In this document: positions 1-64,000 of the stretch, in pieces
Layout: every line of letters starts with the position of its first letter
How positions within the stretch are numbered: the first letter of the stretch is position 1
Assembly (NCBI RefSeq): GCF_024494575.1
Contig: NZ_JANHDO010000001.1
Span: 186,001 to 250,000 of the forward strand
Origin: Halorubrum salinum
Lineage (GTDB): Archaea; Halobacteriota; Halobacteria; Halobacteriales; Haloferacaceae
Reading direction: 5' to 3'
Length of the DNA: 64,000 nucleotides
Program-made: the position numbers and the translations under genes
The notes under the pieces: generated by a model
The model's database searches: none
What the model saw: the letters and a program-made list of their open reading frames with translations, nothing else
What the model was told of the DNA's origin: nothing

Positions 1-432
1 GTCGACGCGGTCGGCTACCAGGCGACCGACCCCGACGACGTCGACGAGGACACGGAGGACTACTCCTACCAGCCGGCCAAGGAGAATCCGGCGGTCGTGC
101 TCAACAACCTGATCCGGGTCGTCCGACCGACGGGCCAGCTCGGCGTTCCGGGACTGTACGTCCCCGAGGACCCCGGCGCGCCGGACGACATGGCCGCGCA
201 GGGGCGGCTCGGCATCGACTTCGGGAAGTTCTTCGAGAAGGGACTCAAGTGCGGGACCGGCCAGTGTAACGTGAAGGAGTACAACCGGTACCTGCGCGAC
301 ATGATCATCGAGGGCCGCGCGGACCCGTCCTGGGTCGTCTCTCACCGGGTGGACCTCGAAGAGGCCCCCGAGATGTACGAGGCGTTCGACGCCCGCGAGG
401 AGGGCGTCACGAAGGTCCTGTTGGAGCCCTGA
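1..432 (+). CDS. Zinc-dependent dehydrogenase, glutathione-independent formaldehyde dehydrogenase-like (C-terminal part)
   Basis: The reading frame is open from the first base, so the N-terminus lies outside the window. About 143 residues are visible. The start (VDAVGYQA) followed by an acidic linker, a VVRPTGQLGVPGLY segment and a closing helix with EEAPEMYEAFDAREEG are typical of the C-terminal half of medium-chain zinc alcohol dehydrogenases, closest in feel to the glutathione-independent formaldehyde dehydrogenase group. Such enzymes oxidise formaldehyde or alcohols with NAD. The catalytic zinc ligands would be upstream and cannot be checked. A T-run follows the stop. Exact substrate is unknown. 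Confidence 0.8.
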   Translation, partial: VDAVGYQATDPDDVDEDTEDYSYQPAKENPAVVLNNLIRVVRPTGQLGVPGLYVPEDPGAPDDMAAQGRLGIDFGKFFEKGLKCGTGQCNVKEYNRYLRDMIIEGRADPSWVVSHRVDLEEAPEMYEAFDAREEGVTKVLLEP

Positions 433-467
433 GCAAACTCGACGCCGACACCACCCGACAAGTTCGC

Positions 468-474
468 TTTTTTT
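468..474 (+). terminator. Poly-T transcription terminator
   Basis: Seven consecutive T residues lie 35 bases after the stop of the upstream dehydrogenase, in an otherwise GC-rich region. T-runs on the coding strand are the usual archaeal intrinsic termination signal. No strong hairpin is needed or obvious. Confidence 0.5.
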
Positions 475-492
475 GCTCGTCCGCGACCCGTC

Positions 493-660
493 TCACGCCC
501 GGAGCCACGCCTTCGGGTGGTCCGTCCGGAGGTGGGTCTGGTACTCCCGGACGAGCGCCGGGTACGAGTCGGCCACGCAGTGCCAGTCGCACAGCTCACA
601 CTCTCGTTCGACGCCGTCGTCGTCGTCCCGAACGTGTCCGCCGCGTCTGTACGTTGGCAT
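493..660 (-). CDS. Small zinc-finger-like protein (55 aa)
   Basis: Starting at the ATG at 660, the protein is 55 residues with a CELCDWHC stretch followed by an HLRTDH stretch, i.e. a C-x2-C ... H-x4-H arrangement like a C2H2 zinc finger. Upstream in-frame codons exist but the extra residues look like non-coding sequence. Small single-finger proteins of this kind are frequent in haloarchaea and are suspected regulators or nucleic-acid binders. Role here is unknown; it stands alone between two plus-strand genes. Confidence 0.6.
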   Translation of the reverse strand: MPTYRRGGHVRDDDDGVERECELCDWHCVADSYPALVREYQTHLRTDHPKAWLRA

Positions 661-858
661 GGGTTGGTCCGTCGACGCGGGGGCTCCCGTGTCTGTGGTA
701 CGTACGCACTCACCACGGTTCAGGCTGTCGACGGTGTCGCGCGGGCGCACTCAGATGCGTCGCACCCTCTTCGCTCGCCGGCCTCGCGCCCCGCGTGCGA
801 ACTCGCGCCGTCCCCTTTCGCCGAAACGGGTATGTCACCGGGGCGCGTGGGTCCGGGC

Positions 859-1011
859 ATGTGTCAGTACTGTAACTGGGCCTTCCACGACGGGTGGGGG
901 GAGCTGTTGAAGTACGACGAGACCTACCAGTCGGCGATAGAGACGGAGACGGAGTCGACCCACGGGTTTCACGACGAGTGGGACGACCTGCGGAGCGAAT
1001 TGGGTATCTAA
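859..1011 (+). CDS. Small CxxC protein of unknown function (50 aa)
   Basis: The ATG at 859 gives a 50-residue acidic protein beginning MCQYCNWAF, with a C-x2-C pair at residues 2 and 5 and a helical acidic remainder. A longer reading frame runs upstream but is not protein-like. The stop overlaps the stop codon of the convergent CobW gene by 4 bases. I do not recognise a named family; a metal-binding role is possible, given the CobW neighbour, but this is inference. Confidence 0.55.
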   Translation: MCQYCNWAFHDGWGELLKYDETYQSAIETETESTHGFHDEWDDLRSELGI

Positions 1012-2126
1012 ATCGGGAACACCGCGCCGGGGTCCGCGGTCGGCTCCCCCTCTTCGGCCACCAGTCCGTTCAGTTCCTCGCGAATCCCCGCCTCGTCGAG
1101 GTCTTCGCCGATGAACACGAGCCGCGTCCGGCGGTCGTCGTCCGGTCCCCACTCGCCTATCGGTCCCGCCTGCACCGACGGCCCCGCCTGACTCACGCCG
1201 ACGACCTCGTCGGTGCCCGCGACGCGGACCACGCCCTTCGCCCGGACGATCGACCCGTCCCAGTCGTCGAGCCACGCCGCGAGCGCCTCGGGGTCGAGCG
1301 GGTCCGAAGAGCGGTAGACGAACGAGCCGACCCCGTGTGCGGCGGCCGCGCCCTCAACGTGGTCGTGGTGGTGATCGTGGTGCGCGTGATCGCCTCCCGA
1401 CTCCTCCTCTGCGATCGCGCGCTTCCAGCCGGCCGACCGCTTCGCCGTCTCGAAGTCGAACCGTCCGGTGTCGAGCACGTCGTCGGGGTCGACCGCGGAG
1501 TAGGTGGTCCGGATCCGTTCGGCTCTGGGACCCAATCGCTCTGCGACCGACTCGATCCGGTCGAGCACGTCGTCGGGCACCATGTCGGTCTTGTTCACGA
1601 GGAGCACGTCGCAGAACTCGATCCCCTCGACGAGCACGTCCGCGAGCGGGCGGTCCGTCTCCGGCTGCGCGCCGCCCGGCAGCGCCTCGCCCGCGTCGAA
1701 CTCCTTCCAGAAGCCGTAGGCGTCGAGGACGGTGACCATCGTGTCCAGTCGGAACCGCTCTCGGGGGTCGACGTCGCTGTCCTCGGTCCCCTCGGTGAAC
1801 GCCCGCGCGATCGGTACCGGCTCCGAGATGCCCGAGGACTCCACGAGGAGGTAATCGAACTCCCGCGACTCGGCGAGCGCCGCCGCCTCCGAGAGGAGGT
1901 CGTCCTGCAGCCGACAGCAGATGCAGCCGTTCGAGAGGTCGACGACCCCCTCCTCGTCGTTCTCGCGGGCGATCAGGTCGGCGTCGACGTTCACCTCGCC
2001 CATGTCGTTCAGGATGACGGCGATCCGACGGTCGCCGGGGTTCGACAGCAGGTGGTTGACGAGCGTCGTCTTGCCCGCACCGAGATAGCCGCTGAGGACG
2101 GTCACCGGGATCCGGTCGTCTGTCAT
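1008..2126 (-). CDS. CobW/COG0523-family GTPase (metal chaperone)
   Basis: 372 residues from the ATG at 2126; a GTG-type extension of 14 residues is possible but less likely. Visible are the Walker A GYLGAGKTT near residue 12, the family-defining GCICC metal-binding motif near residue 67, a VESSG switch and an NKTD guanine-specificity motif. A His-rich loop (DHAHHDHHHDH) in the middle suggests zinc or nickel binding. COG0523 proteins are GTP-dependent metal chaperones or cofactor-insertion proteins in the cytosol. The gene is convergent with a small CxxC gene. Metal and client protein cannot be told from sequence. Confidence 0.9.
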   Translation of the reverse strand: MTDDRIPVTVLSGYLGAGKTTLVNHLLSNPGDRRIAVILNDMGEVNVDADLIARENDEEGVVDLSNGCICCRLQDDLLSEAAALAESREFDYLLVESSGISEPVPIARAFTEGTEDSDVDPRERFRLDTMVTVLDAYGFWKEFDAGEALPGGAQPETDRPLADVLVEGIEFCDVLLVNKTDMVPDDVLDRIESVAERLGPRAERIRTTYSAVDPDDVLDTGRFDFETAKRSAGWKRAIAEEESGGDHAHHDHHHDHVEGAAAAHGVGSFVYRSSDPLDPEALAAWLDDWDGSIVRAKGVVRVAGTDEVVGVSQAGPSVQAGPIGEWGPDDDRRTRLVFIGEDLDEAGIREELNGLVAEEGEPTADPGAVFPI

Positions 2127-2228
2127 ATGTGCTAGCAGTGACCACGGAGGTATCAAACGATCGATCACGACGGTCCGGGGCGCGACCGAGACGAACGTTC
2201 ATAGGCGAAACTGCCGTACTGGCTGCCG

Positions 2229-2894
2229 ATGGAGCTGAGCGAGCCCGCCGTTCGCGACCGTGCCGGCGAGTACGCGGACTCAGAGCCGCTGTACGACGTG
2301 GAGCGTCAGCACGTCGAGACGGTGGCGAGGACGTTCGCCGGCGACGAGTACGGCCGACGCGACGCACAGTGGATAGTCCGGTGGTACTTCCGACGGTACC
2401 TCGGCGACTATCCGGACGGCGACCGACGCGAGCGGGAGGAAGCGTTCCGTGACAACGACTTCGGCGACGTGGTCGACGCGCTCGACGCCGCGATCGAAGC
2501 GATACGGGCGACGGACGGGGACGCGCTGGGCGGGGACGAGACGGCGGACGAGAGCATTGCCGCCCTCTCGGGCGACCGCGACGTCGACGCCGCCCTCTCG
2601 GCGCTCGCGGCGCTCGACGGGGTCGACGTCGCGGTCGCGTCCGGATTCCTCCAGTTCCTCGCGCCCGAACGGTTCGTCGCGGTCGACCGCCGGACGTGGC
2701 GCGTGCTCGCCGCCGCCGGCGAGCTCGACGGGCCCTACCCGGACCCGCCGTCGGTCGCGGACTACCGGCGGTTCGACGCCGCCTGCCGGTCGGTGATGGA
2801 GCGCACCGGGGTCGACGCGTGGACGCTGTATCGGGCGCTCTGGCGGTCGTTCTCGGTGCTGTCCGACGACTCTACGGCTCCCGAAGACGCGTGA
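2229..2894 (+). CDS. Uncharacterised haloarchaeal protein with a HhH-glycosylase-like segment
   Basis: 221 residues, ATG start. The segment around residues 120-155 (LAALDGVDVAVASGFLQFLAP followed by VAVDRRTW) resembles the L-x2-L-x-GV-x-VAS...P-x3-x-D-x-R pattern of small proteins related to the helix-hairpin-helix DNA glycosylase fold, although the catalytic Lys/Asp pair of active glycosylases is not clear. The N-terminal half has a basic/aromatic helical patch (VRWYFRRYLGDYP). Acidic middle region. It stands alone between two minus-strand genes. Function unknown; a nucleic-acid-related role is a guess. Confidence 0.65.
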   Translation: MELSEPAVRDRAGEYADSEPLYDVERQHVETVARTFAGDEYGRRDAQWIVRWYFRRYLGDYPDGDRREREEAFRDNDFGDVVDALDAAIEAIRATDGDALGGDETADESIAALSGDRDVDAALSALAALDGVDVAVASGFLQFLAPERFVAVDRRTWRVLAAAGELDGPYPDPPSVADYRRFDAACRSVMERTGVDAWTLYRALWRSFSVLSDDSTAPEDA

Positions 2895-2912
2895 GGTTGC
2901 CGCCCGAGTCAC

Positions 2913-3677
2913 CTACTCGACCACCTCGACGACCGGGTCGTCCGCGGCGTCGCCCGCCTCGACGAGTCGAGTGAGAAGGACCCGTGGGACGTCGGCGCGG
3001 TCGAGGACCTCCTCGGCGATCTCGCGGGCCGCGGCCGCGTCCGCCCCGTCGTCCACCTTGTTTATCATCGGAATCGCCGTCGCGCCGTCGGAGACGCGCT
3101 TCAGCCCGCCGTCGGGGCTCGCGAGCACGGCCGCGACGTCCGCGGGACGGACCGGCTCGCCGAGCGCGCGTCCCGTGATCGCGGCGACGCGCTCCGGCCG
3201 GTGAACCGACTTGTCGGCGAGCGGTTCGCCGACGACGTGCGCGCTCGCGATCGGGACGATCACGTCCGCGGTCGCCGGGACCTGCGGTTCCCTGTCGCCG
3301 GGCGCTTTGAACTCGCGGAGGCGCGCCCCGTCGGCCTTGACGAGGGTCGCGCCGGGTGCAGCGTCGGCGACGTCGGAGACGGTCTCCGCGTCGTACCCCA
3401 GATAGCGGTCCGCGCGGTCGCGGTCGGGGACCAGTCCGAGCGGCCAGTCGTCCGCGCCCGCCGCGTCGATCGCGGCGAGCGGATCGTCCGTCACTCGGAC
3501 GGTCGCGACCCGGTCGTCGAAGATCGGGATCCGGACGCTGGCGGTCACCACCGGGCGGTCGAGTCGGTCGGCGAGCGCGAACAGCGTCGACTTCTTGCCG
3601 CCCGCGCCGACGACGCAGACCGTGGCGTCGCGGGCGTCGAGCGCGGTCGTCAACTCCGTGGCGTCGGCGTCGCTCAT
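2913..3677 (-). CDS. yqeC: YqeC-like accessory protein (selenium-dependent hydroxylase accessory family)
   Basis: 254 residues from the ATG at 3677. The N-terminus has a P-loop-like GAGGKKST, and the centre has KADGARLREFKAP followed by EPQVP, the EADG..K.P..HEPVIP signature of YqeC/TIGR03172 proteins. In bacteria this family is linked to selenium-dependent molybdenum hydroxylases and cofactor maturation. Here it is divergent, with a 113-base gap, from an aldehyde:ferredoxin oxidoreductase homologue, suggesting work on a tungsto/molybdopterin enzyme rather than a selenoenzyme. That link is inference. Confidence 0.75.
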   Translation of the reverse strand: MSDADATELTTALDARDATVCVVGAGGKKSTLFALADRLDRPVVTASVRIPIFDDRVATVRVTDDPLAAIDAAGADDWPLGLVPDRDRADRYLGYDAETVSDVADAAPGATLVKADGARLREFKAPGDREPQVPATADVIVPIASAHVVGEPLADKSVHRPERVAAITGRALGEPVRPADVAAVLASPDGGLKRVSDGATAIPMINKVDDGADAAAAREIAEEVLDRADVPRVLLTRLVEAGDAADDPVVEVVE

Positions 3678-3790
3678 GAAGACGCCTTCGGCTCCCCCGC
3701 GCCTCACTCTGACGGTCGGGTCGCTCTTCGCCGCGGACGACGCGTCGACGGCGAACAGATTGATACGTCTCCGCCGCGCAGACCGCTTGG

Positions 3791-5650
3791 ATGAGTCGCA
3801 CTCGCACGCACGTCCTCCGGGTCGATCTCTCGACCGGCGAGACCGCCCGCGAGTGCGTCCCGCGGGAGTGGCGGCGCGACTACGTGGGCGGGAAGGGCCT
3901 CGGCGCGCGATACCTCTACGAGGAGCTGTCGCCCGGGACCGACCCGACTGGACCGGAGAACCTGCTCGCGTTCCTCGGAGGGCCCCTCTCCGGGTACCTG
4001 CCCGGCGAGACGCGATACGCCGCGGTGACGAAGTCTCCGCTCACCGGCGGCTTCCTCGACTCGTACGGCGGCGGCGCGTTCGCCGCTCGGCTCGCGGGCT
4101 CGCTCGACGACTGCCTCGGGCTCCTCGTGACCGGCGCGGCCGACCGCCCGGTCCGGATCGAACTGGCCGGCGGCCGCGCCCGGGTCGCGGACGCCGAGGC
4201 GTGGGGCGCGGACACGGCCGAGACGGCCGCCGCCTTCCCGGACGCGGCGGTCGCCTGCGTCGGCCCGGCGGGCGAGCGCGAGGCGGCGTACGCGACGATA
4301 GCCAGCGACGGCGGCGACCACCACGCCGGTCGCGGCGGCGCGGGCGCGGTGATGGGGTCGAAGCGGCTGAAGGCGGTCGTCGCCCGCGACCCGCCTCCCG
4401 CCGTTCCGGACGCCCTCGCCGCCCTCCGCGACCGAGACGCCGCGGCCTACGCTCGGGAGGGGACCGGCGAGTGGCAGGCGGCCGGGGAGACGATAGAGAC
4501 GGTCGATTACGCGAACGAGGTCGGCCTCCTCGCGGCGGAGGGATGGACGGCGACCGGCTTCGCGGGCACCGACGACATCGGCGTCGAGGCGGCGGCAGAG
4601 CGCGCGACCGGCCGCGAGCGAGAGAGCGACCGCGTCCCGGGCGGCTTCCGGATCGACACGCCGGACGGCGAGGTCGTTCCCCGCGGCGCGGCGCCGATCT
4701 CGCTCGGTGCCGGTCTCGGCATCGACGACTTCGACCGCGTCGCCGAGCTCTGCGGCGTCTGCGACCGGCTCGGCCTCGACGTGATCGACGCGGGCAACGC
4801 GGCCGCGTGGGCGATCCGAGCCGACGACGCCGGCGTCGTCGATTGCCCGGTCGAGTTCGGCGACGCGCGCGGCGTTCGACGGCTACTGGAGGCGATCGCG
4901 GCCCGCTCGGACCCTGCCGACCTCGACACGACGCCGGGGCTCGCCGACGCGCTCGCAGACGGGGTCGACGCCGCGGCGGCGCGGTTCGGCGGCGAGGCGC
5001 TCACGCCGACGGTGAAGTCGATGGCGCTGCCCGGGTTCGACCCTCGAGCGGCGGTCGGCGTCGCGCTCGCGTACGCGACGAGCGACCGCGGCGCGTGCCA
5101 CAGACGCTCGCGGCCCCAGGACCGCGAGCCGTTCGCCGCCGACGGGCGCGGGCCGCACGACCGGGTTCGGCCCGTGATCGGCGAGCAGAACGCTCGATCG
5201 GTGCTGTGGAGCCTCGTCGTCGACGACTTCGTCGGCGAGGCGGCTTGGACCGACCTCGGTGCGGAGTGGCTCGCGGCGCTCGACCACCCGGCGGTCGCCG
5301 GCGCTTGTCCCGCGGCGGGCGGCGGCGACGCGCCGGACCGGGTGCAGAATCTCGCGGCGACGGGCGAGCGGATATGGACGCTGACGCGCCTGTTCAACGC
5401 CCGCGAGGGGTTCGACCGGACGGACGACGCGCTCCCCGCTCCGCTCCGGACGGAGGCGGCCGACGGCACCGCCGGGATCGATCCCGAGTCGTTCGACCGG
5501 CTGCTCGACCGGTACTACGCCGCCCGCGGGTGGGGACCGACCGGCCTCCCGACCGCGGCGACCGTCGACCGGCTGGGACTGGCCGGCGTCGTCGACGACG
5601 CGACGCCGCTCGACGACCGCCGGATCGACCTCCCGTCGCGGGGCGGGTGA
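3791..5650 (+). CDS. Aldehyde:ferredoxin oxidoreductase-family protein lacking cluster cysteines
   Basis: 619 residues, usual AOR length. N-terminal domain with YVGGKGLGARYL and GPLSGY, middle AGRGGAGAVMGSK, then LGAGLGIDDF, a DRLGLD pterin-contact motif, ATSDRGACH and a C-terminal RIWTLTRLFNAREG match AOR, the tungstopterin enzyme that oxidises aldehydes to acids with ferredoxin. However, where Pyrococcus AOR has its C-x2-C-x3-C cluster motif this protein reads ATGRERESDRVPGG, and the fourth ligand region (AGLCLF in Pyrococcus) reads SVLWSL. All four iron-sulfur ligands therefore seem absent. Pterin binding may remain. Activity is uncertain. Divergent from yqeC-like gene. Confidence 0.85.
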   Translation: MSRTRTHVLRVDLSTGETARECVPREWRRDYVGGKGLGARYLYEELSPGTDPTGPENLLAFLGGPLSGYLPGETRYAAVTKSPLTGGFLDSYGGGAFAARLAGSLDDCLGLLVTGAADRPVRIELAGGRARVADAEAWGADTAETAAAFPDAAVACVGPAGEREAAYATIASDGGDHHAGRGGAGAVMGSKRLKAVVARDPPPAVPDALAALRDRDAAAYAREGTGEWQAAGETIETVDYANEVGLLAAEGWTATGFAGTDDIGVEAAAERATGRERESDRVPGGFRIDTPDGEVVPRGAAPISLGAGLGIDDFDRVAELCGVCDRLGLDVIDAGNAAAWAIRADDAGVVDCPVEFGDARGVRRLLEAIAARSDPADLDTTPGLADALADGVDAAAARFGGEALTPTVKSMALPGFDPRAAVGVALAYATSDRGACHRRSRPQDREPFAADGRGPHDRVRPVIGEQNARSVLWSLVVDDFVGEAAWTDLGAEWLAALDHPAVAGACPAAGGGDAPDRVQNLAATGERIWTLTRLFNAREGFDRTDDALPAPLRTEAADGTAGIDPESFDRLLDRYYAARGWGPTGLPTAATVDRLGLAGVVDDATPLDDRRIDLPSRGG

Positions 5651-5662
5651 CGGCGGGCCGGG

Positions 5663-6208
5663 TCACACCTCGACGGTCGCGGCGACCTCGCGGGCCGCGG
5701 GGTCCCACACGTCGAGCGCGTGGACCCGCCACCGGACGGGGTCGACCTCGCCCGCGACGAGGTCGGCGACGACGCCCGCCTCGGGGTTCCCGCCGCGCGC
5801 CAGCGTCACGTGCGGGACGTAGTCGTCGCCCTCGATCCCCTCGACCGCGCCGAAGGCGGCACAGAGCCGCCGGTGGAGTCGGACGAGTCCGTCGCTCTCG
5901 ATCGCGAGATACACCACCGGGCCGGAGCCGGCGGCGGGCGAATCGAAGACGCCGATCCCCGTCGCGGCGACGCCGAACGGCGAGGTTCGGGCGAGCGGTC
6001 GCCGCAGCCGCTCGCGGAGCCGGTCGAGCGCGACCGTGCGGGGCGGGGCGTCGGTCTCATCGCCGTCTCCACTCACGTCGTTCACCCCGAATCGCTTGCA
6101 GACGAGCGTGTGGCGGTCGCGGACCCGATCGAACCCCGTGAGTTTCGGGTGGAGATCCCTCGCGAGCCGCGGTATCGCAGGGGGAACCGGGACGTTGAGG
6201 CTGAACAC
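5663..6208 (-). CDS. 2H phosphoesterase / 2'-5' RNA ligase-like protein
   Basis: 181 residues from a GTG start at 6208, three bases after the stop of the small membrane protein upstream, so the two are probably cotranscribed. Two H-x-T motifs, HTLV near residue 33 and HVTLAR near residue 133, are the catalytic pair of the 2H phosphoesterase superfamily (LigT, cyclic phosphodiesterases). The protein is also rich in Arg. Substrate could be an RNA 2',3'-cyclic phosphate or a small cyclic nucleotide; sequence does not say. It faces the AOR homologue tail to tail with a 12-base gap. Confidence 0.8.
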   Translation of the reverse strand: MFSLNVPVPPAIPRLARDLHPKLTGFDRVRDRHTLVCKRFGVNDVSGDGDETDAPPRTVALDRLRERLRRPLARTSPFGVAATGIGVFDSPAAGSGPVVYLAIESDGLVRLHRRLCAAFGAVEGIEGDDYVPHVTLARGGNPEAGVVADLVAGEVDPVRWRVHALDVWDPAAREVAATVEV

Positions 6209-6211
6209 GCC

Positions 6212-6400
6212 TCAGAGCCGATCGGTGAGCCGTAAGGCGATGAGGACGATGATTGCGACGGCGAGGAGCATCGGGAGCGCGTCCAACAGCGCGAACGTCA
6301 GATCCAACACGACCCCGAGGATCTCCAGGAGAAGCCACACGATCACGAGCCCCAAGATCACCTTCAGGAGATCGTCGACGTCGACGTCTGCGCGGTCCAT
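6212..6400 (-). CDS. Small two-helix membrane protein
   Basis: 62 residues from the ATG at 6400 (an upstream ATG would add 12 more). A charged N-terminus (MDRADVDVDDLLK) is followed by two hydrophobic helices of about 20 residues, one running LVIVWLLLEILGVVL and one LLAVAIIVLIAL. Small proteins of this layout are widespread in haloarchaea and carry only DUF names (DUF7554-like, from memory). It precedes the 2H phosphoesterase in a likely two-gene unit. Function unknown. Confidence 0.65.
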   Translation of the reverse strand: MDRADVDVDDLLKVILGLVIVWLLLEILGVVLDLTFALLDALPMLLAVAIIVLIALRLTDRL

Positions 6401-6489
6401 ACCGGAAGCGAACGCGTCCGCCGCGGAAAATCCCATCGGCGCGTCGCGGATCACGCGGTTACAAAAGTCTCCCCCGCCGACGGTCGGTC

Positions 6490-7137
6490 ATGAGTCTCAT
6501 CGCGTTCGACTTCGACGGCACGCTCTCCGACTCCGAGATGACGGTCCTTCTGGCCGAGCGCGCGGGCGTCGCCGGCGAGGTCGCCGAGATCACGGAGCGG
6601 GCGATGAACGACGAACTGAGCTACGCCGAGAGCCTGTATCAGCGCGCGGAGCTTCTCGGCGGGCTCGACGCCGAGGAGGTCGAGGCCGCCTTCGGCGAGG
6701 TGACGCTCCGGCCCGGCGCGGGCGAGCTGATCGAGCGGCTGCAGGCCGACGGCCACCACGTCGCGGTTCTCACGGGCGGGTTCGAGCGCGGGGTCGAGCG
6801 CGCGCTGGCGGCGGCGGGCGTCGAGGCCGATACGATCGTCGCGAACCGGCTGCCGATGTCCGGCGGGCGGCTCACCGGCGACGCAGAGGGACCGCTCATC
6901 GAGGGGACGAAAGACGACGCGCTCGCCGCGCTGGCCGACGACCTCGGCTACCCGATGGACGCGACCGTCGCGGTCGGCGACGGCGCGAACGACCTCCCGA
7001 TGCTCGAAGTCGCGGGCCTCGCGGTCGGCTTCGTCCCCAAGGAGGCGGTCCGCCCAGCGTGCGACACCGTGGTCGAGGCGATGGTCGAACTCGGGGACGT
7101 GCTCGAAGAGCGCGGCGTGCTTTCCGCGTCGGACTGA
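6490..7137 (+). CDS. serB: Phosphoserine phosphatase (HAD family)
   Basis: 215 residues, ATG at 6490. HAD motif I DFDGTLSDSE is at residues 6-15, motif II is LTGGFERGVE near residue 95, a conserved Lys lies in GTKDDAL, and motif IV is VGDGANDLPML near 160. This arrangement is SerB, which hydrolyses phosphoserine in the last step of serine synthesis in the cytosol. The family also includes related phosphatases, so substrate is inferred from similarity. It lies just before the carotenoid pair but with a 92-base gap, so it probably has its own unit. Confidence 0.85.
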   Translation: MSLIAFDFDGTLSDSEMTVLLAERAGVAGEVAEITERAMNDELSYAESLYQRAELLGGLDAEEVEAAFGEVTLRPGAGELIERLQADGHHVAVLTGGFERGVERALAAAGVEADTIVANRLPMSGGRLTGDAEGPLIEGTKDDALAALADDLGYPMDATVAVGDGANDLPMLEVAGLAVGFVPKEAVRPACDTVVEAMVELGDVLEERGVLSASD

Positions 7138-7156
7138 GACGCCAGATCCGCCGGAG

Positions 7157-7163
7157 ATAATTT
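7157..7163 (+). promoter_or_regulatory. Possible TATA element for the carotenoid pair
   Basis: An A/T-rich ATAATTT stretch stands out in GC-rich sequence about 70 bases before the lycopene cyclase GTG start. If it is the TATA box, transcription would begin near 7185, leaving a leader of about 45 bases. A purine-rich GAGGTG at 7219-7224 sits 5 bases before the GTG start at a good ribosome-binding distance. Confidence 0.35.
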
Positions 7164-7229
7164 GGGCGGGGGGCTTAACAGCGTCCCGTCCGAATTCCGA
7201 CGCATGGTCGGTCCGATCGAGGTGGCGCG

Positions 7230-8042
7230 GTGACCCCGGCGCTGACGTACCTCCAGTTCCACCTCGTCTTCAGCCTCCCGCTGCTCGCGGTCCTGTGGCG
7301 CGTCGCGCCACGGTACACCGGGGCTCGTCGCCGCCGGGCCGCCGGCGGGATCGCGGTGCTCGTCACCATCGCGTACGCGTACACGACGCCGTGGATCAGT
7401 CACATGATCGGCCGCGGCGCGTGGTCGTACGCCGACGGCGCGGTGCTCGTCCGAGCGCTGTCGATCCCGCTCGGCGAGTACCTCTTCTTCGCGATCCAGA
7501 CGGTCGCCGTCGCGCTCGCGTGCCACCGGATCGGCTTCGATCCCGCGTTCCGCGACGGCGACTTCGCTCGGCTCCCCCGCGCCGCCGGGGTCGCGGTCGG
7601 ACTCGCGCTCGTTCCCGTCGGGATCGGGCTCGTCGCGGTCGGTAACCGGTTCCTCTACCTCGGCGGCCTGCTCGCGTGGGTCGGGCCGGTGGTCGCGCTT
7701 CAGTGGGGCGTCGGCGGCGGCTACCTCGCCCGCACGTCCCGCGTCTGGGTTCCGGCGACGCTGCTGCCCGCGGCGTACTTCTGGGTCGCGGACCGGATCG
7801 CGATCGGGGTGGGGACGTGGCGCATCTCCTCGGAGTTCACGACCGGCGTCGCCCTCTTCGGACTCCCGATAGAGGAGATGGCCTTCTTCGTCGCGGCCGG
7901 GCTGATGACGGTCAACGGGATCGTGTTGTTCGAGTGGGCGCTCGACTGGCGCGACCGCCGGAGAGCCGTCGACGACGCTCCCGCGGTCGAGGCCGCGGAC
8001 CCGGCGCCCGCTCCGGTGCCCGAGCCGGTCGACGACGGATGA
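7230..8042 (+). CDS. crtY: Lycopene beta-cyclase, fused heterodimer type
   Basis: 270 residues with a GTG start at 7230. The protein has about seven transmembrane helices and two copies of the lycopene-cyclase domain (CrtYc and CrtYd halves in one chain), with LGEYLFFAIQT in the first half and GLPIEEMAFFVAAG in the second; the E-E-x-x-F-F pattern is diagnostic. A Pro/Ala-rich tail ends the protein. It converts lycopene to beta-carotene in the membrane. Its stop overlaps the start of the brp/blh gene (ATGA), so the two are translationally coupled and together lead towards retinal. Confidence 0.9.
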   Translation: MTPALTYLQFHLVFSLPLLAVLWRVAPRYTGARRRRAAGGIAVLVTIAYAYTTPWISHMIGRGAWSYADGAVLVRALSIPLGEYLFFAIQTVAVALACHRIGFDPAFRDGDFARLPRAAGVAVGLALVPVGIGLVAVGNRFLYLGGLLAWVGPVVALQWGVGGGYLARTSRVWVPATLLPAAYFWVADRIAIGVGTWRISSEFTTGVALFGLPIEEMAFFVAAGLMTVNGIVLFEWALDWRDRRRAVDDAPAVEAADPAPAPVPEPVDDG

Positions 8043-9097
8043 CGGCCCGCGTCCGGTCCCGCGTCGACCGCTGGTTCGCTCGGCGTCCCGCGCTCGCGCT
8101 CGCGGCGCTGCTCCCGGTCGGGGCGGTGACCCCCTTCCTTCCGGTCGAGGTCGGCGTCGCCGCGTTCGCGCTCGGCACGCTCGTGGTCGGGATGGCACAC
8201 GGCGCTATCGACCACCTCGTTCCGCTGCGCGCCGCGGGCGTCTCGGCTCGCCGGTCGTTCGCGGCCGTCGGCGGCGTCTACGCGGTCCTCGGCGGCGCGG
8301 TCGTCGTCGGATTCGCGCTCGCTCCCGCGGCCGCGTTCGTCGGGTTCGTCGCGCTCACGTGGCTCCACTGGGGACAGGGCGACGTCGCGACGCTCGCGCT
8401 CGCGGGCGTCGACCACCTCCCGACGACGGGCGAACGGGGGCTCGCCGCGGTCGTTCGCGGCGGACTGCCGATGGCCGTCCCCCTGCTCGCGCACCCGGAC
8501 GAGTACCGGCTCGTCGCCGAGTGGACCGTCGGGCTGTTCCTCGCGGAGTCGGCCGCGTCGGCCGCCGTCGACCCGATTTTCTCCCCCGCCGTGCGAACCG
8601 CCACCGCCGGGGTCATGATCGGGGCGACGCTCGCGTCGACCGGCGCGGGCTACGTCCGCGTCCGCGCGGGGGCCGACCGCCGCGGCTGGCTCCGCGACGC
8701 GGCCGAGGTCGCTCTCCTGTGGGCGTGGTTCCTGCTCGCCGCGCCGGTGTTCGCGATCGGCGTCTACTTCGCGCTGTGGCACTCGCTCCGGCACGTCGGC
8801 CGGCTCGTCCTGTTGGATCCTACGGCCGCGAGCGCGGTCGAGGCCGGCGACCTGCGCGGCGCGCTCTCCCGGTTCGCGCGCGACGCCGCACCGCTCACGC
8901 TCGGCGGGTTCCTCGTGGTGGCAGCCGTCGGGCTGGCAGTGCCGCGGGGCCCGGCCCCGGCCGCCGGTGCGGTCGCACCCGGCGACGCGCTCGCGGTGTC
9001 GCTCGTCGCCATCGCGGCGCTGACACTTCCCCACGTCGCGGTCGTCGCGTGGCTCGACCGCCGACAGGGCGTGTGGCGCTCGGGACCGTTCGGGTGA
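8039..9097 (+). CDS. blh: Beta-carotene 15,15'-dioxygenase, Brp/Blh family
   Basis: 352 residues, ATG overlapping the crtY stop. A polytopic membrane protein with the conserved histidine motifs GMAHGAIDHL near residue 56, WLHWGQGD near 110 and WHSLRHVGRL near 250, which ligate the iron in Brp/Blh enzymes. These cleave beta-carotene into two retinals for opsins. With the cyclase just before it, lycopene can be taken to retinal by this two-gene unit. No opsin gene is in the window. In haloarchaea brp is often next to bop; that is not the case here. Confidence 0.9.
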   Translation: MTARVRSRVDRWFARRPALALAALLPVGAVTPFLPVEVGVAAFALGTLVVGMAHGAIDHLVPLRAAGVSARRSFAAVGGVYAVLGGAVVVGFALAPAAAFVGFVALTWLHWGQGDVATLALAGVDHLPTTGERGLAAVVRGGLPMAVPLLAHPDEYRLVAEWTVGLFLAESAASAAVDPIFSPAVRTATAGVMIGATLASTGAGYVRVRAGADRRGWLRDAAEVALLWAWFLLAAPVFAIGVYFALWHSLRHVGRLVLLDPTAASAVEAGDLRGALSRFARDAAPLTLGGFLVVAAVGLAVPRGPAPAAGAVAPGDALAVSLVAIAALTLPHVAVVAWLDRRQGVWRSGPFG

Positions 9098-9112
9098 CTC
9101 CGAGCGACGCGC

Positions 9113-10000
9113 TCACTCCCACCCCGGCGTCCCCGGTGCTCCGGCGTCGTCTTCCAGCTCGCTGACCAGCCGGTCCCGCTCTCGGTCCGACATCGCCGCG
9201 AGCGAACCCCGGTCGCCCGCGCGCTCGCGCCACTCGCGGGCCGCCCGTCCGACCCACGAGTCGGCCTCTAAGGCGCGCGCTTCGGCCTCGGCGGCGCGCT
9301 CGCGATTCACCGACAGCGACGCGGGCCGCGACCCGACGGCGACGCCGACGAACCGGGACCGATCGACGGCGGTCGCGTCGCCCTCGCGGAGGCGGGCGAC
9401 GACCCCGTCGAGTTCGTCGGGATCGGGGTGGGCGAACACGGTCGATCCGAGCGCCTGCGGGCCGAACGCCGGCGGCGGCACGTCGTCCGGGGCCGCGTCG
9501 TCGAGCAGGCGTTCGCCGCCGCCGGCGGCCTCGACGCGCTCGCACTCCGTCTCGGCGTCCAGCGCGAGGTTGTGTGCGGGGTAGCTCGCGCAGGTCCGCG
9601 GGTACCGGTCCGTCCCGTGGATCCGACACTGGAGAGTCGTCGGGTCGAGGAAGGCGCAGGTGTCGAGCCACCGCGGCTCGTCGGTGCCTATCGGCGCGAC
9701 GGGCTTCGGCGGCTTGCGGAGTCCGACGACGAAGACGGGCCGACTATCGACGGCCGCGAGGTCGGTCCCGCCGACGGCGACGCGGTCGTCGCCCTCCGCG
9801 GGCTCGAACAGCCGAGGGACGAGCACGTCGCCGAGGCCGTCCTCGACGAAGCGGGCGACCTCGTCGCGGGTGAGCGGCACCAGGTCGTAGGCGTCGTCGA
9901 GCGGGGGACGCGAGCCCGTCCGGTCGGAGCCGGCGGCAACCGGATCGAGCGGCCGCCAGTCGACACAGCAGCCGGCGCACCCCTCACAGCGGAGGTCCAT
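9113..10000 (-). CDS. YkgJ-family cysteine-cluster protein
   Basis: 295 residues from the ATG at 10000. The N-terminus reads CEGCAGCC, and a second cluster has C-A-F-L...QCRIHGTDRYPRTCASYP, the CxxCxxCC...C...C.IH..RP..C..YP pattern of the YkgJ/UPF0153 family, which probably binds zinc or an iron-sulfur cluster. A helical, acidic C-terminal part of about 120 residues is extra. Convergent with the blh gene. Biochemical role is not established for the family. Confidence 0.8.
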   Translation of the reverse strand: MDLRCEGCAGCCVDWRPLDPVAAGSDRTGSRPPLDDAYDLVPLTRDEVARFVEDGLGDVLVPRLFEPAEGDDRVAVGGTDLAAVDSRPVFVVGLRKPPKPVAPIGTDEPRWLDTCAFLDPTTLQCRIHGTDRYPRTCASYPAHNLALDAETECERVEAAGGGERLLDDAAPDDVPPPAFGPQALGSTVFAHPDPDELDGVVARLREGDATAVDRSRFVGVAVGSRPASLSVNRERAAEAEARALEADSWVGRAAREWRERAGDRGSLAAMSDRERDRLVSELEDDAGAPGTPGWE

Positions 10001-10085
10001 CGTGGTGGCTGTGATAACGATGCACACGCGTATAAGGGCTCGCGACGCGTCGCGGACCCGTCTCTCGCGGCTGCCGCTCCCGTGA

Positions 10086-11264
10086 TCACTCGCTTTCGAC
10101 GCCGATCACGTGAGCGTCCGCGGGGTCGAACCCCACGGCGACCTCGCCGGAGAGCGGGTCGCGTGCGCGGATCACGATCTCGCGCCCGCCCCAGTCGAGC
10201 GTCATCCGCGTCGTCTCGCCGAGGAACTCCGCGTTCGCGACGGTCGCCGTAATGCGATTCCGACCGCCGCCGATCCGCAGGTGTTCGGGTCGGACGCAGA
10301 CCGTGATCCGGTCGCCGGGACCGGGCGACGTCCGCGCGTCGCGGTCTCCGAGTCCGACCCGAAACCGCTCGCCGTCGACCTCGATCGCGGTCTCGTTTCC
10401 GTCGCGTGCGCCGTCGTCGAGTGCCCCGGTTTCGCCGTCGACCGCGCCGTCTCCGCCCCTCTCGCCCTCGGCGTCCGCCGTCCCGGACGCGCCGACGACC
10501 CGTCCGGTAAACACGTTGTTGTCGCCGACGAACTCGGCGACGAACCGCGTCGCGGGCTCGCGGTACACCGTTCGGGGCGGCGCGACCTGCTCCGGCGTCC
10601 CCCCGGACATCACGGCGACGCGGTCGGAGATCGCAAGCGCCTCCTCCTGGTCGTGGGTGACGTAGACGGTGGTGATCCCCAGCTCGGACTGGATCGCTTT
10701 GACCTGCACGCGGAGCCGCTCGCGGAGCCGCGCGTCGAGCGCGCTCATCGGCTCGTCCAAGAGCAACACGTCGGGTCCCGGTGCGATCGCGCGCGCCATC
10801 GCCACCCGCTGTTTCTGCCCGCCGGAGAGGCTCTCGGGGTCGCGGTCGGCGGCGTCGGGGAGATCGACCAGCTCCAGAAGCTCAGCCACGCGCTCTCCTC
10901 GCGTGACGCCCCCGGGCGGGTCCGCGAAGTTGAGCCCGTACCCGACGTTCTCGCCGACGGTCATGTGGGGGAACAGCGCGTAGTTCTGGAAGACGACGCC
11001 CACGTCGCGCGCCTCGGGCGGGACGCCGGCGACGGAGTCGCCGCCGAACCGTATCGCACCCTCCGTGGGCGCTTCGAACCCCGCGATCAGCCGGAGCGTC
11101 GTCGTCTTCCCGCAGCCGGAGGGGCCGACTAAGGTGAAAAACTCGCCCTCGCGCACCCGGAGGCTCACGTCGTCGACCGCGGCGGTGTCGCCGTAGCGTT
11201 TGGTGACACCGTCGAGTTCGACGGCTACCGGGGCGTGCGACTCCTCAGAGCCCACGGCTCTCAC
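10086..11264 (-). CDS. ABC transporter ATP-binding protein (thiamine-type operon)
   Basis: 392 residues. Walker A GPSGCGKTTT near residue 49, Q-loop VVFQNYALFPHM, signature LSGGQKQR, Walker B VLLLDEPMSALD and the H-loop VTHDQEEAL are all intact. The C-terminal part holds TOBE-like beta strands, interrupted by an acidic disordered insert of about 50 residues. It overlaps the permease gene by 20 bases and is the last gene of a minus-strand operon. Such ATPases power iron, polyamine or thiamine importers; the substrate-binding protein points to thiamine. Confidence 0.88.
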   Translation of the reverse strand: MRAVGSEESHAPVAVELDGVTKRYGDTAAVDDVSLRVREGEFFTLVGPSGCGKTTTLRLIAGFEAPTEGAIRFGGDSVAGVPPEARDVGVVFQNYALFPHMTVGENVGYGLNFADPPGGVTRGERVAELLELVDLPDAADRDPESLSGGQKQRVAMARAIAPGPDVLLLDEPMSALDARLRERLRVQVKAIQSELGITTVYVTHDQEEALAISDRVAVMSGGTPEQVAPPRTVYREPATRFVAEFVGDNNVFTGRVVGASGTADAEGERGGDGAVDGETGALDDGARDGNETAIEVDGERFRVGLGDRDARTSPGPGDRITVCVRPEHLRIGGGRNRITATVANAEFLGETTRMTLDWGGREIVIRARDPLSGEVAVGFDPADAHVIGVESE

Positions 11265-13050
11265 CCCCGAGCCGCTCGATCACGACGAAGCTACAGCCGG
11301 TGACGACGAGCAAGACGACGCCCATTGCGGTCGCCGGTCCGAGCCGCCGACCGATGAAGCGTTCGATGGCGATCGGCATCGTGTACGCGTCGGCCCCCGT
11401 CGCGAGCACGACCGTCGCCGTGAACTCCCCGATCGAGATGGCGAACGCGAACGCCGCGCCGGCGACGACGGCCGGCCACACGAGCGGTAGTTCCACGTCC
11501 CGAAGCGCCCGCGCCCGAGACGCGCCGAGCGCCCGCGCCGACTCGACGAGCGACCGGTCGAGCGCCTCCAGTCCGGGCGCGACGGTTCGGACGACGAACG
11601 GGTACCCCGCCACCGCGTGGGCGACGACGATGGCGACCGCCCCGGACGCGGTGACCCGCCACCCCGCGACCTCCACGCCGAAGACGAGCCCGCGAAGCAG
11701 GCCGAGCCCGACGACGATCCCGGAGACGGCGAGCGGGGCCATCGCGGCGGCGTCGACCAGCTTCCGGCCGCGGTAGCGCCGGGTCGTCAACACGGCGACC
11801 ACGACGCCCATCGGCAGCGCGAGCAGCGTCGCCCCGACCGCGAACCCGAGCGAGTTCCGGATCGCGGGCCACGGTCTGACCTGAAACGCGGCCGCGGTCC
11901 GCTGTCTCGCGGCCAGGAACCGGTAGTGCTCCAGCGTGAGCGCCCCGTCCCCGCCCGTCACGCTCGCGAGGATCATCGACGCGATCGGCGCGAGGAAGAC
12001 GACCGCGGCGACGGCGACGTAGGCGGCGAGTCCGACGCGCGACACCCACTCGCGGACCGTCGGCGTCGACGGCAAAAGCGGCTTGCGGGGGAGCGGTCGC
12101 GCCCCGCGCGACCGGACCGCGCTTTGCGCCTCGTACCGGAGGTACGCGAGCAGCACGCCGAGCGAGATGACGAGTTCGATGATCGCGAGCGCGGCCGCCT
12201 CGGCGTAGCTCAGGTCGCGAACGAGCCGGTAGACGAACACCTCGACGGTCGCGAGCTGGAACCCGCCGAGCGCGAGCACGATGGGGAACGTGCCGAACGT
12301 GAACACGAACGTGAGCGCCGCGCCCGTCAGCACCGCCGGGTACACCTGCGGTGCGACCACGTCGACGAAGGCCCGCACCGGTCCCGCGCCGAGGCTCCGC
12401 GCCGTCTCGACCGCGCCGGCGTCGACCGACTCCCACGCCGCGGTCGTCACCCGCGCGACGAGCGGGGCGTTGTAGAAGGCGTGGGCGATCACGATCGCCT
12501 CGAGCGTGAACAACAGGTCCACCGCCGGGAGCCCGAGCGCGCCGAGGACCGCGTTGAGCGTCCCGTTGCGCCCGAAAGTGGCGACGAACCCGACCGCGAC
12601 CATGATCGACGGGAGCACGAACGGAACGATGGTAAGCGACCGAATCGTTCGCCGGCCGGGGAACTCGAAGCGCGCCAGCAGGTACGCGGCCGGGAGGCCG
12701 AGCGCGACGCTCGCGACCGTCGACAGCGCGGCCTGATACGCGGTGAACCCGACGATCCCGAGCCGCCGGTCCGGCGAGACGAGGTCGCGGGCGACCGCCG
12801 TCGGGGACTCGCCGGCGAACAGCCGCGCCGCCTCGCCGAAGTAGAACGGGTCGCGGAGGATCTCCGCGAACGCCCCGAGAGAGACGCCGCCGTCGACGCG
12901 GACCGCCTCGATCAGGACGGTGGCGACGGGGTAGTAGAAGGCGACGACGAGCGTGGCGCTCGTCGCGACCGCGAGCAGCGTCAGCAGCCGCCCTTCGAGG
13001 CGGTCGGGGAGGGACCGGCTCCCGTCGCTCCGACGATCGCGGTCGCTCAC
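11245..13050 (-). CDS. ABC transporter permease, fused double domain (ThiP-like)
   Basis: 601 residues with about twelve transmembrane segments. Two permease domains are joined: each carries an EAA loop, ETARSLGAGPVRAFVD...P in the first half and ESARALGASRARALRDVELP in the second, which contact the ATPase subunit. Fused permeases are typical of ThiP (thiamine) and FbpB (iron) importers. It starts 7 bases after the binding-protein stop and overlaps the ATPase gene, so the three are one operon. Confidence 0.88.
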   Translation of the reverse strand: MSDRDRRSDGSRSLPDRLEGRLLTLLAVATSATLVVAFYYPVATVLIEAVRVDGGVSLGAFAEILRDPFYFGEAARLFAGESPTAVARDLVSPDRRLGIVGFTAYQAALSTVASVALGLPAAYLLARFEFPGRRTIRSLTIVPFVLPSIMVAVGFVATFGRNGTLNAVLGALGLPAVDLLFTLEAIVIAHAFYNAPLVARVTTAAWESVDAGAVETARSLGAGPVRAFVDVVAPQVYPAVLTGAALTFVFTFGTFPIVLALGGFQLATVEVFVYRLVRDLSYAEAAALAIIELVISLGVLLAYLRYEAQSAVRSRGARPLPRKPLLPSTPTVREWVSRVGLAAYVAVAAVVFLAPIASMILASVTGGDGALTLEHYRFLAARQRTAAAFQVRPWPAIRNSLGFAVGATLLALPMGVVVAVLTTRRYRGRKLVDAAAMAPLAVSGIVVGLGLLRGLVFGVEVAGWRVTASGAVAIVVAHAVAGYPFVVRTVAPGLEALDRSLVESARALGASRARALRDVELPLVWPAVVAGAAFAFAISIGEFTATVVLATGADAYTMPIAIERFIGRRLGPATAMGVVLLVVTGCSFVVIERLGGESRGL

Positions 13051-13057
13051 GGCGCGA

Positions 13058-14356
13058 TCAGTTCCCGACGAACTGGCGTTCCCACGCTTCGATCCACTCG
13101 CCGACAGAGCCCCGTAGCTCGTCGTACGTGAACGTCACCGGATCCGCGGGCTCCTGTGCCAGTTCGGCGTAGTCGTCCGGGAGCGTCGCGGTGTCGGTCG
13201 CCGGGAACGCGACGTTCCGCTGGGCGATCTCGCCTTGGACTTCGGGATCGAGCATGAACGACATGAACTCGCGGGCGAGATCCGGCGTATCGGTCTCGGC
13301 GAAGACGGCCATCCCCTCGGGAGTGGCGTACGCCTGATCGTTCACGAATCGGATCTGGTGTTCTTCCAAGTTCGCGCCCTCCATGTCCGCGAACACCTGA
13401 TCGGTCGAGTAGGAGACGACCATGGGAGCCTCGCCGTTCGACCACGCGGTGTAGGCGTCGTCCCACGACCCGAGCACCCGCACGTCGTTGGCCTGGAGGT
13501 CCGCCCAGTAGTCGAGGTAGTCGTAGTCCGGGTCCCCGTCCTCGCCCTCGACGGTCCCGTCCGGCCCGTCGCCGAACCGATTGACCGTGTGTAGAAGGAA
13601 GGCGCGGCCCGTCGCGGACGACCCCGGGTTCTGCGCGATGAGCGCCCCCGCGTGCTCGGGGTCGAGGAGCCCCTCGAAGGTCGCCGGGGCCTCCGTCTCG
13701 GTCCCGTCGTACACGAGGCTCACGTACCCGGTGTCGAAGGGGACGGCGCGGCCGAACGGGTCGAACGACAGCCCGTCGCGGACGTCCTCGGCCCCGTCGA
13801 TATCGCCCGCCTCCGCGAACAGCTCGTCGTCGAGCTCGCTGTCGACCCGCACCAGGTCCTCGGTGTTGAAGCCGACGTAGACGTCGGCGTCGATCCCGAC
13901 GCCGGACTGCGCGCGCTCGACGTAGTAGTTGATCTCGTTGTCCGGCGTCGCCCACTCCAGCGTGGCGTCGAACCGGCTCTCGAACTCCTCTTTGAGCCAC
14001 TCGCCCGGGCTCACCGACGGCGCGTCGATGAAGTTGGTGTACGTCGCGACGGTGAGCGTCGGGGTCTCGTCGTCTCCCCCGTCGTCCCCCTCGCTCGTGT
14101 CGCCACCCGCGCCGCCGCCCTCCCCGTCAGATCCCGCACCGTCGCCAGCCCCCTCGTCGTCGTTCGTCCGTTCGGCGCTACAGCCCGCGAGCGCGGCGGC
14201 TCCGGCCGCCCCGCCGAGCGCGAGGACCCGGCGTCTGGTGTGCCGGTCGGTCGCGCCGACCGCCTCGGTGTCGCCGGCGCGGTCGCCGGAGCCGTCCTCG
14301 TCGCTGCCGGTGTCGCTCGGGAAACCCCGACCGTCGGTCGTCTCGTCGTCGGTCAT
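13058..14356 (-). CDS. ABC transporter substrate-binding lipoprotein, thiamine-binding (ThiB/TbpA) type
   Basis: 432 residues. A 38-residue N-terminal cytosolic stretch leads into a twin-arginine motif (TRRRVLALGG) and a lipobox LAGC, then an acidic Gly/Ser linker of about 35 residues. The mature domain matches TbpA: TVATYTNF, VPFDTGYVSLVYD, ALIAQNPGSSATGRAFL, SWDDAYTAWSNGEAPMVVSYST and EGMAVFAET. It is exported folded by Tat and anchored by lipid outside the membrane. First gene of the operon, under a TATA/palindrome promoter. Thiamine is the best substrate guess; iron is the main alternative. Confidence 0.82.
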   Translation of the reverse strand: MTDDETTDGRGFPSDTGSDEDGSGDRAGDTEAVGATDRHTRRRVLALGGAAGAAALAGCSAERTNDDEGAGDGAGSDGEGGGAGGDTSEGDDGGDDETPTLTVATYTNFIDAPSVSPGEWLKEEFESRFDATLEWATPDNEINYYVERAQSGVGIDADVYVGFNTEDLVRVDSELDDELFAEAGDIDGAEDVRDGLSFDPFGRAVPFDTGYVSLVYDGTETEAPATFEGLLDPEHAGALIAQNPGSSATGRAFLLHTVNRFGDGPDGTVEGEDGDPDYDYLDYWADLQANDVRVLGSWDDAYTAWSNGEAPMVVSYSTDQVFADMEGANLEEHQIRFVNDQAYATPEGMAVFAETDTPDLAREFMSFMLDPEVQGEIAQRNVAFPATDTATLPDDYAELAQEPADPVTFTYDELRGSVGEWIEAWERQFVGN

Positions 14357-14378
14357 TACCCAGTGATTACACCGGGTA
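14357..14378 (-). promoter_or_regulatory. Palindromic operator candidate of the thiamine-type operon
   Basis: Immediately before the ATG of the binding-protein gene is an imperfect 22-bp inverted repeat with arms TACCC-n-GTG and CAC-n-GGGTA (8 of 9 arm positions pair). On the minus strand it lies between the TATA box (about 14380-14388) and the start codon, where a bound protein would block initiation. Archaeal thiamine regulators of the ThiR type bind palindromes in such promoters, but I cannot confirm that this is their motif. Confidence 0.5.
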
Positions 14379-14379
14379 G

Positions 14380-14388
14380 TTATAAAAC
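14380..14388 (-). promoter_or_regulatory. TATA box of the thiamine-type ABC operon
   Basis: On the minus strand the sequence reads TTTTATAAC, about 25-30 bases before the ATG at 14356. The spacing predicts a transcript that starts at or very close to the start codon, i.e. leaderless, as is common in haloarchaea. It is the only A/T-rich patch in the intergenic gap. Confidence 0.6.
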
Positions 14389-14413
14389 GGTCCGTGTCGT
14401 CCCGCGCGCCGCG

Positions 14414-14947
14414 TCAGAAGAATCCCTTGACGGCGTTTATGACGCCCCACGTCACCTGTTTCACCACCTTTCCGTCCTCACCGGTGATGACGATCCCCTC
14501 GACCGTGCCGTCGGTCCGCTCGCCGTTCCGGACGTTCTGGACGAACCCGGACACGGGATCCTCGCTCGTCGCGAGCGACTGCGCCGTCTCGCGAGTCATG
14601 AGCATTTTGAGGCCGGCGTCGTCGTCTCTCGACTGTTCGAGTTCGGTGATGGTCCCGTCGTCGGCCATCCGGAAGGAGAACACGACGTCCGTCTCGACGA
14701 TGTAGACGTTGACGGTGTTACCTCTGATCCGATCGTACACCCGCTCCTCGGCGAAACTCATGTCGACTTCGCCGACGTTGCTGTTGTACTGCGACTGCAT
14801 CTGCTCTAGGTCGCCGAAGAGGTCGTCGGCCCACGCCGGCTGGTCGGCCGACTGACCGCCAGACTGCGCGGCGACCGACCCCGCACCGCCGACGAGCGCG
14901 ACCGCCACGAGGAGCGCGACGGCGACCCGGACGATAGTCGATGGCAT
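14414..14947 (-). CDS. Secreted or surface protein of unknown function
   Basis: 177 residues. A clear Sec signal peptide (MPSTIVRVAVALLVAVAL then VAAQS) covers about residues 1-29. The mature part is acidic with alternating strands and helices, among them RGNTVNVYIVET, SFRMADDGTI and MTRETAQSLATSEDPVSGFVQNV, and ends in ITWGVINAVKGFF-like hydrophobic sequence that could contact a membrane. A distant likeness to SCP2-type domains is possible but unproven. The gene precedes the ABC operon on the same strand with a separate promoter between them. Confidence 0.65.
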   Translation of the reverse strand: MPSTIVRVAVALLVAVALVGGAGSVAAQSGGQSADQPAWADDLFGDLEQMQSQYNSNVGEVDMSFAEERVYDRIRGNTVNVYIVETDVVFSFRMADDGTITELEQSRDDDAGLKMLMTRETAQSLATSEDPVSGFVQNVRNGERTDGTVEGIVITGEDGKVVKQVTWGVINAVKGFF

Positions 14948-15069
14948 ACGCGGTCCTTCGCGGGCGACCTATTTGGAGATTGGGACCGCGGCGCGGAACG
15001 TCGCCCCCGCCGTGCGATCGGATCCACGAGGACAGTCAGTTATTTGCGCCCCGGCGGTCTTCCGGCGGC

Positions 15070-15813
15070 ATGGACGAGACGACGGTCAGATTCCTCGGCA
15101 CCGGCGACCCGCTCGGCACCGGTGGCCGGCTTCAGACCAGCATCCACGTCGACACGGGCTCGACGCGCCTGCTCGTCGACTGCGGGGCGTCGGCGCTATC
15201 CGAGATGAACCGCTACGACCTGGACCGCAACGAGGTCGGCACGATCCTCCTCACGCACCTCCACGGCGACCACTTCGCCGGGATTCCCTTCTTCGTGCTC
15301 GACGCGCAGTTCGCCTCCGATCGGACCGAGCCGCTCACGATCGTCGGTCCGCCCGGGACCGAGTCGCGGGTCACGGAGGCGATGGAGGTGTTCTTCCCCG
15401 GCCTCTCCGAGGTGGATCAGGCCTTCGACATCGAGTTCGTGGAGATCGAGCCCGGAGCGACGACGAGCGTCGGCCCGATCGACGTGCGCCCGTATCTCGC
15501 CGACCACCCGAGCGGCGACCCCTCCTACGCCCTCCGCGTCGAGGTCGACGGTTCGACGGTCACCTACTCCGGCGACACGGCGTGGGTCGACGACCTCGTC
15601 GACGCCGCCGCCGGAGCCGACCTCTTCGTCTGCGAGGCGTACGCCTTCGACGCCGACATCCCGTACCACATGACGTACACGACGTTCCTCGAACACGAGC
15701 CGGAGATCGACGCCGACCGGACGATCCTGACCCACATGAGCACCACGATGTTCGACCGCCTCGACGAGGTCGACCACGAGTGCGCGACCGACGGGATGGT
15801 AGTCGAGATCTGA
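15070..15813 (+). CDS. Metallo-beta-lactamase-fold hydrolase (RNase Z-like)
   Basis: 247 residues, ATG at 15070. The metal-binding motif THLHGDHFAG is near residue 62, an ADHPSGDPSYAL stretch gives the next His, TYSGDTAW the bridging Asp near 172, and a TILTHMST motif the last His. The layout matches the RNase Z/arylsulfatase branch of the fold. An A/T-rich TTATTT lies about 30 bases before the start, suggesting a leaderless transcript. Since the exosite of true RNase Z is not evident, the substrate is left open. Confidence 0.85.
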   Translation: MDETTVRFLGTGDPLGTGGRLQTSIHVDTGSTRLLVDCGASALSEMNRYDLDRNEVGTILLTHLHGDHFAGIPFFVLDAQFASDRTEPLTIVGPPGTESRVTEAMEVFFPGLSEVDQAFDIEFVEIEPGATTSVGPIDVRPYLADHPSGDPSYALRVEVDGSTVTYSGDTAWVDDLVDAAAGADLFVCEAYAFDADIPYHMTYTTFLEHEPEIDADRTILTHMSTTMFDRLDEVDHECATDGMVVEI

Positions 15814-15878
15814 ACGCCTCCTGCGGGTTCGACCGCGGGTGTCTGACGGGGCTCGCCCGTCGCTTCGCGATCCGCGAG

Positions 15879-15947
15879 TCTGCGCCTGTCCGACCCGCGA
15901 GCCTGCGCCTGTCCGACCCGCGAGTCTGCGCCTGTCCGACCCGCGAG
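15879..15947 (+). repeat. Three tandem copies of a 23-bp repeat upstream of hisA
   Basis: A 23-bp unit containing CTGCGCCTGTCCGACCCG is repeated three times head to tail, with one T/C difference in the first base of the middle unit. It sits between the MBL-fold gene and hisA, ending about 40 bases before the hisA start. No coding frame explains it. It may be slippage-generated spacer or a regulatory array. Coordinates may be off by one base. Confidence 0.8.
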
Positions 15948-15986
15948 ACCGACCGCTTTAATCGCCGCCCGCCACTTCGCTCCCGT

Positions 15987-16727
15987 ATGACTCACTTCCC
16001 CGAGTTCGAGGTCATCCCCGCGGTCGACGTGCAAGACGGCGAGGTCGTCCAGTTGGTCGGCGGCGAGCGCGGCACGGGCAAACGCTACGGCGACCCCGTG
16101 GAGGCCGCAGAGCGCTGGATCGACGCGGGGGCCGAGACGCTCCACCTCGTCGACCTCGACGGCGCGTTCGAGGGCGAGCGCGTCAACGCCGACGCGATCG
16201 AGGCGGTCGTCGAGGCGGTTCCCGGGGACGTGGGACTTCAGCTCGGCGGGGGCATCCGCACCGCCGAGGGCGCGCGCGACCTCCTCGATCTGGGGCTCGA
16301 CCGCGTGATCTTGGGTACCGCGGCCGTCGAGTCGCCGGAGATAGTCGCCGCGATCGACGAGACCCACCCCGACAGCGTCGTCGTCAGCCTCGACGCGAAA
16401 GACGGCGAGGTCGTCGTCTCGGGGTGGACCGAGGGGACCGGCCTCGATCCGGCCGAGGCCGCGAGTCGCTACGCGGACCTCGGCGCGGGCGCGATCCTGT
16501 TCACGAACGTCGACGTCGAGGGACAGCTGGCGGGGATCGATCGGGCCGCGGTCGAACGCGTCGTCGAGGCGGTCGACGTCCCGGTCGTCGCCTCGGGCGG
16601 AGTCGCGACGACCGACGACGTGGTCGCCCTGAAGGAGGCCGGCGCGGCCGCGGTCGTCGTCGGCACCGCGCTCTACGAGGGAACGTTCACGCTGCGAGAG
16701 GCGCAGGCGGCAGCGGACGGGGTCTGA
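15987..16727 (+). CDS. hisA: HisA, phosphoribosylformimino-AICAR-phosphate isomerase
   Basis: 246 residues, ATG at 15987. A TIM barrel with the catalytic aspartate in VIPAVDVQDG near residue 12, LHLVDLDGA in strand 2, LQLGGGIR, SLDAKDGEVVVSGWTE, the second catalytic Asp in FTNVDVEG, and VVASGGVAT at the phosphate site. It catalyses the fourth step of histidine synthesis, isomerising ProFAR. hisB lies 2.3 kb further on, separated by two minus-strand genes, so the his genes are near each other but not in one operon. Confidence 0.95.
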   Translation: MTHFPEFEVIPAVDVQDGEVVQLVGGERGTGKRYGDPVEAAERWIDAGAETLHLVDLDGAFEGERVNADAIEAVVEAVPGDVGLQLGGGIRTAEGARDLLDLGLDRVILGTAAVESPEIVAAIDETHPDSVVVSLDAKDGEVVVSGWTEGTGLDPAEAASRYADLGAGAILFTNVDVEGQLAGIDRAAVERVVEAVDVPVVASGGVATTDDVVALKEAGAAAVVVGTALYEGTFTLREAQAAADGV

Positions 16728-16751
16728 TCTCGCTCTCCGACACCTCCCGTC

Positions 16752-17543
16752 TCACTCCTCGGGGCGCGCGCGCTGCACGACGAGCACGGGCCCGAGGAAC
16801 CGATCTGCGACCTGCTCGGACGGCATCCCGAACACGAACGTCGTGACCGAGGGATCGGTCTCGCCCATCACCACCGCGTCGTGTGACGCCGCCCGGTCCG
16901 CGATGGTGTCGATCGGAACGTCGGCGTCCTCGACGACCGTTTCGAGCGCCTCGGGGTCGACGCCGCGCTCGACGAGGTCCGACCGTACTCCGCTCAGGAA
17001 CGACTCGCCGTCTTCGGGCGACTCGCCCTCGTTGAGGGCGTGATACAGCGTCACGTCCACGTCCGCGTCGGCGAACAGCCCGGCGACGAGTCGCGTGTTC
17101 CGCCCGACGCCGACCGTGCCGCGGAGCGCGACGAGCACCGACTCCACGCGCTCCGTGCTGTTCGGAACCAAGACCGCGAGACAGTCGTGCTCGTAGATGA
17201 GCCGGTCGATCGTGGTGTCCTTGTCGTGTGTAAACACGAGTCGTGTCTCGACGTCGGCCCCGCCCGCGGCGAGCGCGCCGGCGAACTCGTCGAGCTTCGA
17301 CATCGCCGTCTCGCCGAACTGCTCGCGCGCCTGCTCGGCCGCGGTCTGTTCGGGTATCACGTGGTAGCCGCAGAGCACGACGTGGGCGTTCGCGAGCAGT
17401 GCGGACGTGCCGCTCGGAAGCGACTCGCCCTCTAACACCTCGATCGGAACGAGCACCGAGGGGCGACCCTCGGACTCGCCGCCGGCCTCGGAGTCGGCTC
17501 CTGTCTCGGTCGGTTCCCTGTCGTCCGTCGGTGTCTCGGTCAT
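16752..17543 (-). CDS. Universal stress protein, partner of the adjacent permease
   Basis: 263 residues from the ATG at 17543, one base after the permease stop codon, so certainly cotranscribed. Two Usp-like alpha/beta domains follow an acidic N-terminal tail: VLVPIEVLEGE starts the first and DVTLYHALNEGE the second; a VVMGETDPSV motif and a PVLVV end strand are seen, but the usual ATP-binding G-x2-G-x9-GS motif is degenerate. Permease plus Usp pairs are common in haloarchaea and the Usp is likely a cytosolic regulator of transport. Confidence 0.82.
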   Translation of the reverse strand: MTETPTDDREPTETGADSEAGGESEGRPSVLVPIEVLEGESLPSGTSALLANAHVVLCGYHVIPEQTAAEQAREQFGETAMSKLDEFAGALAAGGADVETRLVFTHDKDTTIDRLIYEHDCLAVLVPNSTERVESVLVALRGTVGVGRNTRLVAGLFADADVDVTLYHALNEGESPEDGESFLSGVRSDLVERGVDPEALETVVEDADVPIDTIADRAASHDAVVMGETDPSVTTFVFGMPSEQVADRFLGPVLVVQRARPEE

Positions 17544-17544
17544 T

Positions 17545-18927
17545 TCAGAAGTCACCCTTGAGTTCGACGTCGGTCGCGTAGTAGCGGTACCAGCCGTACG
17601 CCGCGATCATGACGGCGACCCCGACGCCGATCGACGCGGGGCGCATGAACGCGATGAGCGCGAAGCTCGCGAGCGCGCCGACGCCGGCGACCGCGAGCCC
17701 GGCCGGACAGCGGAACGACGGGTCGTACCACGACGGACTCTCCCGCCGGAGCTGTATCAGTCCGACGCAGATCAGCCCGTACATCACCAGATGGAGGAAC
17801 GAGGCGACCTCCGCGAGCAGCTCCACCTGTCCCGTCGCCGCCAGGACGACGATCGGGCCGCCGGCGAGCCCGAGCGCGACGTGCGGCGTGCCGTATCGGA
17901 GGTTGAGCCGGCTCGCCGCCTCGGGGATGATTCCGTCGCGGCTCACCGCGTACACCGCGCGGGAGGCGCTGAGTATCGAGGCGTTCGCGCTGGAGAACGT
18001 CGCCAACAGCCCGGCGACGACGATCGCGAGCGCTCCGGGAAATCCGACGAACGAGCGGGCGACCTCGACCATCGCGATCTCGCCGAACTCGCCGAGACGG
18101 GCGCTGCCGAACGCGCTCGTGGCGACGAATATCGTGACGACGTAGAAGACGCCGACGAGGAGCACGGACCCGACCATCGCCAGCGGCAGGTTCCGGCTCG
18201 GATCCGTGATGTCGCCCGCGACGGTCGCGACCTGCGCGAACCCGAGGTACGACGTGAATACGAGCGCCGCCGTCTGGAGGACTGAGAGCAGCCCACCGGG
18301 CGGGAAGAACCGCTCCGGCACGCGCTCTGCCCCGAACACGCCGAGCGCGTCGAGGGAGCCGTAGCTCAAAAACAGCGTGAGGATGACCAGAAGCGAGATG
18401 ACGATCGCGTTCTGCAGCGAGGCGGTGTTCTCCGTTCCGAAGAGGCTCAGGACCGTGAGCCCGACGCCGAACGCGACGCCGAGGGGGATCGCGGGGTCGA
18501 CCGGGAGCGCGATCCCCGCTTCGAGGAACACCTGTCCGGCGTAGCTGCCGAGCCCGACGAGGTAGAACGCGGAGGCGAACACGAGCCCGAGCCAGAGCCC
18601 GATCCCGACGACCGCGCCGGGGGCGGTCCCGAGCCCGCGGGAGATGAAGAAGTACCCGCCGCCGCTTCTCGGCATCGCCGTGGCGAGTTCCGACGCCGGT
18701 AACGCCACGAGCAGCGCGACGACCGCGCCGATCGCGAAGGAGAGCGCGGCCGCGGGACCGGCGTTCTCGGCCGCGAGCCCCGGAAACACGAATATTCCCG
18801 CCCCGATCATCGTCCCGACGCCGATCGCGAGCCCCCCGACGAGCCCGATCGTCCGTTCGAGTTCGCCCTCCCCTGTGTCGGCGTCGATCACGTCGGCGAG
18901 CGCCTCCGGCGCGTCGGATCCGGCCAT
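17545..18927 (-). CDS. APC-superfamily amino acid permease
   Basis: 460 residues from the ATG at 18927. Twelve transmembrane helices are predicted. The first helix carries the APC signature [15 protein letters not shown], then [23 protein letters not shown], and a [21 protein letters not shown] stretch near helix 8, all typical of amino acid/polyamine antiporters and importers of the cationic amino acid group. The next gene encodes a Usp protein, as in many haloarchaeal transporter operons. Substrate unknown. Confidence 0.9.
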
Positions 18928-19059
18928 ACGGTTCGAAGCTACTCTCGGCGCAGTGATATATCCACCGTCGGTCGCCTCGTCCGCGGTCCTGTCGCCTCCT
19001 CCCCCGAGCGACACTCCGCCACCCGCAATCCCCTTAACGACTCCCGCCGACGGTCGGGT

Positions 19060-19656
19060 ATGAGCGAACACGACCGCGTCGCGGCGGTCTCCCGCGAGAC
19101 GGCCGAGACGACGATCGACCTCACCCTCGCTATCGACGGCGACGGCGACAGCGAGGTCTCGACCGGGGTCGGCTTCTACGACCACATGCTCGAATCGTTC
19201 GCGAAACACGGCCTCTTCGACCTGACCGTCGACTGCGACGGCGACCTGGAGATCGACGACCACCACACCGTCGAGGACGTGGCGATCTGTCTGGGCGAGG
19301 CGTTCGACGAGGCGCTCGGCGACAAACGCGGGATCCGGCGGTACGCCGACCGGCGGGTCCCGCTCGACGAGGCGGTCGCGAGCGTCGTGGTCGACGTCGC
19401 CGGCCGCCCGTACTACGACTTCTCGGGCGAGTTCTCACAGGAGCAGATAGGCGAGTTCACGAGCGTCATGGCCAACCACGTCGCGCTCTCTCTGGCGCAC
19501 AACGCCGGACTCACGCTTCACGCCGAGATCGAATCGGGCGACAACGCTCACCACGAGGTCGAGGCGCTGTTCAAGGCGTTAGCGCGCGCGCTCGACGACG
19601 CGACGCGGATCGACGAGCGGCGGAGCGACACGCCGAGCACGAAAGGCGAACTGTAG
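19060..19656 (+). CDS. hisB: HisB, imidazoleglycerol-phosphate dehydratase
   Basis: 198 residues, ATG at 19060. The family motifs [32 protein letters not shown] and the second copy of the duplicated half, [17 protein letters not shown], provide the His and Glu ligands of the two manganese ions. It dehydrates imidazoleglycerol phosphate in the histidine pathway. Length is right for the single-function archaeal enzyme. It lies divergent from the permease and downstream of hisA. Confidence 0.95.
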
Positions 19657-19677
19657 CCGACCCTCCGACGCCCCCGC

Positions 19678-19935
19678 TCACCCCCAGTGCCAGAAGGAGT
19701 TCCCGTCCTCCTCGACGGGATCGGTCCGCTCGCGGAGGTCGGCCACGTCCGCGGCGGTCGGCTCGCGGTCGTCCGGCAGCCGTTCCATGCAGTCGAAACA
19801 GAGGAAGAACTCGGAGCCGTCGGTGAGTTCGAGGGTGAGTCCCTGCGTCGACTCGAACGCGAAGTTCCACAGGTCGCCGATACCGCCGGCGATCCTGACG
19901 GACCGCTCGCAGACGTCACAGGACTCCGAGGCCAT
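19678..19935 (-). CDS. Small double-CxxC zinc-ribbon protein
   Basis: 85 residues from the ATG at 19935. CDVC at residues 6-9 and CFDC at about 45-48 form a four-cysteine zinc ribbon, with strands LWNFAFEST and LTLELTDGSEFFLCF between. A charged C-terminal helix ends in HWG. The layout resembles haloarchaeal zinc-ribbon families known only by DUF numbers. Convergent with hisB. Function unknown; a small regulator or adaptor is likely. Confidence 0.7.
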   Translation of the reverse strand: MASESCDVCERSVRIAGGIGDLWNFAFESTQGLTLELTDGSEFFLCFDCMERLPDDREPTAADVADLRERTDPVEEDGNSFWHWG

Positions 19936-20084
19936 GCCCCGGCTAGCGGCTCCGGCCGGTAATGGGTATCGCTGCACGGCGAGACGAGCGTGCGGCTCCC
20001 GTCGCATCAGCGTTCGAAGTGAATTTTGCGAGGGAAGAGCGCTCCGAGAGCGTCTTCCGCATCACGGGGTGTGGACCCCGGCGA

Positions 20085-20169
20085 TGCGAGGGGAGGGATT
20101 TGAACCCACGGACCTCTACAGGAGCGGATCTTGAGTCCGCCGCCGTTTCCGGGCTTGGCTACCCTCGCA
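20085..20169 (-). tRNA. tRNA-Leu (anticodon CAA)
   Basis: Read on the minus strand, the acceptor stem GCGAGGG pairs with CCCTCGC, followed by discriminator A. The anticodon stem GCGGA/TCCGC encloses the loop CTCAAGA, giving anticodon CAA (codon UUG). A long variable arm and the T-loop TTCAAAT fit a class II leucine tRNA. No intron is seen and CCA is not encoded. Confidence 0.92.
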
Positions 20170-20198
20170 CGCGGCCGGTCCTACTCCGGCAGTGCCCT

Positions 20199-21356
20199 TT
20201 ATCTCGTCGGTTCCGCACCGATAAGCGTCGCCCGGAAGCCGCCCGACGCCGACTCGCCGACGTCCAGTTCCCAGCCGTGCGCGGCCGCGACGCGCTCGAC
20301 TATCGCCAGCCCGATGCCGGTGCCACCGTCGTTCGAGACGCCGAACTCGGTCAGCTCCTCAACGCCGTCGTCGACGTCGTCGAGCCCCGGTCCGTCGTCG
20401 GCGACGTAGATTCCGCGGTCATCGACTCCGACGCGGACCGTCGGCGCGTCGCCGGCGTGGTCGATCGCGTTCCCGATCAGGTTCCCGACCGCCCGCCTGA
20501 GGAGGTCTGCGTCGCCCCGGACCGGCTCTGCGTCCTCGACGACCAGCTCGGCGGCCGCGGCCGGCTCGCCGAAGTCGCCGGACTTCCAGCAGTCGGTCGC
20601 GAGGTCGCCGAGGTCGACCGGTCCGGCGTCGATGCCGATCGCCTGGGGATCGCGGGCCATCACGAGCGCGTCGTCGATCAGCGCCTCGATCCGGTCGAGC
20701 GCCTCGTCCGCCGGATCGAGCCGGTCGAGGTCGCCAGTCTCCCGCGCCAGATCGAGGTACCCCTGCGCGATCCCGAGCGGGTTCCGGAGGTCGTGCGAGA
20801 GGAAGCCGGCGAGCCGTTCGAGTCGGTCGTTGAGCCGCTCCAGTTCCCGCTCGCGCTCGACGCGCTCCGTGACGTCGCGGATGACGCCCACGACGCCGAC
20901 GACCTCGTCGGCGCGCTCGATCGGGGTGAGCCGCGTCTCCGTCGTCACGCTCGACCCGTCGGCGAGCGTCGTCGTGAGCTGGACGCGCTCGTCTGCCGCG
21001 TCGCCGGCGAGCACGCGCTCGACCGCCTCCCGGTAGCGCTCGCCCGTCTCCGGGTCCCAGTACCCCTCGTCGACGACCCGCTCCGGGTGGGACCCGTGGA
21101 GAACCGCCTCGGAGAACTCCGTCACCTCGCGGAGCCGGTCGTTGACGAACACGCGGTTCCGGTCCGCGTCGAGCACGTACGCCCCGTCGCCGAGCGCGTG
21201 GACGATCGACTCGGCGGCGTCGATCGCCTCGCTGCGCTCGTCGCGCTCGGCGGAATCGGTGCGGTGGGTGTCGCCGGTGCGGTCCGTAGTGCCGGCCGAT
21301 TCGCCGACTCCGCCCGCCTCGGTGTCCCCCAACGCCGGCTCCTCTGCGGGCTCCAT
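20199..21356 (-). CDS. PAS-domain sensor histidine kinase
   Basis: 385 residues from the ATG at 21356. After an acidic N-terminal stretch of about 50 residues comes a PAS domain ([18 protein letters not shown] ... GVIRDVTER), then the HisKA box [16 protein letters not shown] with the phosphoacceptor His, and a HATPase domain with [18 protein letters not shown] and GTGIGLAIV. No transmembrane segment is visible, so it senses a cytosolic signal. No response regulator is adjacent, as is usual in haloarchaea. Its 3' end lies 30 bases from tRNA-Leu. Confidence 0.9.
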
Positions 21357-21465
21357 GCGCGGTCCTACGGACCGGATCGTAAAGTGTTCCCCGGGTATCG
21401 GCAGACGGAAACGGATCGCAGACGCCCGCGAAACGATTAGGTCGCTGCGCGCGAGAGGTCGCCAC

Positions 21466-22023
21466 ATGGACGATCACACCCGCGATCCCGGCGTCGCGCC
21501 GCCGCTCGGGAACCCGACCGGGTGGCACGCGCCGGAGCGGGACGCGCTCCCGCCGGCCGACGCGGACCGCGACGGCGACGCCGACGACGCGCGGGTCGCG
21601 AGCGGCTACTGGGAGCACGCGACGCTCCGGCGGGCGACGGAGCACGGCGTCCGGCTGTTCAACGCCGGCGAGTTCCACGAGGCGCACGACTGCTTCGAAG
21701 ACGAGTGGTACAACTACGGGAGCGGCACCGCGGAGTCCGCGTTCCTCCACGGGATGGTCCAGGTCGCCGCGGGCGCGCACAAGCGCGCCGACTTCGAGAA
21801 CGACGCCGGCATGCGGTCGCTGTTCGAGACCGCCCTGCAGTACCTCGATGGCCTCCCGGGCGACTTCTACGGCGTCGACGTCGACGAGGTGCGCTCGACG
21901 CTCTCTCGCGCGCTCGACGACCCCGCCGTGATCGACGGGTGGAAGATCCCGCTCGACGGTGCCCGACCAGAAGCGTACCCGGCGGACTACGAGTACGCCG
22001 ACCGGATCGACGAGACGCACTGA
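21466..22023 (+). CDS. DUF309 family protein
   Basis: 185 residues, ATG at 21466. A disordered acidic N-terminus of about 50 residues precedes the DUF309 helical core: [22 protein letters not shown], then [15 protein letters not shown]. The conserved FNxGxFxEAHExxExxW and FLxGLIQxAAAxxH motifs are the hallmark of this family, whose structure is an all-helical bundle of unknown role. Divergent from the histidine kinase with a 109-base gap. Confidence 0.88.
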
Positions 22024-22110
22024 GTCCGTCGTCGGTGCGGCGGCGTCAGGTGCGTCCTCGGTCCGACCGCGATCCGAACGCCACTTACCGCCGGACGACG
22101 TGGTCCGTTC

Positions 22111-22914
22111 ATGGACGTCTACGAACTGGGCGAGGGCGAGCCGGAGGTCGCGGTCGTCGGCGCGATCCACGGCGACGAGCCCTGCGGTGCCCGCGCGATC
22201 CGACGACTCCTCGACGCCGACCCCGACGTCGAGCGACCGGTGCGGCTGATCGTCGCCAACGAGCCGGCGCTCGACGCCGGCGTCCGCTACCTCGACGTCG
22301 ACCTCAACAGGGTGTTCCCGGGCGATCCCGCCTCCGACGCGCACGAAGATCGGCTCGCGGCCGACCTGCTCGACGCGGTCGAGGGGTGTACCACGCTCGC
22401 GATCCACTCGACGCAGTCGTACCCGGAACCGTTCGCCGTGATCGACTCGATGGACGAGGTCGCTCGCGCGACCGCGCCGCACCTCCCGGTCGACGCCGTC
22501 ATCCAGACGGACGCGTTCACCGAGGGTCGGCTCATCGAGCACCCGCACACAATCGAAGTCGAGGCGGGGCTTCAGGGCTCCGAGAGCGCCGCCGACAACG
22601 CCTACTGGCTGACCCGGGCGTTCCTCGCCGCGACCGGAGCGCTCCCAGCGCCGGGGGCGGAAGACGTGCTCGACGCCGGCGGGCGCGAGGACGTGGCGGT
22701 GTTCCGCCTGCGCGACCGCATCCCGAAGCCGGCCGCCGAGGAGTACGAGGTGTTCGCGCGCAACTTCGAGCGCGTCGAGGCGGGAGACCGGTTCGCGGCC
22801 GCCGACGGCGAGCCGCTCCGCGCCGCGGAACCCTTCTACCCCGTGCTCTTATCGCCGTACGGCTACCGCGACCAGTTCGGCTACGTCGCCGATCGGGTCG
22901 GCACGCTGGAGTAA
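22111..22914 (+). CDS. Succinylglutamate desuccinylase/aspartoacylase-family zinc hydrolase
   Basis: 267 residues. The zinc site is seen in AIHGDEPCG (H-x2-E near residue 20) and the third ligand in TLAIHST near residue 97. DVDLNRVFPG is the substrate-binding DxNRxFPG motif, and the catalytic Glu lies in IEVEAGLQG. These fit the M14-like AspA/AstE group, which hydrolyses amide bonds of acyl-amino acids. The shortened C-terminal beta domain is typical of haloarchaeal members. The stop touches the convergent cupin gene. Substrate unknown. Confidence 0.85.
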   Translation: MDVYELGEGEPEVAVVGAIHGDEPCGARAIRRLLDADPDVERPVRLIVANEPALDAGVRYLDVDLNRVFPGDPASDAHEDRLAADLLDAVEGCTTLAIHSTQSYPEPFAVIDSMDEVARATAPHLPVDAVIQTDAFTEGRLIEHPHTIEVEAGLQGSESAADNAYWLTRAFLAATGALPAPGAEDVLDAGGREDVAVFRLRDRIPKPAAEEYEVFARNFERVEAGDRFAAADGEPLRAAEPFYPVLLSPYGYRDQFGYVADRVGTLE

Positions 22915-23304
22915 CTACTCGACCAGTTCGATCGCGTCGTCGCCGTTCGGCACGACGCAGATGAACGACCCCGGCTCGTCGCCCTCGTTTCTGTACCAGT
23001 GTTCGACGCCCGCCGGGATGAGCAACGCGTCGCCGGGGTTCACCGCGTGCTCTCGGTCGCCGATCCCGACGACGTACTCGCCCGAGAGCACGTACTGCTC
23101 GTGTTCGATCTCGTTCGTGTGGCGCGGGACCGCCGCGCCGGCCGCCAGCTCGAACCGCCGCATCGCGAAGTGCGGCGCGCCGTCCGACTCGTCGAGGAGG
23201 ACGCGCTTCGTCAGTCCCTCCGCGGCGTCGACCGTCTCGGCGTCGACCGCGTCCGTCCGCTTCAGCACCGCCCCGTCGACGGCCGGCGTGTCAGTTTCGC
23301 TCAT
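22915..23304 (-). CDS. Cupin-domain protein
   Basis: 129 residues from the ATG at 23304. A single cupin barrel with motif 1 RHTNEIEHEQYVLSGE and motif 2 PGDALLIPAGVEHWYRNEG supplies the His/Glu metal ligands. Such small cupins range from isomerases and dioxygenases to sugar or stress regulators. The first base after the convergent hydrolase is already its stop, so the two genes abut tail to tail. Function not predictable. Confidence 0.85.
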   Translation of the reverse strand: MSETDTPAVDGAVLKRTDAVDAETVDAAEGLTKRVLLDESDGAPHFAMRRFELAAGAAVPRHTNEIEHEQYVLSGEYVVGIGDREHAVNPGDALLIPAGVEHWYRNEGDEPGSFICVVPNGDDAIELVE

Positions 23305-23450
23305 ACCGGGTCCTCGGCGGCGCGAGGACATAAATCGTGGCGGGCGGGATCGCGGCGGCCCGGTAGGCGTCTCGGAGCCGCGATCTCCCGAACGCCACCT
23401 CGAACGGCCACGCCCGGGTGTTTAAGCGGCCACCAACCCAATCCGAGCGT

Positions 23451-24638
23451 ATGCGTGGAATCAAAGTCGGGACCGCTCTCGGCATCCCGGTCAGGCTCAA
23501 CTGGACGTTTCTCATCGTGCTTCCCCTTTTCGCCTATCTCATCGGGTCGCAGGTGGGAATGATAGCGGGCGTGATGAACGACGCGCTCGGGGCGGGTATC
23601 GACCCGGCCGCGATCGGGAGTGGGATCACCCCATGGGCGCTCGGACTCGCGGCCGCGCTCGGACTGTTCGTCGGCGTCCTCCTCCACGAGTTCGGCCACT
23701 CCATCGTCGCGATGCGGTACGGCTACGAGATCGAGTCGATCACGCTGTGGCTGCTCGGCGGGCTCGCCAACTTCGCGGAGTTCCCCGAAGACTGGAAACA
23801 CGAGTTCTGGATCGCGGTCGCCGGCCCCGTGGTGAGCGTCGCGGTCGGCGCCGCCTGCTACGGCGTGTTCGTGCTCGCGCCGGCCGGCGCGAACGCCGTC
23901 CTGTTCGTGTTCGGCTACCTCGCGCTGTTGAACGTCGTCCTCGCGGGGTTCAACATGCTCCCGGCGTTCCCGATGGACGGCGGACGGGTGCTCCGGGCGC
24001 TCTTGGCTCGGAGCCAGCCGCACGCACAAGCGACCCAGCGCGCGGCCGCCATCGGCAAGATGTTCGCCTTCTTCATGGGTCTCTTCGGCCTGTTCACGTT
24101 CCAGCTTCTGCTCATCGTGTTGGCCTTCTTCATCTACATGGCGGCCTCGGGCGAGGCCCAGCAGACGACGCTGAAGGCCGCCTTCGAGGACGTCACCGTC
24201 GCCGACGTGATGACCCGCCGCGAGGACCTCCACACGGTGACGCCGGACACCTCCGTCGCCGACCTGATGAGCCGGATGTTCGAGGAGCGTCACACCGGCT
24301 ACCCCGTCATCCACGGCGACGACCTCGTCGGGATGGTGACGCTCGAAGACGCGCGCTCGATCCGCGAGGTCGAGCGCGACGCCTACCGCGTCGACGACGT
24401 GATGGCGACGGACGTGGTCGCGGTCGGGCCGGGGGCCGACGCGGTGACCGCGCTCCAGACGATGCAGCAACACGGCGTCGGTCGGCTCCCCGTCATCGAC
24501 ACGCAGGGGCGACTCGTCGGGATCATCTCACGGTCCGACCTGATGACCGCGTTCAACATCATCCAGACGGGCGGCACGCCGAGCGTCATCAGCGGTCGGC
24601 GACAGATCGGCGGCGAGGGCGGTCCCGGCGTGTTCTGA
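23451..24638 (+). CDS. Site-2 protease (M50) with tandem CBS domains
   Basis: 395 residues from the ATG at 23451 (an upstream in-frame codon would add 11 residues). Zinc motif HEFGH lies in the second or third helix, and the third ligand in NMLPAFPMDGGRVLRALL. After six membrane segments come two CBS domains, VADVMTRREDLHTV and VDDVMATDVVAVGP, ending at HGVGRLPVID. This is the archaeal SpoIVFB-like class of intramembrane protease, in which CBS domains sense nucleotides. It probably releases membrane-tethered regulators; the substrate is unknown. Confidence 0.92.
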   Translation: MRGIKVGTALGIPVRLNWTFLIVLPLFAYLIGSQVGMIAGVMNDALGAGIDPAAIGSGITPWALGLAAALGLFVGVLLHEFGHSIVAMRYGYEIESITLWLLGGLANFAEFPEDWKHEFWIAVAGPVVSVAVGAACYGVFVLAPAGANAVLFVFGYLALLNVVLAGFNMLPAFPMDGGRVLRALLARSQPHAQATQRAAAIGKMFAFFMGLFGLFTFQLLLIVLAFFIYMAASGEAQQTTLKAAFEDVTVADVMTRREDLHTVTPDTSVADLMSRMFEERHTGYPVIHGDDLVGMVTLEDARSIREVERDAYRVDDVMATDVVAVGPGADAVTALQTMQQHGVGRLPVIDTQGRLVGIISRSDLMTAFNIIQTGGTPSVISGRRQIGGEGGPGVF

Positions 24639-24727
24639 GACCGCCTCGACAGCACGACCCGCCGTGACGGCGCGCTCGCCGGTCGCTGACGCAACCCTTA
24701 CGCGTCGTGACCGCCAAACGCGGCCAT

Positions 24728-25603
24728 ATGACCGACGAACGCGACGACGACCGCCACGAGTTCTCCGCGGGGCAGGGCGTCGACGCCGACTACGAGGAGT
24801 TCACCCTCGACCCGGAAGAGCTCGACGCCGACCCCACCACGGTCGACCCCGTCGACTCGCGGGTTCTCACGGATATCCTCGACCGACGGAACGTCGGGAG
24901 CGACGAGGTCGACGTCGAACAGCTCGTCGACGTCGGGCTCTCGTACATGGGGATCAACCGCTTCGAGGAGGCCACGGAGACGTTCGAGCGCGCGGCGCAG
25001 TTCGCCGAGGAGGACTCCCTCGACGCGCAGGAGGCGTGGGTGAACAAGGGGGCGGCCCACGCCGAGTTAGAGGAGTTCGACCAGGCGATCGGCGCGTACG
25101 AGGAGGCGCTGCGGATCGACGACAGCTCCGAGCACGCCGCGACCGCCGAGACCAACCTCGCGTACGCGCTCTGGGAGTCCGGCCGCGGCGAGCAGGCGCT
25201 CGAACACGCCGAGCGCGCGGTCGAGACCGATCCCCGGTTCGCCGAGGCGTGGTACAACCGGGGGTTCCTGCTCGTCGAGCGCGGGCTCGCGGAGGACGCC
25301 GTGAGTTGTTTCGACAACGCGATCCGCCTCGGCTACCGCAACGCCGACGTGTTAGAGGAGAAGGCCCGCGCGCTGGAGGAGGCGGGCGACCACGAGCAGG
25401 CGGAGGAGGTCGCAGACCGTGCCGACGAGCTGCGTCAGGAGACCGAAGAGCAGCTTATCGACGAACAGACCGGGCAGGCACCGGGGCCGGGCGGCGCTGG
25501 CGGTCGCGGCGGCGCTGGCGGCCGCGGCGGCCGAGGCTCCGGCGGTCGAGGCGACGAGCAGCCGGAGCGCGAGCTACAGGGCGAGGGACCAGAGGGCTTC
25601 TGA
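24728..25603 (+). CDS. TPR-repeat protein with Gly/Arg-rich tail
   Basis: 291 residues from the ATG at 24728. After an acidic N-terminus, at least four TPR units run from about residue 75 to 215 (ETFERAAQFAEE, AIGAYEEALRID, ALEHAERAVETDP, AVSCFDNAIRLGY). The tail is a low-complexity GGRGG-type stretch reminiscent of RGG boxes, then an acidic end. TPRs are protein-interaction scaffolds. The next gene starts at the very next base after the stop, so an operon with the DUF424 gene is nearly certain. Confidence 0.85.
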   Translation: MTDERDDDRHEFSAGQGVDADYEEFTLDPEELDADPTTVDPVDSRVLTDILDRRNVGSDEVDVEQLVDVGLSYMGINRFEEATETFERAAQFAEEDSLDAQEAWVNKGAAHAELEEFDQAIGAYEEALRIDDSSEHAATAETNLAYALWESGRGEQALEHAERAVETDPRFAEAWYNRGFLLVERGLAEDAVSCFDNAIRLGYRNADVLEEKARALEEAGDHEQAEEVADRADELRQETEEQLIDEQTGQAPGPGGAGGRGGAGGRGGRGSGGRGDEQPERELQGEGPEGF

Positions 25604-25903
25604 ATGCTCCTCCGCGAGCGCGAGACCCCGAAGGGGACGCTCGTCTCCGTCTGTGACCCCGACTGCCTCGGCGAGACGTACGAGGACGGACCGGTGACGC
25701 TCACCGTGAGCGAGGAGTTCTACGGCGGCGACGACGCCGTCGAGGCGGACGCGGAGGCGGTCGTCGCCGGTCTCCACCGCGCGCAGGTCGCGAACATCGT
25801 CGGCACCGAGTCCGTCGCCGTCGCGGTCGAGGCCGGGCTCGTCGACGAAGAGACCGTCTTGGAGTTCGAGGAAACCCGACACGCCCAACTACTCTGGCTG
25901 TGA
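25604..25903 (+). CDS. DUF424 family protein
   Basis: 99 residues, the ATG directly following the TPR gene stop. The sequence has CDPDCLGETYEDG, LTVSEEFYGGD and ANIVGTESVAVAVEAGLV, which match DUF424, a small archaeal family with a beta-rich fold thought to be linked to RNA or translation because it often lies near translation genes. Length is normal. Middle gene of a likely three-gene unit. Confidence 0.85.
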   Translation: MLLRERETPKGTLVSVCDPDCLGETYEDGPVTLTVSEEFYGGDDAVEADAEAVVAGLHRAQVANIVGTESVAVAVEAGLVDEETVLEFEETRHAQLLWL

Positions 25904-25913
25904 GGATCGGGAC

Positions 25914-26321
25914 ATGCAACGACTCACGCGGTCCGAGCTCGCGTCGCGGCTGCGTCCGTTCGCCCCCGGCGACGCCTTCTGGGCCCGAGCGGTAGCGTCC
26001 GGAGAAGCCGCCATCGGCGTCGGGCCCGAGGCGCTCTCCGACTGGGTTTCCGACGACGACCACCGTGACGACGGGAGCGACGACGCGGGACAGACAGACG
26101 GAAACGGAAGCGACGAGCCGGCAGAGCGGTCTCGCGGCCGCTCGCACGCGACCATCGAGCGCGTGGAGGGACGCGAGACCGGAGGCACGCCCGGACCGCT
26201 CGCCACCGGTGACATGATCGACGTCGGCGAGCGGTCGTTCGTCGTCGTCGCCGTCGACCGGACCCCGGCCGGTGGGGCGACGTACCGGATCGACCTGGTT
26301 CCGGAGCGCGAAGCGACGTGA
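25914..26321 (+). CDS. Haloarchaeal conserved protein, function unknown
   Basis: 135 residues, starting 10 bases after DUF424. N-terminal part LTRSELASRLRPFAPGDAFWARAV, a very acidic disordered middle of about 45 residues, and a C-terminal beta segment with GDMIDVGERSFVVVAVDR and TYRIDLV. Similar proteins occur only in haloarchaea as far as I recall (DUF7112-like). Gene order with DUF424 and the TPR gene suggests shared work. No catalytic motif is visible. Confidence 0.7.
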   Translation: MQRLTRSELASRLRPFAPGDAFWARAVASGEAAIGVGPEALSDWVSDDDHRDDGSDDAGQTDGNGSDEPAERSRGRSHATIERVEGRETGGTPGPLATGDMIDVGERSFVVVAVDRTPAGGATYRIDLVPEREAT

Positions 26322-26382
26322 GAACGGGCGCGGTCTCGATCCGAACGTCCACCGCGCCGATCCAGGCGTCCGTCACGCCGAG

Positions 26383-27507
26383 CTAGTTTCCGGTCCAGCG
26401 TAAGACCGCGAGCGTCCCCTCGAAGAGGACGATCATGGTGAGCGTCACGATGATCGGAGCCATCCCGGTCGGGTCCGGGCTGAACAGAAAGGCGATCCCG
26501 AGGAACGATCCCCAGAATATCAGCCGCTTCGCCTCCAGCCACTGGCGGGTGACGATGTTCATCATGATTGCGAGCATGATGAAAAGCGGGATCTGGAAGA
26601 CGATCGCCATGAACGCGAGCATGATGACGATCAGGTTGAACGTCTCCGCGAGCCCGAAGGCGATCGTCGCGGCGTCGGAGGTGTAGGTGGTGAAATACGA
26701 GAAGATCGCGGGCAACACGAGGAAGTGCGCGAACGCGATGCCGATGCCGCCGAGCACGAGGCTCGTCGGGACCGCGGCGAGGTAGTACCGCCGCTCGTTC
26801 GGGTACAGTCCCGGCTTCATGAACCGGTAGGTCTGGTAGACGAACGCGGGGAGGCCGACGACGACGCCCGCGAGCCCGGCGACCTTCAGCCGGGTGAGCG
26901 GCAGTTCGAGCGGGCCGTACAGCCGCGGGCGGTTTTCCATCGGCGCGGGGATGTGGTAGCTCCAGAAGTAGTTGATAAGCTCCGTCGACTGCGCCACCAC
27001 GACGAGCGTCGCGATCCCCCCGAAGATGAAGACGACGGCGAGCCGTCGCATCATCTCCTCGATGTGGTCCGCGAGCGGCATCTCTTGGTCCGACTCCGGG
27101 GCGCTGATGCCGCCTATCTCTTCCTCGTCGGACGGCGACCCGCCGGTGTCGCCGCCGGCGTCTTCTGTGTTGTCGGCATCTTCGGCGTCGCTGTCGCCGT
27201 CGTTCCCGGCGGTGTCGTCGCTCGTCTCCCCCTCGTCTACGGGGTCGGTGTTTTGCCACCGCGCGGACCCGTCGTGTCTGTCGAGCGGAGTCAGCTCGGC
27301 GGACTCGGACTCGTCTTCCGCCGCGTCGTCGGCCGGAGACGCGGACTCGTCGCTCGTGGCCCCGTCGCTCCCGACGCCGTCGGTGGTGGGTTCGTCGCCC
27401 TCGTCGGAATCCGCCGCGGTGTCGCCGCTGTCGGCCGTCCCGTCGTCGCCGACCGCGTCGTCCGTCGGAGCCGAGGAGTCGTCGCGCGACCGGTCCGAGT
27501 CGTCCAT
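26383..27507 (-). CDS. tatC: Twin-arginine translocase subunit TatC (TatCo type)
   Basis: 374 residues. The first 130 are an acidic, disordered, Asp/Ser/Thr-rich tail not found in bacterial TatC. Then comes the TatC domain: MPLADHIEEMMRRL, YGPLELPLTRLKVAG, LPAFVYQTYRFMKPGLYPNERRY, six helices and LFSPDP. TatC recognises twin-arginine signal peptides and builds the Tat export channel. Haloarchaea send most exported proteins by Tat, and several Tat substrates are in this window. Divergent from the fused TatC, as is typical. Confidence 0.92.
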   Translation of the reverse strand: MDDSDRSRDDSSAPTDDAVGDDGTADSGDTAADSDEGDEPTTDGVGSDGATSDESASPADDAAEDESESAELTPLDRHDGSARWQNTDPVDEGETSDDTAGNDGDSDAEDADNTEDAGGDTGGSPSDEEEIGGISAPESDQEMPLADHIEEMMRRLAVVFIFGGIATLVVVAQSTELINYFWSYHIPAPMENRPRLYGPLELPLTRLKVAGLAGVVVGLPAFVYQTYRFMKPGLYPNERRYYLAAVPTSLVLGGIGIAFAHFLVLPAIFSYFTTYTSDAATIAFGLAETFNLIVIMLAFMAIVFQIPLFIMLAIMMNIVTRQWLEAKRLIFWGSFLGIAFLFSPDPTGMAPIIVTLTMIVLFEGTLAVLRWTGN

Positions 27508-27627
27508 TCACTCTCTCTACGAAACCGGGTGACTATAGGCCTTTTCGGATAGCCGCGAGCGCCGAGGCCTCGCGGAACCCGAACGCGGTCGAAAAGGTTG
27601 ATAACGGCGACGGACTTCGACTCCCGT

Positions 27628-29865
27628 ATGGCGAGTGCCCTCGACGAGGATACCCAGCAGTCGCTCGCGGCGGGCCGCGAGTCGGCGAAGGCGTTCCTTC
27701 GGTCGATCCAGAAGGACCTACAGAAGGTGTTCGTCGTCTTCCTCCTCGGCTTCCTCGGGACGTTCTGGGCGCTCCGCACGTTCGTCTGGGAGTTCCTGTA
27801 CACGGTCACCAGATCGAACATGTCTCCCTCGGTGGCCGCCGAGGCGGACGTCATCGCGACGACCCCGTTCGAGGTGATCCTGCTGCAGGCGAAGATCGGC
27901 CTCATCGTCGGCGCGATCACCGCCCTCCCGGCGCTCGTCTACGTCTCGCGCACCGAACTTCGCGCTCGGGGCGCGTGGCCGCAGTCGCCGATCCCGCGCT
28001 GGAAGCTCGCCGGCATCGCGCTCCTCGGGTTCGGACTCTTCGGCGTCGGCGTCGCATACGGCGTCTACGCCTTCTTCCCGATCATGTTCTCGTTTCTGGC
28101 CGGGTTCGGACTTGAGGCCGGCATCCAGCCCACGTACTCCATCGTGATGTGGACGGAGTTCATCGTCTTCCTCTCCCTTTCCTTCGGGCTCGCCGGCCAG
28201 ATGCCCCTCCTCATCACCGGGCTCTCCTACTCGGGTATCGTCCAGTACGAGACGTTCCGCGACAAGTGGCGCTACGCGGTGGTCGCCATCTTCGTCTTCG
28301 GTGCCGTCTTCTCGCCGCCGGACCCGTTCACGCAGCTGATGTGGGCGTTCCCGCTCGTGGCGCTGTACGGGTTCAGCCTCTACCTCGCGAAGCTCGTCGT
28401 CACGGCCCAGCGAAGCTCGGACCGCATCGACGTGCTCGGCGCGGCCCGGAACCACTGGAACGTCGTCGGCGGAGCGGCTGTCCTCGGCGGCGGCCTCGTG
28501 TACGCCTTCTACGAGTACGGCGGACGCGCGGCCGCGAACGGGCTCCTCCGGCTGGCGAACAGCGACTGGCGGTTCCTCGAACCCGGGACCGGATTCGGCG
28601 TCGATCCCGCCACCGGACTCGGAATCTACGCCGCCGCGTGGGCGCTCGCGGCGATCGCCGTCGCGACGCTGTGGGCCGTCTACGCCGACCTCGACACGAC
28701 GAGTCCGGGGTACCAGTACGGCGACCCGACCGCGGTCGACATCGCCGATCTCGACGCCGCCGGGGTCCGCGCCGCCCCCGACGACGTCTTCGCGCAGATG
28801 GACGAGGCCGAATCGCTCGGGCTCGCGCAGGCCGCCATGGACGACGACGACCCCGAGAAGGCGCAGGCGATCCTGGACCGATACGACGCGGTCGCCGACG
28901 CGGACGGCGGGGACTCGGGAGCCGACGGAAGCGCAGACAGCGGTGCGGGCGGTTCCGGCGGCAGCGGCGGCGCCGGCGGCTCCGGCGACGACGGACTCGT
29001 GGGCGCGATGCAGGACCGAACCTCCCGCGCGAGCACGACGTTCCTCTCGGAGCTCACGGACGGGAACGAAGACGAGGCGGAAGACGACATCGGCGGCTAT
29101 TACACGGACCTGAAGTTCATCTTCGACTCGCTTCGGTCGCGCTCGTTCCGGCTCGTCGCCGTCTTCAGCGCGGTGATGGCGGCCGCGTTCACGTGGCTGT
29201 ACCTCGGCGGGCTCGCGGCGGTCCGGAACGACCTCGAACGCCGCGTTCCCGCCCAGATAGAGGGGGGGATCAACATCATCACGCTCCACCCCGTCGAGGC
29301 GCTGATATTCATGGTGAAGTTCTCCCTCTTGCTCGGGGTCATCGCCGTGTTCCCGGTGCTCCTCTACTACGCGTGGCCCGCGCTGCGAGAGCGCGGCTTC
29401 GTCGCCGGTCGGATCTATCAGGTGTACCTCTGGGCCGGCGCGCTCGGTGCCGGCATGATCGGCGGCTTCGCGCTCGGCTACGCGTACATCGCGCCCGGGC
29501 TCATCGGATGGCTCGTCACGGACGCGGAGCTGGCGAACATGGTCATCACCTACCAGGTGAGCGACTTCCTCTGGCTCGTCATCTACACGACGATCGGGAT
29601 CGGCTTCCTCGCCGACATCCCGATCGCGATGCTCCTGCTGAACAACGCCGGAATCCCGTACCGCGCCTTCCGCGAGCGCTGGCGCGAGGTCCTCATCGGC
29701 ATCATGCTCGTCGCGGCGGTGTTCACCCCGGCCGACGTGGTCACGATGCTGCTCGCGACGGTGCCGCTGATGATCGCGTACGGCGTCGGGGTCGGCGTGC
29801 TCTTCGTCGTCACGCTCGGCGGGCGTCGCGACCTCTCGCCGCCCGCGGAGTTCGTCGGGCGGTGA
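27628..29865 (+). CDS. tatC2: Fused double TatC (TatCt type)
   Basis: 745 residues from the ATG at 27628. Two complete TatC-like domains are joined: the first (about 25-270) has FLRSIQKDLQKVFVVF, LPALVYVSRTELRARG and FSPPDPFTQ; the second (about 480-745) has FIFDSLRSRSFRLVAVF, LHPVEALIFMVKFSL and FTPADVVT. Between them are two extra helices and a Gly/Ser/Asp-rich linker. This 14-helix fusion is a haloarchaeal hallmark; its orthologue is essential in Haloferax. Divergent from tatC with a 120-base gap. Confidence 0.93.
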   Translation: MASALDEDTQQSLAAGRESAKAFLRSIQKDLQKVFVVFLLGFLGTFWALRTFVWEFLYTVTRSNMSPSVAAEADVIATTPFEVILLQAKIGLIVGAITALPALVYVSRTELRARGAWPQSPIPRWKLAGIALLGFGLFGVGVAYGVYAFFPIMFSFLAGFGLEAGIQPTYSIVMWTEFIVFLSLSFGLAGQMPLLITGLSYSGIVQYETFRDKWRYAVVAIFVFGAVFSPPDPFTQLMWAFPLVALYGFSLYLAKLVVTAQRSSDRIDVLGAARNHWNVVGGAAVLGGGLVYAFYEYGGRAAANGLLRLANSDWRFLEPGTGFGVDPATGLGIYAAAWALAAIAVATLWAVYADLDTTSPGYQYGDPTAVDIADLDAAGVRAAPDDVFAQMDEAESLGLAQAAMDDDDPEKAQAILDRYDAVADADGGDSGADGSADSGAGGSGGSGGAGGSGDDGLVGAMQDRTSRASTTFLSELTDGNEDEAEDDIGGYYTDLKFIFDSLRSRSFRLVAVFSAVMAAAFTWLYLGGLAAVRNDLERRVPAQIEGGINIITLHPVEALIFMVKFSLLLGVIAVFPVLLYYAWPALRERGFVAGRIYQVYLWAGALGAGMIGGFALGYAYIAPGLIGWLVTDAELANMVITYQVSDFLWLVIYTTIGIGFLADIPIAMLLLNNAGIPYRAFRERWREVLIGIMLVAAVFTPADVVTMLLATVPLMIAYGVGVGVLFVVTLGGRRDLSPPAEFVGR

Positions 29866-29936
29866 CGCGTCGCGCGCCGTGACACGCCCTTCGCGACCGA
29901 CGAGTATTCCCGCGCGCGACCGCAAGAGACGGTGAA

Positions 29937-32891
29937 ATGAGCAAGGACTACATCGAGGTCCGCGGCGCGGAGGAACACAACCTCTCGGACCTCGACGTCC
30001 GGATTCCGCGGGAGGAGTTCACCGTCGTCACCGGGCTCTCCGGCTCGGGGAAGTCGTCGCTCGCGTTCGACACCGTCTACGCCGAGGGACAGCGCCGGTA
30101 CATCGAGTCGCTGTCGGCGTACGCCCGCAACTTCCTCGGGCAGATGGACAAACCGCAGGTGGAGTCCGTCGAGGGGCTCTCGCCGGCCATCTCCATCGAC
30201 CAGAAGAACGCCGCGAACAACCCCCGCTCGACCGTGGGGACCGTCACCGAACTGCACGATTACCTCCGGCTGTTGTACGCCAGAATCGGCACCCAGTACG
30301 ACCCCGTCACGGGCGAGGAAGTCGGCGAGCAGTCCGCACAGGACATGGTGCGCCAGATACTCGAACTCCCCGAGGGCACCCGAGCGAAGGTCGCCGCGCC
30401 GGTCGTCCGCGACCAGAAGGGGGCGTTCGAGGACCTGTTCGCAGACCTCGTTAGCGAGGGGTACGCCCGCGTCGAGGTCGACGGCGAGCCCGTGGACCTG
30501 ACGCTCGACGATCCCGAACTCGACCAGAACTACGACCACACGATCGACGTGATCGTCGACCGGGTGACGGTGAGCCCCGACGCCCGATCGCGGATCACGG
30601 ACTCCGTCGAGACCGCGCTGGAGGAGGCCGGCGGATCGCTCAAGCTGATCGTCCCCGACCCGCCGGAGGCCGTTCCCTTCGCCTCGAACACCCGCTCGAC
30701 GGGGTCGCTCGCCGAGGACGCCGACGGCGACGACCGGCTCGTAGTGGAGTTCTCCGAGGAGCTCGGCAACCCCAACTCCGAGTTCCAGTTCTCCGCGATC
30801 GAGACGCGCTCGTTCTCCTTTAACAGCCCGTACGGTGCCTGTCCGGAGTGTGAGGGACTCGGTTCGACGAAGGAGGTCGACGAGGGCCTCGTCGTCGAAG
30901 ATCCATCGAAACCCCTCAAACACGTCTTCGAGCCGTGGAGCTACGACCGGACCTACTACTCCCGACAGCTCGACAACGTCGCCGACCACTTCGGCGTCTC
31001 GCTTTCGACCCCCTTCGAGGAGCTCGACGAGTCGGTCCGGCGGCAGTTCCTCTACGGCACCGACGACCGCGTCCACTTCGAGTGGACCACGAAGAACGGC
31101 ACCAGAGAGAAGACCGAGCGGTTCGAGGGCGTCATCCCAAACTTGGAACGCCGCCACGTAGAGACCGACTCCGAGCGCGCCCGCGACCACATCGAGGAGT
31201 ACATGGCCGTGACGACGTGCTCGGAGTGCGACGGCACGCGGCTGAAAGAGCAGTCGCGACACGTCCTCGTCGCGGACACGCCGATCACCGAGGTGAACCG
31301 CATGTCGATCGCCGACGCCCGCGAGCACTTCGAGGGACTGGAGGCGAAGCTCGGCGAGCGCGACACGAAGATCGCCGAGGAGATCCTGAAAGAGATCCGC
31401 GCGCGGCTCGGCTTCATGGAGGAGGTCGGACTGGAGTACCTCACGCTCGACCGCGAGGCCTCGACGCTGTCCGGCGGCGAGAGCCAGCGGATCCGGCTCG
31501 CGACGCAGGTGGGGTCGGGGCTCGTCGGAGTGTTGTACGTGCTCGACGAGCCCTCGATCGGGCTCCATCAGCGCGACAACGACCGGCTGCTCGACACGCT
31601 CACCGGCCTGCGCGACCTGGGGAACACCCTGATCGTCGTCGAACACGACGAGGAGACGATGCGCCGGGCCGACGAGATCATCGACATGGGCCCCGGACCG
31701 GGAAAACGCGGCGGCGAGATCGTCGCGCAGGGCGACTTCGACGAGGTCGTCGACGCCGACGAGTCGGTCACGGCCGATTACCTCGCCGGTCGAAAATCGA
31801 TCCCCGTGCCCGACGAGCGACGCGACCCGGACGGCGAACTCGTCGTCCGCGGCGCGCGCCAGCACAACCTCGCGGACCTCGACGTGGCGGTCCCGCTCGG
31901 CACGCTCACCGCAGTCACCGGCGTCTCCGGCTCCGGGAAGTCGACGCTCGTCAACGACATCATCTACAAGGGGCTCGCCCGCGAGATGAACGACAACACG
32001 AGCGTCGACCCGGGCGAGCACGACGCGATCGAGGGGATAGACGAGATCGAGACGGTGCGGCTCATCGACCAGTCGCCGATCGGGCGGACGCCGCGCTCGA
32101 ACCCCGCGACGTACACCGACGTGTTCGACCACGTCCGCGAGCTGTTCGCGGAGACCAAGCTGGCGAAGCGCCGCGGCTACGAGAAGGGCCGGTTCTCCTT
32201 CAACGTGAAGGGCGGCCGCTGTGAGGAGTGCGGCGGGCAGGGCACCGTCAAGATCGAGATGAACTTCCTCTCGGACGTGTACGTCCCCTGTGAGGAGTGC
32301 GGCGGCGCTCGGTACAACGACGAGACGCTCGACGTCGAGTACAAGGGGAAGACGATAGCCGACGTGCTCGACATGAGCGTCGAGGAGGCGTACGACTTCT
32401 TCGAGAGTCACCAGGGGCTCAGCCGGCGGCTGAAGCTGCTGAAAGACGTCGGGCTCGATTACATGGAGCTCGGTCAGCCCTCCACGACGCTCTCGGGCGG
32501 GGAGGCCCAGCGCGTCAAACTCGCCGAGGAACTCGGCAAGCGCGCGACGGGCGACACGCTGTACCTGCTCGACGAGCCGACCACGGGGCTCCACAAGGAG
32601 GACGAGCGGAAGCTGATCGACGTGCTCCACCGCCTCGTCGACCGCGGCAACACGGTCGTCGTCATCGAACACGAACTCGATCTCGTGAAGAACGCCGACC
32701 GCGTGATCGACCTCGGTCCCGAGGGCGGCGAGGGCGGAGGGGAGCTGGTCGCGGGCGGCACTCCCGAGGAGGTCGCCCGCGACGACGACTCCCACACCGG
32801 GCGGTACCTCCGCGACATGCTGCCCGCCGTCGAGATCGCCGGGCCGCGAGACGACCGCCGGAAGCCCGCGGCGGCGACCGACGACGACTGA
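29937..32891 (+). CDS. uvrA: Excinuclease ABC subunit A
   Basis: 984 residues, full length. Two ABC ATPase halves: Walker [10 protein letters not shown] near residue 37 and GVSGSGKST near 660; signatures [12 protein letters not shown] and [14 protein letters not shown]. Zinc modules CPEC...CSEC and CEEC...CEECGG are intact. UvrA finds bulky DNA damage and loads UvrB in nucleotide excision repair; haloarchaea rely on it for UV resistance. A 71-base gap follows tatC2. uvrB and uvrC are not in the window. Confidence 0.97.
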
Positions 32892-33007
32892 ACCGGGCGA
32901 GCGGTGTGCGTGCGTAGGCCCCGGGCCGCCACGCGACGACTTCTCGACGCCGCGCGACCACGCCGCGAAAGGATGCTTTCAAGCGGTCGGTCGCCGAACT
33001 CGCGTTC

Positions 33008-34330
33008 ATGCACGACGGTCTGAAAGGATTTCGCGACTTCTACCCGGGCGAGCAGTCCGCTCGTCGGGCGGTGACCGACGCGATCGAAGACGCCGCGAGC
33101 CGCCACGGGTTCCGCGAGATCGCGACGCCCGCGCTCGAACGGACCGACATGTACGTCGACAAGTCGGGCGAGGAGATAGTCGAGGAGCTGTACGCCTTCG
33201 AAGACAAGGGCGGTCGCGGCGTCGCGATGACGCCCGAACTCACGCCCACCGTCGCCCGAATGGTCGTCGCGAAGGGCCAAGAGCTGTCGAAACCGATCAA
33301 GTGGGTGTCGACTCGCCCGTTCTGGCGCTACGAGCAGGTCCAGCAGGGGCGGTTCCGCGAGTTCTACCAGACGAACATCGACGTGTTCGGGTCGTCCGCC
33401 CCGGAGGCTGACGCCGAGGTGCTCGCCGTCGCCGCGGACGCCCTGACCGATCTCGGCCTCACCGCCGACGACTTCGAGTTCCGCGTCTCTCACCGCGACA
33501 TCCTCGGCGGGCTCGTTCGGGCGCTCGCCGCCGACCCCGAGGACGTCGACACGGCGGCCGCGATCCGCGCCGTCGACAAGCGCGCCAAGGTCGACGACGG
33601 CGAGTACCTCGGCCTGCTCTCGGACGCCGGGCTCGACCGCGCGACCGCCCGCGAGTTCGACGACCTCATCTCGGACGTGGACGCCCCGGCAGACCTCGAC
33701 GCGGTCGCCGAGGCCGGCGGCGCGGACGTCGAGGCCGCCGTCTCGAACCTCCGCAACGTGCTCGCCGCCGCCGACGACTTCGGCGCCGGCGAGTTCTGTG
33801 ACGTCTCGCTCACGACCGCCCGCGGGCTCGACTACTACACCGGGGTCGTCTTCGAGTGCTTCGACTCGACCGGCGAGGTGTCCCGGTCCGTCTTCGGTGG
33901 CGGGCGCTACGACGACCTGATCGAGAGCTTCGGCGGCCAGCCCACGCCCGCGGTGGGCGTCGCGCCCGGTCACGCCACTCTCAAACTGCTCTGTCAGCGC
34001 GCCGGCGTCTGGCCCGACGAGGAGCTGACCACCGATTATTACGTCCTCTCCGTCGGCGACACGCGAGCCGAAGCGGCCGCGCTCGCCCGCGATCTTCGCG
34101 CGATCGACGACGACGTGGTGGTCGAAGAGGACGTCTCCGGCCGCTCGTTCGGCGCACAGCTCGGCTACGCCGACTCGATCAACGCCGAGACGGTCGTGGT
34201 CGTCGGCGAACGGGACTTAGAGAACGGCGAATACACGGTGAAAGACATGGAAAGCGGCGACGAGACGACCGTTCCGGTCGAGGAGTTCCCGCCCGACGAG
34301 GGGCTGCCGACGTACGAGGACTACGAGTAG
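33008..34330 (+). CDS. hisS: Histidyl-tRNA synthetase
   Basis: 440 residues, ATG at 33008. Class II motif 1 lies around the N-terminal TDAIEDAASRHGFREI, motif 2 in WVSTRPFWRYEQVQQGRFREFYQTNIDVFG, the HisRS signatures ARGLDYYTGVVFE and FGGGRYDDLIE follow, and a C-terminal anticodon-binding domain has VVEEDVSGRSFGAQLGYA. It charges tRNA-His in the cytosol. Standard archaeal length. No his biosynthesis gene is adjacent. Confidence 0.97.
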   Translation: MHDGLKGFRDFYPGEQSARRAVTDAIEDAASRHGFREIATPALERTDMYVDKSGEEIVEELYAFEDKGGRGVAMTPELTPTVARMVVAKGQELSKPIKWVSTRPFWRYEQVQQGRFREFYQTNIDVFGSSAPEADAEVLAVAADALTDLGLTADDFEFRVSHRDILGGLVRALAADPEDVDTAAAIRAVDKRAKVDDGEYLGLLSDAGLDRATAREFDDLISDVDAPADLDAVAEAGGADVEAAVSNLRNVLAAADDFGAGEFCDVSLTTARGLDYYTGVVFECFDSTGEVSRSVFGGGRYDDLIESFGGQPTPAVGVAPGHATLKLLCQRAGVWPDEELTTDYYVLSVGDTRAEAAALARDLRAIDDDVVVEEDVSGRSFGAQLGYADSINAETVVVVGERDLENGEYTVKDMESGDETTVPVEEFPPDEGLPTYEDYE

Positions 34331-34412
34331 CGCGCTCACCGATGAGCGACGGAAGCGACCCCGACGGGCGGGTCCTCAACGCTTTTCAGTCGCGCGCAGG
34401 GACGGTGAGACG

Positions 34413-35486
34413 ATGATCCCGCTCGCAGCCATGCCCCCCGTCGAGATCGGTCTCCGCGTGCTCGCCGGTGCCGCCCTCATCCTGATCAACGCCTACTTCG
34501 TCGCCGTCGAGTTCGGGCTGACCCGGCTCAGGCAGTACCCCGAATCGGAGATCGACACGCCGGGGTTACGGCGGGCCTGGGAGATGACCGACGACTTGGA
34601 GTTCTATCTCACGACCTGTCAGGTGTGGATATCCGGGACGTCGATCGCGCTCGGTATCGTCGCGGAGCCGGGGCTCGCGGCGCTCTTCTCACCCGTGTTC
34701 GAGAACACCGCGCTCGCGTCCGCCGGGGCGGGCTCGCTTCTGGCCTTCTTTCTCATCAACATGGTCCACCTCACCCACGGTGAGCAGACGCCGACGTACC
34801 TCGGCGTCGAACGCTCGAAACAGGTCGCCGAGTACGGCGCGCGGCCGCTGTACTGGTTCGCGTGGCTCATCTCGCCGCTCATCAAGGTCGGCGACTGGGT
34901 GGCGAAGGCGACGCTCCGGCTGTTCGGCGTCGAGATGACCGGCGCGTGGACCGACGCCGAAGAGGACGTCGTCGAATCGCGCGCGCAGTTGCGAAGCCGC
35001 CTCGGATCGATGATGGAGGAGGTCGACCTCCCGGCGGAGCGCCGCGAGGAGGTCCTGAACGCGCTCGACGTCGACGAGGTCGCGGTGGCGGAGGTCCTGA
35101 CCCCGGCCGACGAGGTCGTCGCGCTGTCGACCGAGGCGTCCCCGACGGAGAACCTCGACCGGATCCGCGACACGCCACACAGCCGGTTCCCGCTCGTCGG
35201 GAGCGATCTCACCGAGTTCGAGGGGATCGTGTACGCGCCGTCGATCGTGAGTCACTTCGAGGACCTCCGGACGGGCGACCTGACGTTCGCCGAGATCTCG
35301 GCACCGCCGATGACGATCGCGGCGGAGACGAGCGTCAGCGACGCGTTCGACCAGTTTCAGGCGGAAGGACAGGAGCTCGCGCTCGTGATTCGGGACGGCG
35401 AGGTCGTCGGACTGGTGACCGCGACCGACGCCCTTGAGGCGGTGATGGGCCAGCTCGAAGACCCGCTCGACGCGGGCGACCTCTGA
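34413..35486 (+). CDS. CNNM/DUF21 transporter-like protein with CBS domains
   Basis: 357 residues; the first ATG at 34413 is used, a second at 34431 is possible. The N-terminal CNNM domain has four helices (LINAYFVAVEFGLTRLR, QVWISGTSIALGIVAEPGLA, NMVHLTHGEQTPTYLGVERS), then a linker helix with ALDVDEVAVAEVLTPADEV, and two CBS repeats. The family (CorC/HlyC, MpfA) exports or senses magnesium and other divalent metals. The C-terminal CorC transport-associated domain appears to be missing, as in many archaeal members. Confidence 0.88.
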   Translation: MIPLAAMPPVEIGLRVLAGAALILINAYFVAVEFGLTRLRQYPESEIDTPGLRRAWEMTDDLEFYLTTCQVWISGTSIALGIVAEPGLAALFSPVFENTALASAGAGSLLAFFLINMVHLTHGEQTPTYLGVERSKQVAEYGARPLYWFAWLISPLIKVGDWVAKATLRLFGVEMTGAWTDAEEDVVESRAQLRSRLGSMMEEVDLPAERREEVLNALDVDEVAVAEVLTPADEVVALSTEASPTENLDRIRDTPHSRFPLVGSDLTEFEGIVYAPSIVSHFEDLRTGDLTFAEISAPPMTIAAETSVSDAFDQFQAEGQELALVIRDGEVVGLVTATDALEAVMGQLEDPLDAGDL

Positions 35487-35517
35487 GGGCGGGTCACCGC
35501 GCGGTCGAGGTGATCGC

Positions 35518-35940
35518 CTACTTATACGCCTCCCGCAGGAACACCAGCGCCCCGCCGAGCATCGCGAGGTTGCCGAAGAAGGCGAGCCGCTCGCCGCTTT
35601 TGTCGTCCTCGTCGGCGTTCCAGAAGTCGTGCATCGTCGCGGTCACACCGACGAGGAACGTAACGGCCGCACCGGTCGCGATCCGCGGGAGCCGCCAGAG
35701 CGCGACGCCGACGCCGGCGGCGACCATCGTCCCCGAGGCGAGCGGCGCGGCGACCTCCGGGAGCGGAACCCCGGCGGACTCGGCGTACTCGATCGTGTCG
35801 TCCATGTCGCGGAAGTCCTCTGACGCCTGCGCGGCGAGACCGATCCCGAGGAGCACCCGACCGAGCCGCGAGGGTGAGTCGCCTCCCTTTTCGGCCGCCC
35901 CGGTCGGATTCGCCGCGTCGTCTTCGTCAGTTTCGGTCAT
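35518..35940 (-). CDS. DoxX-like membrane protein
   Basis: 140 residues from the ATG at 35940. After an acidic N-terminus, four hydrophobic helices follow: LGRVLLGIGLAAQASEDF, PLASGTMVAAGVGVALW, IATGAAVTFLVGVTATMHDFW and LAFFGNLAMLGGALVFL, with the GNLAMLGG and MHDFW features of the DoxX/DoxD family. These are small membrane proteins tied to quinone reduction or redox stress. Convergent with the CNNM gene. The specific role is unknown. Confidence 0.8.
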   Translation of the reverse strand: MTETDEDDAANPTGAAEKGGDSPSRLGRVLLGIGLAAQASEDFRDMDDTIEYAESAGVPLPEVAAPLASGTMVAAGVGVALWRLPRIATGAAVTFLVGVTATMHDFWNADEDDKSGERLAFFGNLAMLGGALVFLREAYK

Positions 35941-36025
35941 ACCTCGATCAACGGTAGCACGCATCATAAATCGGGGTGGCGAGCGGCTCGGGGCTGCGGG
36001 ACCGATCTGACCCGCGGCCGCGGCG

Positions 36026-36619
36026 TCAGTCCGCGGTTGCCGCCGCCGCGCCGTGGTCGATCTCCGTGCCGAGGAGGTCGAGGAACGCCGCGATCCACTC
36101 GGGGTGGTCGGGCCACGCCTGTGCGGTGACGAGGTTGCCGTCCGTGGTCACCTCGTCGACCCACGAGCAGCCGGCGGCCTCAACCTCGGCCCGTACCGCC
36201 GGATACGCCGTCATCTCGTAGCCGTCGAGGACGCCGGCGGCCGCGAGGATCTGCGGCCCGTGACAGACCGCCGCGACCGGCTTGTCGGCCTCGAAGAAGT
36301 GGCGCACCGCGTCGAGCACCGCCTCGTAGCCGCGGAGGTACTCCGGCGCGCGTCCGCCGGGGACGACGAGGGCGTCGTAGTCGGCCGGGTCGACCTCGTC
36401 GAACCCGTGTGTGAGCGCGAAGTCGTGGCCGCGCTCTTCCAGGTACGTCTGGTCGCCGCGGAAGTCGTGGATCGCGGTCTTGACGCTGTCGTCCGCCCCC
36501 TTCTCCGGACAGACCGCGTGGACCTCGTGGCCGACCGCCTGAAGCGCCTGAAACGGCACCATGATCTCGTAGTCTTCCCCGAAGTCGCCGACGATCATCA
36601 GTATCCGAGCTCCTGTCAT
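36026..36619 (-). CDS. DJ-1/PfpI family protein
   Basis: 197 residues. The nucleophile elbow VCHGPQILAAAG near residue 118 holds the reactive Cys and His; DFGEDYE near residue 12 supplies the conserved Glu, and VVPGGRAPEYLRG the oxyanion loop. These mark the PfpI/DJ-1 branch, which includes glyoxalase III, deglycases and proteases. The divergent spacing on either side indicates a single-gene unit. The true activity is debated for the whole family. Confidence 0.88.
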   Translation of the reverse strand: MTGARILMIVGDFGEDYEIMVPFQALQAVGHEVHAVCPEKGADDSVKTAIHDFRGDQTYLEERGHDFALTHGFDEVDPADYDALVVPGGRAPEYLRGYEAVLDAVRHFFEADKPVAAVCHGPQILAAAGVLDGYEMTAYPAVRAEVEAAGCSWVDEVTTDGNLVTAQAWPDHPEWIAAFLDLLGTEIDHGAAAATAD

Positions 36620-36757
36620 GTGTCTATCACCACGTTGCGGTACGCGCTACGAGCAGATAACGGTACTGGCGAGTGACACCACACACCACGGACAACGTCC
36701 TCACGGCGACGCCCGTGAGACGCGCACGGGTCCGGTTGAGACGCCGGCGTCTCCCAC

Positions 36758-37669
36758 CTACTGTTTCGGCCCCGGCGGGCGCAACTCCCGCTGGAACTCG
36801 TCGAACACGTCGAGGTCGTCGGGCAGGTCGTACTCGATCTCGCGGTCGTCTTGGTTGTCGGGGAGCCGCCCGTCTTCCAGTTCCTCTGCGGTCTCTTCCC
36901 ACCCCGGCTTCACCCGGACGCTGCGCGCCGGCGAGCCGACGACGACGTGGTGGTCGGGCACGTCGCCCTGCACCACAGAGCGCGCGCCGACGACGCTGTT
37001 CTCGCCGACCCGACAGCCCGCTCTGACCATCGCGTCGTAGGTGACGCGGGCGTCGTCCTCGACGATCGTGTGGAAGTTCCGAACCTCGGTCTGGTCGACG
37101 AGGTCGTGGTCGTGGCTGTAGAGGTGGACGCCGTCGGAGATCGACGCGCGGTCGCCGATCGTGAGCTTCCCGCGGTCGTCGAGGTGGACGTCGTCGTGGA
37201 TCACGACGTTGTCGCCGACCTCGATGTTGTGGCCGTAGGTGACGGAGATCCCCTTGAAAAAGCGACAGCCGTCGCCGCACTCGGCGAACAGGTGGTTGCC
37301 GAGCATCTGCCGGAACCGGAGCGCGAACTCGACGTTGTCGGCCATCGGCGTCGCGTCGAACTGCCGCCAGAGCCACTGGAGGTACTTCGACTGCTGGAAG
37401 CGGCCCTCGTCTTTCTCGGCGTAGTACTCCGATTCGAGCGTCGCGTTACACGGATCGTACCCTTGCAGACGGACGCGTTCGGCCTTCGAGACCGACTCGC
37501 CGTCTCGCCACGCCTCCCACCGCTCGCGGTCGCCGTGGAGATCGATCAGCGTGTCTCGCACGACCTCGCAGGTGTCCTCGTCCGAGGAGAGCCGATCGTC
37601 CACCTCGTCGATGAACCCTCGGACCCCGGCCTCCGCACCGTCGGGCAGGGACACGTGTCGCTTTGTCAT
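36758..37669 (-). CDS. Left-handed beta-helix acyltransferase
   Basis: 303 residues from the ATG at 37669. The N-terminal 110 residues are helical (RERWEAWRDGES, CNATLESEYYAEKDEGRF). Hexapeptide repeats run from about residue 130 to 245 (IEVGDNVVIHDDVHLDDRGKL, VGENSVVGARSVVQG) and the catalytic-type His is in YSHDHD. The fold is that of NodL/maltose O-acetyltransferases, which acetylate sugars or other small acceptors with acetyl-CoA. The N-terminal domain is longer than in NodL. The acceptor is unknown. Confidence 0.85.
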   Translation of the reverse strand: MTKRHVSLPDGAEAGVRGFIDEVDDRLSSDEDTCEVVRDTLIDLHGDRERWEAWRDGESVSKAERVRLQGYDPCNATLESEYYAEKDEGRFQQSKYLQWLWRQFDATPMADNVEFALRFRQMLGNHLFAECGDGCRFFKGISVTYGHNIEVGDNVVIHDDVHLDDRGKLTIGDRASISDGVHLYSHDHDLVDQTEVRNFHTIVEDDARVTYDAMVRAGCRVGENSVVGARSVVQGDVPDHHVVVGSPARSVRVKPGWEETAEELEDGRLPDNQDDREIEYDLPDDLDVFDEFQRELRPPGPKQ

Positions 37670-37914
37670 CGCCCGTCCTTCGTCGCCATCCCTCAAAGGG
37701 ATTCGGTTGTGCGAAGGTGTGGTCGGGAGCGTCGTCGACGGCGTCTATCACCTCGTCACGGTCCGGCGTGACGCTCAGCGCCCCGGATGACGTCCAGCGC
37801 GCCGCCGACGAGGGAGCGCGACAAAAACAGACACCGCGATCGCGAGAGCAGTCGGCGTTACCGCCCCGTGGGAGCAACCGTACCCGCTAAGTGTCCCGAT
37901 CCCGAAAGGCGGGT

Positions 37915-38988
37915 ATGCAACACCGCGAACTCGGGAACTCCGGCGTCGAGGTCTCGGAGATCGGCTTCGGCGCGTGGGTCGTCGGCACCGACTGGTGGGG
38001 CGACCGCTCGGACGAGCAGGCGATCGGCATGGTCGAGGACGCGCTCGACGCCGGCGTCACCTACGTCGACACGGGCGACGTGTACGGTCACGGCGACAGC
38101 GAGGCGATCGTCGGCGAGGCGATCGACGGCCGCCGCGACGAGGTGACGCTCGCGACGAAGATCGGCTACGACTTCTATAACAACCCGCAGGCCGGTCACG
38201 GCGAACTCCCCAAGGAGCTCGACCGCGACTACCTCGAAACGGCGTTCGAGCGCTCGCTCGACCGACTCGACACGGATTACGTCGACCTGCTTCAGCTCCA
38301 CAACGCGAACGTCGACGACGTCACTCCCGAGGTGCGCGACCTGCTGACCGAGTGGAAGGCCGACGGCCGCGTTCGCGCGCTCGGCTGGGCGCTCGGCCCC
38401 TCTATCGGCTGGCTCGCCGAAGGCGACGCCGCCGTCGAGTACGAGGAGTTCGACGCGGTCCAGACCGTGTTCAACCTCTTCGAGCAGCAGCCCGGTCGAC
38501 ACTTCGTCGAGGCGATCCGCGAGTCCGACTCGGACACCTCCGTCATCGCCCGCGTGCCGCACTCCTCGGGACTCCTCAACGAACAGGTCACGCCGGACAC
38601 GGTCCTCGAAGACGGCGACCACCGCTCGCACCGCCCGAAGGAGTGGTACGAGACGGGCTGGGAGAAGGTGGAGGCGATCCGTTTCCTCGAAGACCCGGAC
38701 CACGCCGAGGGGACCCGCACGATGGCGCAGGCGGCGATCCGCTGGCTGCTCGCACACGACGAGGTCGCCTCCGTCACCCCGACGTTCCGCGACGCCGACG
38801 ACATCGCCGCGTGGAGCGCCGCGAGCGACGTCCCGACGCTCTCCGAGGCGGAGTACGACCGCGTCGACGACCTGTACGCGCGCAACTTCGACATCGACCG
38901 CGACGACGGGATGGACGTGCTCCGCACCTCCGTCGACGGTGAGGACATCGAGGCCGCCGGGCTCGACAAACGCGCCGCCTCGTACTGA
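37915..38988 (+). CDS. Aldo/keto reductase
   Basis: 357 residues from the ATG at 37915. The catalytic tetrad is visible: Asp and Tyr in TYVDTGDVYGHGDSE, Lys in LATKIGYDF and His in LLQLHNAN. NADPH-binding residues lie in the C-terminal part (AQAAIRWLLAH). It reduces aldehydes or ketones in the cytosol; the group also contains oxidoreductases of unknown substrate. This is the last clearly core gene before the accessory island. Confidence 0.9.
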   Translation: MQHRELGNSGVEVSEIGFGAWVVGTDWWGDRSDEQAIGMVEDALDAGVTYVDTGDVYGHGDSEAIVGEAIDGRRDEVTLATKIGYDFYNNPQAGHGELPKELDRDYLETAFERSLDRLDTDYVDLLQLHNANVDDVTPEVRDLLTEWKADGRVRALGWALGPSIGWLAEGDAAVEYEEFDAVQTVFNLFEQQPGRHFVEAIRESDSDTSVIARVPHSSGLLNEQVTPDTVLEDGDHRSHRPKEWYETGWEKVEAIRFLEDPDHAEGTRTMAQAAIRWLLAHDEVASVTPTFRDADDIAAWSAASDVPTLSEAEYDRVDDLYARNFDIDRDDGMDVLRTSVDGEDIEAAGLDKRAASY

Positions 38989-39456
38989 CTCGGTTCCACA
39001 CTCGCTGTTTCACGCCCGTTCCGAACCCATCGGTTTCCCCTCGAAACCGCCTGACTGCATCGGTATGTCTCTGCTAGTGACCACTTTCACTTCGCTACCT
39101 GTGCAGACGGTGCGCGAGAAACCGATCTCAACACGAACTGCTCGGAAGTGGTGGCTCGGTCGAAACCCATCGTCACAAGGGGCTCAGTGGGGGTAACACG
39201 TCGTCATGGCCACCATGGACAAGTAACGGATTGACGGATATAAACTGCCCGTGATTCATTCCACTGCTTTGTTGAACAGGGGTGTTCCGACAGCTCGTTC
39301 AGGTGCTACCAATACTGTGCGCGAATCGGCTAACTCCCAGTCGGTTAGGCTGGGTTGGAGTGGCAGCTACAGCAGTAAACGAAGGCTATTGAGAATGCAG
39401 TATTGCTCCGTAGCGATCATAGAAACCACCATGTTTCAGCACCGTCTTCGAGAAGT
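38989..39456. other. Gene-poor left edge of the accessory island
   Basis: No convincing gene is seen. The stretch contains the left copy of the direct repeat (39184-39215), an A/T-rich patch GATATAAA at about 39237 and a TTTGTTGAAC at 39268 that resembles the insertion-sequence ends found elsewhere in the island. Base composition drops in GC compared with the aldo/keto reductase gene. Short open frames here have no family likeness and probably are remnants. Confidence 0.5.
39184..39215 (+). repeat. Island-flanking direct repeat, left copy
   Basis: Thirty-two bases including TGGGGGTAACACGTCGTCA match 56894-56924 with one extra G and one T/C change. Weaker similarity continues for about 45 bases. 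The two copies bracket 17.7 kb of accessory sequence and a shortened third copy lies at 45364-45381. Confidence 0.75.
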
Positions 39457-39879
39457 ATGAGTAATAATCAGGTGACGTTTGGATTCGTCTGTGTTCAGAA
39501 CGCCGGGCGGAGTCAAATGTCTGCCGCCTTCGCAGAACGGGAGCGACAGCGTCGGAGATTAGAGGATGAGGTACAGATACTCACCGGCGGCACCCATCCC
39601 GCAGACGAAGTCCATCCGGAAGTCGTCGACGTGATGCAGGAACTCGACATCGACCTTTCGGATCACGTCCCGAAAGAGGTATCCACGGCTGCGTTAAACG
39701 AATGTGATGTCGTCCTGACGATGGGCTGTTCGACGTTAGAGCTGGACGCCGACGTCGAGGTTCGCGACTGGGCGCTCGATGACCCACACAATCAGGATAT
39801 TGACCGCGTGCGAGAGATTCGCGACGAGATCGAGGGGCGCGTCATCGACCTTTTCGACGAGTTCGTTGGCGAGCAGTAA
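39457..39879 (+). CDS. arsC: Arsenate reductase / low-molecular-weight phosphatase-like ArsC
   Basis: 140 residues from the ATG at 39457. The phosphatase loop CVQNAGRSQ (C-x5-R) is at residues 10-18, and DWALDDPHNQD near 105 holds the general-acid Asp. A further Cys lies in MGCSTLEL. The layout is that of thioredoxin-coupled ArsC, which reduces arsenate to arsenite in the cytosol. It is about 1 kb from arsR and arsD but not in the same operon. A plain protein phosphatase is less likely given the neighbours. Confidence 0.85.
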   Translation: MSNNQVTFGFVCVQNAGRSQMSAAFAERERQRRRLEDEVQILTGGTHPADEVHPEVVDVMQELDIDLSDHVPKEVSTAALNECDVVLTMGCSTLELDADVEVRDWALDDPHNQDIDRVREIRDEIEGRVIDLFDEFVGEQ

Positions 39880-40243
39880 CCTCGCCTAATTATCAGCGGT
39901 ACCTGTAGACACGATCGTCTGCCGCTGGTAGAAGCACTCAGCACTTCTGGCCCCCTATAACTTCGACGTGAGATTCGTTCAGTCCCATCACAGGCCGGTT
40001 CGGGCTTCGCGTTGATGTCCGCTCGCACCGCTCAGTGAGTCATCGATATGCTGTTTTACAGCCCTCTCAATCGTCTCTAGCCGGCCGTAGCTTCGGGTTA
40101 CAATTCAGTGGTACCTCGACCGTCAGAAAGCTGTTCGAATGCCGACTACTTAGGATCTACCCGATGACGGTCGTGACAATCGGAATCGCTGTCGGTGTAC
40201 TGTTCAAAGCCGTCTTCCCCGGTCTATTCTGTACTGGGACTTT
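39880..40243. other. Spacer between arsC and arsR, probable gene remnants
   Basis: No intact gene found. A hydrophobic frame near 40164 (TVVTIGIAVGVLFKAVFPGLF) looks like a membrane helix and could be the relic of a transporter, but it has no other support and runs into antisense arsR sequence. The rest shows no feature I recognise. Confidence 0.35.
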
Positions 40244-40639
40244 TCACAGCGATCGCGACCCGTCGAGCGCGACGAGTACGGCGCTTGCCCGCGGCGTGGC
40301 GCGATACATCCGCCACTTCCCCTCTTTCCGCCGCGTGACGAGGCCGGCGTCGGTAAGTTGTGAGAGGGCGTGACTGATTGCGCTGTCGCTCACGTCCAAG
40401 AGCGGCGAGAGTTCACAGACGCACAGCTCGTCGTCGTCGGCCGCGTGGAGCATCCGGACAATCTTGTACCGCGTCTCGTTGCCGAGCGCCGACAGCAGTT
40501 CGATATCGGTCTCCAGATCGGATCCGCCGATGCTCTCGTTCAGTTCTTCCAACTCCGCTAACCGGTCGGCGAGGTCTTCGTCTGTACAGGAGCCGCACTC
40601 GTCGGCGACGTACCGCTGTAAACGCTCGGTCGATGACAT
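40244..40639 (-). CDS. arsR: ArsR-family metalloregulatory repressor
   Basis: 131 residues. The winged helix has LLSALGNETRYKIVRMLH, and the arsenite-sensing helix carries ELCVCELSPLLDVSDSAISHALSQL, with the ELCVC(D/E)L motif of classical ArsR. An additional CGSC pair is present near residue 15. Arsenite binding releases the repressor from DNA. The gene is divergent from arsD/arsA with a 329-base gap, which should hold its operators. An A/T patch about 26 bases before its ATG fits a leaderless transcript. Confidence 0.9.
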   Translation of the reverse strand: MSSTERLQRYVADECGSCTDEDLADRLAELEELNESIGGSDLETDIELLSALGNETRYKIVRMLHAADDDELCVCELSPLLDVSDSAISHALSQLTDAGLVTRRKEGKWRMYRATPRASAVLVALDGSRSL

Positions 40640-40968
40640 ACAGACAATTGAATCGATGTGAGATTAAGCGTTGTGGACCTGCACGCATCCGTTATTAGCA
40701 TGTGCTAGATGATTCATCATTTCTTCAAGTAGAATGTGTTTGGGTGAGGCGAATCTAAATAAACTGGGGAGTATCGTGGTCATATATCCACAGTAAATGC
40801 GATAAAACGCTATTTCGCATGTTTTCGATGAGATATCCGAGTAGGTGCGCTATCGATGGGTTTATAATTATCTGAATGTTTGTTCAACTGTATTGGTCGC
40901 GGGAGAAATAGATGGTAGTCTCTGTCGCGAACGATAGCTCAGACGATGGACGACGATTCGACCCAATC
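40640..40968. promoter_or_regulatory. Divergent arsR-arsD control region
   Basis: A long A/T-rich spacer. For arsR a TTAATC lies at about 40662-40667 (minus strand). For arsD a strong TATA-like TTTATAATT sits at 40860-40868. A short inverted repeat TAGCA-TG-TGCTA is at 40696-40707 and further A/T boxes are at 40756 and 40781. One of these may be the ArsR operator. Nothing else is seen. Confidence 0.5.
40860..40868 (+). promoter_or_regulatory. TATA box of the arsD-arsA operon
   Basis: TTTATAATT in the divergent arsR/arsD spacer. A start site about 25 bases downstream, near 40890, would leave a leader of about 80 bases before the ArsD ATG at 40969, or about 20 if the upstream in-frame ATG at 40912 is used. 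Confidence 0.5.
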
Positions 40969-41298
40969 ATGACCGAACTCATCCTGTACGAAGAAGCGAT
41001 GTGTTGCTCAACCGGCGTCTGCGGTCCCGACCCCGACGACGAACTCGTCGAGGTCAGCGCGGCGCTCGACCAACTCGAAGACGCGTTCGATGATCTCGAG
41101 GTCAATCGGGCGAACATGCAGCACAACATCGAGCAGTTCCTCGAAACGCAGCGGATCTACGACCGCGTGCAGGAAGATGGCTCGTCGATTCTCCCGATCA
41201 CGGTCGTCGACAACGAGATCGTCGCCGAGGGCGAGTACCTCTCGTACGACGAACTGACTGCGGCTATCGAGGAGAGCCCAACGCCACAGGAGGCCTAA
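40969..41298 (+). CDS. arsD: ArsD arsenic metallochaperone
   Basis: 109 residues from the ATG at 40969; the first residues (MTELILYEEAMCCSTGVCG) align with the E. coli ArsD start, so the in-frame ATG at 40912 is less likely. The CC..C triad that binds arsenite and hands it to ArsA is intact (Cys 12, 13 and 18 of the family). A thioredoxin-like fold follows with SSILPITVVDNEIV. It starts an operon with arsA three bases further on. Confidence 0.92.
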   Translation: MTELILYEEAMCCSTGVCGPDPDDELVEVSAALDQLEDAFDDLEVNRANMQHNIEQFLETQRIYDRVQEDGSSILPITVVDNEIVAEGEYLSYDELTAAIEESPTPQEA

Positions 41299-41301
41299 CG
41301 A

Positions 41302-43242
41302 ATGGCACAATCACAGTCGACAGCGACAGGTGCGCGTGATGTCGTCGAACCGAGCGGCGACGAGACGGAATTCGTCTTCTTCAGCGGGAAGGGCGGCGTC
41401 GGAAAGAGCACCGTGAGCTGTGCGACCGCGACGTGGCTCGCTGACAACGACTACGAGACGTTGCTAGTGACCACCGACCCAGCGCCGAACCTCTCGGACA
41501 TCTTCGGTCAAACCATCGGCCACGAGGTCACCGCGATCGACGGAGTCGAAAACCTCTCAGCGATCGAGATCGACCCGGACACCGCAGCCGAGGAGTACCG
41601 ACAGGAAACGATCGAGCCCATGCGGGAACTACTCGGCGAGGAAGAGATCCAGACGGTCGAAGAGCAGCTCAATAGCCCTTGCGTCGAGGAGATCGCCGCC
41701 TTCGACAACTTCGTCGACTTCATGGACAGTCCTGAGTACGATGTCGTCGTCTTCGACACGGCACCGACAGGCCACACCATCCGGCTGATGGAGCTCCCCT
41801 CCGACTGGAACGCCGAACTCGAAAAGGGTGGGTCGACCTGTATCGGTCCGGCCGCCTCGATGGAAGACAAAAAGCAAGACTACGAGCGCGCCATCGACAC
41901 CCTACAGGACAATGAGCGCACCTCGTTCGCGTTCGTCGGCAAGCCGGAGGACTCCTCGATCGACGAGATCGAACGTAGTGCGAGCGATCTCGGCGAACTC
42001 GGTATCGAGTCCCAGCTGTTGATCCTCAACGGCTACCTCCCCGAGTCGGTGTGCGACGATCCCTTCTTCGAGGGAAAACGCGCGGACGAACAGGCCGTCA
42101 TCGAGCGGGCCCGCGAGGAGTTCGATGCGGACGCGACGGCGACGTATCCGCTTCAGCCCGGCGAGATAGCCGGGATCGACCTGCTCGCGGACGTGGGCGG
42201 TGTCCTCTACGACGGCGCGGAAGCGACCGTCGATGTCGGGGCCGCGACCGACGTGGACGCCGACGGCGCGGTCGACTTCGACTCGATGGCGGATGCCGAC
42301 GCGGTCGTGGATCAACTGACGCCGGGTGACGAGACGCAGTACCTCTTTTTCACCGGCAAGGGTGGTGTCGGAAAGAGCACGCTCGCTTCGACGGCGGCGA
42401 CGAAGTTGGCCGAGGCGGGCCACGAAACGCTCGTCGTCACGACCGACCCGGCCGCGCACTTAGAGGACATCTTCGGCGAGCCAGTGGGCCACGAGCCCAC
42501 CCCGGTCGGTCAAGAGAACCTCGACGCGGCGCGTATCGACCAAGAGAAAGCGCTCGCGGAGTACCGCGAGCAGGTCCTCGACCACGTCACCGAAATGTAC
42601 GAGGACAAAGAAGACACCCAGATCGACGTCGACGCTGCGATCGCAAACGTCGAAGAGGAACTGGAGTCTCCGTGTGCCGAAGAGATGGCCGCGCTCGAGA
42701 AGTTCGTGAGCTACTTCGACGAGGACGGCTATGATATCGTCGTCTTTGACACGGCTCCGACGGGCCACACCCTCCGACTGCTCGAACTACCTTCCGACTG
42801 GAAGGGGTTCATGGACCTCGGATCGCTGACGAAGGGCGCTGCCCCCGCGAAGGGCGACCAGTACGACGAGGTCATCGAGACTATGAAAGACCCCGAGCGG
42901 AGCACGTTCGCGTTCGTGATGTACCCCGAATACACGCCCATGATGGAGGCGTATCGGGCCGCCGCCGACCTCGAAGATCAGGTCGGCATCGAGACTTCGC
43001 TGGTCGTCGCTAACTACCTGCTTCCCGAAGAGTACGGCGACAACGCCTTCTTCGCGAACCGACGCGCCCAGCAGGCGCAGTATCTCGACGAGATCCGCGA
43101 TCGGTTCGACGCGCCGCTGATGTTGGCACCGCTCCGGCGGGACGAACCGGTCGGGCTTGACGAACTCAGCGCCTTCGGCGAGGAGATTACCGGGCTCGCG
43201 GACGTTGCCGAGGCTGACGTACCGGAGGTGACTCCCTCGTGA
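41302..43242 (+). CDS. arsA: ArsA arsenite-stimulated ATPase, duplicated form
   Basis: 646 residues. Two homologous halves each hold GKGGVGKST (residues about 30 and 350), LLVTTDPA/VVTTDPA, and VFDTAPTGHTLRL-type signal-transduction motifs. Cysteines occur at SPCVEEI in half one and SPCAEEM in half two, with others in CDDPF. The duplicated ArsA drives arsenite efflux in bacteria together with ArsB. No arsB or acr3 is in the window; Halobacterium NRC-1 has a similar arsADRC cluster without adjacent arsB. The stop overlaps the next gene (GTGA). Confidence 0.95.
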   Translation: MAQSQSTATGARDVVEPSGDETEFVFFSGKGGVGKSTVSCATATWLADNDYETLLVTTDPAPNLSDIFGQTIGHEVTAIDGVENLSAIEIDPDTAAEEYRQETIEPMRELLGEEEIQTVEEQLNSPCVEEIAAFDNFVDFMDSPEYDVVVFDTAPTGHTIRLMELPSDWNAELEKGGSTCIGPAASMEDKKQDYERAIDTLQDNERTSFAFVGKPEDSSIDEIERSASDLGELGIESQLLILNGYLPESVCDDPFFEGKRADEQAVIERAREEFDADATATYPLQPGEIAGIDLLADVGGVLYDGAEATVDVGAATDVDADGAVDFDSMADADAVVDQLTPGDETQYLFFTGKGGVGKSTLASTAATKLAEAGHETLVVTTDPAAHLEDIFGEPVGHEPTPVGQENLDAARIDQEKALAEYREQVLDHVTEMYEDKEDTQIDVDAAIANVEEELESPCAEEMAALEKFVSYFDEDGYDIVVFDTAPTGHTLRLLELPSDWKGFMDLGSLTKGAAPAKGDQYDEVIETMKDPERSTFAFVMYPEYTPMMEAYRAAADLEDQVGIETSLVVANYLLPEEYGDNAFFANRRAQQAQYLDEIRDRFDAPLMLAPLRRDEPVGLDELSAFGEEITGLADVAEADVPEVTPS

Positions 43243-43655
43243 GCGACGCACAGGATGTAGACGACGCGGCCGAGGGCAGCGTGGCCGTATCCGATGAGGA
43301 AGACGTAGAAGACAACGTCGAGGCGGCGCTCCGCGAGTTCCTCAACACGCTCGGTGAGTCTGAGACGTATCAGCGGTTCGTCGCGGCCGACGAGGCGCTA
43401 CAGGACGATGACGACGCGATGGCACTGATCCGGGAGTACCAGCGAAAGCAACAACAGATGCAGCGCGGCGACTTCGACGGGTCGGTGATGGCCGAGCTGA
43501 AGCAGCTCCAGACGGAGATGTCGAACAACGAGACGATCCAGCGTCAGCAGGCCGCACAGACGGAGCTGGTCGAACTGCTCCAGCGGACGAACGACGCCAT
43601 CAGCGACGAGATCGGCGAGGAGTTCGCGCGGTCCACCGGAGGTGGGTGCTGTTGA
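43239..43655 (+). CDS. YlbF/YmcA-family helical protein with C-terminal Cys pair
   Basis: 138 residues, GTG start overlapping the arsA stop, so coupled. Acidic N-terminus, then the YlbF-type helices AALREFLNTLGESETYQRFVAADEALQ, ALIREYQRKQQQMQ and LKQLQTEMSNNETIQ. The end is GGGCC. In Bacillus, YlbF and YmcA sit in a complex holding iron-sulfur clusters through C-terminal cysteines. Here the tail and the operon suggest that it binds arsenite or protects thiols, which is inference. The next gene overlaps its stop. Confidence 0.8.
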   Translation: MSDAQDVDDAAEGSVAVSDEEDVEDNVEAALREFLNTLGESETYQRFVAADEALQDDDDAMALIREYQRKQQQMQRGDFDGSVMAELKQLQTEMSNNETIQRQQAAQTELVELLQRTNDAISDEIGEEFARSTGGGCC

Positions 43656-43870
43656 GCGCTTCCGGTCAGGACGCCAGCGAGTCCGAAGTGACGGACGACG
43701 AGGTCGTCGCGGCCGCCGAGGCGCTCGGTGAGGAGCTCGCGGCGGCGAAAGAGTCCTCCTCGGAGTTTGCATTCACCACGATGGTGATGCAGTGTAACGA
43801 GGCGATCGGAGACGAGACCAGAATCGACTACGGCAGCGTCTGCGGTGCCGACGACGACAGCTGCTGTTAG
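43652..43870 (+). CDS. Small Cys-tailed protein of the ars operon
   Basis: 72 residues from a TTG overlapping the previous stop (TTGA); a GTG at 43646 is an alternative. Acidic helix (DDEVVAAAEALGEELAAAKESS), then FTTMVMQCNEAIGDET, and a tail VCGADDDSCC. Cysteines are at one internal position and in the final C-x6-CC. I do not recognise the family. Coupled translation after arsA and the YlbF-like gene implies a role in arsenic handling. Confidence 0.7.
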   Translation: MSASGQDASESEVTDDEVVAAAEALGEELAAAKESSSEFAFTTMVMQCNEAIGDETRIDYGSVCGADDDSCC

Positions 43871-44093
43871 CGGAGATCGAGCAAGCAAGCCACCTCCGGC
43901 AGCCTCCCCGACTGGAGTTCGTCAAACAGCGTGATGGCATGATGCTGGTTATACTCTCTGTATCAGCATGGCTTCGAAAACCTCCCACCGTCTGAGAGTC
44001 TCAACAGGACCAGTGCTCATAGGTTGGTAAGAGTATGTGACAGTATCGTCTCAATAATCTTTATTGCGAGCTGCTCACAATCCGCTACTAACA

Positions 44094-44618
44094 ATGGCAA
44101 CCAGAGAAGCAAACTGGGACACTCCTCTCGGTACGGGTGGTGAAGTATTCGAACTCCTCGGAAACGCCCGCAAAGCATGGATCTATACGTATATCCACCA
44201 TCATCCATCGACAACAATTCAAGATCTAGTTGAGGCCCTTGATCTTCCGCAGCGAACGGTCTACGATTATATCGACGATCTCGAAGGTGCGGACTTTATC
44301 CACCAGTCAAACGCCGGCCGCCCCGCAGAATACACGGCTCGTGACATCAAACTCCAGTTGACGGATGGTGACACCGAACGGCAGATCACACCTGAGTTAG
44401 TTGAAGCGGTTGCTCGACGAACGCGGGACGAAGATATCGATACGTACATCGATCGGCATGGCTTGGACGGGCTCGCCGTCGCGCTAGAATATACTCGTGA
44501 ATACGTCGATGGATCCGTCACACATCAGATTATGGCGCGAGAGCAAGAGCTCTCACCGCTCGAAGCAGGCGTTATTCTGGACGCACTCCGGCCTGTCGTT
44601 GAGACTGACTCGGAATGA
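44094..44618 (+). CDS. Winged-helix regulator/antitoxin-like protein
   Basis: 174 residues from the ATG at 44094, with an A/T-rich AATAATCTTTATT about 35 bases upstream as promoter. The DNA-binding domain spans about residues 25-80: ARKAWIYTYIHHHPSTTIQDLVEALDLPQRTVYDYIDDLEG. The C-terminal half is helical and probably binds the PIN partner or dimerises (EAVARRTRDEDIDTYIDRHG). It overlaps the PIN gene by ATGA. This layout is found repeatedly in haloarchaea (DUF7437-like). Confidence 0.75.
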   Translation: MATREANWDTPLGTGGEVFELLGNARKAWIYTYIHHHPSTTIQDLVEALDLPQRTVYDYIDDLEGADFIHQSNAGRPAEYTARDIKLQLTDGDTERQITPELVEAVARRTRDEDIDTYIDRHGLDGLAVALEYTREYVDGSVTHQIMAREQELSPLEAGVILDALRPVVETDSE

Positions 44619-45100
44619 TACATGAGGACACCGTCGTTTTCATCGACTCGTCCGTCCTCATCAGTTGTGGCCGGCGTGGGAGTACACGGTTTCAGGCGCT
44701 CGCTCGGGAAGCTCGCCAGCGTGATACCGTCTTTCGGATTTCGCCGCAGGTGTATGCAGAGGTGGCTGGAGATTCCTCTCTCGATGAGTACACAACTGGT
44801 GATTCTGCTGTTGAAAAAGCACTCCAAGAGGGATGGATGAAGGTCACAGAAAGCCCGTCCTATTCGGACTCGGATATCTCAACAGTGATGGATCAGGCAC
44901 GGAGTTTCATCGCAAGTGCCAGCGATCGGTCGGAAGATATCGTCGAAAAAGCGGATACGGAACTTGTCGGGTTGGCGCTTGAACTGCTTCTTACTGATAC
45001 TGCAGATCGAGTTATACGCGTAACGAACGACATTCCACTCGGCAAAGCAGCTGAATCGTTACTTCCACAGTATGGATTCGACAACGAACAAATCACGTGA
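44615..45100 (+). CDS. PIN-domain ribonuclease/toxin-like protein
   Basis: 161 residues. The PIN acidic residues are seen in VVFIDSSVLIS (Asp near 10), PQVYAEVAGD, EKADTELVGLALELL and VIRVTNDIP. The fold is that of VapC-type endoribonucleases, which cleave tRNA or rRNA. It is translationally coupled to the upstream HTH gene, like a toxin with its antitoxin. The length is slightly above typical VapC (about 130). Activity is inferred. Confidence 0.75.
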   Translation: MIHEDTVVFIDSSVLISCGRRGSTRFQALAREARQRDTVFRISPQVYAEVAGDSSLDEYTTGDSAVEKALQEGWMKVTESPSYSDSDISTVMDQARSFIASASDRSEDIVEKADTELVGLALELLLTDTADRVIRVTNDIPLGKAAESLLPQYGFDNEQIT

Positions 45101-45167
45101 CTTCGTGGTGGCGAGTTCGCTGATGAACTCGGGGAAGATTTTGTCCCTGAATTTGACTAAATCGGTT

Positions 45168-45184
45168 GGCCCTGTTGAAACGCC
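45168..45184 (+). repeat. Insertion-sequence end-like motif
   Basis: GGCCCTGTTGAAACGCC closely resembles GGCTCTGTTGAAA found at 46463 and 56128 and the published IS6-family terminal repeat GGCACTGTTGCAAA. No transposase is next to it. It follows the remains of a short frame after the PIN gene. Confidence 0.45.
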
Positions 45185-45363
45185 ATATATTAGATAAACC
45201 ATCGTCTGAAACAACTGGTCACTGAAAACTGCGAATTGAGTATAAGTAACTTGCCAGTTCAGAGGAGCATCCCGATGCTCATGCGGAGCGAGTCTCAGAG
45301 ACAGGAAATCAGTAGTTTCCCCGAGCCGTCGTTGTAGCTAAGTTGACGGCAGATAGATCGGTC

Positions 45364-45381
45364 TCAGGGGGTAACACGCCG
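45364..45381 (+). repeat. Partial third copy of the island repeat
   Basis: TCAGGGGGTAACACGCCG shares most positions with the flanking repeats at 39184 and 56894. It lies 8 bases beyond the 3' end of the tandem-HU gene. Confidence 0.45.
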
Positions 45382-45389
45382 CTGAATGT

Positions 45390-46112
45390 TCAGTTGACGG
45401 CCTTCGAGAGTTCGGCACCCGCCTTGAACTTGACCACCTTCTTCGCCGCGATCTGGATCTCCTTTCCGGTCTGAGGATTTCGCCCGGTCCGGGCAGACCG
45501 CTTCGAGATGCTGAACGTGCCGAACCCCTCATTTTCGTCCTCTTCCCCACCCACCGACAGCCGATCCCCCTTTTTCAGGGCCTTCGCCGTCGCGTTGATG
45601 AACGCCTCGAGCGCCCGCTTCGCGTCGTCCTTCGATATCCTCTCGTGCGAGCGTCCCGCTGCACTCGCGATGTACTCCGCGTCGATCACCACGTCAGCGT
45701 CCCGGCACTTGGCGCTGGCCTCGTCACCCTTGCCGGGGTTGAGATCGAGGGCGGCCGCGAACTCCGGGCAGGCGTCGAACGTCACCGGCGAGTCGTCTCC
45801 GGGCCCGTTCCGAGAGCTCGGATTTCGACCCGTCCGGGCGGAGCGCTTCGAGATACTGAACGACCCGAATCCGACCAGTACGGCGCTGTCGCCCTTCGCC
45901 AAGGCTCTCGTCGTCGCGTGAGTGAACCCGTCAAGCGCCCGCTTCGCGTCCGCCTTGCTCAGTCCGGATTCGCTCGCCATCGCCTCGATCAGTTCCGCTT
46001 TGTTCATCGCCGCGGTCTGACCAGTCATCGTTACCGCGCCCAGTCCGAGGAACGTCGAGAGGATTGCACCCCTCCGCAGTACGGTTCGCCGCGAGAGCTC
46101 TTTTTGAGACAT
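45390..46112 (-). CDS. Tat-signal tandem HU-family DNA-binding protein
   Basis: 240 residues from the ATG at 46112. Residues 1-35 form a twin-arginine signal (LSRRTVLRRG then a hydrophobic core ending TGQTAA). Two HU/IHF domains follow: first MNKAELIEAMASESGLSKADAKRAL ... VGFGSFSISKRSARTGRNP, with a shortened DNA-binding arm; second starting near ISKDDAKRALEAFINATAKALKKGD with GFGTFSISKRSARTGRNPQTGKEI and the full KVVKFKAGAELSKAVN end. HU is a bacterial-type chromatin protein, rare in archaea; export by Tat has no precedent that I know. It may bind extracellular DNA. Two cysteines lie in the linker. Confidence 0.85.
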   Translation of the reverse strand: MSQKELSRRTVLRRGAILSTFLGLGAVTMTGQTAAMNKAELIEAMASESGLSKADAKRALDGFTHATTRALAKGDSAVLVGFGSFSISKRSARTGRNPSSRNGPGDDSPVTFDACPEFAAALDLNPGKGDEASAKCRDADVVIDAEYIASAAGRSHERISKDDAKRALEAFINATAKALKKGDRLSVGGEEDENEGFGTFSISKRSARTGRNPQTGKEIQIAAKKVVKFKAGAELSKAVN

Positions 46113-46149
46113 GATACCTTTACTCACACCCTTCCGACGCTCTGTGACT

Positions 46150-46158
46150 ATATAAGCA
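46150..46158 (-). promoter_or_regulatory. TATA box of the tandem-HU gene
   Basis: CTTATATAG on the minus strand, about 40 bases before the ATG at 46112, gives a predicted leader of roughly a dozen bases. It is set in a very A/T-rich spacer. Confidence 0.55.
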
Positions 46159-46205
46159 TACTTAAAATTTCATATTAGTATTATCATACCGCCTCCTGTG
46201 TTTGG

Positions 46206-46358
46206 TTGAAACCAAACACGGACCGGGACGTTCGCAAAGATAACCCAGTCAGCGTAGCCACCATTTCCTTGCTGAAGTGCTGGCTGAGGCTTACCGACGA
46301 TATATTTTTGACACCAATCGATGCATCCGTCGGTGAAGCGGGCGAGTTGGGTGGGCAT
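46206..46358 (-). pseudogene. IS5-type transposase, N-terminal fragment
   Basis: The minus-strand frame begins MPTQLARFTDGCIDW and continues QKYIVGKPQPALQQGNGGYADWVIF, which matches the conserved start of haloarchaeal IS5-family transposases (ARFTxxCxxLAQKAV...GGxAxWV). Similarity stops after about 51 residues and no DDE residues remain. The fragment ends near the HU promoter, so the rest has been lost. A mobile-element end motif lies 105 bases upstream at 46463. Confidence 0.65.
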
Positions 46359-46629
46359 ACTCGACTCGTTCCCGCTTCAATCACTCATAATCCTCGGCAA
46401 CAACGTCTTTCGCTAGCGTCTAAACACGGCCCGCGCCCTGTATTCAGCAAGACTGCTGAAACGGCTCTGTTGAAATCCTCAGCGAGTGATATGTTTTGAT
46501 CCAGTCGCGGTCAATACATGGAGCTCACATATCTGGGAGGGTGCCAGTAAATTCACATCGTAACAGAAACCGAATGCGAGATACGGACGTTCAGCGGAGC
46601 AGTATCAGCGTTTCTTCTTAAACGGACCG
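46359..46629. other. Spacer with insertion-sequence end and no gene
   Basis: Contains the 24-bp inverted repeat copy at 46456-46479 and a 57-base stretch (46463-46519) similar to the left end of the cassette at 56128, including TAGTCGCGGTCA-like sequence. Between 46520 and 46629 nothing is recognised apart from the end of the beta-propeller gene. Confidence 0.55.
46456..46479 (+). repeat. 24-bp inverted repeat, left arm around the beta-propeller gene
   Basis: CTGAAACGGCTCTGTTGAAA plus TCCT. The reverse complement recurs at 47967-47990 with a single mismatch (23 of 24). The pair encloses 1.5 kb with one gene, 46630-47793, and no transposase. Confidence 0.75.
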
Positions 46630-47793
46630 TCACTCAGCGGTAAGTGCGTGGATAGCCCCGTCGGCAGTGCCAGCGTAGACGGTCCCGTCGATGACCACCA
46701 CAGACGACACCAAACTACTCGCTGTCTCGAAGCGCCACCGTTCGGTGCCATCGCTCGGTGCAAGTGCGTAGACTGTACCGCCGTTCCCACCGAGGTACAC
46801 GGCGTCAGTGGTCACAGCGGGTAGGGACCCGATGTCATCAGCCACTCCGAAAGACCACTGCTTGGTACCCTCGTCCGCAGTGAGCGCATACACGGTATCG
46901 TAACCCCTGATATAGACGGTCTCATTCAGTACCGCTGGCGGTCCCATGCCAACTGTCTCCATGGGATCTTCCGGCTCGAATGACCACTGTTCGGTCCCAT
47001 CGGCGGCGTTCAGTGCCCAGTCTCGTTTACCGTGTTTGAGGTAGACGGTGCCGTCGGCCACCGCCGGCGTCGCGCTGTCCGCATAGTTGAGCTCGTGGGT
47101 CCACTGTTCAGTGCCGTCAACGGCGTCTATCGCATAGGCGCTGTTCCCACCGATGTACACGCTGCCGTCGACGACCGCCGGCGACGCGTACGCGTTGAAC
47201 CCCATCTCGAAAGACCATCGCTCCGTGCCGTCGGTGGCGTCCAGCGCGTAGAGCTGCCCCTCGCCGTCCCCGACACCCCCGACGTAAACGGTGCCGTCGA
47301 CGACCGCCGGAGCCGGAGCCACCTGTTTGCCGGTCTCGAAGCGCCAGCGTTCGGTCCCGTCGCTGGCAGCCAGCGCACAGAGCGTTCCGTCGCCACAGCC
47401 AACGTAGACGGTGTCGTCGACGACCGCCGGTGGCCAGCCGATCTGCCCGTCGACTTCGACGGACCACCGTTCAGTACCGTCGCTCGTAGCGAAAGCGGAG
47501 ACCGACCTGTCGTTGCTCCCGACGTAAACGGAGTCCTCGACGACCGCAAGCGAATCCCCGATTCCACCCTGAGTCTGGACGGTCCACTGTTCGGTGACCG
47601 AGTCGGTCGGGCCGGTCGCGCCCAGTGGTCCCCCCGCCCGTGCCGGATTATACCGGAACATCGAGACACCGGTCGGAGCCGATCTCCCGGTTCCCGCCCC
47701 CTCATTACCGGTATCTGAACACCCAGTGAGGCTGGCTGCTCCAGCCACGCCGGTCATTCGGAGGTATCCGCGTCGCGATATGGGGATATTCAC
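46630..47793 (-). CDS. PQQ-like beta-propeller lipoprotein
   Basis: 387 residues with a GTG start at 47793 and a TATA-like TTTATATC about 25 bases upstream. The N-terminus has a twin-arginine motif (SRRGYLRM) and lipobox (LTGC), so it is exported by Tat and lipid-anchored. Seven to eight repeats of the kind AVVDGTVYVG...ALDATDGTERWSFE form a beta-propeller as in PQQ-binding/BamB-like proteins. PQQ-binding residues are not evident, so it may be a structural or adhesion propeller. Flanked by 24-bp inverted repeats. Confidence 0.88.
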   Translation of the reverse strand: MNIPISRRGYLRMTGVAGAASLTGCSDTGNEGAGTGRSAPTGVSMFRYNPARAGGPLGATGPTDSVTEQWTVQTQGGIGDSLAVVEDSVYVGSNDRSVSAFATSDGTERWSVEVDGQIGWPPAVVDDTVYVGCGDGTLCALAASDGTERWRFETGKQVAPAPAVVDGTVYVGGVGDGEGQLYALDATDGTERWSFEMGFNAYASPAVVDGSVYIGGNSAYAIDAVDGTEQWTHELNYADSATPAVADGTVYLKHGKRDWALNAADGTEQWSFEPEDPMETVGMGPPAVLNETVYIRGYDTVYALTADEGTKQWSFGVADDIGSLPAVTTDAVYLGGNGGTVYALAPSDGTERWRFETASSLVSSVVVIDGTVYAGTADGAIHALTAE

Positions 47794-47966
47794 AAGTGTA
47801 TATTATATATGATATAAATAAGCCCGGTGAAAAACGGCTCGATCGTCGACTCGTGGTCATATCCCGCACAGTCATCAGGAGATTTCGTTGAACTGGCAGA
47901 GCGCACAGTGGTCAACACGCACTCTTCATCGACCGGACGTTTCAGGCGAGAATCTATCTGAAAAAT

Positions 47967-47990
47967 AGGGTTTCAACAGAGCCGTTTCAG
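47967..47990 (-). repeat. 24-bp inverted repeat, right arm around the beta-propeller gene
   Basis: Reverse complement of the arm at 46456-46479 with one difference. The core TTTCAACAGAGCC reads inwards as an IS6-like end. Confidence 0.75.
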
Positions 47991-48064
47991 AGTATCAGTG
48001 TGCGATGTATAGAGGCTGAGATCGGAATACAAATACCCTAATGGTTACAATTGGGTACATCTGA

Positions 48065-48271
48065 ATGACTGAAAGTAGTAGTTCCAACCACATTCCCAGT
48101 CAACCGGTTATTGTTCAAGAGGATACCCATCAGAATGAGATTCCAGAGAATATCAACTCAGAGCTTTATTCGGCAGATAGCCCGGATAACTCATTTCACG
48201 AGTTCAAAATATCGCCCGGAGATGAACTTGTTGAGGCACTCCGTGACAACGGCTACACAGTAGAATTCTGA
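48065..48271 (+). CDS. Short acidic protein of unknown function (68 aa)
   Basis: ATG at 48065 with the A/T-rich ATACAAATA about 40 bases before it. Sequence is polar and acidic, Ser/Asn-rich at the start, ending FKISPGDELVEALRDNGYTVEF, which could be a small alpha/beta end. Codon use is more A/T-rich than in core genes. No family recognised. It may be a young or imported gene, or a remnant. Confidence 0.45.
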   Translation: MTESSSSNHIPSQPVIVQEDTHQNEIPENINSELYSADSPDNSFHEFKISPGDELVEALRDNGYTVEF

Positions 48272-48283
48272 GACTGAGGTCTC

Positions 48284-48490
48284 TTAATCGCCGAGTTGGT
48301 CATCAGTGATCTCAAACCTGGCCCCGCCATTGGAGCCCTCGGTAGCGTGGATGTTCCAGTCGTGGGCCTCAACGACTTCGCTTACGATTGCTAGCCCCAA
48401 TCCGGTCCCATCTGTCGTCGTTGAGTATCCGGATTCGAAGACATCTGTCTGCTCTTCGGCCGGAATACCACTGCCATCGTCTTCCACATA
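48284..48490 (-). pseudogene. Histidine kinase remnant, ATPase-domain end only
   Basis: About 68 residues with YVEDDGSGIPAEEQ, a VFESGYSTTTDGTGLGLAIV G-box and a closing GARFEI match the C-terminal part of a HATPase domain. The phosphoacceptor His, N-box and any sensor domain are absent. The frame upstream is unrelated. It is a broken kinase gene, cut within the ATPase domain. Confidence 0.75.
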
Positions 48491-48563
48491 GGATGGTCCT
48501 GATCTACGCGTACATCGGGCTCGGCGACGATTCACGTGAGTTATCGCGTTCAACTACATCTGC

Positions 48564-49379
48564 CTAGAACAGTAGCATCGCGACCACGGACACTGCGACG
48601 AGAACGACGTGAAATGCGGCGTGCGCGACCATCGCGGTCTCCAACGACCGACGCCAGAACAGCCAGCCGAGCGCCACACCAACGATCGTGTTCAACAGGA
48701 CGGTTCGGACGACCAGTGCGGGCGTGAGATCGAACGTCGACGCGAGCGCGGGTAGGTGACCGACGCCGAACGCGACCGCACTGGCAAAGATCGCGACCCA
48801 CAGTACCGCCGTGGGTGGCTCTTCCGTCTGTTCACCGATCCGGTTTCGAACCCACCAGAGGACGAACGCGATCGGAGCCATGACGCCCCACCGGAGCAGA
48901 AGTTCTTCGGTGATCCCGCCGTAGAGAAGGCGCATCGGAACCGACGCGAGCAGATCCTCAAGCACCGTCGCATCCCCGATGGGTTCGACTGACTCGAGTC
49001 CCGTAAACGGGGCGAGCGCGACGTCGATGACGGTGACGAGAACGAACAGTGCTGCACCCAACCCGACCGCGAGCGGCAGGGATCGTCGATACGCGTCCCA
49101 GTCCGGACTGCCGCCGGACGCCCACGCAAAGACGTGTGAGTGTAGCCCCGTCCGGGGAGCCGTTGCCGCGCCGAGAGCCACAAACACGCCGAGGAGTACC
49201 GTCGAGTTCGCGGCCGCGACTAACACGAGCGTCGGATACGATAGGACCGCCAGTTCGGGGATTGCTCGGAGGGACGGTACGGAGTGGATCGCAAGCGCGG
49301 CGACGCCGACCATCCCGAGTACGTACAGCGCGACTGCGCCACGGGCGGCGGCACCCCACGTCGATGATCCGTCGTTCAT
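48564..49379 (-). CDS. CPBP-family intramembrane metalloprotease (CAAX-like)
   Basis: 271 residues, ATG overlapping the stop of the upstream gene by 4 bases (ATGA). Eight or so helices; the CPBP motifs are GGITEELLLRWG (E-E-x3-R) near residue 150, FGVGHLPA near 205 and MVAHAAFHV near 255. In bacteria such proteins process bacteriocins or prenylated proteins; in archaea the substrate is unknown. The DUF7544-like membrane protein directly upstream may be the client or partner. Confidence 0.85.
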   Translation of the reverse strand: MNDGSSTWGAAARGAVALYVLGMVGVAALAIHSVPSLRAIPELAVLSYPTLVLVAAANSTVLLGVFVALGAATAPRTGLHSHVFAWASGGSPDWDAYRRSLPLAVGLGAALFVLVTVIDVALAPFTGLESVEPIGDATVLEDLLASVPMRLLYGGITEELLLRWGVMAPIAFVLWWVRNRIGEQTEEPPTAVLWVAIFASAVAFGVGHLPALASTFDLTPALVVRTVLLNTIVGVALGWLFWRRSLETAMVAHAAFHVVLVAVSVVAMLLF

Positions 49380-50359
49380 ACCCCCTCTCTTGATGGTTGA
49401 TGGTCGGATAAGACGTCGAACGACCCCTCAATATCACCGAGCACAAGCAGCGCGTAGTACCGGAGATACGTCACGACGGGGACCTGCACGAGCGTCCCGA
49501 CAGCGAGCATTGACAGCCCGAACAGGAGTGCGAGTGCGACGAGGACGACGAGCCCGATCGTCGACGATAACGAGACGGTCACGTGTATGATCGCGGCCAC
49601 GATGAGAAGGGGGATGAGAAGCACAATCGCGATGATTCCGACCACGATCGAGGCGATGATTCCGGCCGCGACCGTCAACAAGAACGAGATCACGACGTAT
49701 GCCAGATACTGTTTCCACGCGGTCTTGATCGATCCCCAGAGGCGACGCCACGCCGCGAGGACGCCCGAGTCTGCTTGAATCATGAGCGGCACGACGAATA
49801 CGGTCGTGAGTCCCGACACTAACGCATACAGGACGCCGATGAGAAACACCACCGGGAGCCCGACGAGGAACGCCGTAGCAGGGATCGTGGGATCGCGTCC
49901 GGTCAGGATCGGGACAACGAGCAGTGCGAGCCAACCGACGAACAGCACGATCATCGGAAGCCCGATCGCGATCCGGAACCCGAACAGGCGGAGCCCCTGT
50001 CGCCAGCGCCTCCGCCAGTGGCGTCGGAGCGATACCTCGCCCGTGCGGAGCGATTCGATCAGCACGAACTCCATGACCGCGCCGATCAACGCAAATAGTC
50101 CTCCGAGAAGAAGTCCGGCAGCGACAAGTGCGACGACGAGCGTCACCACGTCGACCGGGAGGCTGACCGGCAGATCACCGGTAGAGATGTCTCCCGGCGG
50201 TGTCGACGTGTTGAACTGAGCCGTCGGAAAGCTCACGCCGCCCCCGACGAAGAACACGACAAGCGCGAGCTTCAGCCAGCGGTGTACGTCAATCGGTGTC
50301 AGAAACTCCCGGGTGACGCCGAACGCTTCCTCGACGTTTTCGACTGCGTGGAGGGCCAT
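49376..50359 (-). CDS. Polytopic membrane protein, DUF7544-like
   Basis: 327 residues with about six helices. N-terminal cytosolic part MALHAVENVEEAFGVTREFLTPIDVHRWLKLAL precedes the first helix; a basic cytosolic loop (LRRHWRRRWRQGLRLFGFRI) and an amphipathic segment (AAWRRLWGSIKTAWKQYLAYVV) resemble regulators of the glycerophosphoryl diester phosphodiesterase membrane-domain type. Cotranscribed with the CPBP protease. Function unknown. Confidence 0.75.
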   Translation of the reverse strand: MALHAVENVEEAFGVTREFLTPIDVHRWLKLALVVFFVGGGVSFPTAQFNTSTPPGDISTGDLPVSLPVDVVTLVVALVAAGLLLGGLFALIGAVMEFVLIESLRTGEVSLRRHWRRRWRQGLRLFGFRIAIGLPMIVLFVGWLALLVVPILTGRDPTIPATAFLVGLPVVFLIGVLYALVSGLTTVFVVPLMIQADSGVLAAWRRLWGSIKTAWKQYLAYVVISFLLTVAAGIIASIVVGIIAIVLLIPLLIVAAIIHVTVSLSSTIGLVVLVALALLFGLSMLAVGTLVQVPVVTYLRYYALLVLGDIEGSFDVLSDHQPSREGV

Positions 50360-50456
50360 AGCTTGAGATACTCAAACTGAATAGTTAGCCCTTCTGGTGG
50401 TGGGCGAGATGTTCTGAGCGGTACACTCTTTTCAGTTCACCTCGAATTCTGTTCGA

Positions 50457-50885
50457 ATGCCTGACAACGTTCTCATCGCCTTCGACGGTTCACCGCTTTC
50501 AGAGCGTGCACTTACGTACGCTATCGAGAATTTCGCGGAGGCAACCCTCACCACGATATACGTCATCAATCCGATTGACTCGATTATCGACGTGGAGGCC
50601 GGCGGCTTGCCAGTCGCTGAAGACTGGTACGATAATGCCCAAGATCGCGCAACCAGAATCCACACGACGGCCACGGATCTCGCCGCAGAACACAATCTCG
50701 ACCTCAATACTGTCACAGAAGTTGGTAGACCCGCACGATCGATCCTCGAATATGCAGACGACCATGGGATAGATCAGATTGTTATGGGAAGCCACGGCCG
50801 CTCAGGCATCGATCGTACGTTCCTCGGCAGCGTTGCCGAGACTGTCACCCGCCGAGCACGGATCCCGGTGACGATTCTCGGATGA
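50457..50885 (+). CDS. Universal stress protein, single domain
   Basis: 142 residues. The Usp fold starts VLIAFDGSPLSERALTYAI and ends with the complete ATP-binding motif GSHGRSGIDRTFLGSVAETVTRRA then PVTIL. Unlike the Usp at 16752, the nucleotide-binding motif is intact. It precedes a heavy-metal P-type ATPase on the same strand, so the two may be cotranscribed and respond to metal stress. Confidence 0.9.
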   Translation: MPDNVLIAFDGSPLSERALTYAIENFAEATLTTIYVINPIDSIIDVEAGGLPVAEDWYDNAQDRATRIHTTATDLAAEHNLDLNTVTEVGRPARSILEYADDHGIDQIVMGSHGRSGIDRTFLGSVAETVTRRARIPVTILG

Positions 50886-50967
50886 TTCGATCAGGACGAC
50901 AGGATTGCATCTCAGGCAGTCTGGGTGGCCGAGAAACACATCTCGGCACACTATTGGTATAGAAAAC

Positions 50968-53148
50968 GTGGCTGTTTCTGAATCTCCCCCGCGTTCAACG
51001 TGTACCGTCCGCATCGAACGACGAGGTGGCCGTGGCGAAGCGGGTGCTCGGGCACTCGAACGGCACCTCAAGGGTCTCTCCGGCATCCACGACGTGGCTG
51101 TCTCCTTCCGAACGGGGAGCGCTACGATCACCTATGATGACGCAGTCACATCCGAGGAAGCGATTCGAGACGCAGTCCGCGCCCGGAACGTCTCGATCCG
51201 AGACGGCTCTGAGACGGACACGGACGACGTGAGCACGCGTTCGGACCTCAGACGAGAAGCGATGTTCGTCGGGCTAACGCTGCTCGGGACGGTGACCGGT
51301 ATAGTGACGGGATGGCTCGCCGGCCCCTCACTCCTCAGGTGGACCGGCTACGGCGTCGCATACGTCTTCGGTGGTTGGTACGGGCTCAAAGGTGCGGTCG
51401 AGACGCTCCGCCACCGTGCGGTCGATATCGATCTCCTGATGATCGTCGCGGCGCTCGGTGCGCTCTCGATCGGTGCGCCGTTCGAGGGCGCGATGCTGCT
51501 GTTCCTGTTTTCGCTCTCGAATACGCTCCAGCACTATGCCATCGGCCGCTCACGCCGAGCGATCAAGTCACTTGTCGAAATGCGACCGGACGAGGCACAG
51601 GTCCTCCGCGATGGTGAGGAGGTCACTGTGGCAATTGACGAGGTCGCCGTGGGCGACGTATTCGTCGTCCGGCCCGGCGACCGGATACCGCTCGACGGCG
51701 TCGTCACGTCCGGCGAAGGGACGGTCGATCAGGCGTCGCTCACCGGCGAATCAGTGCCCGTGCCGAAAGCGCCCGGCAACGAAGTGTTCGGCGGGACGAT
51801 CAACGAGAGTGGTAGCTTGGAGATTGAGGTCACACGGCAGGCCCACGAGTCGGCGATCAGCCGCCTCATCACCATGGTCGAAGAGGCCCAGAGCGAGAAG
51901 GCGCCGACACAACGGCTCATCGACCGCCTCGAACAGCCCTACGTGCTCGGCGTGTTCGGGCTCACAATCGCAGCGATCGCCATCCCGCTCGCGCTCGGAG
52001 GTGAGTTTACCAGTACGTTTTACCGCGCGATGACCCTGATGGTCGCTGCCTCACCGTGTGCGGTCATCATCTCCACGCCGGCGGCGGTGCTGTCAGCGAT
52101 CGCTTCCGGTGGCAGACAGGGGGTCCTGTTCAAGGGTGGCGAACACGTCGAAACGGCTGCGAACATCGACGCAGTCGCGTTCGACAAGACGGGGACACTC
52201 ACGCGGGGCGAGACGCAGCTGACGGATGTGTTCGTCCGAGCTGACCTCGCGGACGAGTCGGTGACTGCCGACGAGTTGCTCTCGCTTGCAGCCTCCGTCC
52301 AGGCCCGCTCGGAGCACCACCTCGCCCGTGCGACCGTCTCGGAAGCCGAAAACCGCACCCTCGACGTCCCCGACGCACGTCGGTTTCAGTCGGAGGCAGG
52401 GAAAGGAGTGCGCGCCGACGTCGCCGGCGGAACCATCCACATCGGGAATCGGAGTTACGTCGAGACGATTCTCGAAGAGGCTGCGATCGAGGGGCTCGAA
52501 CCTGGTCTCGATCGGCTTCGGACCTTGGAGGCGGAGGGGAAGACTAGCGTCCTCGTCGCCCGCGAGCACGGCGACGATGTCATCGTGTTGGGATGGCTTG
52601 CGTTCACCGACACGGTTCGCCCCGGGGCTGCAGAAATGATCGAGGAGCTCCGGTCGCTCGGCGTGGAGCACATCGTCATGCTGACCGGCGACAACGAACG
52701 CGTCGCCCAGCAGATCGCCGACGAAGTCGGTATCGACGAGGTGCAGGCGGAACTACTGCCAGAAGAGAAAGTGGCAACCATCGAAGATCTGGTTGAGCGA
52801 CATGAGAACGTGGCGATGGTGGGTGACGGCGTGAATGACGCACCGGCACTGGCGACGGCGACGCTCGGGATCGCCATGGGTGGCGCCGGGACTGACGTTG
52901 CTCTCGAAACGGCTGATGTCGTCCTGATGGGCGACGACATCGGGAAGATTCCCTACGTGCTCGGACTCGGTCGCCGGACGCGCCGGACGCTGACAGTCAA
53001 TCTCGCAATCGCCTTCGGTGCCATTGCGCTGATGGTTGGGACGATTCTGTTGCGGGGGATCCCCTTGCCACTAGCCGTCGTCGGTCATGAGGGGTCCACC
53101 GTCCTCGTTTCACTGAACGGGCTTCGGTTACTCGGATTCCGTGAATAA
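50968..53148 (+). CDS. Heavy-metal P-type ATPase, P1B-4-like (SPC motif)
   Basis: 726 residues from a GTG at 50968; an earlier TTG at 50905 is possible. A degenerate HMA domain comes first: the usual C-x2-C metal motif is absent. Transport helix 6 has ASPCAVIISTP, the SPC variant of group P1B-4 (Co, Zn, Fe or Ni). LTGES, FDKTGTLTRGE, and GDGVNDAPAL are intact. The nucleotide-domain motif usually SxHPLA reads SEHHLARA. It exports or imports divalent metal; the substrate is uncertain. A Usp gene precedes. Confidence 0.88.
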   Translation: MAVSESPPRSTCTVRIERRGGRGEAGARALERHLKGLSGIHDVAVSFRTGSATITYDDAVTSEEAIRDAVRARNVSIRDGSETDTDDVSTRSDLRREAMFVGLTLLGTVTGIVTGWLAGPSLLRWTGYGVAYVFGGWYGLKGAVETLRHRAVDIDLLMIVAALGALSIGAPFEGAMLLFLFSLSNTLQHYAIGRSRRAIKSLVEMRPDEAQVLRDGEEVTVAIDEVAVGDVFVVRPGDRIPLDGVVTSGEGTVDQASLTGESVPVPKAPGNEVFGGTINESGSLEIEVTRQAHESAISRLITMVEEAQSEKAPTQRLIDRLEQPYVLGVFGLTIAAIAIPLALGGEFTSTFYRAMTLMVAASPCAVIISTPAAVLSAIASGGRQGVLFKGGEHVETAANIDAVAFDKTGTLTRGETQLTDVFVRADLADESVTADELLSLAASVQARSEHHLARATVSEAENRTLDVPDARRFQSEAGKGVRADVAGGTIHIGNRSYVETILEEAAIEGLEPGLDRLRTLEAEGKTSVLVAREHGDDVIVLGWLAFTDTVRPGAAEMIEELRSLGVEHIVMLTGDNERVAQQIADEVGIDEVQAELLPEEKVATIEDLVERHENVAMVGDGVNDAPALATATLGIAMGGAGTDVALETADVVLMGDDIGKIPYVLGLGRRTRRTLTVNLAIAFGAIALMVGTILLRGIPLPLAVVGHEGSTVLVSLNGLRLLGFRE

Positions 53149-53339
53149 CGGTCGCTGAAGGCTTCGAACGGACCGATCAGCAACAACTGCTGTCGTCGGG
53201 AGTCCACTCACACGCATTGCCGGTAGTCCGTACAGTCCCAGCGTCGTGTATCAGTCGAGCCGCGGTGGAAGCTGCAGATGCGTTGACTCTTGACGGCGGT
53301 CGGAGATTCCGATCATGGTTCAAGTTTGCCGGATGGGAA

Positions 53340-53711
53340 TCAGGTATCTCGTTCGAGTGCTTCGCGTCGCTGCTCGTATTCCTCGTCGGTCAGCTCTCCG
53401 CGGGCGTAGGCGAGCCGGAGCTCTTCGAGGGCTTGGTCTGAGTTACTTTCACTTCCCGTAATCGCACGGTAGATGAGGTAGCCACCGCCGAGGAGGGCGG
53501 CGAGGAACAGTAACTGCATCACGATACCGACGAGGAACATCCAGCCAGGCATCGTCCCGTCACCCCACATGTGACCGCCCCACATCCCGCCCATCATCGG
53601 ACCGAACCCCATCATCCCGAAGCTCATGAAGAACAGCGGGACGATGAATACGGCGCCGATGATAACGATGAGGAGCGTAACAAGTCGCGTGTCGTCTGAA
53701 TTTGTCGGCAT
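53340..53711 (-). CDS. SHOCT-domain membrane protein, Met/Gly-rich
   Basis: 123 residues. One helix near the N-terminus (LLIVIIGAVFIVPLFF), a Met/Gly/His/Trp-rich stretch (MMGFGPMMGGMWGGHMWG), a second helix (FLVGIVMQLLFLAALLGGGYLIY), and a C-terminal SHOCT motif (ALEELRLAYARGELTDEEYEQRREAL). SHOCT proteins act as small oligomerisation tags. The Met/His stretch could bind copper or silver, which would suit the neighbouring metal ATPase; that is inference. Confidence 0.82.
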   Translation of the reverse strand: MPTNSDDTRLVTLLIVIIGAVFIVPLFFMSFGMMGFGPMMGGMWGGHMWGDGTMPGWMFLVGIVMQLLFLAALLGGGYLIYRAITGSESNSDQALEELRLAYARGELTDEEYEQRREALERDT

Positions 53712-53892
53712 ATTGTGATCCCTCCGTGAGTTTGGGCCTCAAGTAATACTACGTCCTAACTATTCAATGCGGTTGTGCCTTCGACCTGCGTGCTCCACCC
53801 ACCGCTAATCTTTTGAATTCACACTTACCATGGCTCTAATCTGAACTATCTGAAGGAAAACTGCAAAAGATGATCCGCACGATGATTCATCT

Positions 53893-54894
53893 ATGCAGGT
53901 GACGATGGTCGAGGGTATCTTCGAAGCCCTCCGAATCGGTGTCGGGTTCCTCTGGACGGCGGCGTGGGCGATCATTATGGGCCTCACGATCACGAGTCTC
54001 GTCCAGGTCTACGTCTCCAAGGAGAATGGCACAGGTGCTGGGCGACGGTGATCTGAGTGGGCTCACCAAGGCGACCGCGTTCGGCGCGGCGAGCAGCGGC
54101 TGCAGTTTCGGCGCTGTCGCTATCGGGAAGGGGCTGTTCAAGAAGAGAGCACACGCGGTCAACTTTCTCGCGTTCATGTTCGCGTCGACGAATCTGATCG
54201 TCGAACTCGGGTTGATGATTCTGATTCTGTTGGGCTGGGAGTTCTTGGTCGCAGAGTTACTCGGTGGACTCATCCTCATCGCCGTGATGGCCGTCATCGT
54301 CCACTTCACGGTCCCGAAGAATCTCTCCGACGAGGTCCGGGAGACGCTCAAATTCTGCTCGGAGGGCTGTATGTAGACCTACCGCCAGGAGACGTCGAGT
54401 CGCGGCGGGTGGCGTGACGAGTTGCTGTCGTGGGGTGGCTGGTACAAAGTCGGGAATCAGTACCGCAAGGAGTGGTCGATGATCTGGAAGGACATCGTCG
54501 CTGGCTTCCTGATTTCTGGGTTCGTCATCGTCTTCGTCCCGCAGTGGGTGTGGAACACGCTGTTCATCCAGGGCGATGGCCTGCTCGTGACTGCCGAGAA
54601 CGCGATTATGGGTGTCACCATCGCCGTCCTCAGTTTCGCTGGCATATGGGTAACGTCCCGTTCGCCGTCGCGCCGTGGGGCGGTGGCGTCAGCTTCGCCG
54701 GGATCATCGCGTTCGTCTACGCTGACCTCATCACGATTCCCGTGCTGAACGTCTACCGGAAGTACTACGGCTGGAAGATCATGCTGTACATCCTTGGCGT
54801 CTTTCTCGTGACGATGGCGTTCACCGGCTTCCTCATGGAGCTGCTGTTCGATGCTGGCGTGAAGGAAATCACCTCGAACCGCGATCTAATTTAG
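53893..54894 (+). pseudogene. Broken DUF318/YraQ-type permease with YHS-like motif
   Basis: One permease of the COG0701 type is spread over two frames. From the ATG at 53893, frame 1 runs to about 54028 (GVGFLWTAAWAIIMG), then frame 2 continues with MAQVLGDGDLSGLTKATAFGAASSGCSFGA, an in-frame TAG stands at 54374 right after FCSEGCM where a Glu codon is expected, frame 2 goes on (GWRDELLSWGGWYKVGNQYRKEWSM), and frame 1 resumes near 54645 (GNVPFAVAPWGGGVSFAG) to the stop at 54894. Two frameshifts and one nonsense codon make it a pseudogene. Family members transport arsenicals or sulfur compounds or metals. Confidence 0.8.
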
Positions 54895-55398
54895 CACCCA
54901 GAAGCGATAGTTGAGATAGACGGCAAAGGAGACCCAGAGAAGATACGGTACGAGGAGGAGTGCTGCCCGGCGATCAACGCGATCGAAGGCCCACATCGCT
55001 GTGACGATAAGTAGCCAGAGGAGTCCGATCACGGCCAGTCCCCACCCGAGCTCTTGTAGTCCGAAGAAGACTGCTGACCATCCCAAATTGAAGACGAAAT
55101 GTACCAGGAATACGCCAAGAGCGATCCAGGCCTCGCGGGGCGAAGTCTCGATCTGTCGCCAGACGAGCCAGAGTGCGACTCCCATGAGTGCGAACAGGGT
55201 GGCCCAGACTGGGCCAAAGACCCAGTTCGGTGGAGCGATCATCGGGCGCTGAAGCGTACCGTACCACGTGGTGAGACTTTGCGCCGTGAAGACTGACCCG
55301 GCCGCTCCGACGATCTCGACGGTCAGGATCGCGATGACGAGGGAGATGACGGGACGGTTACGTGGAAATTGGCGGAATCGAGCGACGAGTGATACCAT
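54886..55398 (-). CDS. TspO/MBR-family tryptophan-rich sensory protein
   Basis: 170 residues. Five helices with WYGTLQRPMIAPPNWVFGPVWATLFALMGVALWLVW (the conserved PxPPxWxFGPVWTxLY-type loop), FVFNLGWSAVFFG and LLVPYLLWVSFAVYLNYRFWVLN. TspO proteins bind tetrapyrroles and respond to oxidative stress or light. It overlaps the permease pseudogene tail to tail by 9 bases. Residues for haem or porphyrin handling look complete. Confidence 0.92.
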   Translation of the reverse strand: MVSLVARFRQFPRNRPVISLVIAILTVEIVGAAGSVFTAQSLTTWYGTLQRPMIAPPNWVFGPVWATLFALMGVALWLVWRQIETSPREAWIALGVFLVHFVFNLGWSAVFFGLQELGWGLAVIGLLWLLIVTAMWAFDRVDRRAALLLVPYLLWVSFAVYLNYRFWVLN

Positions 55399-55682
55399 GT
55401 GAACAGATCGGGTCTATTGCCCCAAGCGTTATACGGTGAATTCGAATGTCGATCAACCACTTCTTAGAGGAACTCTCCTCATCCTTTGGTGAGAGCCCGG
55501 TCGCCGATCTATTGCGCTGTATTCTCTGTCATCGGCCACGCTTATCATGATAGAGAACACTCAGGCAGACCACACTCATGCGCGATACATCGCGCGTATC
55601 CAGCATAGGTGTTCTTTGAAAGCCAGCTGGTTGGATCGGTCAATACAGGAGACCGATGCTTCGATCAGTACAGTCCCTGGCT

Positions 55683-55850
55683 TCAGACCTGTATAATACT
55701 CGATCTGATGTTTTCGACGGTCTCGTCGTCCAGTTCGAGTTCGGGGTGTGAACTGTTCGCGTGTTCTTCAGCTTGAGCCATGACCTCTTGTTCAGTCTCA
55801 GCTTCAATGGTCGCGCTGCATCCGTCTAATGGGCACTCGAGTCTCTGCAT
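55683..55850 (-). CDS. DUF1059 family small protein (55 aa)
   Basis: The ATG at 55850 opens a 55-residue frame starting MQRLECPLDGCSATIEAETEQE and continuing with AQAEEHANSSHPEL. C-x4-C in the first strand and the EH..SSH segment match DUF1059, a one-finger-like family found in haloarchaea. Too short for many gene finders but clear by pattern. It sits alone in the spacer between tspO and the mobile cassette. Function unknown. Confidence 0.75.
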   Translation of the reverse strand: MQRLECPLDGCSATIEAETEQEVMAQAEEHANSSHPELELDDETVENIRSSIIQV

Positions 55851-56127
55851 AATCCAATCGTAGGGTATGTGTTACGGCATTATTGGTATTTGGTCTCTAA
55901 TGGAATATACGCACGTGCTACCGGGCCGACTCCGCAACCCCCAACGACAATGGGCGTACTCGCGATCGGTCGGCACCTTCAACGAACGGGAGGTTCATCC
56001 GATTCGGCGGGAAGTAAGCGAAGCCGTCGTGCTGGCTCCATCCTCTGTATCTCGCACGCCGATCCTATCAGTGCTTAAGGATTTCAACACCAGATACCCA
56101 TGTTCTTCGATGCGGATAGACGTCATA
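55851..56127. other. Spacer with repeat relic
   Basis: Holds one copy (56029-56071) of a 43-bp sequence that recurs at 56704-56746 with 8 differences. No gene recognised. The short open frames here show no family likeness. Confidence 0.5.
56029..56071 (+). repeat. 43-bp direct repeat, copy 1
   Basis: Begins GTGCTGGCTCCA and includes CTCTGTATCTCGCA. Copy 2 is at 56704-56746 inside the cassette; 35 of 43 positions agree. Probably part of an older insertion sequence. Confidence 0.6.
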
Positions 56128-56184
56128 GGCTCTGTTGAAATCCTCAGCAAGAGATACATTCTAACCTAGTCGCGGTCAGTACAG
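56128..56184 (+). repeat. Left terminal inverted repeat of the cassette
   Basis: Starts GGCTCTGTTGAAATCC and ends GCGGTCAGTACAG. Pairs in inverted orientation with 56809-56865 and matches 46463-46519 in direct orientation. Confidence 0.75.
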
Positions 56185-56225
56185 ACTGCGTAAATAATTC
56201 TCTTGTTTAGCTGATGTACTTCGAC

Positions 56226-56501
56226 TTAGCTGGCGCGTTCCTCGCGGTCTTGGTGACGTTCGTTTGCTTTTGCAACATCTTCTGCTTCGATCTTGTCACT
56301 GGCGCGGCGGCGTGCGAGGTCAGCAGCTTCTTCGGCGAGTTCAGCTGTTTCTTCGGCAGCAGCTTCCCGAAGCGCTTCGCCCGCTTTCGAATCAGGTTGC
56401 AGGTCCTCGTCAACTTCGTTGAGAACTTGTTCAGCGCGCTCCGTATCAACTGCTTTTTTCGCGATTTTACGTGTTTCAGGTCGTGGTTCTTTTCGTGCCA
56501 T
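56226..56501 (-). CDS. Histone-fold-like protein
   Basis: 91 residues, ATG at 56501. Lys/Arg-rich N-terminus (MARKEPRPETRKIAKKAV), then SKAGEALREAAAEETAELAEEAADLARRRASDKIEAEDVAKA, which fits helix 2, loop 2 and helix 3 of archaeal histones (compare HMf: AGRKTIKAEDIELA). Helix 1 is unusual and the protein is charged throughout. Haloarchaeal chromosomal histone is a double fold of about 140 residues, whereas this has a single fold. It lies inside an inverted-repeat cassette, suggesting mobility. Confidence 0.75.
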   Translation of the reverse strand: MARKEPRPETRKIAKKAVDTERAEQVLNEVDEDLQPDSKAGEALREAAAEETAELAEEAADLARRRASDKIEAEDVAKANERHQDREERAS

Positions 56502-56703
56502 GCTGCAAAAACCACTTACAAGGGTGGGAGGTTAGTTATGAATCTGATTATTGAGTAGGGAAGTAATATGATGAGCTTACCCTCTCGGTACAGTGTCGCC
56601 GTTTTATTTATATCGCTATACCTTAAAAATCCAATATTTAATGAGGAGTAATACTAGTTCGTAGGTATTATCGGACAACACGCAGGAACGTTCTATCGGT
56701 CCC

Positions 56704-56746
56704 GTGCTGACTACACACTCTGTATCTCGCAAGGCGTTCCTAACAG
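56704..56746 (+). repeat. 43-bp direct repeat, copy 2
   Basis: Begins GTGCTGACTACA and includes CTCTGTATCTCGCA; same orientation as the copy at 56029-56071. Confidence 0.6.
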
Positions 56747-56808
56747 AAGTGAGAAATGTATACCGAACCTGGTATGTAAGTCACTGTACTGAGCGGTTCG
56801 TGAGTCCT

Positions 56809-56865
56809 CTGTACTGACCGCCACCGAGTCGAAATATATCACTTGCTGAGGATCTCAGTAGAGCC
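56809..56865 (-). repeat. Right terminal inverted repeat of the cassette
   Basis: Reads inwards on the minus strand as GGCTCTACTGAGATCC ... GCGGTCAGTACAG; 45 of 57 positions pair with the left end. Confidence 0.75.
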
Positions 56866-56893
56866 GTCGCGATCTCTTCGTAGAAACCGATTT

Positions 56894-56924
56894 TCAGTGG
56901 GGTAACACGTCGTCACGGCCACCA
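56894..56924 (+). repeat. Island-flanking direct repeat, right copy
   Basis: TCAGTGGGGTAACACGTCG then TCACGGCCACCA. Same orientation as 39184-39215. Core genes resume about 90 bases further on. Confidence 0.75.
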
Positions 56925-57011
56925 CCGGAAGCGTGGCCGTCCGCGATATACAACTCCCGTGACGACACTCCCCGCCGACGGACGCGCTCTGTCGCCGTGA
57001 CTGTCGGCCCG

Positions 57012-57962
57012 CTACCGGCCCTGAGCGAGCCGATTCGCGACGCGGTCTTTATCCGATCGGATCCGATCGCCGAGATCCGCGATCTGCGATAACACCGGGT
57101 GATTCGGGCCCTCGATCGGTCCGTAGAGGTACTCGTAGAAGGCTCGATCCCCCTCCGCGCCGATGGCGGCGTCGGGTCGCAGCGGCGGGTCGTCGAGCGT
57201 CGCCTGTCGGTCGACGGCGAGCGTGTCGCACTCTCGTTCGAGGTCGTCGAGCCGCTGCCAGACGTCGATGGCGGCGTCCGTCGGATCGCGATCGATCCCG
57301 TCGAGGTGCTCGACGAGCCGCCGACGGCGACGGTCCACACCGGTAAGGTCGCTCTCGGCGACCCCGAGTTCGTCGAGTTCGGTCCCGATCGCGTCGGCGA
57401 GCGCCGACCGGGCGTCGGCCGCCTGTCGACTCCGCCTGACGAGCGCCGACTGCGCGCCGGTCGAGAGCGTTCGGTCCGACGCCAACGCGGTCGCCGTGTC
57501 GGGCCCCAGTTCGGCGGCGAGGCTCTCCGGGAGCGTCTCGTCGTACTCGCGCTCGTAGTGGGGCAGCGACATCACGGTATCCCTGTAGGCCGCGAGCACT
57601 CGCCTGAGTGTGACGTCGCCGCGCGCGCTGTCGACGGTGTGCATCCCCGCGACCGGGCCGTCGAAGGCAGTCGTCGTCGACTCGGCGGGGGCGGGTTCGA
57701 GCGAGGAGACGCGGTCGGCGAACGACTCGAACGCGTCCCGCTCGGCCAGCACGCGGGAGCGCTCGCTCCGACAGGCCTCCGTCGCGTCGCGAACGTACGC
57801 GAACGCGAGGAACGCCACGAGTCCGACGAGCACGACCGCGGTGATCGCCCCCGGCTCGGTCGCCACCGCACTCACCTCACACGAGAGAGTCGCACACTCC
57901 GCGACCGCTGGGTCGGCACTCGGGACCTGGAACACCCCGGCCGAACCCGGATTCACGCTCAT
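57012..57962 (-). CDS. Haloarchaeal membrane-anchored helical protein (DUF7260-like)
   Basis: 316 residues from the ATG at 57962. A short N-terminus leads to one transmembrane helix (AITAVVLVGLVAFLAFAYV) followed by about 230 residues of acidic helix, likely coiled coil (EACRSERSRVLAERDAFESFADRV, DARSALADAIGTELDEL). The layout is that of a large paralogous haloarchaeal group. Function unknown; cytosolic or surface side not settled. It is the first core gene after the island. Confidence 0.75.
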   Translation of the reverse strand: MSVNPGSAGVFQVPSADPAVAECATLSCEVSAVATEPGAITAVVLVGLVAFLAFAYVRDATEACRSERSRVLAERDAFESFADRVSSLEPAPAESTTTAFDGPVAGMHTVDSARGDVTLRRVLAAYRDTVMSLPHYEREYDETLPESLAAELGPDTATALASDRTLSTGAQSALVRRSRQAADARSALADAIGTELDELGVAESDLTGVDRRRRRLVEHLDGIDRDPTDAAIDVWQRLDDLERECDTLAVDRQATLDDPPLRPDAAIGAEGDRAFYEYLYGPIEGPNHPVLSQIADLGDRIRSDKDRVANRLAQGR

Positions 57963-58047
57963 TATGGGTGGTAACACGGTACACACACAAAGCGTTTGTG
58001 ACCGGTTCACTCGCCGTGATACTCGGGCATCAGCTCAGATATCCCGT

Positions 58048-58890
58048 TCACTCCCTGACGCCGTCGTCGGTGATCACGGTGTCGATCATGCCGATCGGCG
58101 TCGCGTCGTAGCTCGGATTCTCGATCGTGACGCCCTCGACCGGTTCGCGCATCACTTCGACCGCGTCCCGGAACTCGTTTTCGAACCGGAACTCCTCTAT
58201 GGTCTTCGCGCCGGAGCCGACCGCGGTGACCGGGACGCCGAGCTCGCGGGCGGTAACCACGAGCGGGAACGTCCCGATCCGGTTGTAGTAGGTACCGCCG
58301 GTGATACACGTGATTCCGAGCAGGACGCGGTCGCAGTCGCGGAGCGCGTACCCCATCGCGCTGTCGACGACCATCCGGGTGTCGACGCGCGATATCCCGG
58401 CGAGCGCGCGCGCCGTTTTCCGACCGAGCGTCCGCGGGCGCGCCTCCGTGACGTACACCGTCAGGTGCGCGCCGTCGCGCGCGGCGTTCTCGATCGATTC
58501 GAGGACGGTCGTCGAGTAGTCGTGGACGAGGAGGGTGTCGCCGTCCTCGATGTGTTCTGCGGCGTTGGCGGCCGCCTCGCCCTTCGCCGTCTCTATCTCT
58601 TCGGTGACGCGAGCGATCACGTCTTCGAGGCGCTGTTTCGCCGCCTCGACGGACGTGACCTCGCCGACGATGGAGCGTTCGACGTCGCGCATCGCGTTGT
58701 GGAGCGCGGCGTGCGAGGGGTTCGACCGACGTAACACGCCGGCGTTGTGTTCGAGGTCGCGCTCGAACTCGTCGACGGTCACGTACTCCCGGTCGAGCAG
58801 CTCCGCGAGCGACTGCGTCGCCTTCACGGCCACCGCGGACGTGCTGTGAGTTCGCATCGCCCGGATCTCGGCGACGGTCTCGTCGATCAT
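58048..58890 (-). CDS. eIF2B-like / ribose-1,5-bisphosphate isomerase-family protein
   Basis: 280 residues. An N-terminal helical domain (SAVAVKATQSLAELL) and a Rossmann-like C-terminal domain with LLVHDYSTTVLESI, VTEARPRTLGRKTARAL, DSAMGYALRDCDRVLLGI and GTFPLVVTARELGVPVTAVGS. This is the eIF2B alpha/beta/delta-related family, which in archaea includes AMP-pathway ribose-1,5-bisphosphate isomerase and methylthioribose phosphate isomerase. It is shorter than R15P isomerase and usually annotated as eIF2B subunit-like. The reaction is uncertain. Confidence 0.82.
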   Translation of the reverse strand: MIDETVAEIRAMRTHSTSAVAVKATQSLAELLDREYVTVDEFERDLEHNAGVLRRSNPSHAALHNAMRDVERSIVGEVTSVEAAKQRLEDVIARVTEEIETAKGEAAANAAEHIEDGDTLLVHDYSTTVLESIENAARDGAHLTVYVTEARPRTLGRKTARALAGISRVDTRMVVDSAMGYALRDCDRVLLGITCITGGTYYNRIGTFPLVVTARELGVPVTAVGSGAKTIEEFRFENEFRDAVEVMREPVEGVTIENPSYDATPIGMIDTVITDDGVRE

Positions 58891-58986
58891 ACGTGACCGT
58901 CGTCGGCACCGGTGAAATGAATTCCGGGCCGCGCGGCGGGGTCGCGCTCGCGGCGCTGCGGTCGACGGTCTCTCACGGTGTCGCAG

Positions 58987-59532
58987 TCACTCGATGTCCG
59001 GGGTCCGCTCGCCGGCCGGTACCACGATTTCGAGCCAGTTCTCCTCGGGCGGGAGCGGACAGGAGAACGTCTCGCTGTACGCACAGAACGGGTTGTACGC
59101 GAGGTTGAAATCCAGCGTGACGCTCGCGCCGTCGACGAGGTCGGCGTCCGGTTCCAGTTCCATGTATCGGCCGTGATGGTAGGTCTGCTGGCCGGTCGTC
59201 TTGTCGCGGAAGGGGACGAAGATCGCTCCGTCGTCGCCCTCCTGTCTATAGCCCGCGAGGGTGTGCTCGTCGCCGCCGACCTCGAACGCGAACGTGACGA
59301 TCCGGAGGTACCGGACCGGGTTGCTCGCGGTCGTCTCCATCTCGACGGGGTCGGGGTCGTCGTGGACGGTCAGCGTCGCCTCGACGCGGTAGTCGGGGTC
59401 CGGCGGGAAGTAGTCGAGCCCGTCGAACTCCTCGCGCTGCTCGGGCGGGATCGGCGACTGCGGATGCTCGGCGAAGAAGTCGTCCTTCTCGCGGCGGTTC
59501 GCGCGGAGACGCTCTGCGTACTCGTCGCTCAT
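58987..59532 (-). CDS. DUF1684 family protein
   Basis: 181 residues from the ATG at 59532. N-terminal RREKDDFFAEHPQSPI and the core GLDYFPPDPDYRVEATL, FVPFRDKTTGQQTYHHGRYMEL, and the hallmark LDFNLAYNPFCAYSETFSCPLPPEENWL match DUF1684, a beta-barrel family of unknown function. The conserved YNPxCAYxxxxxCPxPPxENxL motif is complete. It is convergent with nothing nearby and lies next to tRNA-Arg. Confidence 0.92.
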   Translation of the reverse strand: MSDEYAERLRANRREKDDFFAEHPQSPIPPEQREEFDGLDYFPPDPDYRVEATLTVHDDPDPVEMETTASNPVRYLRIVTFAFEVGGDEHTLAGYRQEGDDGAIFVPFRDKTTGQQTYHHGRYMELEPDADLVDGASVTLDFNLAYNPFCAYSETFSCPLPPEENWLEIVVPAGERTPDIE

Positions 59533-59626
59533 GTGCGGACGGACGGCCGGGAGGGGTTTGAGGGCCGCGGTCGAGAATTCGGGTGCGCGACGAACGGACA
59601 CCGTCGGGTCCCGTGAACGACGCGTA

Positions 59627-59701
59627 CGGGCACAGTGGGATTCGAACCCACGACCGTCGGATTAGAAGTCCGACGCTCTATCCTGGCTGAGCTACGTGCC
59701 C
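59627..59701 (-). tRNA. tRNA-Arg (anticodon TCT)
   Basis: On the minus strand the acceptor stem GGGCACG pairs with TGTGCCC, discriminator G. The anticodon stem GTCGGA/TCCGAC holds the loop CTTCTAA, giving anticodon TCT (codon AGA). T-arm GTGGG TTCGAAT CCCAC is perfect. 75 bases, no intron, no encoded CCA. Confidence 0.95.
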
Positions 59702-59807
59702 TCACTCTGAGTTCGCACGCCCGATATAAAAAACGCCGACGGTTCGCGTCGGCGCCCGGCGGGCCCCAACAGCAGACCTAAGTCCGCGAGCGGACTACCC
59801 GCGGCCA

Positions 59808-60428
59808 ATGAACGTCATCGGAACCGTCGGCCTCCCCGGAAGCGGAAAGGGGGAGGCGGCGAACGTGGCCGAGGACGCGGGCATCCCCGTGGTCGTGATG
59901 GGCGACGTGATCCGCGCGGAGTGTCGTCGCCGCGGTCTCGACCCGGCTGAACACCACGGCCGGATCGCCGGCGCGCTCCGCGAGGAGGAGGGCGACGACG
60001 CCATCGCCGCCCGCACGCTCCCGCTGATCCGCGAGGCAGCGGCGGAGAGTGACGGCGACACCGTCCTCGTCGACGGGCTCCGCTCGACGGTCGAGTTGGA
60101 GCGCTTCCGCGACGCCTTCGGCGACGACTTCACGCTCGTGGCGATCCGCGCTCCCTTCGAACTCCGAGCGGAACGCCTCGACGACCGCGGCCGCGACGAC
60201 TCCGACTCCGACCTGGAGGCCCTCCGCGAGCGCGACGCCCGCGAGATCGACCTCGGCCTCGGCGAGACGCTGGAGCGCGCCGACACCGAGATCGACAACA
60301 CCGGGACGCTCGCCGCGTTCCGGTCCCGCGTGCGAGCGGTGCTCGGCGTCGACGCCGAGAATGTCGAGAGGGACGCCGGCGACGGCTCGCACCCGGCGAC
60401 CGCCGACGCCGGAGGTGACGGCGCGTGA
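59808..60428 (+). CDS. UPF0200 P-loop nucleotide-kinase-like protein
   Basis: 206 residues. Walker A GLPGSGKGE at residues 8-16, then VVVMGDVIR, LVDGLRSTVEL and LERADTEIDNTG, as in dephospho-CoA-kinase-like proteins of the UPF0200 family. The last residues are a disordered tail. Its stop overlaps the start of the RNA-binding gene (GTGA), a conserved archaeal pair. Probably phosphorylates a nucleoside or cofactor; the substrate is unknown. Confidence 0.9.
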   Translation: MNVIGTVGLPGSGKGEAANVAEDAGIPVVVMGDVIRAECRRRGLDPAEHHGRIAGALREEEGDDAIAARTLPLIREAAAESDGDTVLVDGLRSTVELERFRDAFGDDFTLVAIRAPFELRAERLDDRGRDDSDSDLEALRERDAREIDLGLGETLERADTEIDNTGTLAAFRSRVRAVLGVDAENVERDAGDGSHPATADAGGDGA

Positions 60429-60877
60429 TCTACAGCGTCGACGTCGAGATCAGGGCTCCGGTCCGCGACACCGAGGTGACGGACCGCGTGGCCGACGCGG
60501 TGTCACACGTGTTCCCGGACGCGGAACTGACCCACGAGAACGGCGCGCTCGTCGCCGAGACCCACACCCTCGACGCCTTCTCCGACGTGCTCCACGAACA
60601 GGAGATCCTCGACACGGCTCGGCGGGTGTTCTTGGACAACGCCACGGACGATGGGTTCTCGTTCTCGCTCAAGAAACAGGCCGCCTTCGAGGGCGTGGTC
60701 AACTTCGCCGTCGGCGAGCCCGACGAGCTCGGCGAGATCGACGCCGACGTTCGCGTCCGCGAGCCCGACGTCGAGGCGTTTATCGACTACGTCGCGCCCG
60801 AGACCGACGAGGGGCGACCGGTCGATCCGGTCCGCGAGTACGGCGACCGGTTCGATCCCGAGGACGCGGAGTACTGA
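60425..60877 (+). CDS. RNA-binding domain protein, exosome-related (UPF0201-like)
   Basis: 150 residues with a GTG start coupled to the upstream kinase-like gene. Two-layer alpha/beta domain with VDVEIRAPVRDTEVTDRVADAV, HTLDAFSDVLHEQEILDTARRVF and SFSLKKQAAFEGVVNFAV. It resembles UPF0201, a small archaeal family thought to bind RNA and linked to exosome function. The C-terminal tail is acidic. Role inferred from family. Confidence 0.85.
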   Translation: MIYSVDVEIRAPVRDTEVTDRVADAVSHVFPDAELTHENGALVAETHTLDAFSDVLHEQEILDTARRVFLDNATDDGFSFSLKKQAAFEGVVNFAVGEPDELGEIDADVRVREPDVEAFIDYVAPETDEGRPVDPVREYGDRFDPEDAEY

Positions 60878-60911
60878 GCCGCGGACCGCACCCTCCGCGA
60901 CGACAGTCAGT

Positions 60912-61502
60912 TCAGTCGCGCAAAAGCGACGAGATCGCCCCACCGATCGAACCGAAGACGGCCGGGTACACCGCTCCCGCGAGCAGGACGGCGGTGACGA
61001 GCGTCGGGGCGACCGCGCCGTCCCCGACCGAGAACCGGAACAGGAACGCGCCGATCACGGCGAGCGGGAGGTAGCCGGCGGCGACGAGCGCGCCCGCTTT
61101 CGCTCCCGCGACCGCGTCGGTCGCACCCCCGAACCGTCCCGCGGCGACCCCGGCCGCGAAAAGCAGCAGCGGCGGGAGGACGAACAGCCACCCGAGCGAA
61201 CCGCCGTCGGCCTGCGAGATGAAGTTCATCGACCGGGTACCGCCCACGAGCGCCGGAATCTCGGTGTCGACGAAGTGCGCGTTGTAAAACACCCATCCGA
61301 CTCCCTGCCACGTCGGAATCGGGTCGCCGCCCAACAGGTCGGCGAAGAGGTTGAACCCGCGGAGCTGCTCTTCGATCCGATCGCTCTGGGTGAGGAAGGT
61401 GATCAGGTAACCGAGGGCGTAGGCGGCGGCACCGAGTCCCGCGCCAGCGGCGGCGCGGGCAGCGATTCCGCTCTGTCGGCTCGGCCTGTCGGGGACTGAC
61501 AT
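60912..61502 (-). CDS. Haloarchaeal integral membrane protein (DUF7978-like)
   Basis: 196 residues with four hydrophobic segments (AAAGAGLGAAAYALGYLITFL, LGWLFVLPPLLLFAAGVAAGRF, AGALVAAGYLPLAVIGAFLF, LVTAVLLAGAVYPAVFGSIGGAISSL) and an outside loop with WQGVGWVFYNAHFVD. Similar proteins form a large haloarchaeal family without known function. Convergent with the RNA-binding gene. Confidence 0.75.
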   Translation of the reverse strand: MSVPDRPSRQSGIAARAAAGAGLGAAAYALGYLITFLTQSDRIEEQLRGFNLFADLLGGDPIPTWQGVGWVFYNAHFVDTEIPALVGGTRSMNFISQADGGSLGWLFVLPPLLLFAAGVAAGRFGGATDAVAGAKAGALVAAGYLPLAVIGAFLFRFSVGDGAVAPTLVTAVLLAGAVYPAVFGSIGGAISSLLRD

Positions 61503-61650
61503 GTGTCCCGAGTCGAGCCGGCGGGGGTAAGTGCTTGGTGGCTCGTGGTGCAGCCGCGATCGGCGCTTTTCGGCCGCGTCGTCGCCGACTCGCCGGCTGA
61601 CGGCTCGCCCGCCCGCACGTTGGCGACTCGCCTGCGCGCCGCCCGTGAGG

Positions 61651-62571
61651 TCACCCGCCGACGCCGTACTCGCGGAGTGTCTCCCGGAGCGCGGCGCGTT
61701 TCACCAGCGCGAAGCCGACGCAGATGATGGCGAAGCCGGCGACCGTGTTGGGGGTGACGCCCTCGCCGAGGAACGCCCACCCCGCGAGCGCGGCGAACAC
61801 CGGCGCGACGTACGAGACGAGATTGATCTCGATCGGTCCGAGCCGGTCGAGAAGGCGGAAGTAGATGAGGAAGCCGAGCCCGCTCGCGGCGACGGCGAGA
61901 TACGCGAGCGAGAGGACCGCCTCCGACGTCCACGCCACGTCGGCGGCCGACTCGCCGAGCGCGAAAGACAGCAGGTGCGTCAGGACGGCTCCGACGAGCA
62001 TCGACCACGCCTCCATCGTCTCTATCGCCATCTCGGTGTCGGCGGCGCGGGTCAGAACCGACCCGAGCGCGAAGGCGGCCGCCGCGAGCAACACGAGGAA
62101 CTTGGCGACGGTGCCGCTACCGGTCAGGTTCGCCGGGTCGGGCGCGGCGAGGACGACTGCGCCGGCGAGTCCGACGAGCAGGCCGACGACGCCGACGGCG
62201 GTCAGCCGCTCCGAGGGGAGAAACGCCCGTGCGAACGCCGTCGTCAGGACGGGCGAGAGGCTGACGATCACGGCCGCGACGGCGCTCGTCACGGCCGGGT
62301 CGCTCTCGCCGACGAACAGGAACGCGTGGTACGCGGCGATGATGAGCGTCGCGCCGACCGCGACGACGCTCCACTCGTCGCGGCCCCGGGGGAGCGGGTC
62401 GTCGACGGCGTAGGCCGCGTACGCGAGCATCACCACGCCGGCGACGTCGAAGCGGAAGGCGGCGAACAACACCGGCGGGAAGTACGCCAGCCCGGCGTTG
62501 ATCGCCATGAACGCCGATCCCCAGACGGCGGCGAGGACGAGGAACAACGAGAGGGTCCGTAGTCGGCTCAC
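61651..62571 (-). CDS. EamA-family transporter (DMT superfamily)
   Basis: 306 residues from a GTG at 62571, starting VSRLRTLSLFLVLAAVWGSAFMAI. Ten helices in two EamA halves: FAAFRFDVAGVVML and DPAVTSAVAAVIVSLSPVLTTAFARAF in the first, AYLAVAASGLGFLIYFRLLDRLGPIEINLVSYVAPVFAALAGWAFLGE in the second. Members export amino acids, nucleobases or other metabolites. It is transcribed away from the winged-helix regulator region, and the substrate is unknown. Confidence 0.88.
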   Translation of the reverse strand: MSRLRTLSLFLVLAAVWGSAFMAINAGLAYFPPVLFAAFRFDVAGVVMLAYAAYAVDDPLPRGRDEWSVVAVGATLIIAAYHAFLFVGESDPAVTSAVAAVIVSLSPVLTTAFARAFLPSERLTAVGVVGLLVGLAGAVVLAAPDPANLTGSGTVAKFLVLLAAAAFALGSVLTRAADTEMAIETMEAWSMLVGAVLTHLLSFALGESAADVAWTSEAVLSLAYLAVAASGLGFLIYFRLLDRLGPIEINLVSYVAPVFAALAGWAFLGEGVTPNTVAGFAIICVGFALVKRAALRETLREYGVGG

Positions 62572-62630
62572 GTCGGCTCTCTCCCGGGAGCGGGCCAAAA
62601 GGTTCCGGAAGCGGCTCGGTCTGCTGACGC

Positions 62631-63314
62631 CTACCGGATCCGGTAGCGGTCCGGACCGTCGTCGCCGCCGGCCTCGCGGGCGACCACGCCGACGTCGGCG
62701 AGACGGGCGAGCGCGTCGGCGACGGTGCGCTCGCGAGCGCCGACCTCCTCGGCGACGGCGGCGGGCGTGCCGTCCGTCTCGACCAGCGCCGCGAGCACCG
62801 CGGCGAAAAATCGGCTGTCGGCCTCGGTCCCGAGCCGGTCGTCGATCCGCGAGAGCGTGTCCTCGACGCGCCCCTGTACCCACCGCTGAGCCAGCGAAAG
62901 CTCCCGGTCGAGGTCTTGGAGGCGAGAGAACTCGTCCGCGAGGTCGGCCAGATCGGTCGTCGGTCCGACGCCCGAGCCGTCGGGGAGTTCGATCGAGAGA
63001 TGCGGACACCGTCCGGACATGTCGAGGCTGCTCTTCGCGGGGTACGCGCTCTTCGCGCCGAAGCCGTAGGGGGAGACGCTCACCTCCAGCCTGAGGCTGC
63101 GCGTAATCCTGAAGTATTTGCGGCGTTGGTCGTCGGTCGTCGACTCGATCAGGCCGGCCTCCTCCAGCTTCCGCAGGTGGTCGATCACCGCCTTGGGGCT
63201 CACGTCGAGGTACTCCGAGATCTCCGTGACGTAGCAGGGCTTGGTGGCGAGTAGCCGGAGGATGCGCCGCCGGTTCTCGTTGCCGAGGAGATCGAGCAGT
63301 ACCGCGGAGTCCAT
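62631..63314 (-). CDS. Double winged-helix transcription regulator, ArsR-like
   Basis: 227 residues from the ATG at 63314. First domain: LLDLLGNENRRRILRLLATKPCYVTEISEYLDVSPKAVIDHLRKLEEAGLIES. A middle part with YGFGAKSAYP and CPHLSIEL follows, then a helix and a second winged helix near the C-terminus (AVAEEVGARERTVADALARLADVGVV). This architecture is typical of haloarchaeal ArsR-like repressors. The target is unknown; the EamA gene is downstream on the same strand. Confidence 0.88.
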   Translation of the reverse strand: MDSAVLLDLLGNENRRRILRLLATKPCYVTEISEYLDVSPKAVIDHLRKLEEAGLIESTTDDQRRKYFRITRSLRLEVSVSPYGFGAKSAYPAKSSLDMSGRCPHLSIELPDGSGVGPTTDLADLADEFSRLQDLDRELSLAQRWVQGRVEDTLSRIDDRLGTEADSRFFAAVLAALVETDGTPAAVAEEVGARERTVADALARLADVGVVAREAGGDDGPDRYRIR

Positions 63315-63449
63315 TAACGTATGGTTAGCGTCGAGTGCTGATAAGGCTGACTTCCCGGCGGCGTCGCGCCGGTCGCGGTCCTCGCCTCGCCTCCCGGCCG
63401 TCGCGGTCGGTAGCGAAGGGTAATTACCCCGTCGCGGGGTAACGCGTCC

Positions 63450-64000
63450 ATGGAGACGGCGCTCATCATTCTCGACGGTTGGGGGCTCGGCGCGGGTGCT
63501 GACGGCGGTTCGGACGCGACCGACGGCGACCGGTCGACCGGCGGCGGCGCCACGGAGACGGACGACGCGGTGACCGCAGACCCCTCGGGACGCCCGCCGG
63601 GTCGGGACGCGGTCGCGGCCGCTGAGACGCCGACGTTCGACGCGGCGACCGAGCGCGGGGCCGACGGCCGCCTCGTCGTCCACGGCCGCCGGGTCGGCCT
63701 GCCGGAGGGCCAGATGGGGAACTCCGAGGTCGGCCACCTCAACATCGGCGCGGGACGGGTCGTCAAGCAGGCGTACACGCGGATCTCCGACGCGCTCTCC
63801 GAGGGGTCGCTCTCCGACAACGACGCGATCGCGGCGGCGTTCGACCACGCCGCCGGGACCGGCGGACGAGTCCACTTCATGGGGCTCGTCTCCGACGGCG
63901 GCGTCCACTCCGACGTGGAACACCTGCTCGCGCTCATCGACGCGGCGGCCGACGCCGGCGTCCCGGCGACCACGCACGCGTTCACCGACGGGCGCGACAC
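63450..64000 (+). CDS. gpmI: 2,3-bisphosphoglycerate-independent phosphoglycerate mutase (N-terminal part)
   Basis: ATG at 63450; the gene runs off the window end. It starts ALIILDGWGLG with the metal-binding Asp, then VGLPEGQMGNSEVGHLNIGAGR with the catalytic Ser, and HFMGLVSDGGVHSDVEHL. This enzyme interconverts 2- and 3-phosphoglycerate using manganese. About 37 extra residues rich in Gly, Asp and Thr are inserted between GWGLG and AAAETPTFDAA. Upstream is an inverted CCCCGTCGCGGGG just before the start. Confidence 0.92.
   Translation, partial: METALIILDGWGLGAGADGGSDATDGDRSTGGGATETDDAVTADPSGRPPGRDAVAAAETPTFDAATERGADGRLVVHGRRVGLPEGQMGNSEVGHLNIGAGRVVKQAYTRISDALSEGSLSDNDAIAAAFDHAAGTGGRVHFMGLVSDGGVHSDVEHLLALIDAAADAGVPATTHAFTDGRD

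Follow-up and report, generated by a model that had tools for sequence, protein, structure and literature searches.

The arsenic-resistance locus considered here lies in a stretch of 64,000 nucleotides of the Halorubrum salinum genome (the whole of which is called 'the window' below), and consists of an operon of four genes, arsD-arsA-hcsL-hcsS, with a divergent arsR gene on its upstream side and, beyond that, the remains of a permease gene and an arsC-like gene:

39454 to 39879, plus strand: arsC-like gene for a low-molecular-weight phosphatase family protein, a putative arsenate reductase (PF01451, E 1.8e-28)
40095 to 40229, plus strand: C-terminal remnant of an ArsP-family (PF03773) permease (tblastn against the intact H. 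ezzemoulense permease)
40244 to 40639, minus strand: arsR, divergent repressor of the ArsR/SmtB family (NF033788; 98% identical to H. ezzemoulense ArsR)
40969 to 41298, plus strand: arsD, As(III) metallochaperone (NF033727, 111.7 bits, above the cut-off; Cys12, Cys13 and Cys18 present, C-terminal cysteine pairs absent)
41302 to 43242, plus strand: arsA, two-domain ATPase of the haloarchaeal type (NF041417, 1168 bits)
43239 to 43655, plus strand: hcsL, protein of the YlbF/YmcA fold with a C-terminal GGGCC tail (NF041416, 164.5 bits)
43646 (GTG) or 43652 (TTG) to 43870, plus strand: hcsS, small helical protein with the tail VCGADDDSCC (NF041415, 91.6 bits)

The hcsL gene starts at a GTG (43239) and overlaps the arsA stop by 4 nucleotides, and two starts can be considered for hcsS: the TTG at 43652, which gives 72 residues and a 4-nucleotide overlap with hcsL, and the GTG at 43646 (the choice of RefSeq in relatives), which gives 74 residues and an overlap of 10 nucleotides. 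An initial annotation had described two coupled small genes after arsA, with overlapping starts and the tails GGGCC and VCGADDDSCC, and had given the second protein 72 residues; the description is accurate, and the length is that obtained from the TTG start. It overlooked the permease remnant, which is 58% identical over 45 amino acids to the intact H. ezzemoulense permease used as reference and at whose place five close relatives have kept an intact arsR-permease pair. The profile similarity of the arsC-like product to thioredoxin/glutaredoxin-type arsenate reductases is sub-threshold. Comparison with four relatives places both hcsL and hcsS under purifying selection (dN/dS 0.09-0.30). Elsewhere in the window a second ArsP-family (PF03773) permease gene, at 54053-54840, is broken by an in-frame TAG and split into two frames, and at 44064-45100 a regulator of the TrmB/DUF7437 type overlaps a downstream open reading frame of 161 amino acids, PIN-like by eye and with no Pfam match, with which it possibly forms a toxin-antitoxin-type pair.

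Neither hcsL nor hcsS is a new gene. Both products score above the curated cut-offs (140 and 55 bits, respectively) of NCBIfam families that already bear the ‘halo-CC-star’ names HcsL (NF041416) and HcsS (NF041415), and any claim of novelty for the genes themselves was dropped on that account. These families carry names without functions, and a literature search found no paper that uses either name. HcsL is YlbF-like by Pfam (PF06133, E 5e-17), as the initial annotation had proposed, and its profile also matches the RicA and RicF structures (E 4e-7). The AlphaFold2 model of the protein (pLDDT 88.7), in which the tail beyond residue 132 is unstructured, retrieves 6prh, 6prk and 2pih (RicA/RicF) in Foldseek at probability 1.00, with TM scores of 0.63-0.68 on the query, so that HcsL displays both the PF06133 match and the five-helix fold of the YlbF/YmcA superfamily. 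The model of HcsS comprises two helices followed by a low-confidence tail, and a fold search with it returned no match; its profile aligns to the C-terminal part of a haloarchaeal YlbF paralogue and of HcsL itself (hhalign 93%, E 2.7e-7 on a single-comparison basis). On the strength of that alignment HcsS can be read, with moderate support, as a shortened YlbF relative that has kept the last helical hairpin. The NCBIfam and Pfam profiles detected no ArsD (thioredoxin-like) domain in either protein.

The association of the pair with ArsA was followed through 292 haloarchaeal genomes, in which HcsL is represented by 59 copies in 53 genomes (58 of the copies above the family cut-off). All 59 lie directly upstream of HcsS, and 57 lie directly downstream of the haloarchaeal ArsA (ArsA_halo) on the same strand; the two exceptions have, respectively, a truncated ArsA in front and an ArsA fragment about 650 nucleotides away. 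HcsS without any HcsL was met three times, in what seem to be remnant or stray copies, and a divergent ArsA_halo without HcsL and HcsS was encountered once. The initial annotation had suggested that the two might be additional chaperones and had asked how often both genes follow arsA in Halobacteria; these counts support the pair as an added component specific to ars operons, and the genes are not equally common outside such operons. The order arsD-arsA-hcsL-hcsS recurs in all 11 plasmids inspected, pNRC100 included, where RefSeq likewise calls the genes hcsL and hcsS (11 of 11). The 4-nucleotide overlap of arsA with hcsL was found in all 60 haloarchaeal copies measured, and the 10-nucleotide overlap of hcsL with hcsS in 61 of 66, when the first possible hcsS start is taken. 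Distances of HcsL correlate with those of HcsS (0.60) and of ArsA (0.62), a covariation of which shared ancestry explains part. An arsC-like low-molecular-weight phosphatase gene lies within 8 kb of 39 of the 56 cassette loci. At two plasmid loci (L036 and L039), genes for Acr3, ArsP, ArsM, cupin, RidA and low-molecular-weight phosphatase proteins vary around the constant four-gene core. The lone divergent ArsA_halo (L157, 1726-9644) adjoins, by eye, genes for a molybdopterin oxidoreductase, a ferredoxin-like subunit and a TorD-like protein, possibly an arsenic redox cluster.

Both proteins end in cysteines, and the conservation of these residues bears out the expectation raised from the window alone. 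Every intact HcsL copy (66 of 66) ends in GG(G/E)CC. HcsS ends in CC in 63 of 70 copies and in cysteine in 68 of 70 (a few having a single terminal cysteine), and the tail can be written as C-x4-6-CC in 61 of 70; a third cysteine is present in 66 of 68 and a fourth in 65 of 68, one cysteine lying 4-6 residues upstream of the terminal pair and another in the last helix in nearly all copies. Cysteine makes up 0.73% of residues in the likely genes of the window, so that a CC end is expected at about 5e-5 per gene, and hcsL is the only gene ending in CC among the 43 likely genes of at least 100 amino acids (hcsS falls below this size cut). Neither tail is a product of chance. The start of HcsS lies, in most copies, inside the GGG TGC TGT TGA end of HcsL, which places a DNA-level constraint on the CC codons of the latter; where no such constraint applies the CC is still kept, both in HcsS, with varied codons, and in a YlbF paralogue that no gene overlaps, and two HcsL copies use TGT TGC instead.

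This paralogue limits what the cysteine pair can be taken to mean. Some match to the HcsL profile is present in 221 of the 292 genomes, and most of the weaker matches, below the HcsL cut-off, are to a YlbF protein encoded outside ars operons. It is homologous to HcsL over 114 positions (hhalign 99.4%), with its CC at the same aligned place, but the pair is followed by two or three further residues (a GGCCxD end) in all 21 proteins checked. A near-terminal CC is by itself no proof of an arsenic role, and the idea of the CC as an arsenic-specific mark was dropped; the motif belongs to the wider haloarchaeal YlbF family, and either predates the ars role or is independent of it. At one locus (L002, 36-1884) the paralogue, there ending in GGCCQD, adjoins genes for a MinD/ParA-like ATPase and a RadA/KaiC-like protein; a MinD-type neighbour was rejected as its general ATPase partner, being present at only 5 of 21 loci.

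The proteins that precede the pair in the operon appear fully equipped for metalloid handling. Aligned to 1F48, the ArsA of the window keeps three cysteines at the positions of C113, C172 and C422, the metalloid cysteines of R773 ArsA, and it thereby has the two ATPase domains and three As(III) cysteines that define the ATPase of an ArsAB pump; the ArsA motifs are kept in 64-65 of 65 haloarchaeal copies. ArsD retains the CCx4C motif (Cys12, Cys13 and Cys18) in all 64 haloarchaeal copies, and these residues form the site of chaperone function (PMC4562236, PMC12607644). With the cysteines of both proteins intact, the upstream arsenite path is complete.

The strongest new lead comes from the haloarchaeal ArsD, none of whose 64 copies carries a cysteine beyond CCx4C. 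Four of the five bacterial ArsD proteins compared, by contrast, have CC-x4-5-CC as their very last residues (GGCCGGDGCC, CCGGKTSCC and GCCSSRGCC are examples; L222 ArsD is without a tail), and the C-terminal pairs of R773 ArsD, Cys112-113 and Cys119-120, fit the same pattern by residue number. The bacterial tail is glycine-rich or polar and ends exactly in CC, features that recur in HcsL, with its GGGCC, and in HcsS, with its additional cysteine 4-6 residues upstream. In many bacterial ArsD proteins the tail is carried in cis, whereas in haloarchaea such tails are found on separate proteins and the ArsD body, with its CCx4C, is kept apart; the distribution suggests that the function of the ArsD tail has come to reside in HcsS and HcsL. 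The resemblance is specific, yet it is short and drawn from few bacterial examples, and may be coincidence. The C-terminal pairs of R773 ArsD are thought to be regulatory, acting in metalloid sensing, and not to be needed for chaperoning (PMC4562236), so that the Hcs pair, too, could conceivably act in regulation. Neither this contrast nor the catalogue names, the relation of HcsS to YlbF and the CC of the paralogue had been noticed in the initial annotation.

On balance, we consider it somewhat more likely than not that the haloarchaeal ArsD-ArsA system for arsenite and antimonite has HcsL and HcsS as accessory subunits, assembled into a heteromer like that of RicA and RicF, with tails that bind As(III) or Sb(III) for ArsA. 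The observations on which this reading is built are the structure of the operon, the near-obligate linkage to ArsA, the conservation of the tails, the fold and the absence of a tail from ArsD; we infer from them the heteromer, the binding of metalloid, the direction of its handoff and the existence of an export partner. The heteromer, modelled on RicA-RicF, would present flexible tails with terminal vicinal cysteines, and these would coordinate As(III) or Sb(III) as a tri-thiolate, through the C-x4-6-CC of HcsS and the CC of HcsL. Known As(III) sites of similar spacing are C12/C13/C18 of ArsD and C95/C96/C102 of A. ferrooxidans ArsR (PMC4562236). The tails would then perform in trans the task that a CC-x4-5-CC tail may have in cis in many bacterial ArsD proteins, either taking the metalloid from ArsA or holding it for ArsA during the ATPase cycle.

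The strongest competing explanation, which we nevertheless consider unlikely, is that the HcsL and HcsS tails hold an iron-sulfur cluster between them, as in RicA-RicF, and that the pair serves as a redox or arsenite sensor regulating ArsA or gene expression. The Bacillus precedent, to which the initial annotation had already appealed, is a real one: HcsL has the fold of RicA (YmcA) and RicF (YlbF), and a [4Fe-4S] cluster is held by C134 and C146 of RicF together with C141 of RicA, all of them close to the C-terminal ends (PMC6751060). The paralogue outside ars operons has the same kind of tail. However, RicAF alone cannot accept the cluster and needs RicT (PMC6751060), and no PSP1/RicT (PF04468) protein was detected in the H. 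salinum genome by a search in which six controls were positive. The functional cysteines of RicA and RicF are, moreover, spaced, whereas the HcsL tail offers two adjacent cysteines only, in a protein encoded in an ars operon; the authors of the same study were aware of no documented ligation of one cluster by vicinal cysteines in a protein (PMC6751060), with N2 of complex I a possible exception. It is the absence of RicT and the vicinal arrangement of the cysteines that make this alternative the less likely one.

The H. salinum genome contains no match to ArsB (PF02040) and no Acr3 above the family cut-off, the best score being 146.9 bits against 282.8, on another contig. The observation in the initial annotation that neither arsB nor acr3 is nearby stands for the window, with the qualification that this sub-threshold Acr3-like protein is encoded elsewhere in the genome. 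It is a member of the bile-acid-symporter family of 324 amino acids (L003, 1492-2463; contig C2, about 324174-325088), its gene is followed directly by a low-molecular-weight arsenate-reductase-like gene, and it could be the export partner in this genome, as a candidate chromosomal arsenite exporter.

Across the survey, Acr3 above a threshold of E 1e-60 was found in 15 of 53 cassette genomes and in 145 of the 239 others (Fisher p 2.7e-5), and Acr3 was abandoned as an obligatory partner. The trend reverses inside Halorubrum (7 of 20 versus 0 of 16), and it is accordingly not claimed that cassette and Acr3 exclude each other. Among the other 38 cassette genomes, 15 remain without any Acr3-like match at the looser threshold of 1e-5, and in at least eight of these neither an ArsP-family permease (1e-10) nor ArsB was detected, absences that in draft assemblies are not proof; the cassette of one of these eight is almost the same as the one on pNRC100. 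At 39 of 56 cassettes neither Acr3 nor ArsP lies within about 8 kb. A conserved, unlabelled membrane protein was also considered as a missing pump and set aside, since none with several predicted transmembrane segments recurs in more than three genera within that distance. A genome can thus retain the cassette without any of the known permeases.

Such genomes lend some weight to a further alternative, in which the pair acts as a stoichiometric buffer of As(III) or Sb(III), or passes As(III) on to the methyltransferase ArsM, with no part in efflux and with ArsA only coregulated. ArsM, for its part, is reported to protect Halobacterium NRC-1 (PMC1447603), and is encoded near 11 of 56 cassettes. 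Most cassettes, however, have no nearby ArsM, and ArsA and ArsD keep all of their cysteines for an ATP-driven handling that a passive buffer would not need; this explanation is accordingly held to be improbable.

The GGGCC end of HcsL also resembles the tails of eukaryotic Rab proteins, in which a C-terminal CC is a signal for lipid attachment, and a lipid anchor that keeps the pair, and ArsA with it, at the membrane beside an exporter would fit both the exact ending of the proteins at their cysteines and an ArsA that lacks a known channel. We know of no archaeal protein prenyltransferase, though, the YlbF paralogue has residues after its CC, and the conserved internal third cysteine of HcsS suits metal binding better, all of which leaves a lipid anchor very improbable. 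Least credible of all is the suggestion that the cysteines are a by-product of the HcsS start, which would force the CC of HcsL in a pair with some unrelated structural role for ArsA: the overlap is indeed present in most copies, but the pair of cysteines persists, as described above, where no overlap dictates it and where the codons differ.

If HcsL and HcsS do serve ArsA, a bolder extension may be entertained, tentatively and as a possibility that we would not call likely: that the pair is an adapter through which ArsA could power the detoxification of arsenite and antimonite in the absence of ArsB, Acr3 and ArsP, whether independently of any permease or through another one, the thiol tail of ArsD having been moved onto two YlbF-derived proteins. 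Such an adapter would supply the component still lacking from the ‘novel arsenite pump’ of Halobacterium NRC-1. The arsADRC region of pNRC100 in that organism has the same arsR and arsD-arsA-hcsL-hcsS order as the window. According to published work, deletion of the region raises arsenite sensitivity and the chromosomal arsB homologue is dispensable (PMC1447603, PMC3600143), and it was the need of resistance for the one and not the other that led to the proposal of a novel pump. The deletion is named there as arsADRC and not by hcsL or hcsS, and the review passages on the region list only arsA, arsD, arsR and arsC (and arsM and arsR2), with hcsL and hcsS unmentioned.

The resistance operon of NRC-1 holds two genes beyond those named in these accounts, both tied to arsA in almost all haloarchaea with this type of ArsA, and the pair bears on the question of how that organism pumps out arsenite. 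The links to the ArsD tail on the one hand, and to the RicA/RicF fold on the other, provide a testable idea: that a YlbF scaffold may have been reused in haloarchaea for the handling of metalloids.

Follow-up and report, generated by a model that had tools for sequence, protein, structure and literature searches.

The DNA analysed here (the window, 64,000 nucleotides of Halorubrum salinum) carries a minus-strand open reading frame of 240 aa, read from ATG 46112, in which a twin-arginine (Tat) signal is followed by two HU/IHF-type domains in tandem. It represents a conserved, real and previously doubted family, an HU-family variant with a dedicated export signal. The signal, the tandem domains and their conservation are read from sequence. 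Our best explanation of the whole, for which we judge the chances to be even, is an exported single-chain HU that would act on extracellular DNA. HU-type proteins outside the cell help to keep the DNA of bacterial biofilms together; in an HU dedicated to Tat export, archaea would have a secreted DNA architect. The features of the gene and its upstream region are as follows.

45390..46112, minus strand: Tat-signal tandem-HU gene encoding a 240-aa single-chain protein of HU/IHF type (open reading frame, PF00216, homologues, dN/dS)
46113..46127, minus strand: possible alternative upstream GTG start, which adds MSKGI (5 aa) (start of the open reading frame)
46151..46155, minus strand: TATA-like element, first base 43 nt upstream of the ATG
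46008..46112, minus strand: Tat signal peptide, residues 1-35, with the SRRTVL motif and a cleavage-like site between TAA and M (Tat rule, alignment)
45744..46007, minus strand: HU domain 1, residues 36-123, arm shortened (Pfam, AlphaFold)
45705..45770, minus strand: segment with C115 and C136 (alignment)
45393..45692, minus strand: HU domain 2, residues 141-240, complete (Pfam, AlphaFold, structure matches)
45450..45503, minus strand: DNA-binding arm of domain 2 by homology, KRSARTGRNPQTGKEIQI, residues 204-221 (conservation of RSARTGRNPQTG, dN/dS)
45393..45440, minus strand: HU tail covering the final strand and helix (residues 225-240), KVVKFKAGAELSKAVN; a near-identical peptide closes many Tat lipoproteins (tail pattern)

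The two HU/IHF domains named in the preliminary description were recovered as two stretches of PF00216 in the 240-aa protein (147.6 bits, E 1.3e-43, cut-off 22.4). The two arms also differ as first described. The arm with the conserved RNP tip, RSARTGRNPQTG, is present in domain 2 of 32/33 homologues, and the arm of domain 1, which is shortened in the window protein, looks complete in just 4/33. One homologue (L031, genome G173) has an altered domain 2 arm, GGRNRQTG, in which the RNP-tip proline is lost. In another (L010, G081), domain 1 is highly divergent, with a TSP3-like DSDGDGLGDGTE near the expected arm site, and domain 2 is standard. A cysteine pair occupies the linker site in 27 of the 33 homologues (22 by pattern, 5 by position); a disulfide, which would fit an exported protein, is possible at this site. 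All segments evolve as protein, and purifying selection (dN/dS <1) extends from the signal to the tail. Among 17 close relatives, dN/dS is 0.62 for the signal, 0.31 for domain 1, 0.36 for the linker, 0.28 for the N-terminal part of domain 2 and 0.09 for the arm and tail. The corresponding values for 32 aligned genes (L013 was left out of this calculation and of the tree, and was read separately) are 0.50, 0.35, 0.43, 0.40 and 0.09. The segment with the lowest dN/dS (~0.09) comprises residues 196-240, the arm and tail of domain 2. The pI of the mature protein is 8.1-10.9 in six homologues checked.

The Tat signal is composed of MSQKELSRRTVLRR and 23 consecutive uncharged residues, which extend through TAA up to the HU start, and it ends immediately ahead of the customary HU start MNKAEL. 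All 33 tandem homologues carry the signal first noted in the window protein, as judged by a home-made TATFIND-like rule; their starts were picked by position against the RR motif, a choice that works in their favour under this rule. As a background, 47/778 other neighbourhood genes satisfy the same rule, and nine of 12 such genes printed appear by eye to be genuine Tat proteins. With a loose regular expression, a small-x-A (A-x-A-like) cleavage pattern was observed near the HU start in 33/33 homologues. Three profile matches to TatC indicate that the host genome has the Tat translocase. Tat is the common export route of haloarchaea, and therefore Tat alone signifies nothing special. On bacterial HU, neither a Tat nor a Sec signal was seen in 14 relatives read by eye, which were chosen for matches beginning upstream of residue 36 (13 gave the HU frame; L067 was out of frame). 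The Bacteroidota relatives read open with the same kind of start and have no signal, which suggests that the signal was fused exactly at the old HU start. We found no report of a Tat signal on HU in the literature searched at the level of titles and abstract openings, with subscription papers mostly outside the search.

The signal is retained with either start, ATG 46112 or GTG 46127; in the alignment, homologue L027 uses the GTG start and the counterpart of ATG 46112 is absent. A TATA-like element lies 25-62 nt upstream of the signal-peptide start in 22/33 homologues. The start matters for a reading in which translation begins internally, so that most of the product has no signal and serves as a cytosolic nucleoid protein. 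One public annotation points this way. On the H. salinarum plasmid pHAR01 (NZ_CP053942.1, L254 6001-6723), the annotated start lies inside domain 2 and the product, WP_235681785.1, is a 93-aa HU that begins at about residue 148; the signal and domain 1 are thus invisible in this record, which the present analysis corrects. This reading is nevertheless very improbable. According to the alignment, Met is absent at the HU start in 10/33 genes (L003, L005, L007, L008, L009, L010, L015, L020, L112 and L114), so an internal start at MNKAEL does not exist in them, purifying selection acts on the upstream frame, and the TATA-like element lies ahead of the signal. The preliminary description had itself raised an internal start near MNKAEL as an objection, and for the family this objection falls away. 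The host genome also encodes its own histone doublet, by which a nucleoid role is already filled.

The AlphaFold input was a 15-row alignment in which domain 1 was covered by 3 rows only. The best of five models has a mean pLDDT of 72.9 and a pTM of 0.71 (the models span 72.9 to 40.7), with pLDDT <50 for residues 1-33 and for the first arm (90-106). An HU fold consisting of two helices, saddle, arm and last helix is present in the model and matches those of HU and scIHF2; domain 1 contains helices 38-49 and 53-72 and strands 77-87 and 110-114. The best DNA-bound match is scIHF2 (2iie), with a Z of 11.9, 2.2 Å over 133 residues and a Foldseek E of 1.7e-7. A single-chain pseudo-dimer of two HU domains is predicted, resembling the engineered scIHF2, which likewise has two HU-fold halves per chain. 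In contrast to that artificial fusion, the haloarchaeal protein is a natural head-to-tail tandem. Similar scores are reached by tandem HU folds from microtubule structures and from the Mycoplasma gliding machinery (8snb, Z 12.2; 8v3l, 11.2; 9io5, 10.9), and for this reason the fold alone is no proof of DNA binding.

In the mechanism that we propose, the Tat system would carry the folded single-chain HU out of the cell, a step that the signal makes very probable. Signal peptidase would cut after TAA, and the mature protein would open at the normal HU residues Met-Asn-Lys. The two HU domains would pack together as one pseudo-dimer, for which a partner would be unnecessary, and DNA outside the cell would be bound and bent through the basic saddle and the domain 2 arm, which is complete. 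The bound extracellular DNA would be stabilised in a biofilm or kept near the surface as a nutrient. We infer export, cleavage, DNA binding and use; for binding to extracellular DNA in particular, we judge the chances to be about even. To our knowledge, extracellular HU/IHF of bacteria has no known export signal, in contrast to the dedicated signal of the haloarchaeal tandem HU. The proposed role on biofilm extracellular DNA is like that of extracellular DNABII in bacterial biofilms (the available part of PMC6011942). The setting exists in at least one Halorubrum species: extracellular DNA is critical in biofilms of Halorubrum lacusprofundi (PMC5118699, available part). Haloferax volcanii grows on extracellular DNA, aided by a putative lipoprotein nuclease (PMC3929857, available part).

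The ligand could also be protein. The exported tandem HU would then be a structural or adhesive surface module for protein contacts and DNA would not be its ligand, a reading that we consider somewhat unlikely. Here the microtubule and gliding folds that rank beside scIHF2 gain weight, and 8snb and 9io5, which match equally and whose titles do not describe DNA proteins, speak against a DNA role. HU-DNA contacts are largely electrostatic, and the molar salt outside should weaken them. Salt, the degenerate first arm and the isolated HU peptides that occur in lipoproteins (below) leave room for a non-DNA role, and PF18291, a HU-HIG model, scores above its cut-off (40.6 vs 26.2 bits). Conversely, the DNA-contact arm RSARTGRNPQTG (32/33) lies in the most conserved part of the protein, the mature protein is basic in all six cases checked, and the PF00216 score far exceeds those of the HU-HIG and CCDC81 models. 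The latter stay under their cut-offs (PF18175, 22.5 vs 35; PF18289, 21.5 vs 26.1 bits). The HU domains of these clades (PF18175, PF18289, PF18291) fall beyond classical HU/IHF. No other domain, including the HU-HIG partners (Ig, wHTH and a glycine-rich part), was found above the Pfam cut-off in the tandem protein.

The arm and tail peptides of HU recur in a separate family of haloarchaeal Tat lipoproteins, which was found via the arm peptide and poses a concrete puzzle. Members (termed 'hypothetical protein' in records H16-H20) share the Tat signal and the HU-derived peptides with the tandem HU. They differ from it in being open frames of 481-777 aa with a lipobox and, by sequence, no whole HU domain. 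A 595-residue lipoprotein query from genome G046 has matches in 96/391 genomes, some of the weaker of which are probably the tandem HU itself, matched through the arm; the query carries the arm, and the sample may therefore lean to HU-bearing members. From 30 loci fetched, a regular expression yielded 27 open frames, of which 25 have a Tat signal and a lipobox. At least one HU piece was observed in 24 of the 27 frames (tail in 19, helix-2-like piece in 13, arm in 6), the exceptions being L129, L139 and L146; on reading, L133, L142 and L143, which the regular expression had missed, also bear an HU piece.

The tail pattern KFK[A/T]GAELS occurs at 95 places in 72/391 genomes (reversed control 0), 29 of them in tandem HU and 66 elsewhere in 59 genomes. 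All 24 of the latter that were read resemble lipoprotein C-termini, with L149 and L155 being fragments only. The genome of the window itself encodes a Tat lipoprotein relative with the tail KFKAGAELS (L210, G000:C1:785999-787380). A DNA pattern for the arm KRSARTGRN matches 72 times in 44/391 genomes (control 0). Tandem Tat-HU genes account for 57 of these places, the lipoprotein family for 14 and a broken remnant for one, so that 14 of the 15 matches outside tandem genes belong to the lipoproteins. Seven of eight lipoprotein arm places read have a Tat signal and a lipobox, and L283 is a short frame with neither. Among four full-length lipoproteins compared with Pfam, only L133 scored above cut-off, with PF00216 on the arm; L121 had no match in NCBIfam or the PDB. 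The tail peptide alone gave no Pfam match and the helix-2-like piece gave only E 0.079, and the identities of these two pieces thus rest on direct identity to the tandem HU. A YNSSRSN-type motif is conserved in 26 of the 27 open lipoprotein frames (loci L119-L178). Elsewhere in the lipoproteins, weak likenesses to MopE metal-binding (E 2.8e-4), RCC1 (2.8e-3), a tyrosine kinase (HRD) loop (0.024), TSP3 (0.1) and the T4 gp19 tube (0.15) were observed; all are below cut-off and may be due to chance.

The tail DNA of tandem HU and lipoproteins compares at 4.44 of 26 bases within genomes vs 4.73 between genomes, from 18 and 254 pairs and 26 bases only (permutation p 0.20), and its silent sites vary. 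Tail DNA is not clearly closer within genomes, and selection on the tail peptide therefore fits better than recent copying. Gene conversion between the two kinds of tail was considered and gave no clear signal in the 26 bases. The two families tend to occur together: the lipoproteins are present in 17/32 HU genomes vs 59/391 genomes overall (Fisher 1.2e-7, kinship not corrected). The retention of arm or tail peptides in lipoproteins that lack a complete HU is not explained by DNA binding of an HU dimer and counts against a DNA role. The arm and tail might instead be linear motifs for an extracellular partner, such as an adhesin, a protease site or a virus or toxin decoy, for which the two families would be carriers. 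Shared arm and tail peptides in two otherwise unrelated Tat families, with controls at 0, agree with this proposal, as do the tail DNA, which does not support recent copying, and the co-occurrence. We nevertheless consider it improbable: no partner is known, the tandem protein retains a whole HU fold beyond what a motif would need, and a single fusion followed by purifying selection would give the same picture. A wider version of the DNA-binding reading, which we think unlikely, is an extracellular chromatin-like system made from captured bacterial HU, in which the soluble tandem HU and membrane-anchored lipoproteins displaying its arm and tail peptides would act together on extracellular DNA, or on a recogniser of these peptides.

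Our survey covered 391 genomes sampled from one class, which we take to be Halobacteria. The search for HU among Halobacteria suggested at the outset gave PF00216 matches in 36 of them. The tandem gene is present in 32 genomes as 33 genes (two in G148), each with the Tat signal, in families f1, f3 and f4. Three of the other matching genomes (G046, G254 and G348) have the HU arm only, inside a large Tat lipoprotein, and the fourth, G375, has only a 56-codon remnant. This remnant (L115, family f4) is a leftover of HU domain 2, with stops ahead of it. Within the genus, 23/52 genomes match, G108, G348 and G395 only via a lipoprotein-type frame. In G393, the HU gene lies in two pieces ~2.6 kb apart. 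The tandem gene is absent from 359/391 genomes and is thus dispensable. Among named records, the nearest genes are those of H. aquaticum (90%) and H. xinjiangense (88%).

A bacterial origin had been suggested from the window alone, and a Bacteroidota-like origin is supported by sequence matches: nearly all bacterial records among the matches listed bear Bacteroidota names, and identity in the best segment is 56-68% for most of the 78 bacterial matches listed. The tandem HU has sequence, domain, arm and tail in common with bacterial HU/IHF (DNABII, PF00216) and Bacteroidota HU; it differs from these in its two-domain chain, Tat signal, short first arm, two linker cysteines and archaeal host. 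The GC content is ~66% in the gene body vs ~51% in the flanks. The proposed tree against bacterial HU (unrooted, 76 rows x 90 columns) places 19 domain 1 rows in one group (99/92) and 20 domain 2 rows in another (99/94). It does not put the haloarchaeal rows within Bacteroidota, nor does it separate duplication from two acquisitions as the origin of the tandem, so that the Bacteroidota affinity rests on the matches and not on the tree. Of the bacterial rows, 30 were random picks from the best matches of the window protein and 7 were others; 12 close relatives, L013 and the first domain of L010 were omitted. L023, from family f3, falls among the f1 rows, suggesting that the gene has moved between haloarchaea. 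The isolated import into an island envisaged in the preliminary description is unsupported, since each domain forms one group spanning families f1, f3 and f4; the gene neighbourhoods also differ. In a phage collection, no record covered 80% of the query; HU relatives occur on ten viral contigs, the best with 61% over part of the query.

HTa of Thermoplasma, a single-domain protein, is an abundant intracellular chromatin protein, unlike the Tat-signal tandem HU. It is likewise an archaeal HU from bacteria and a histone analogue (PMC6877293, available part). In the available part of that 2019 eLife study, four halophile HU sequences lay apart from HTa, among Bacteroidetes, and recent acquisition or contamination was suggested; it is the one discussion of haloarchaeal HU in the literature that we searched. 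Contamination or a decayed gene, for which this earlier doubt, the G375 remnant and the two-piece gene of G393 could be cited, is scarcely credible for the family. The 33 genes are open, 27 of them lie on contigs >90 kb, each domain forms one tree group and dN/dS is below 1. The spread of the tandem gene across class genomes argues against contamination, and the record on haloarchaeal HU, earlier set aside as possible contamination (PMC6877293, available part), can be corrected.

Two short sequences flank the gene.

45168..45180, plus strand: 13-mer GGCCCTGTTGAAA resembling an IS end, past the 3' end of the gene
46463..46475, plus strand: 13-mer GGCTCTGTTGAAA resembling an IS end, past the 5' end of the gene

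We take both 13-mers to be similar to IS ends, and to this extent the transposon debris reported around the gene is present, although the case is weak. An IS-end-like sequence was detected in 4/22 other HU neighbourhoods (L197 and L254 are the same plasmid, and one match lies inside the gene itself) and flanks the gene in none of the 22; IS-linked mobility was accordingly dropped. The gene neighbourhoods vary between genomes. No operon partner was seen when 818 predicted genes from 41 neighbourhoods (22 HU, 19 lipoprotein), called with a home-made gene caller, were clustered. One cluster contained the target genes, and the next best was present in 4/22 HU and 4/19 lipoprotein neighbourhoods. 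This clustering revealed no shared neighbour tying the tandem HU to nucleases, pili or uptake. The ComEC-type Competence profile PF03772 has no match in the host genome, which weakens a bacterial-style uptake role.

Several other features of the window were noted. Three TatC matches lie at 26443-29766, one on the minus strand and two in one plus-strand frame of 770 codons. By eye, the open reading frames at 40244-43870 resemble an arsenic-resistance cluster (ArsR-, ArsD- and double ArsA-like). Two overlapping frames at 44064-45100, beside the HU gene, appear by eye to be HTH-like and then PIN-like and are possibly a toxin-antitoxin pair. On the other side, 46630-47793 adjoins the HU gene and, by eye, likely encodes a Tat lipoprotein with PQQ-type repeats (SRRGYLRMTGVAGAASLTGC).
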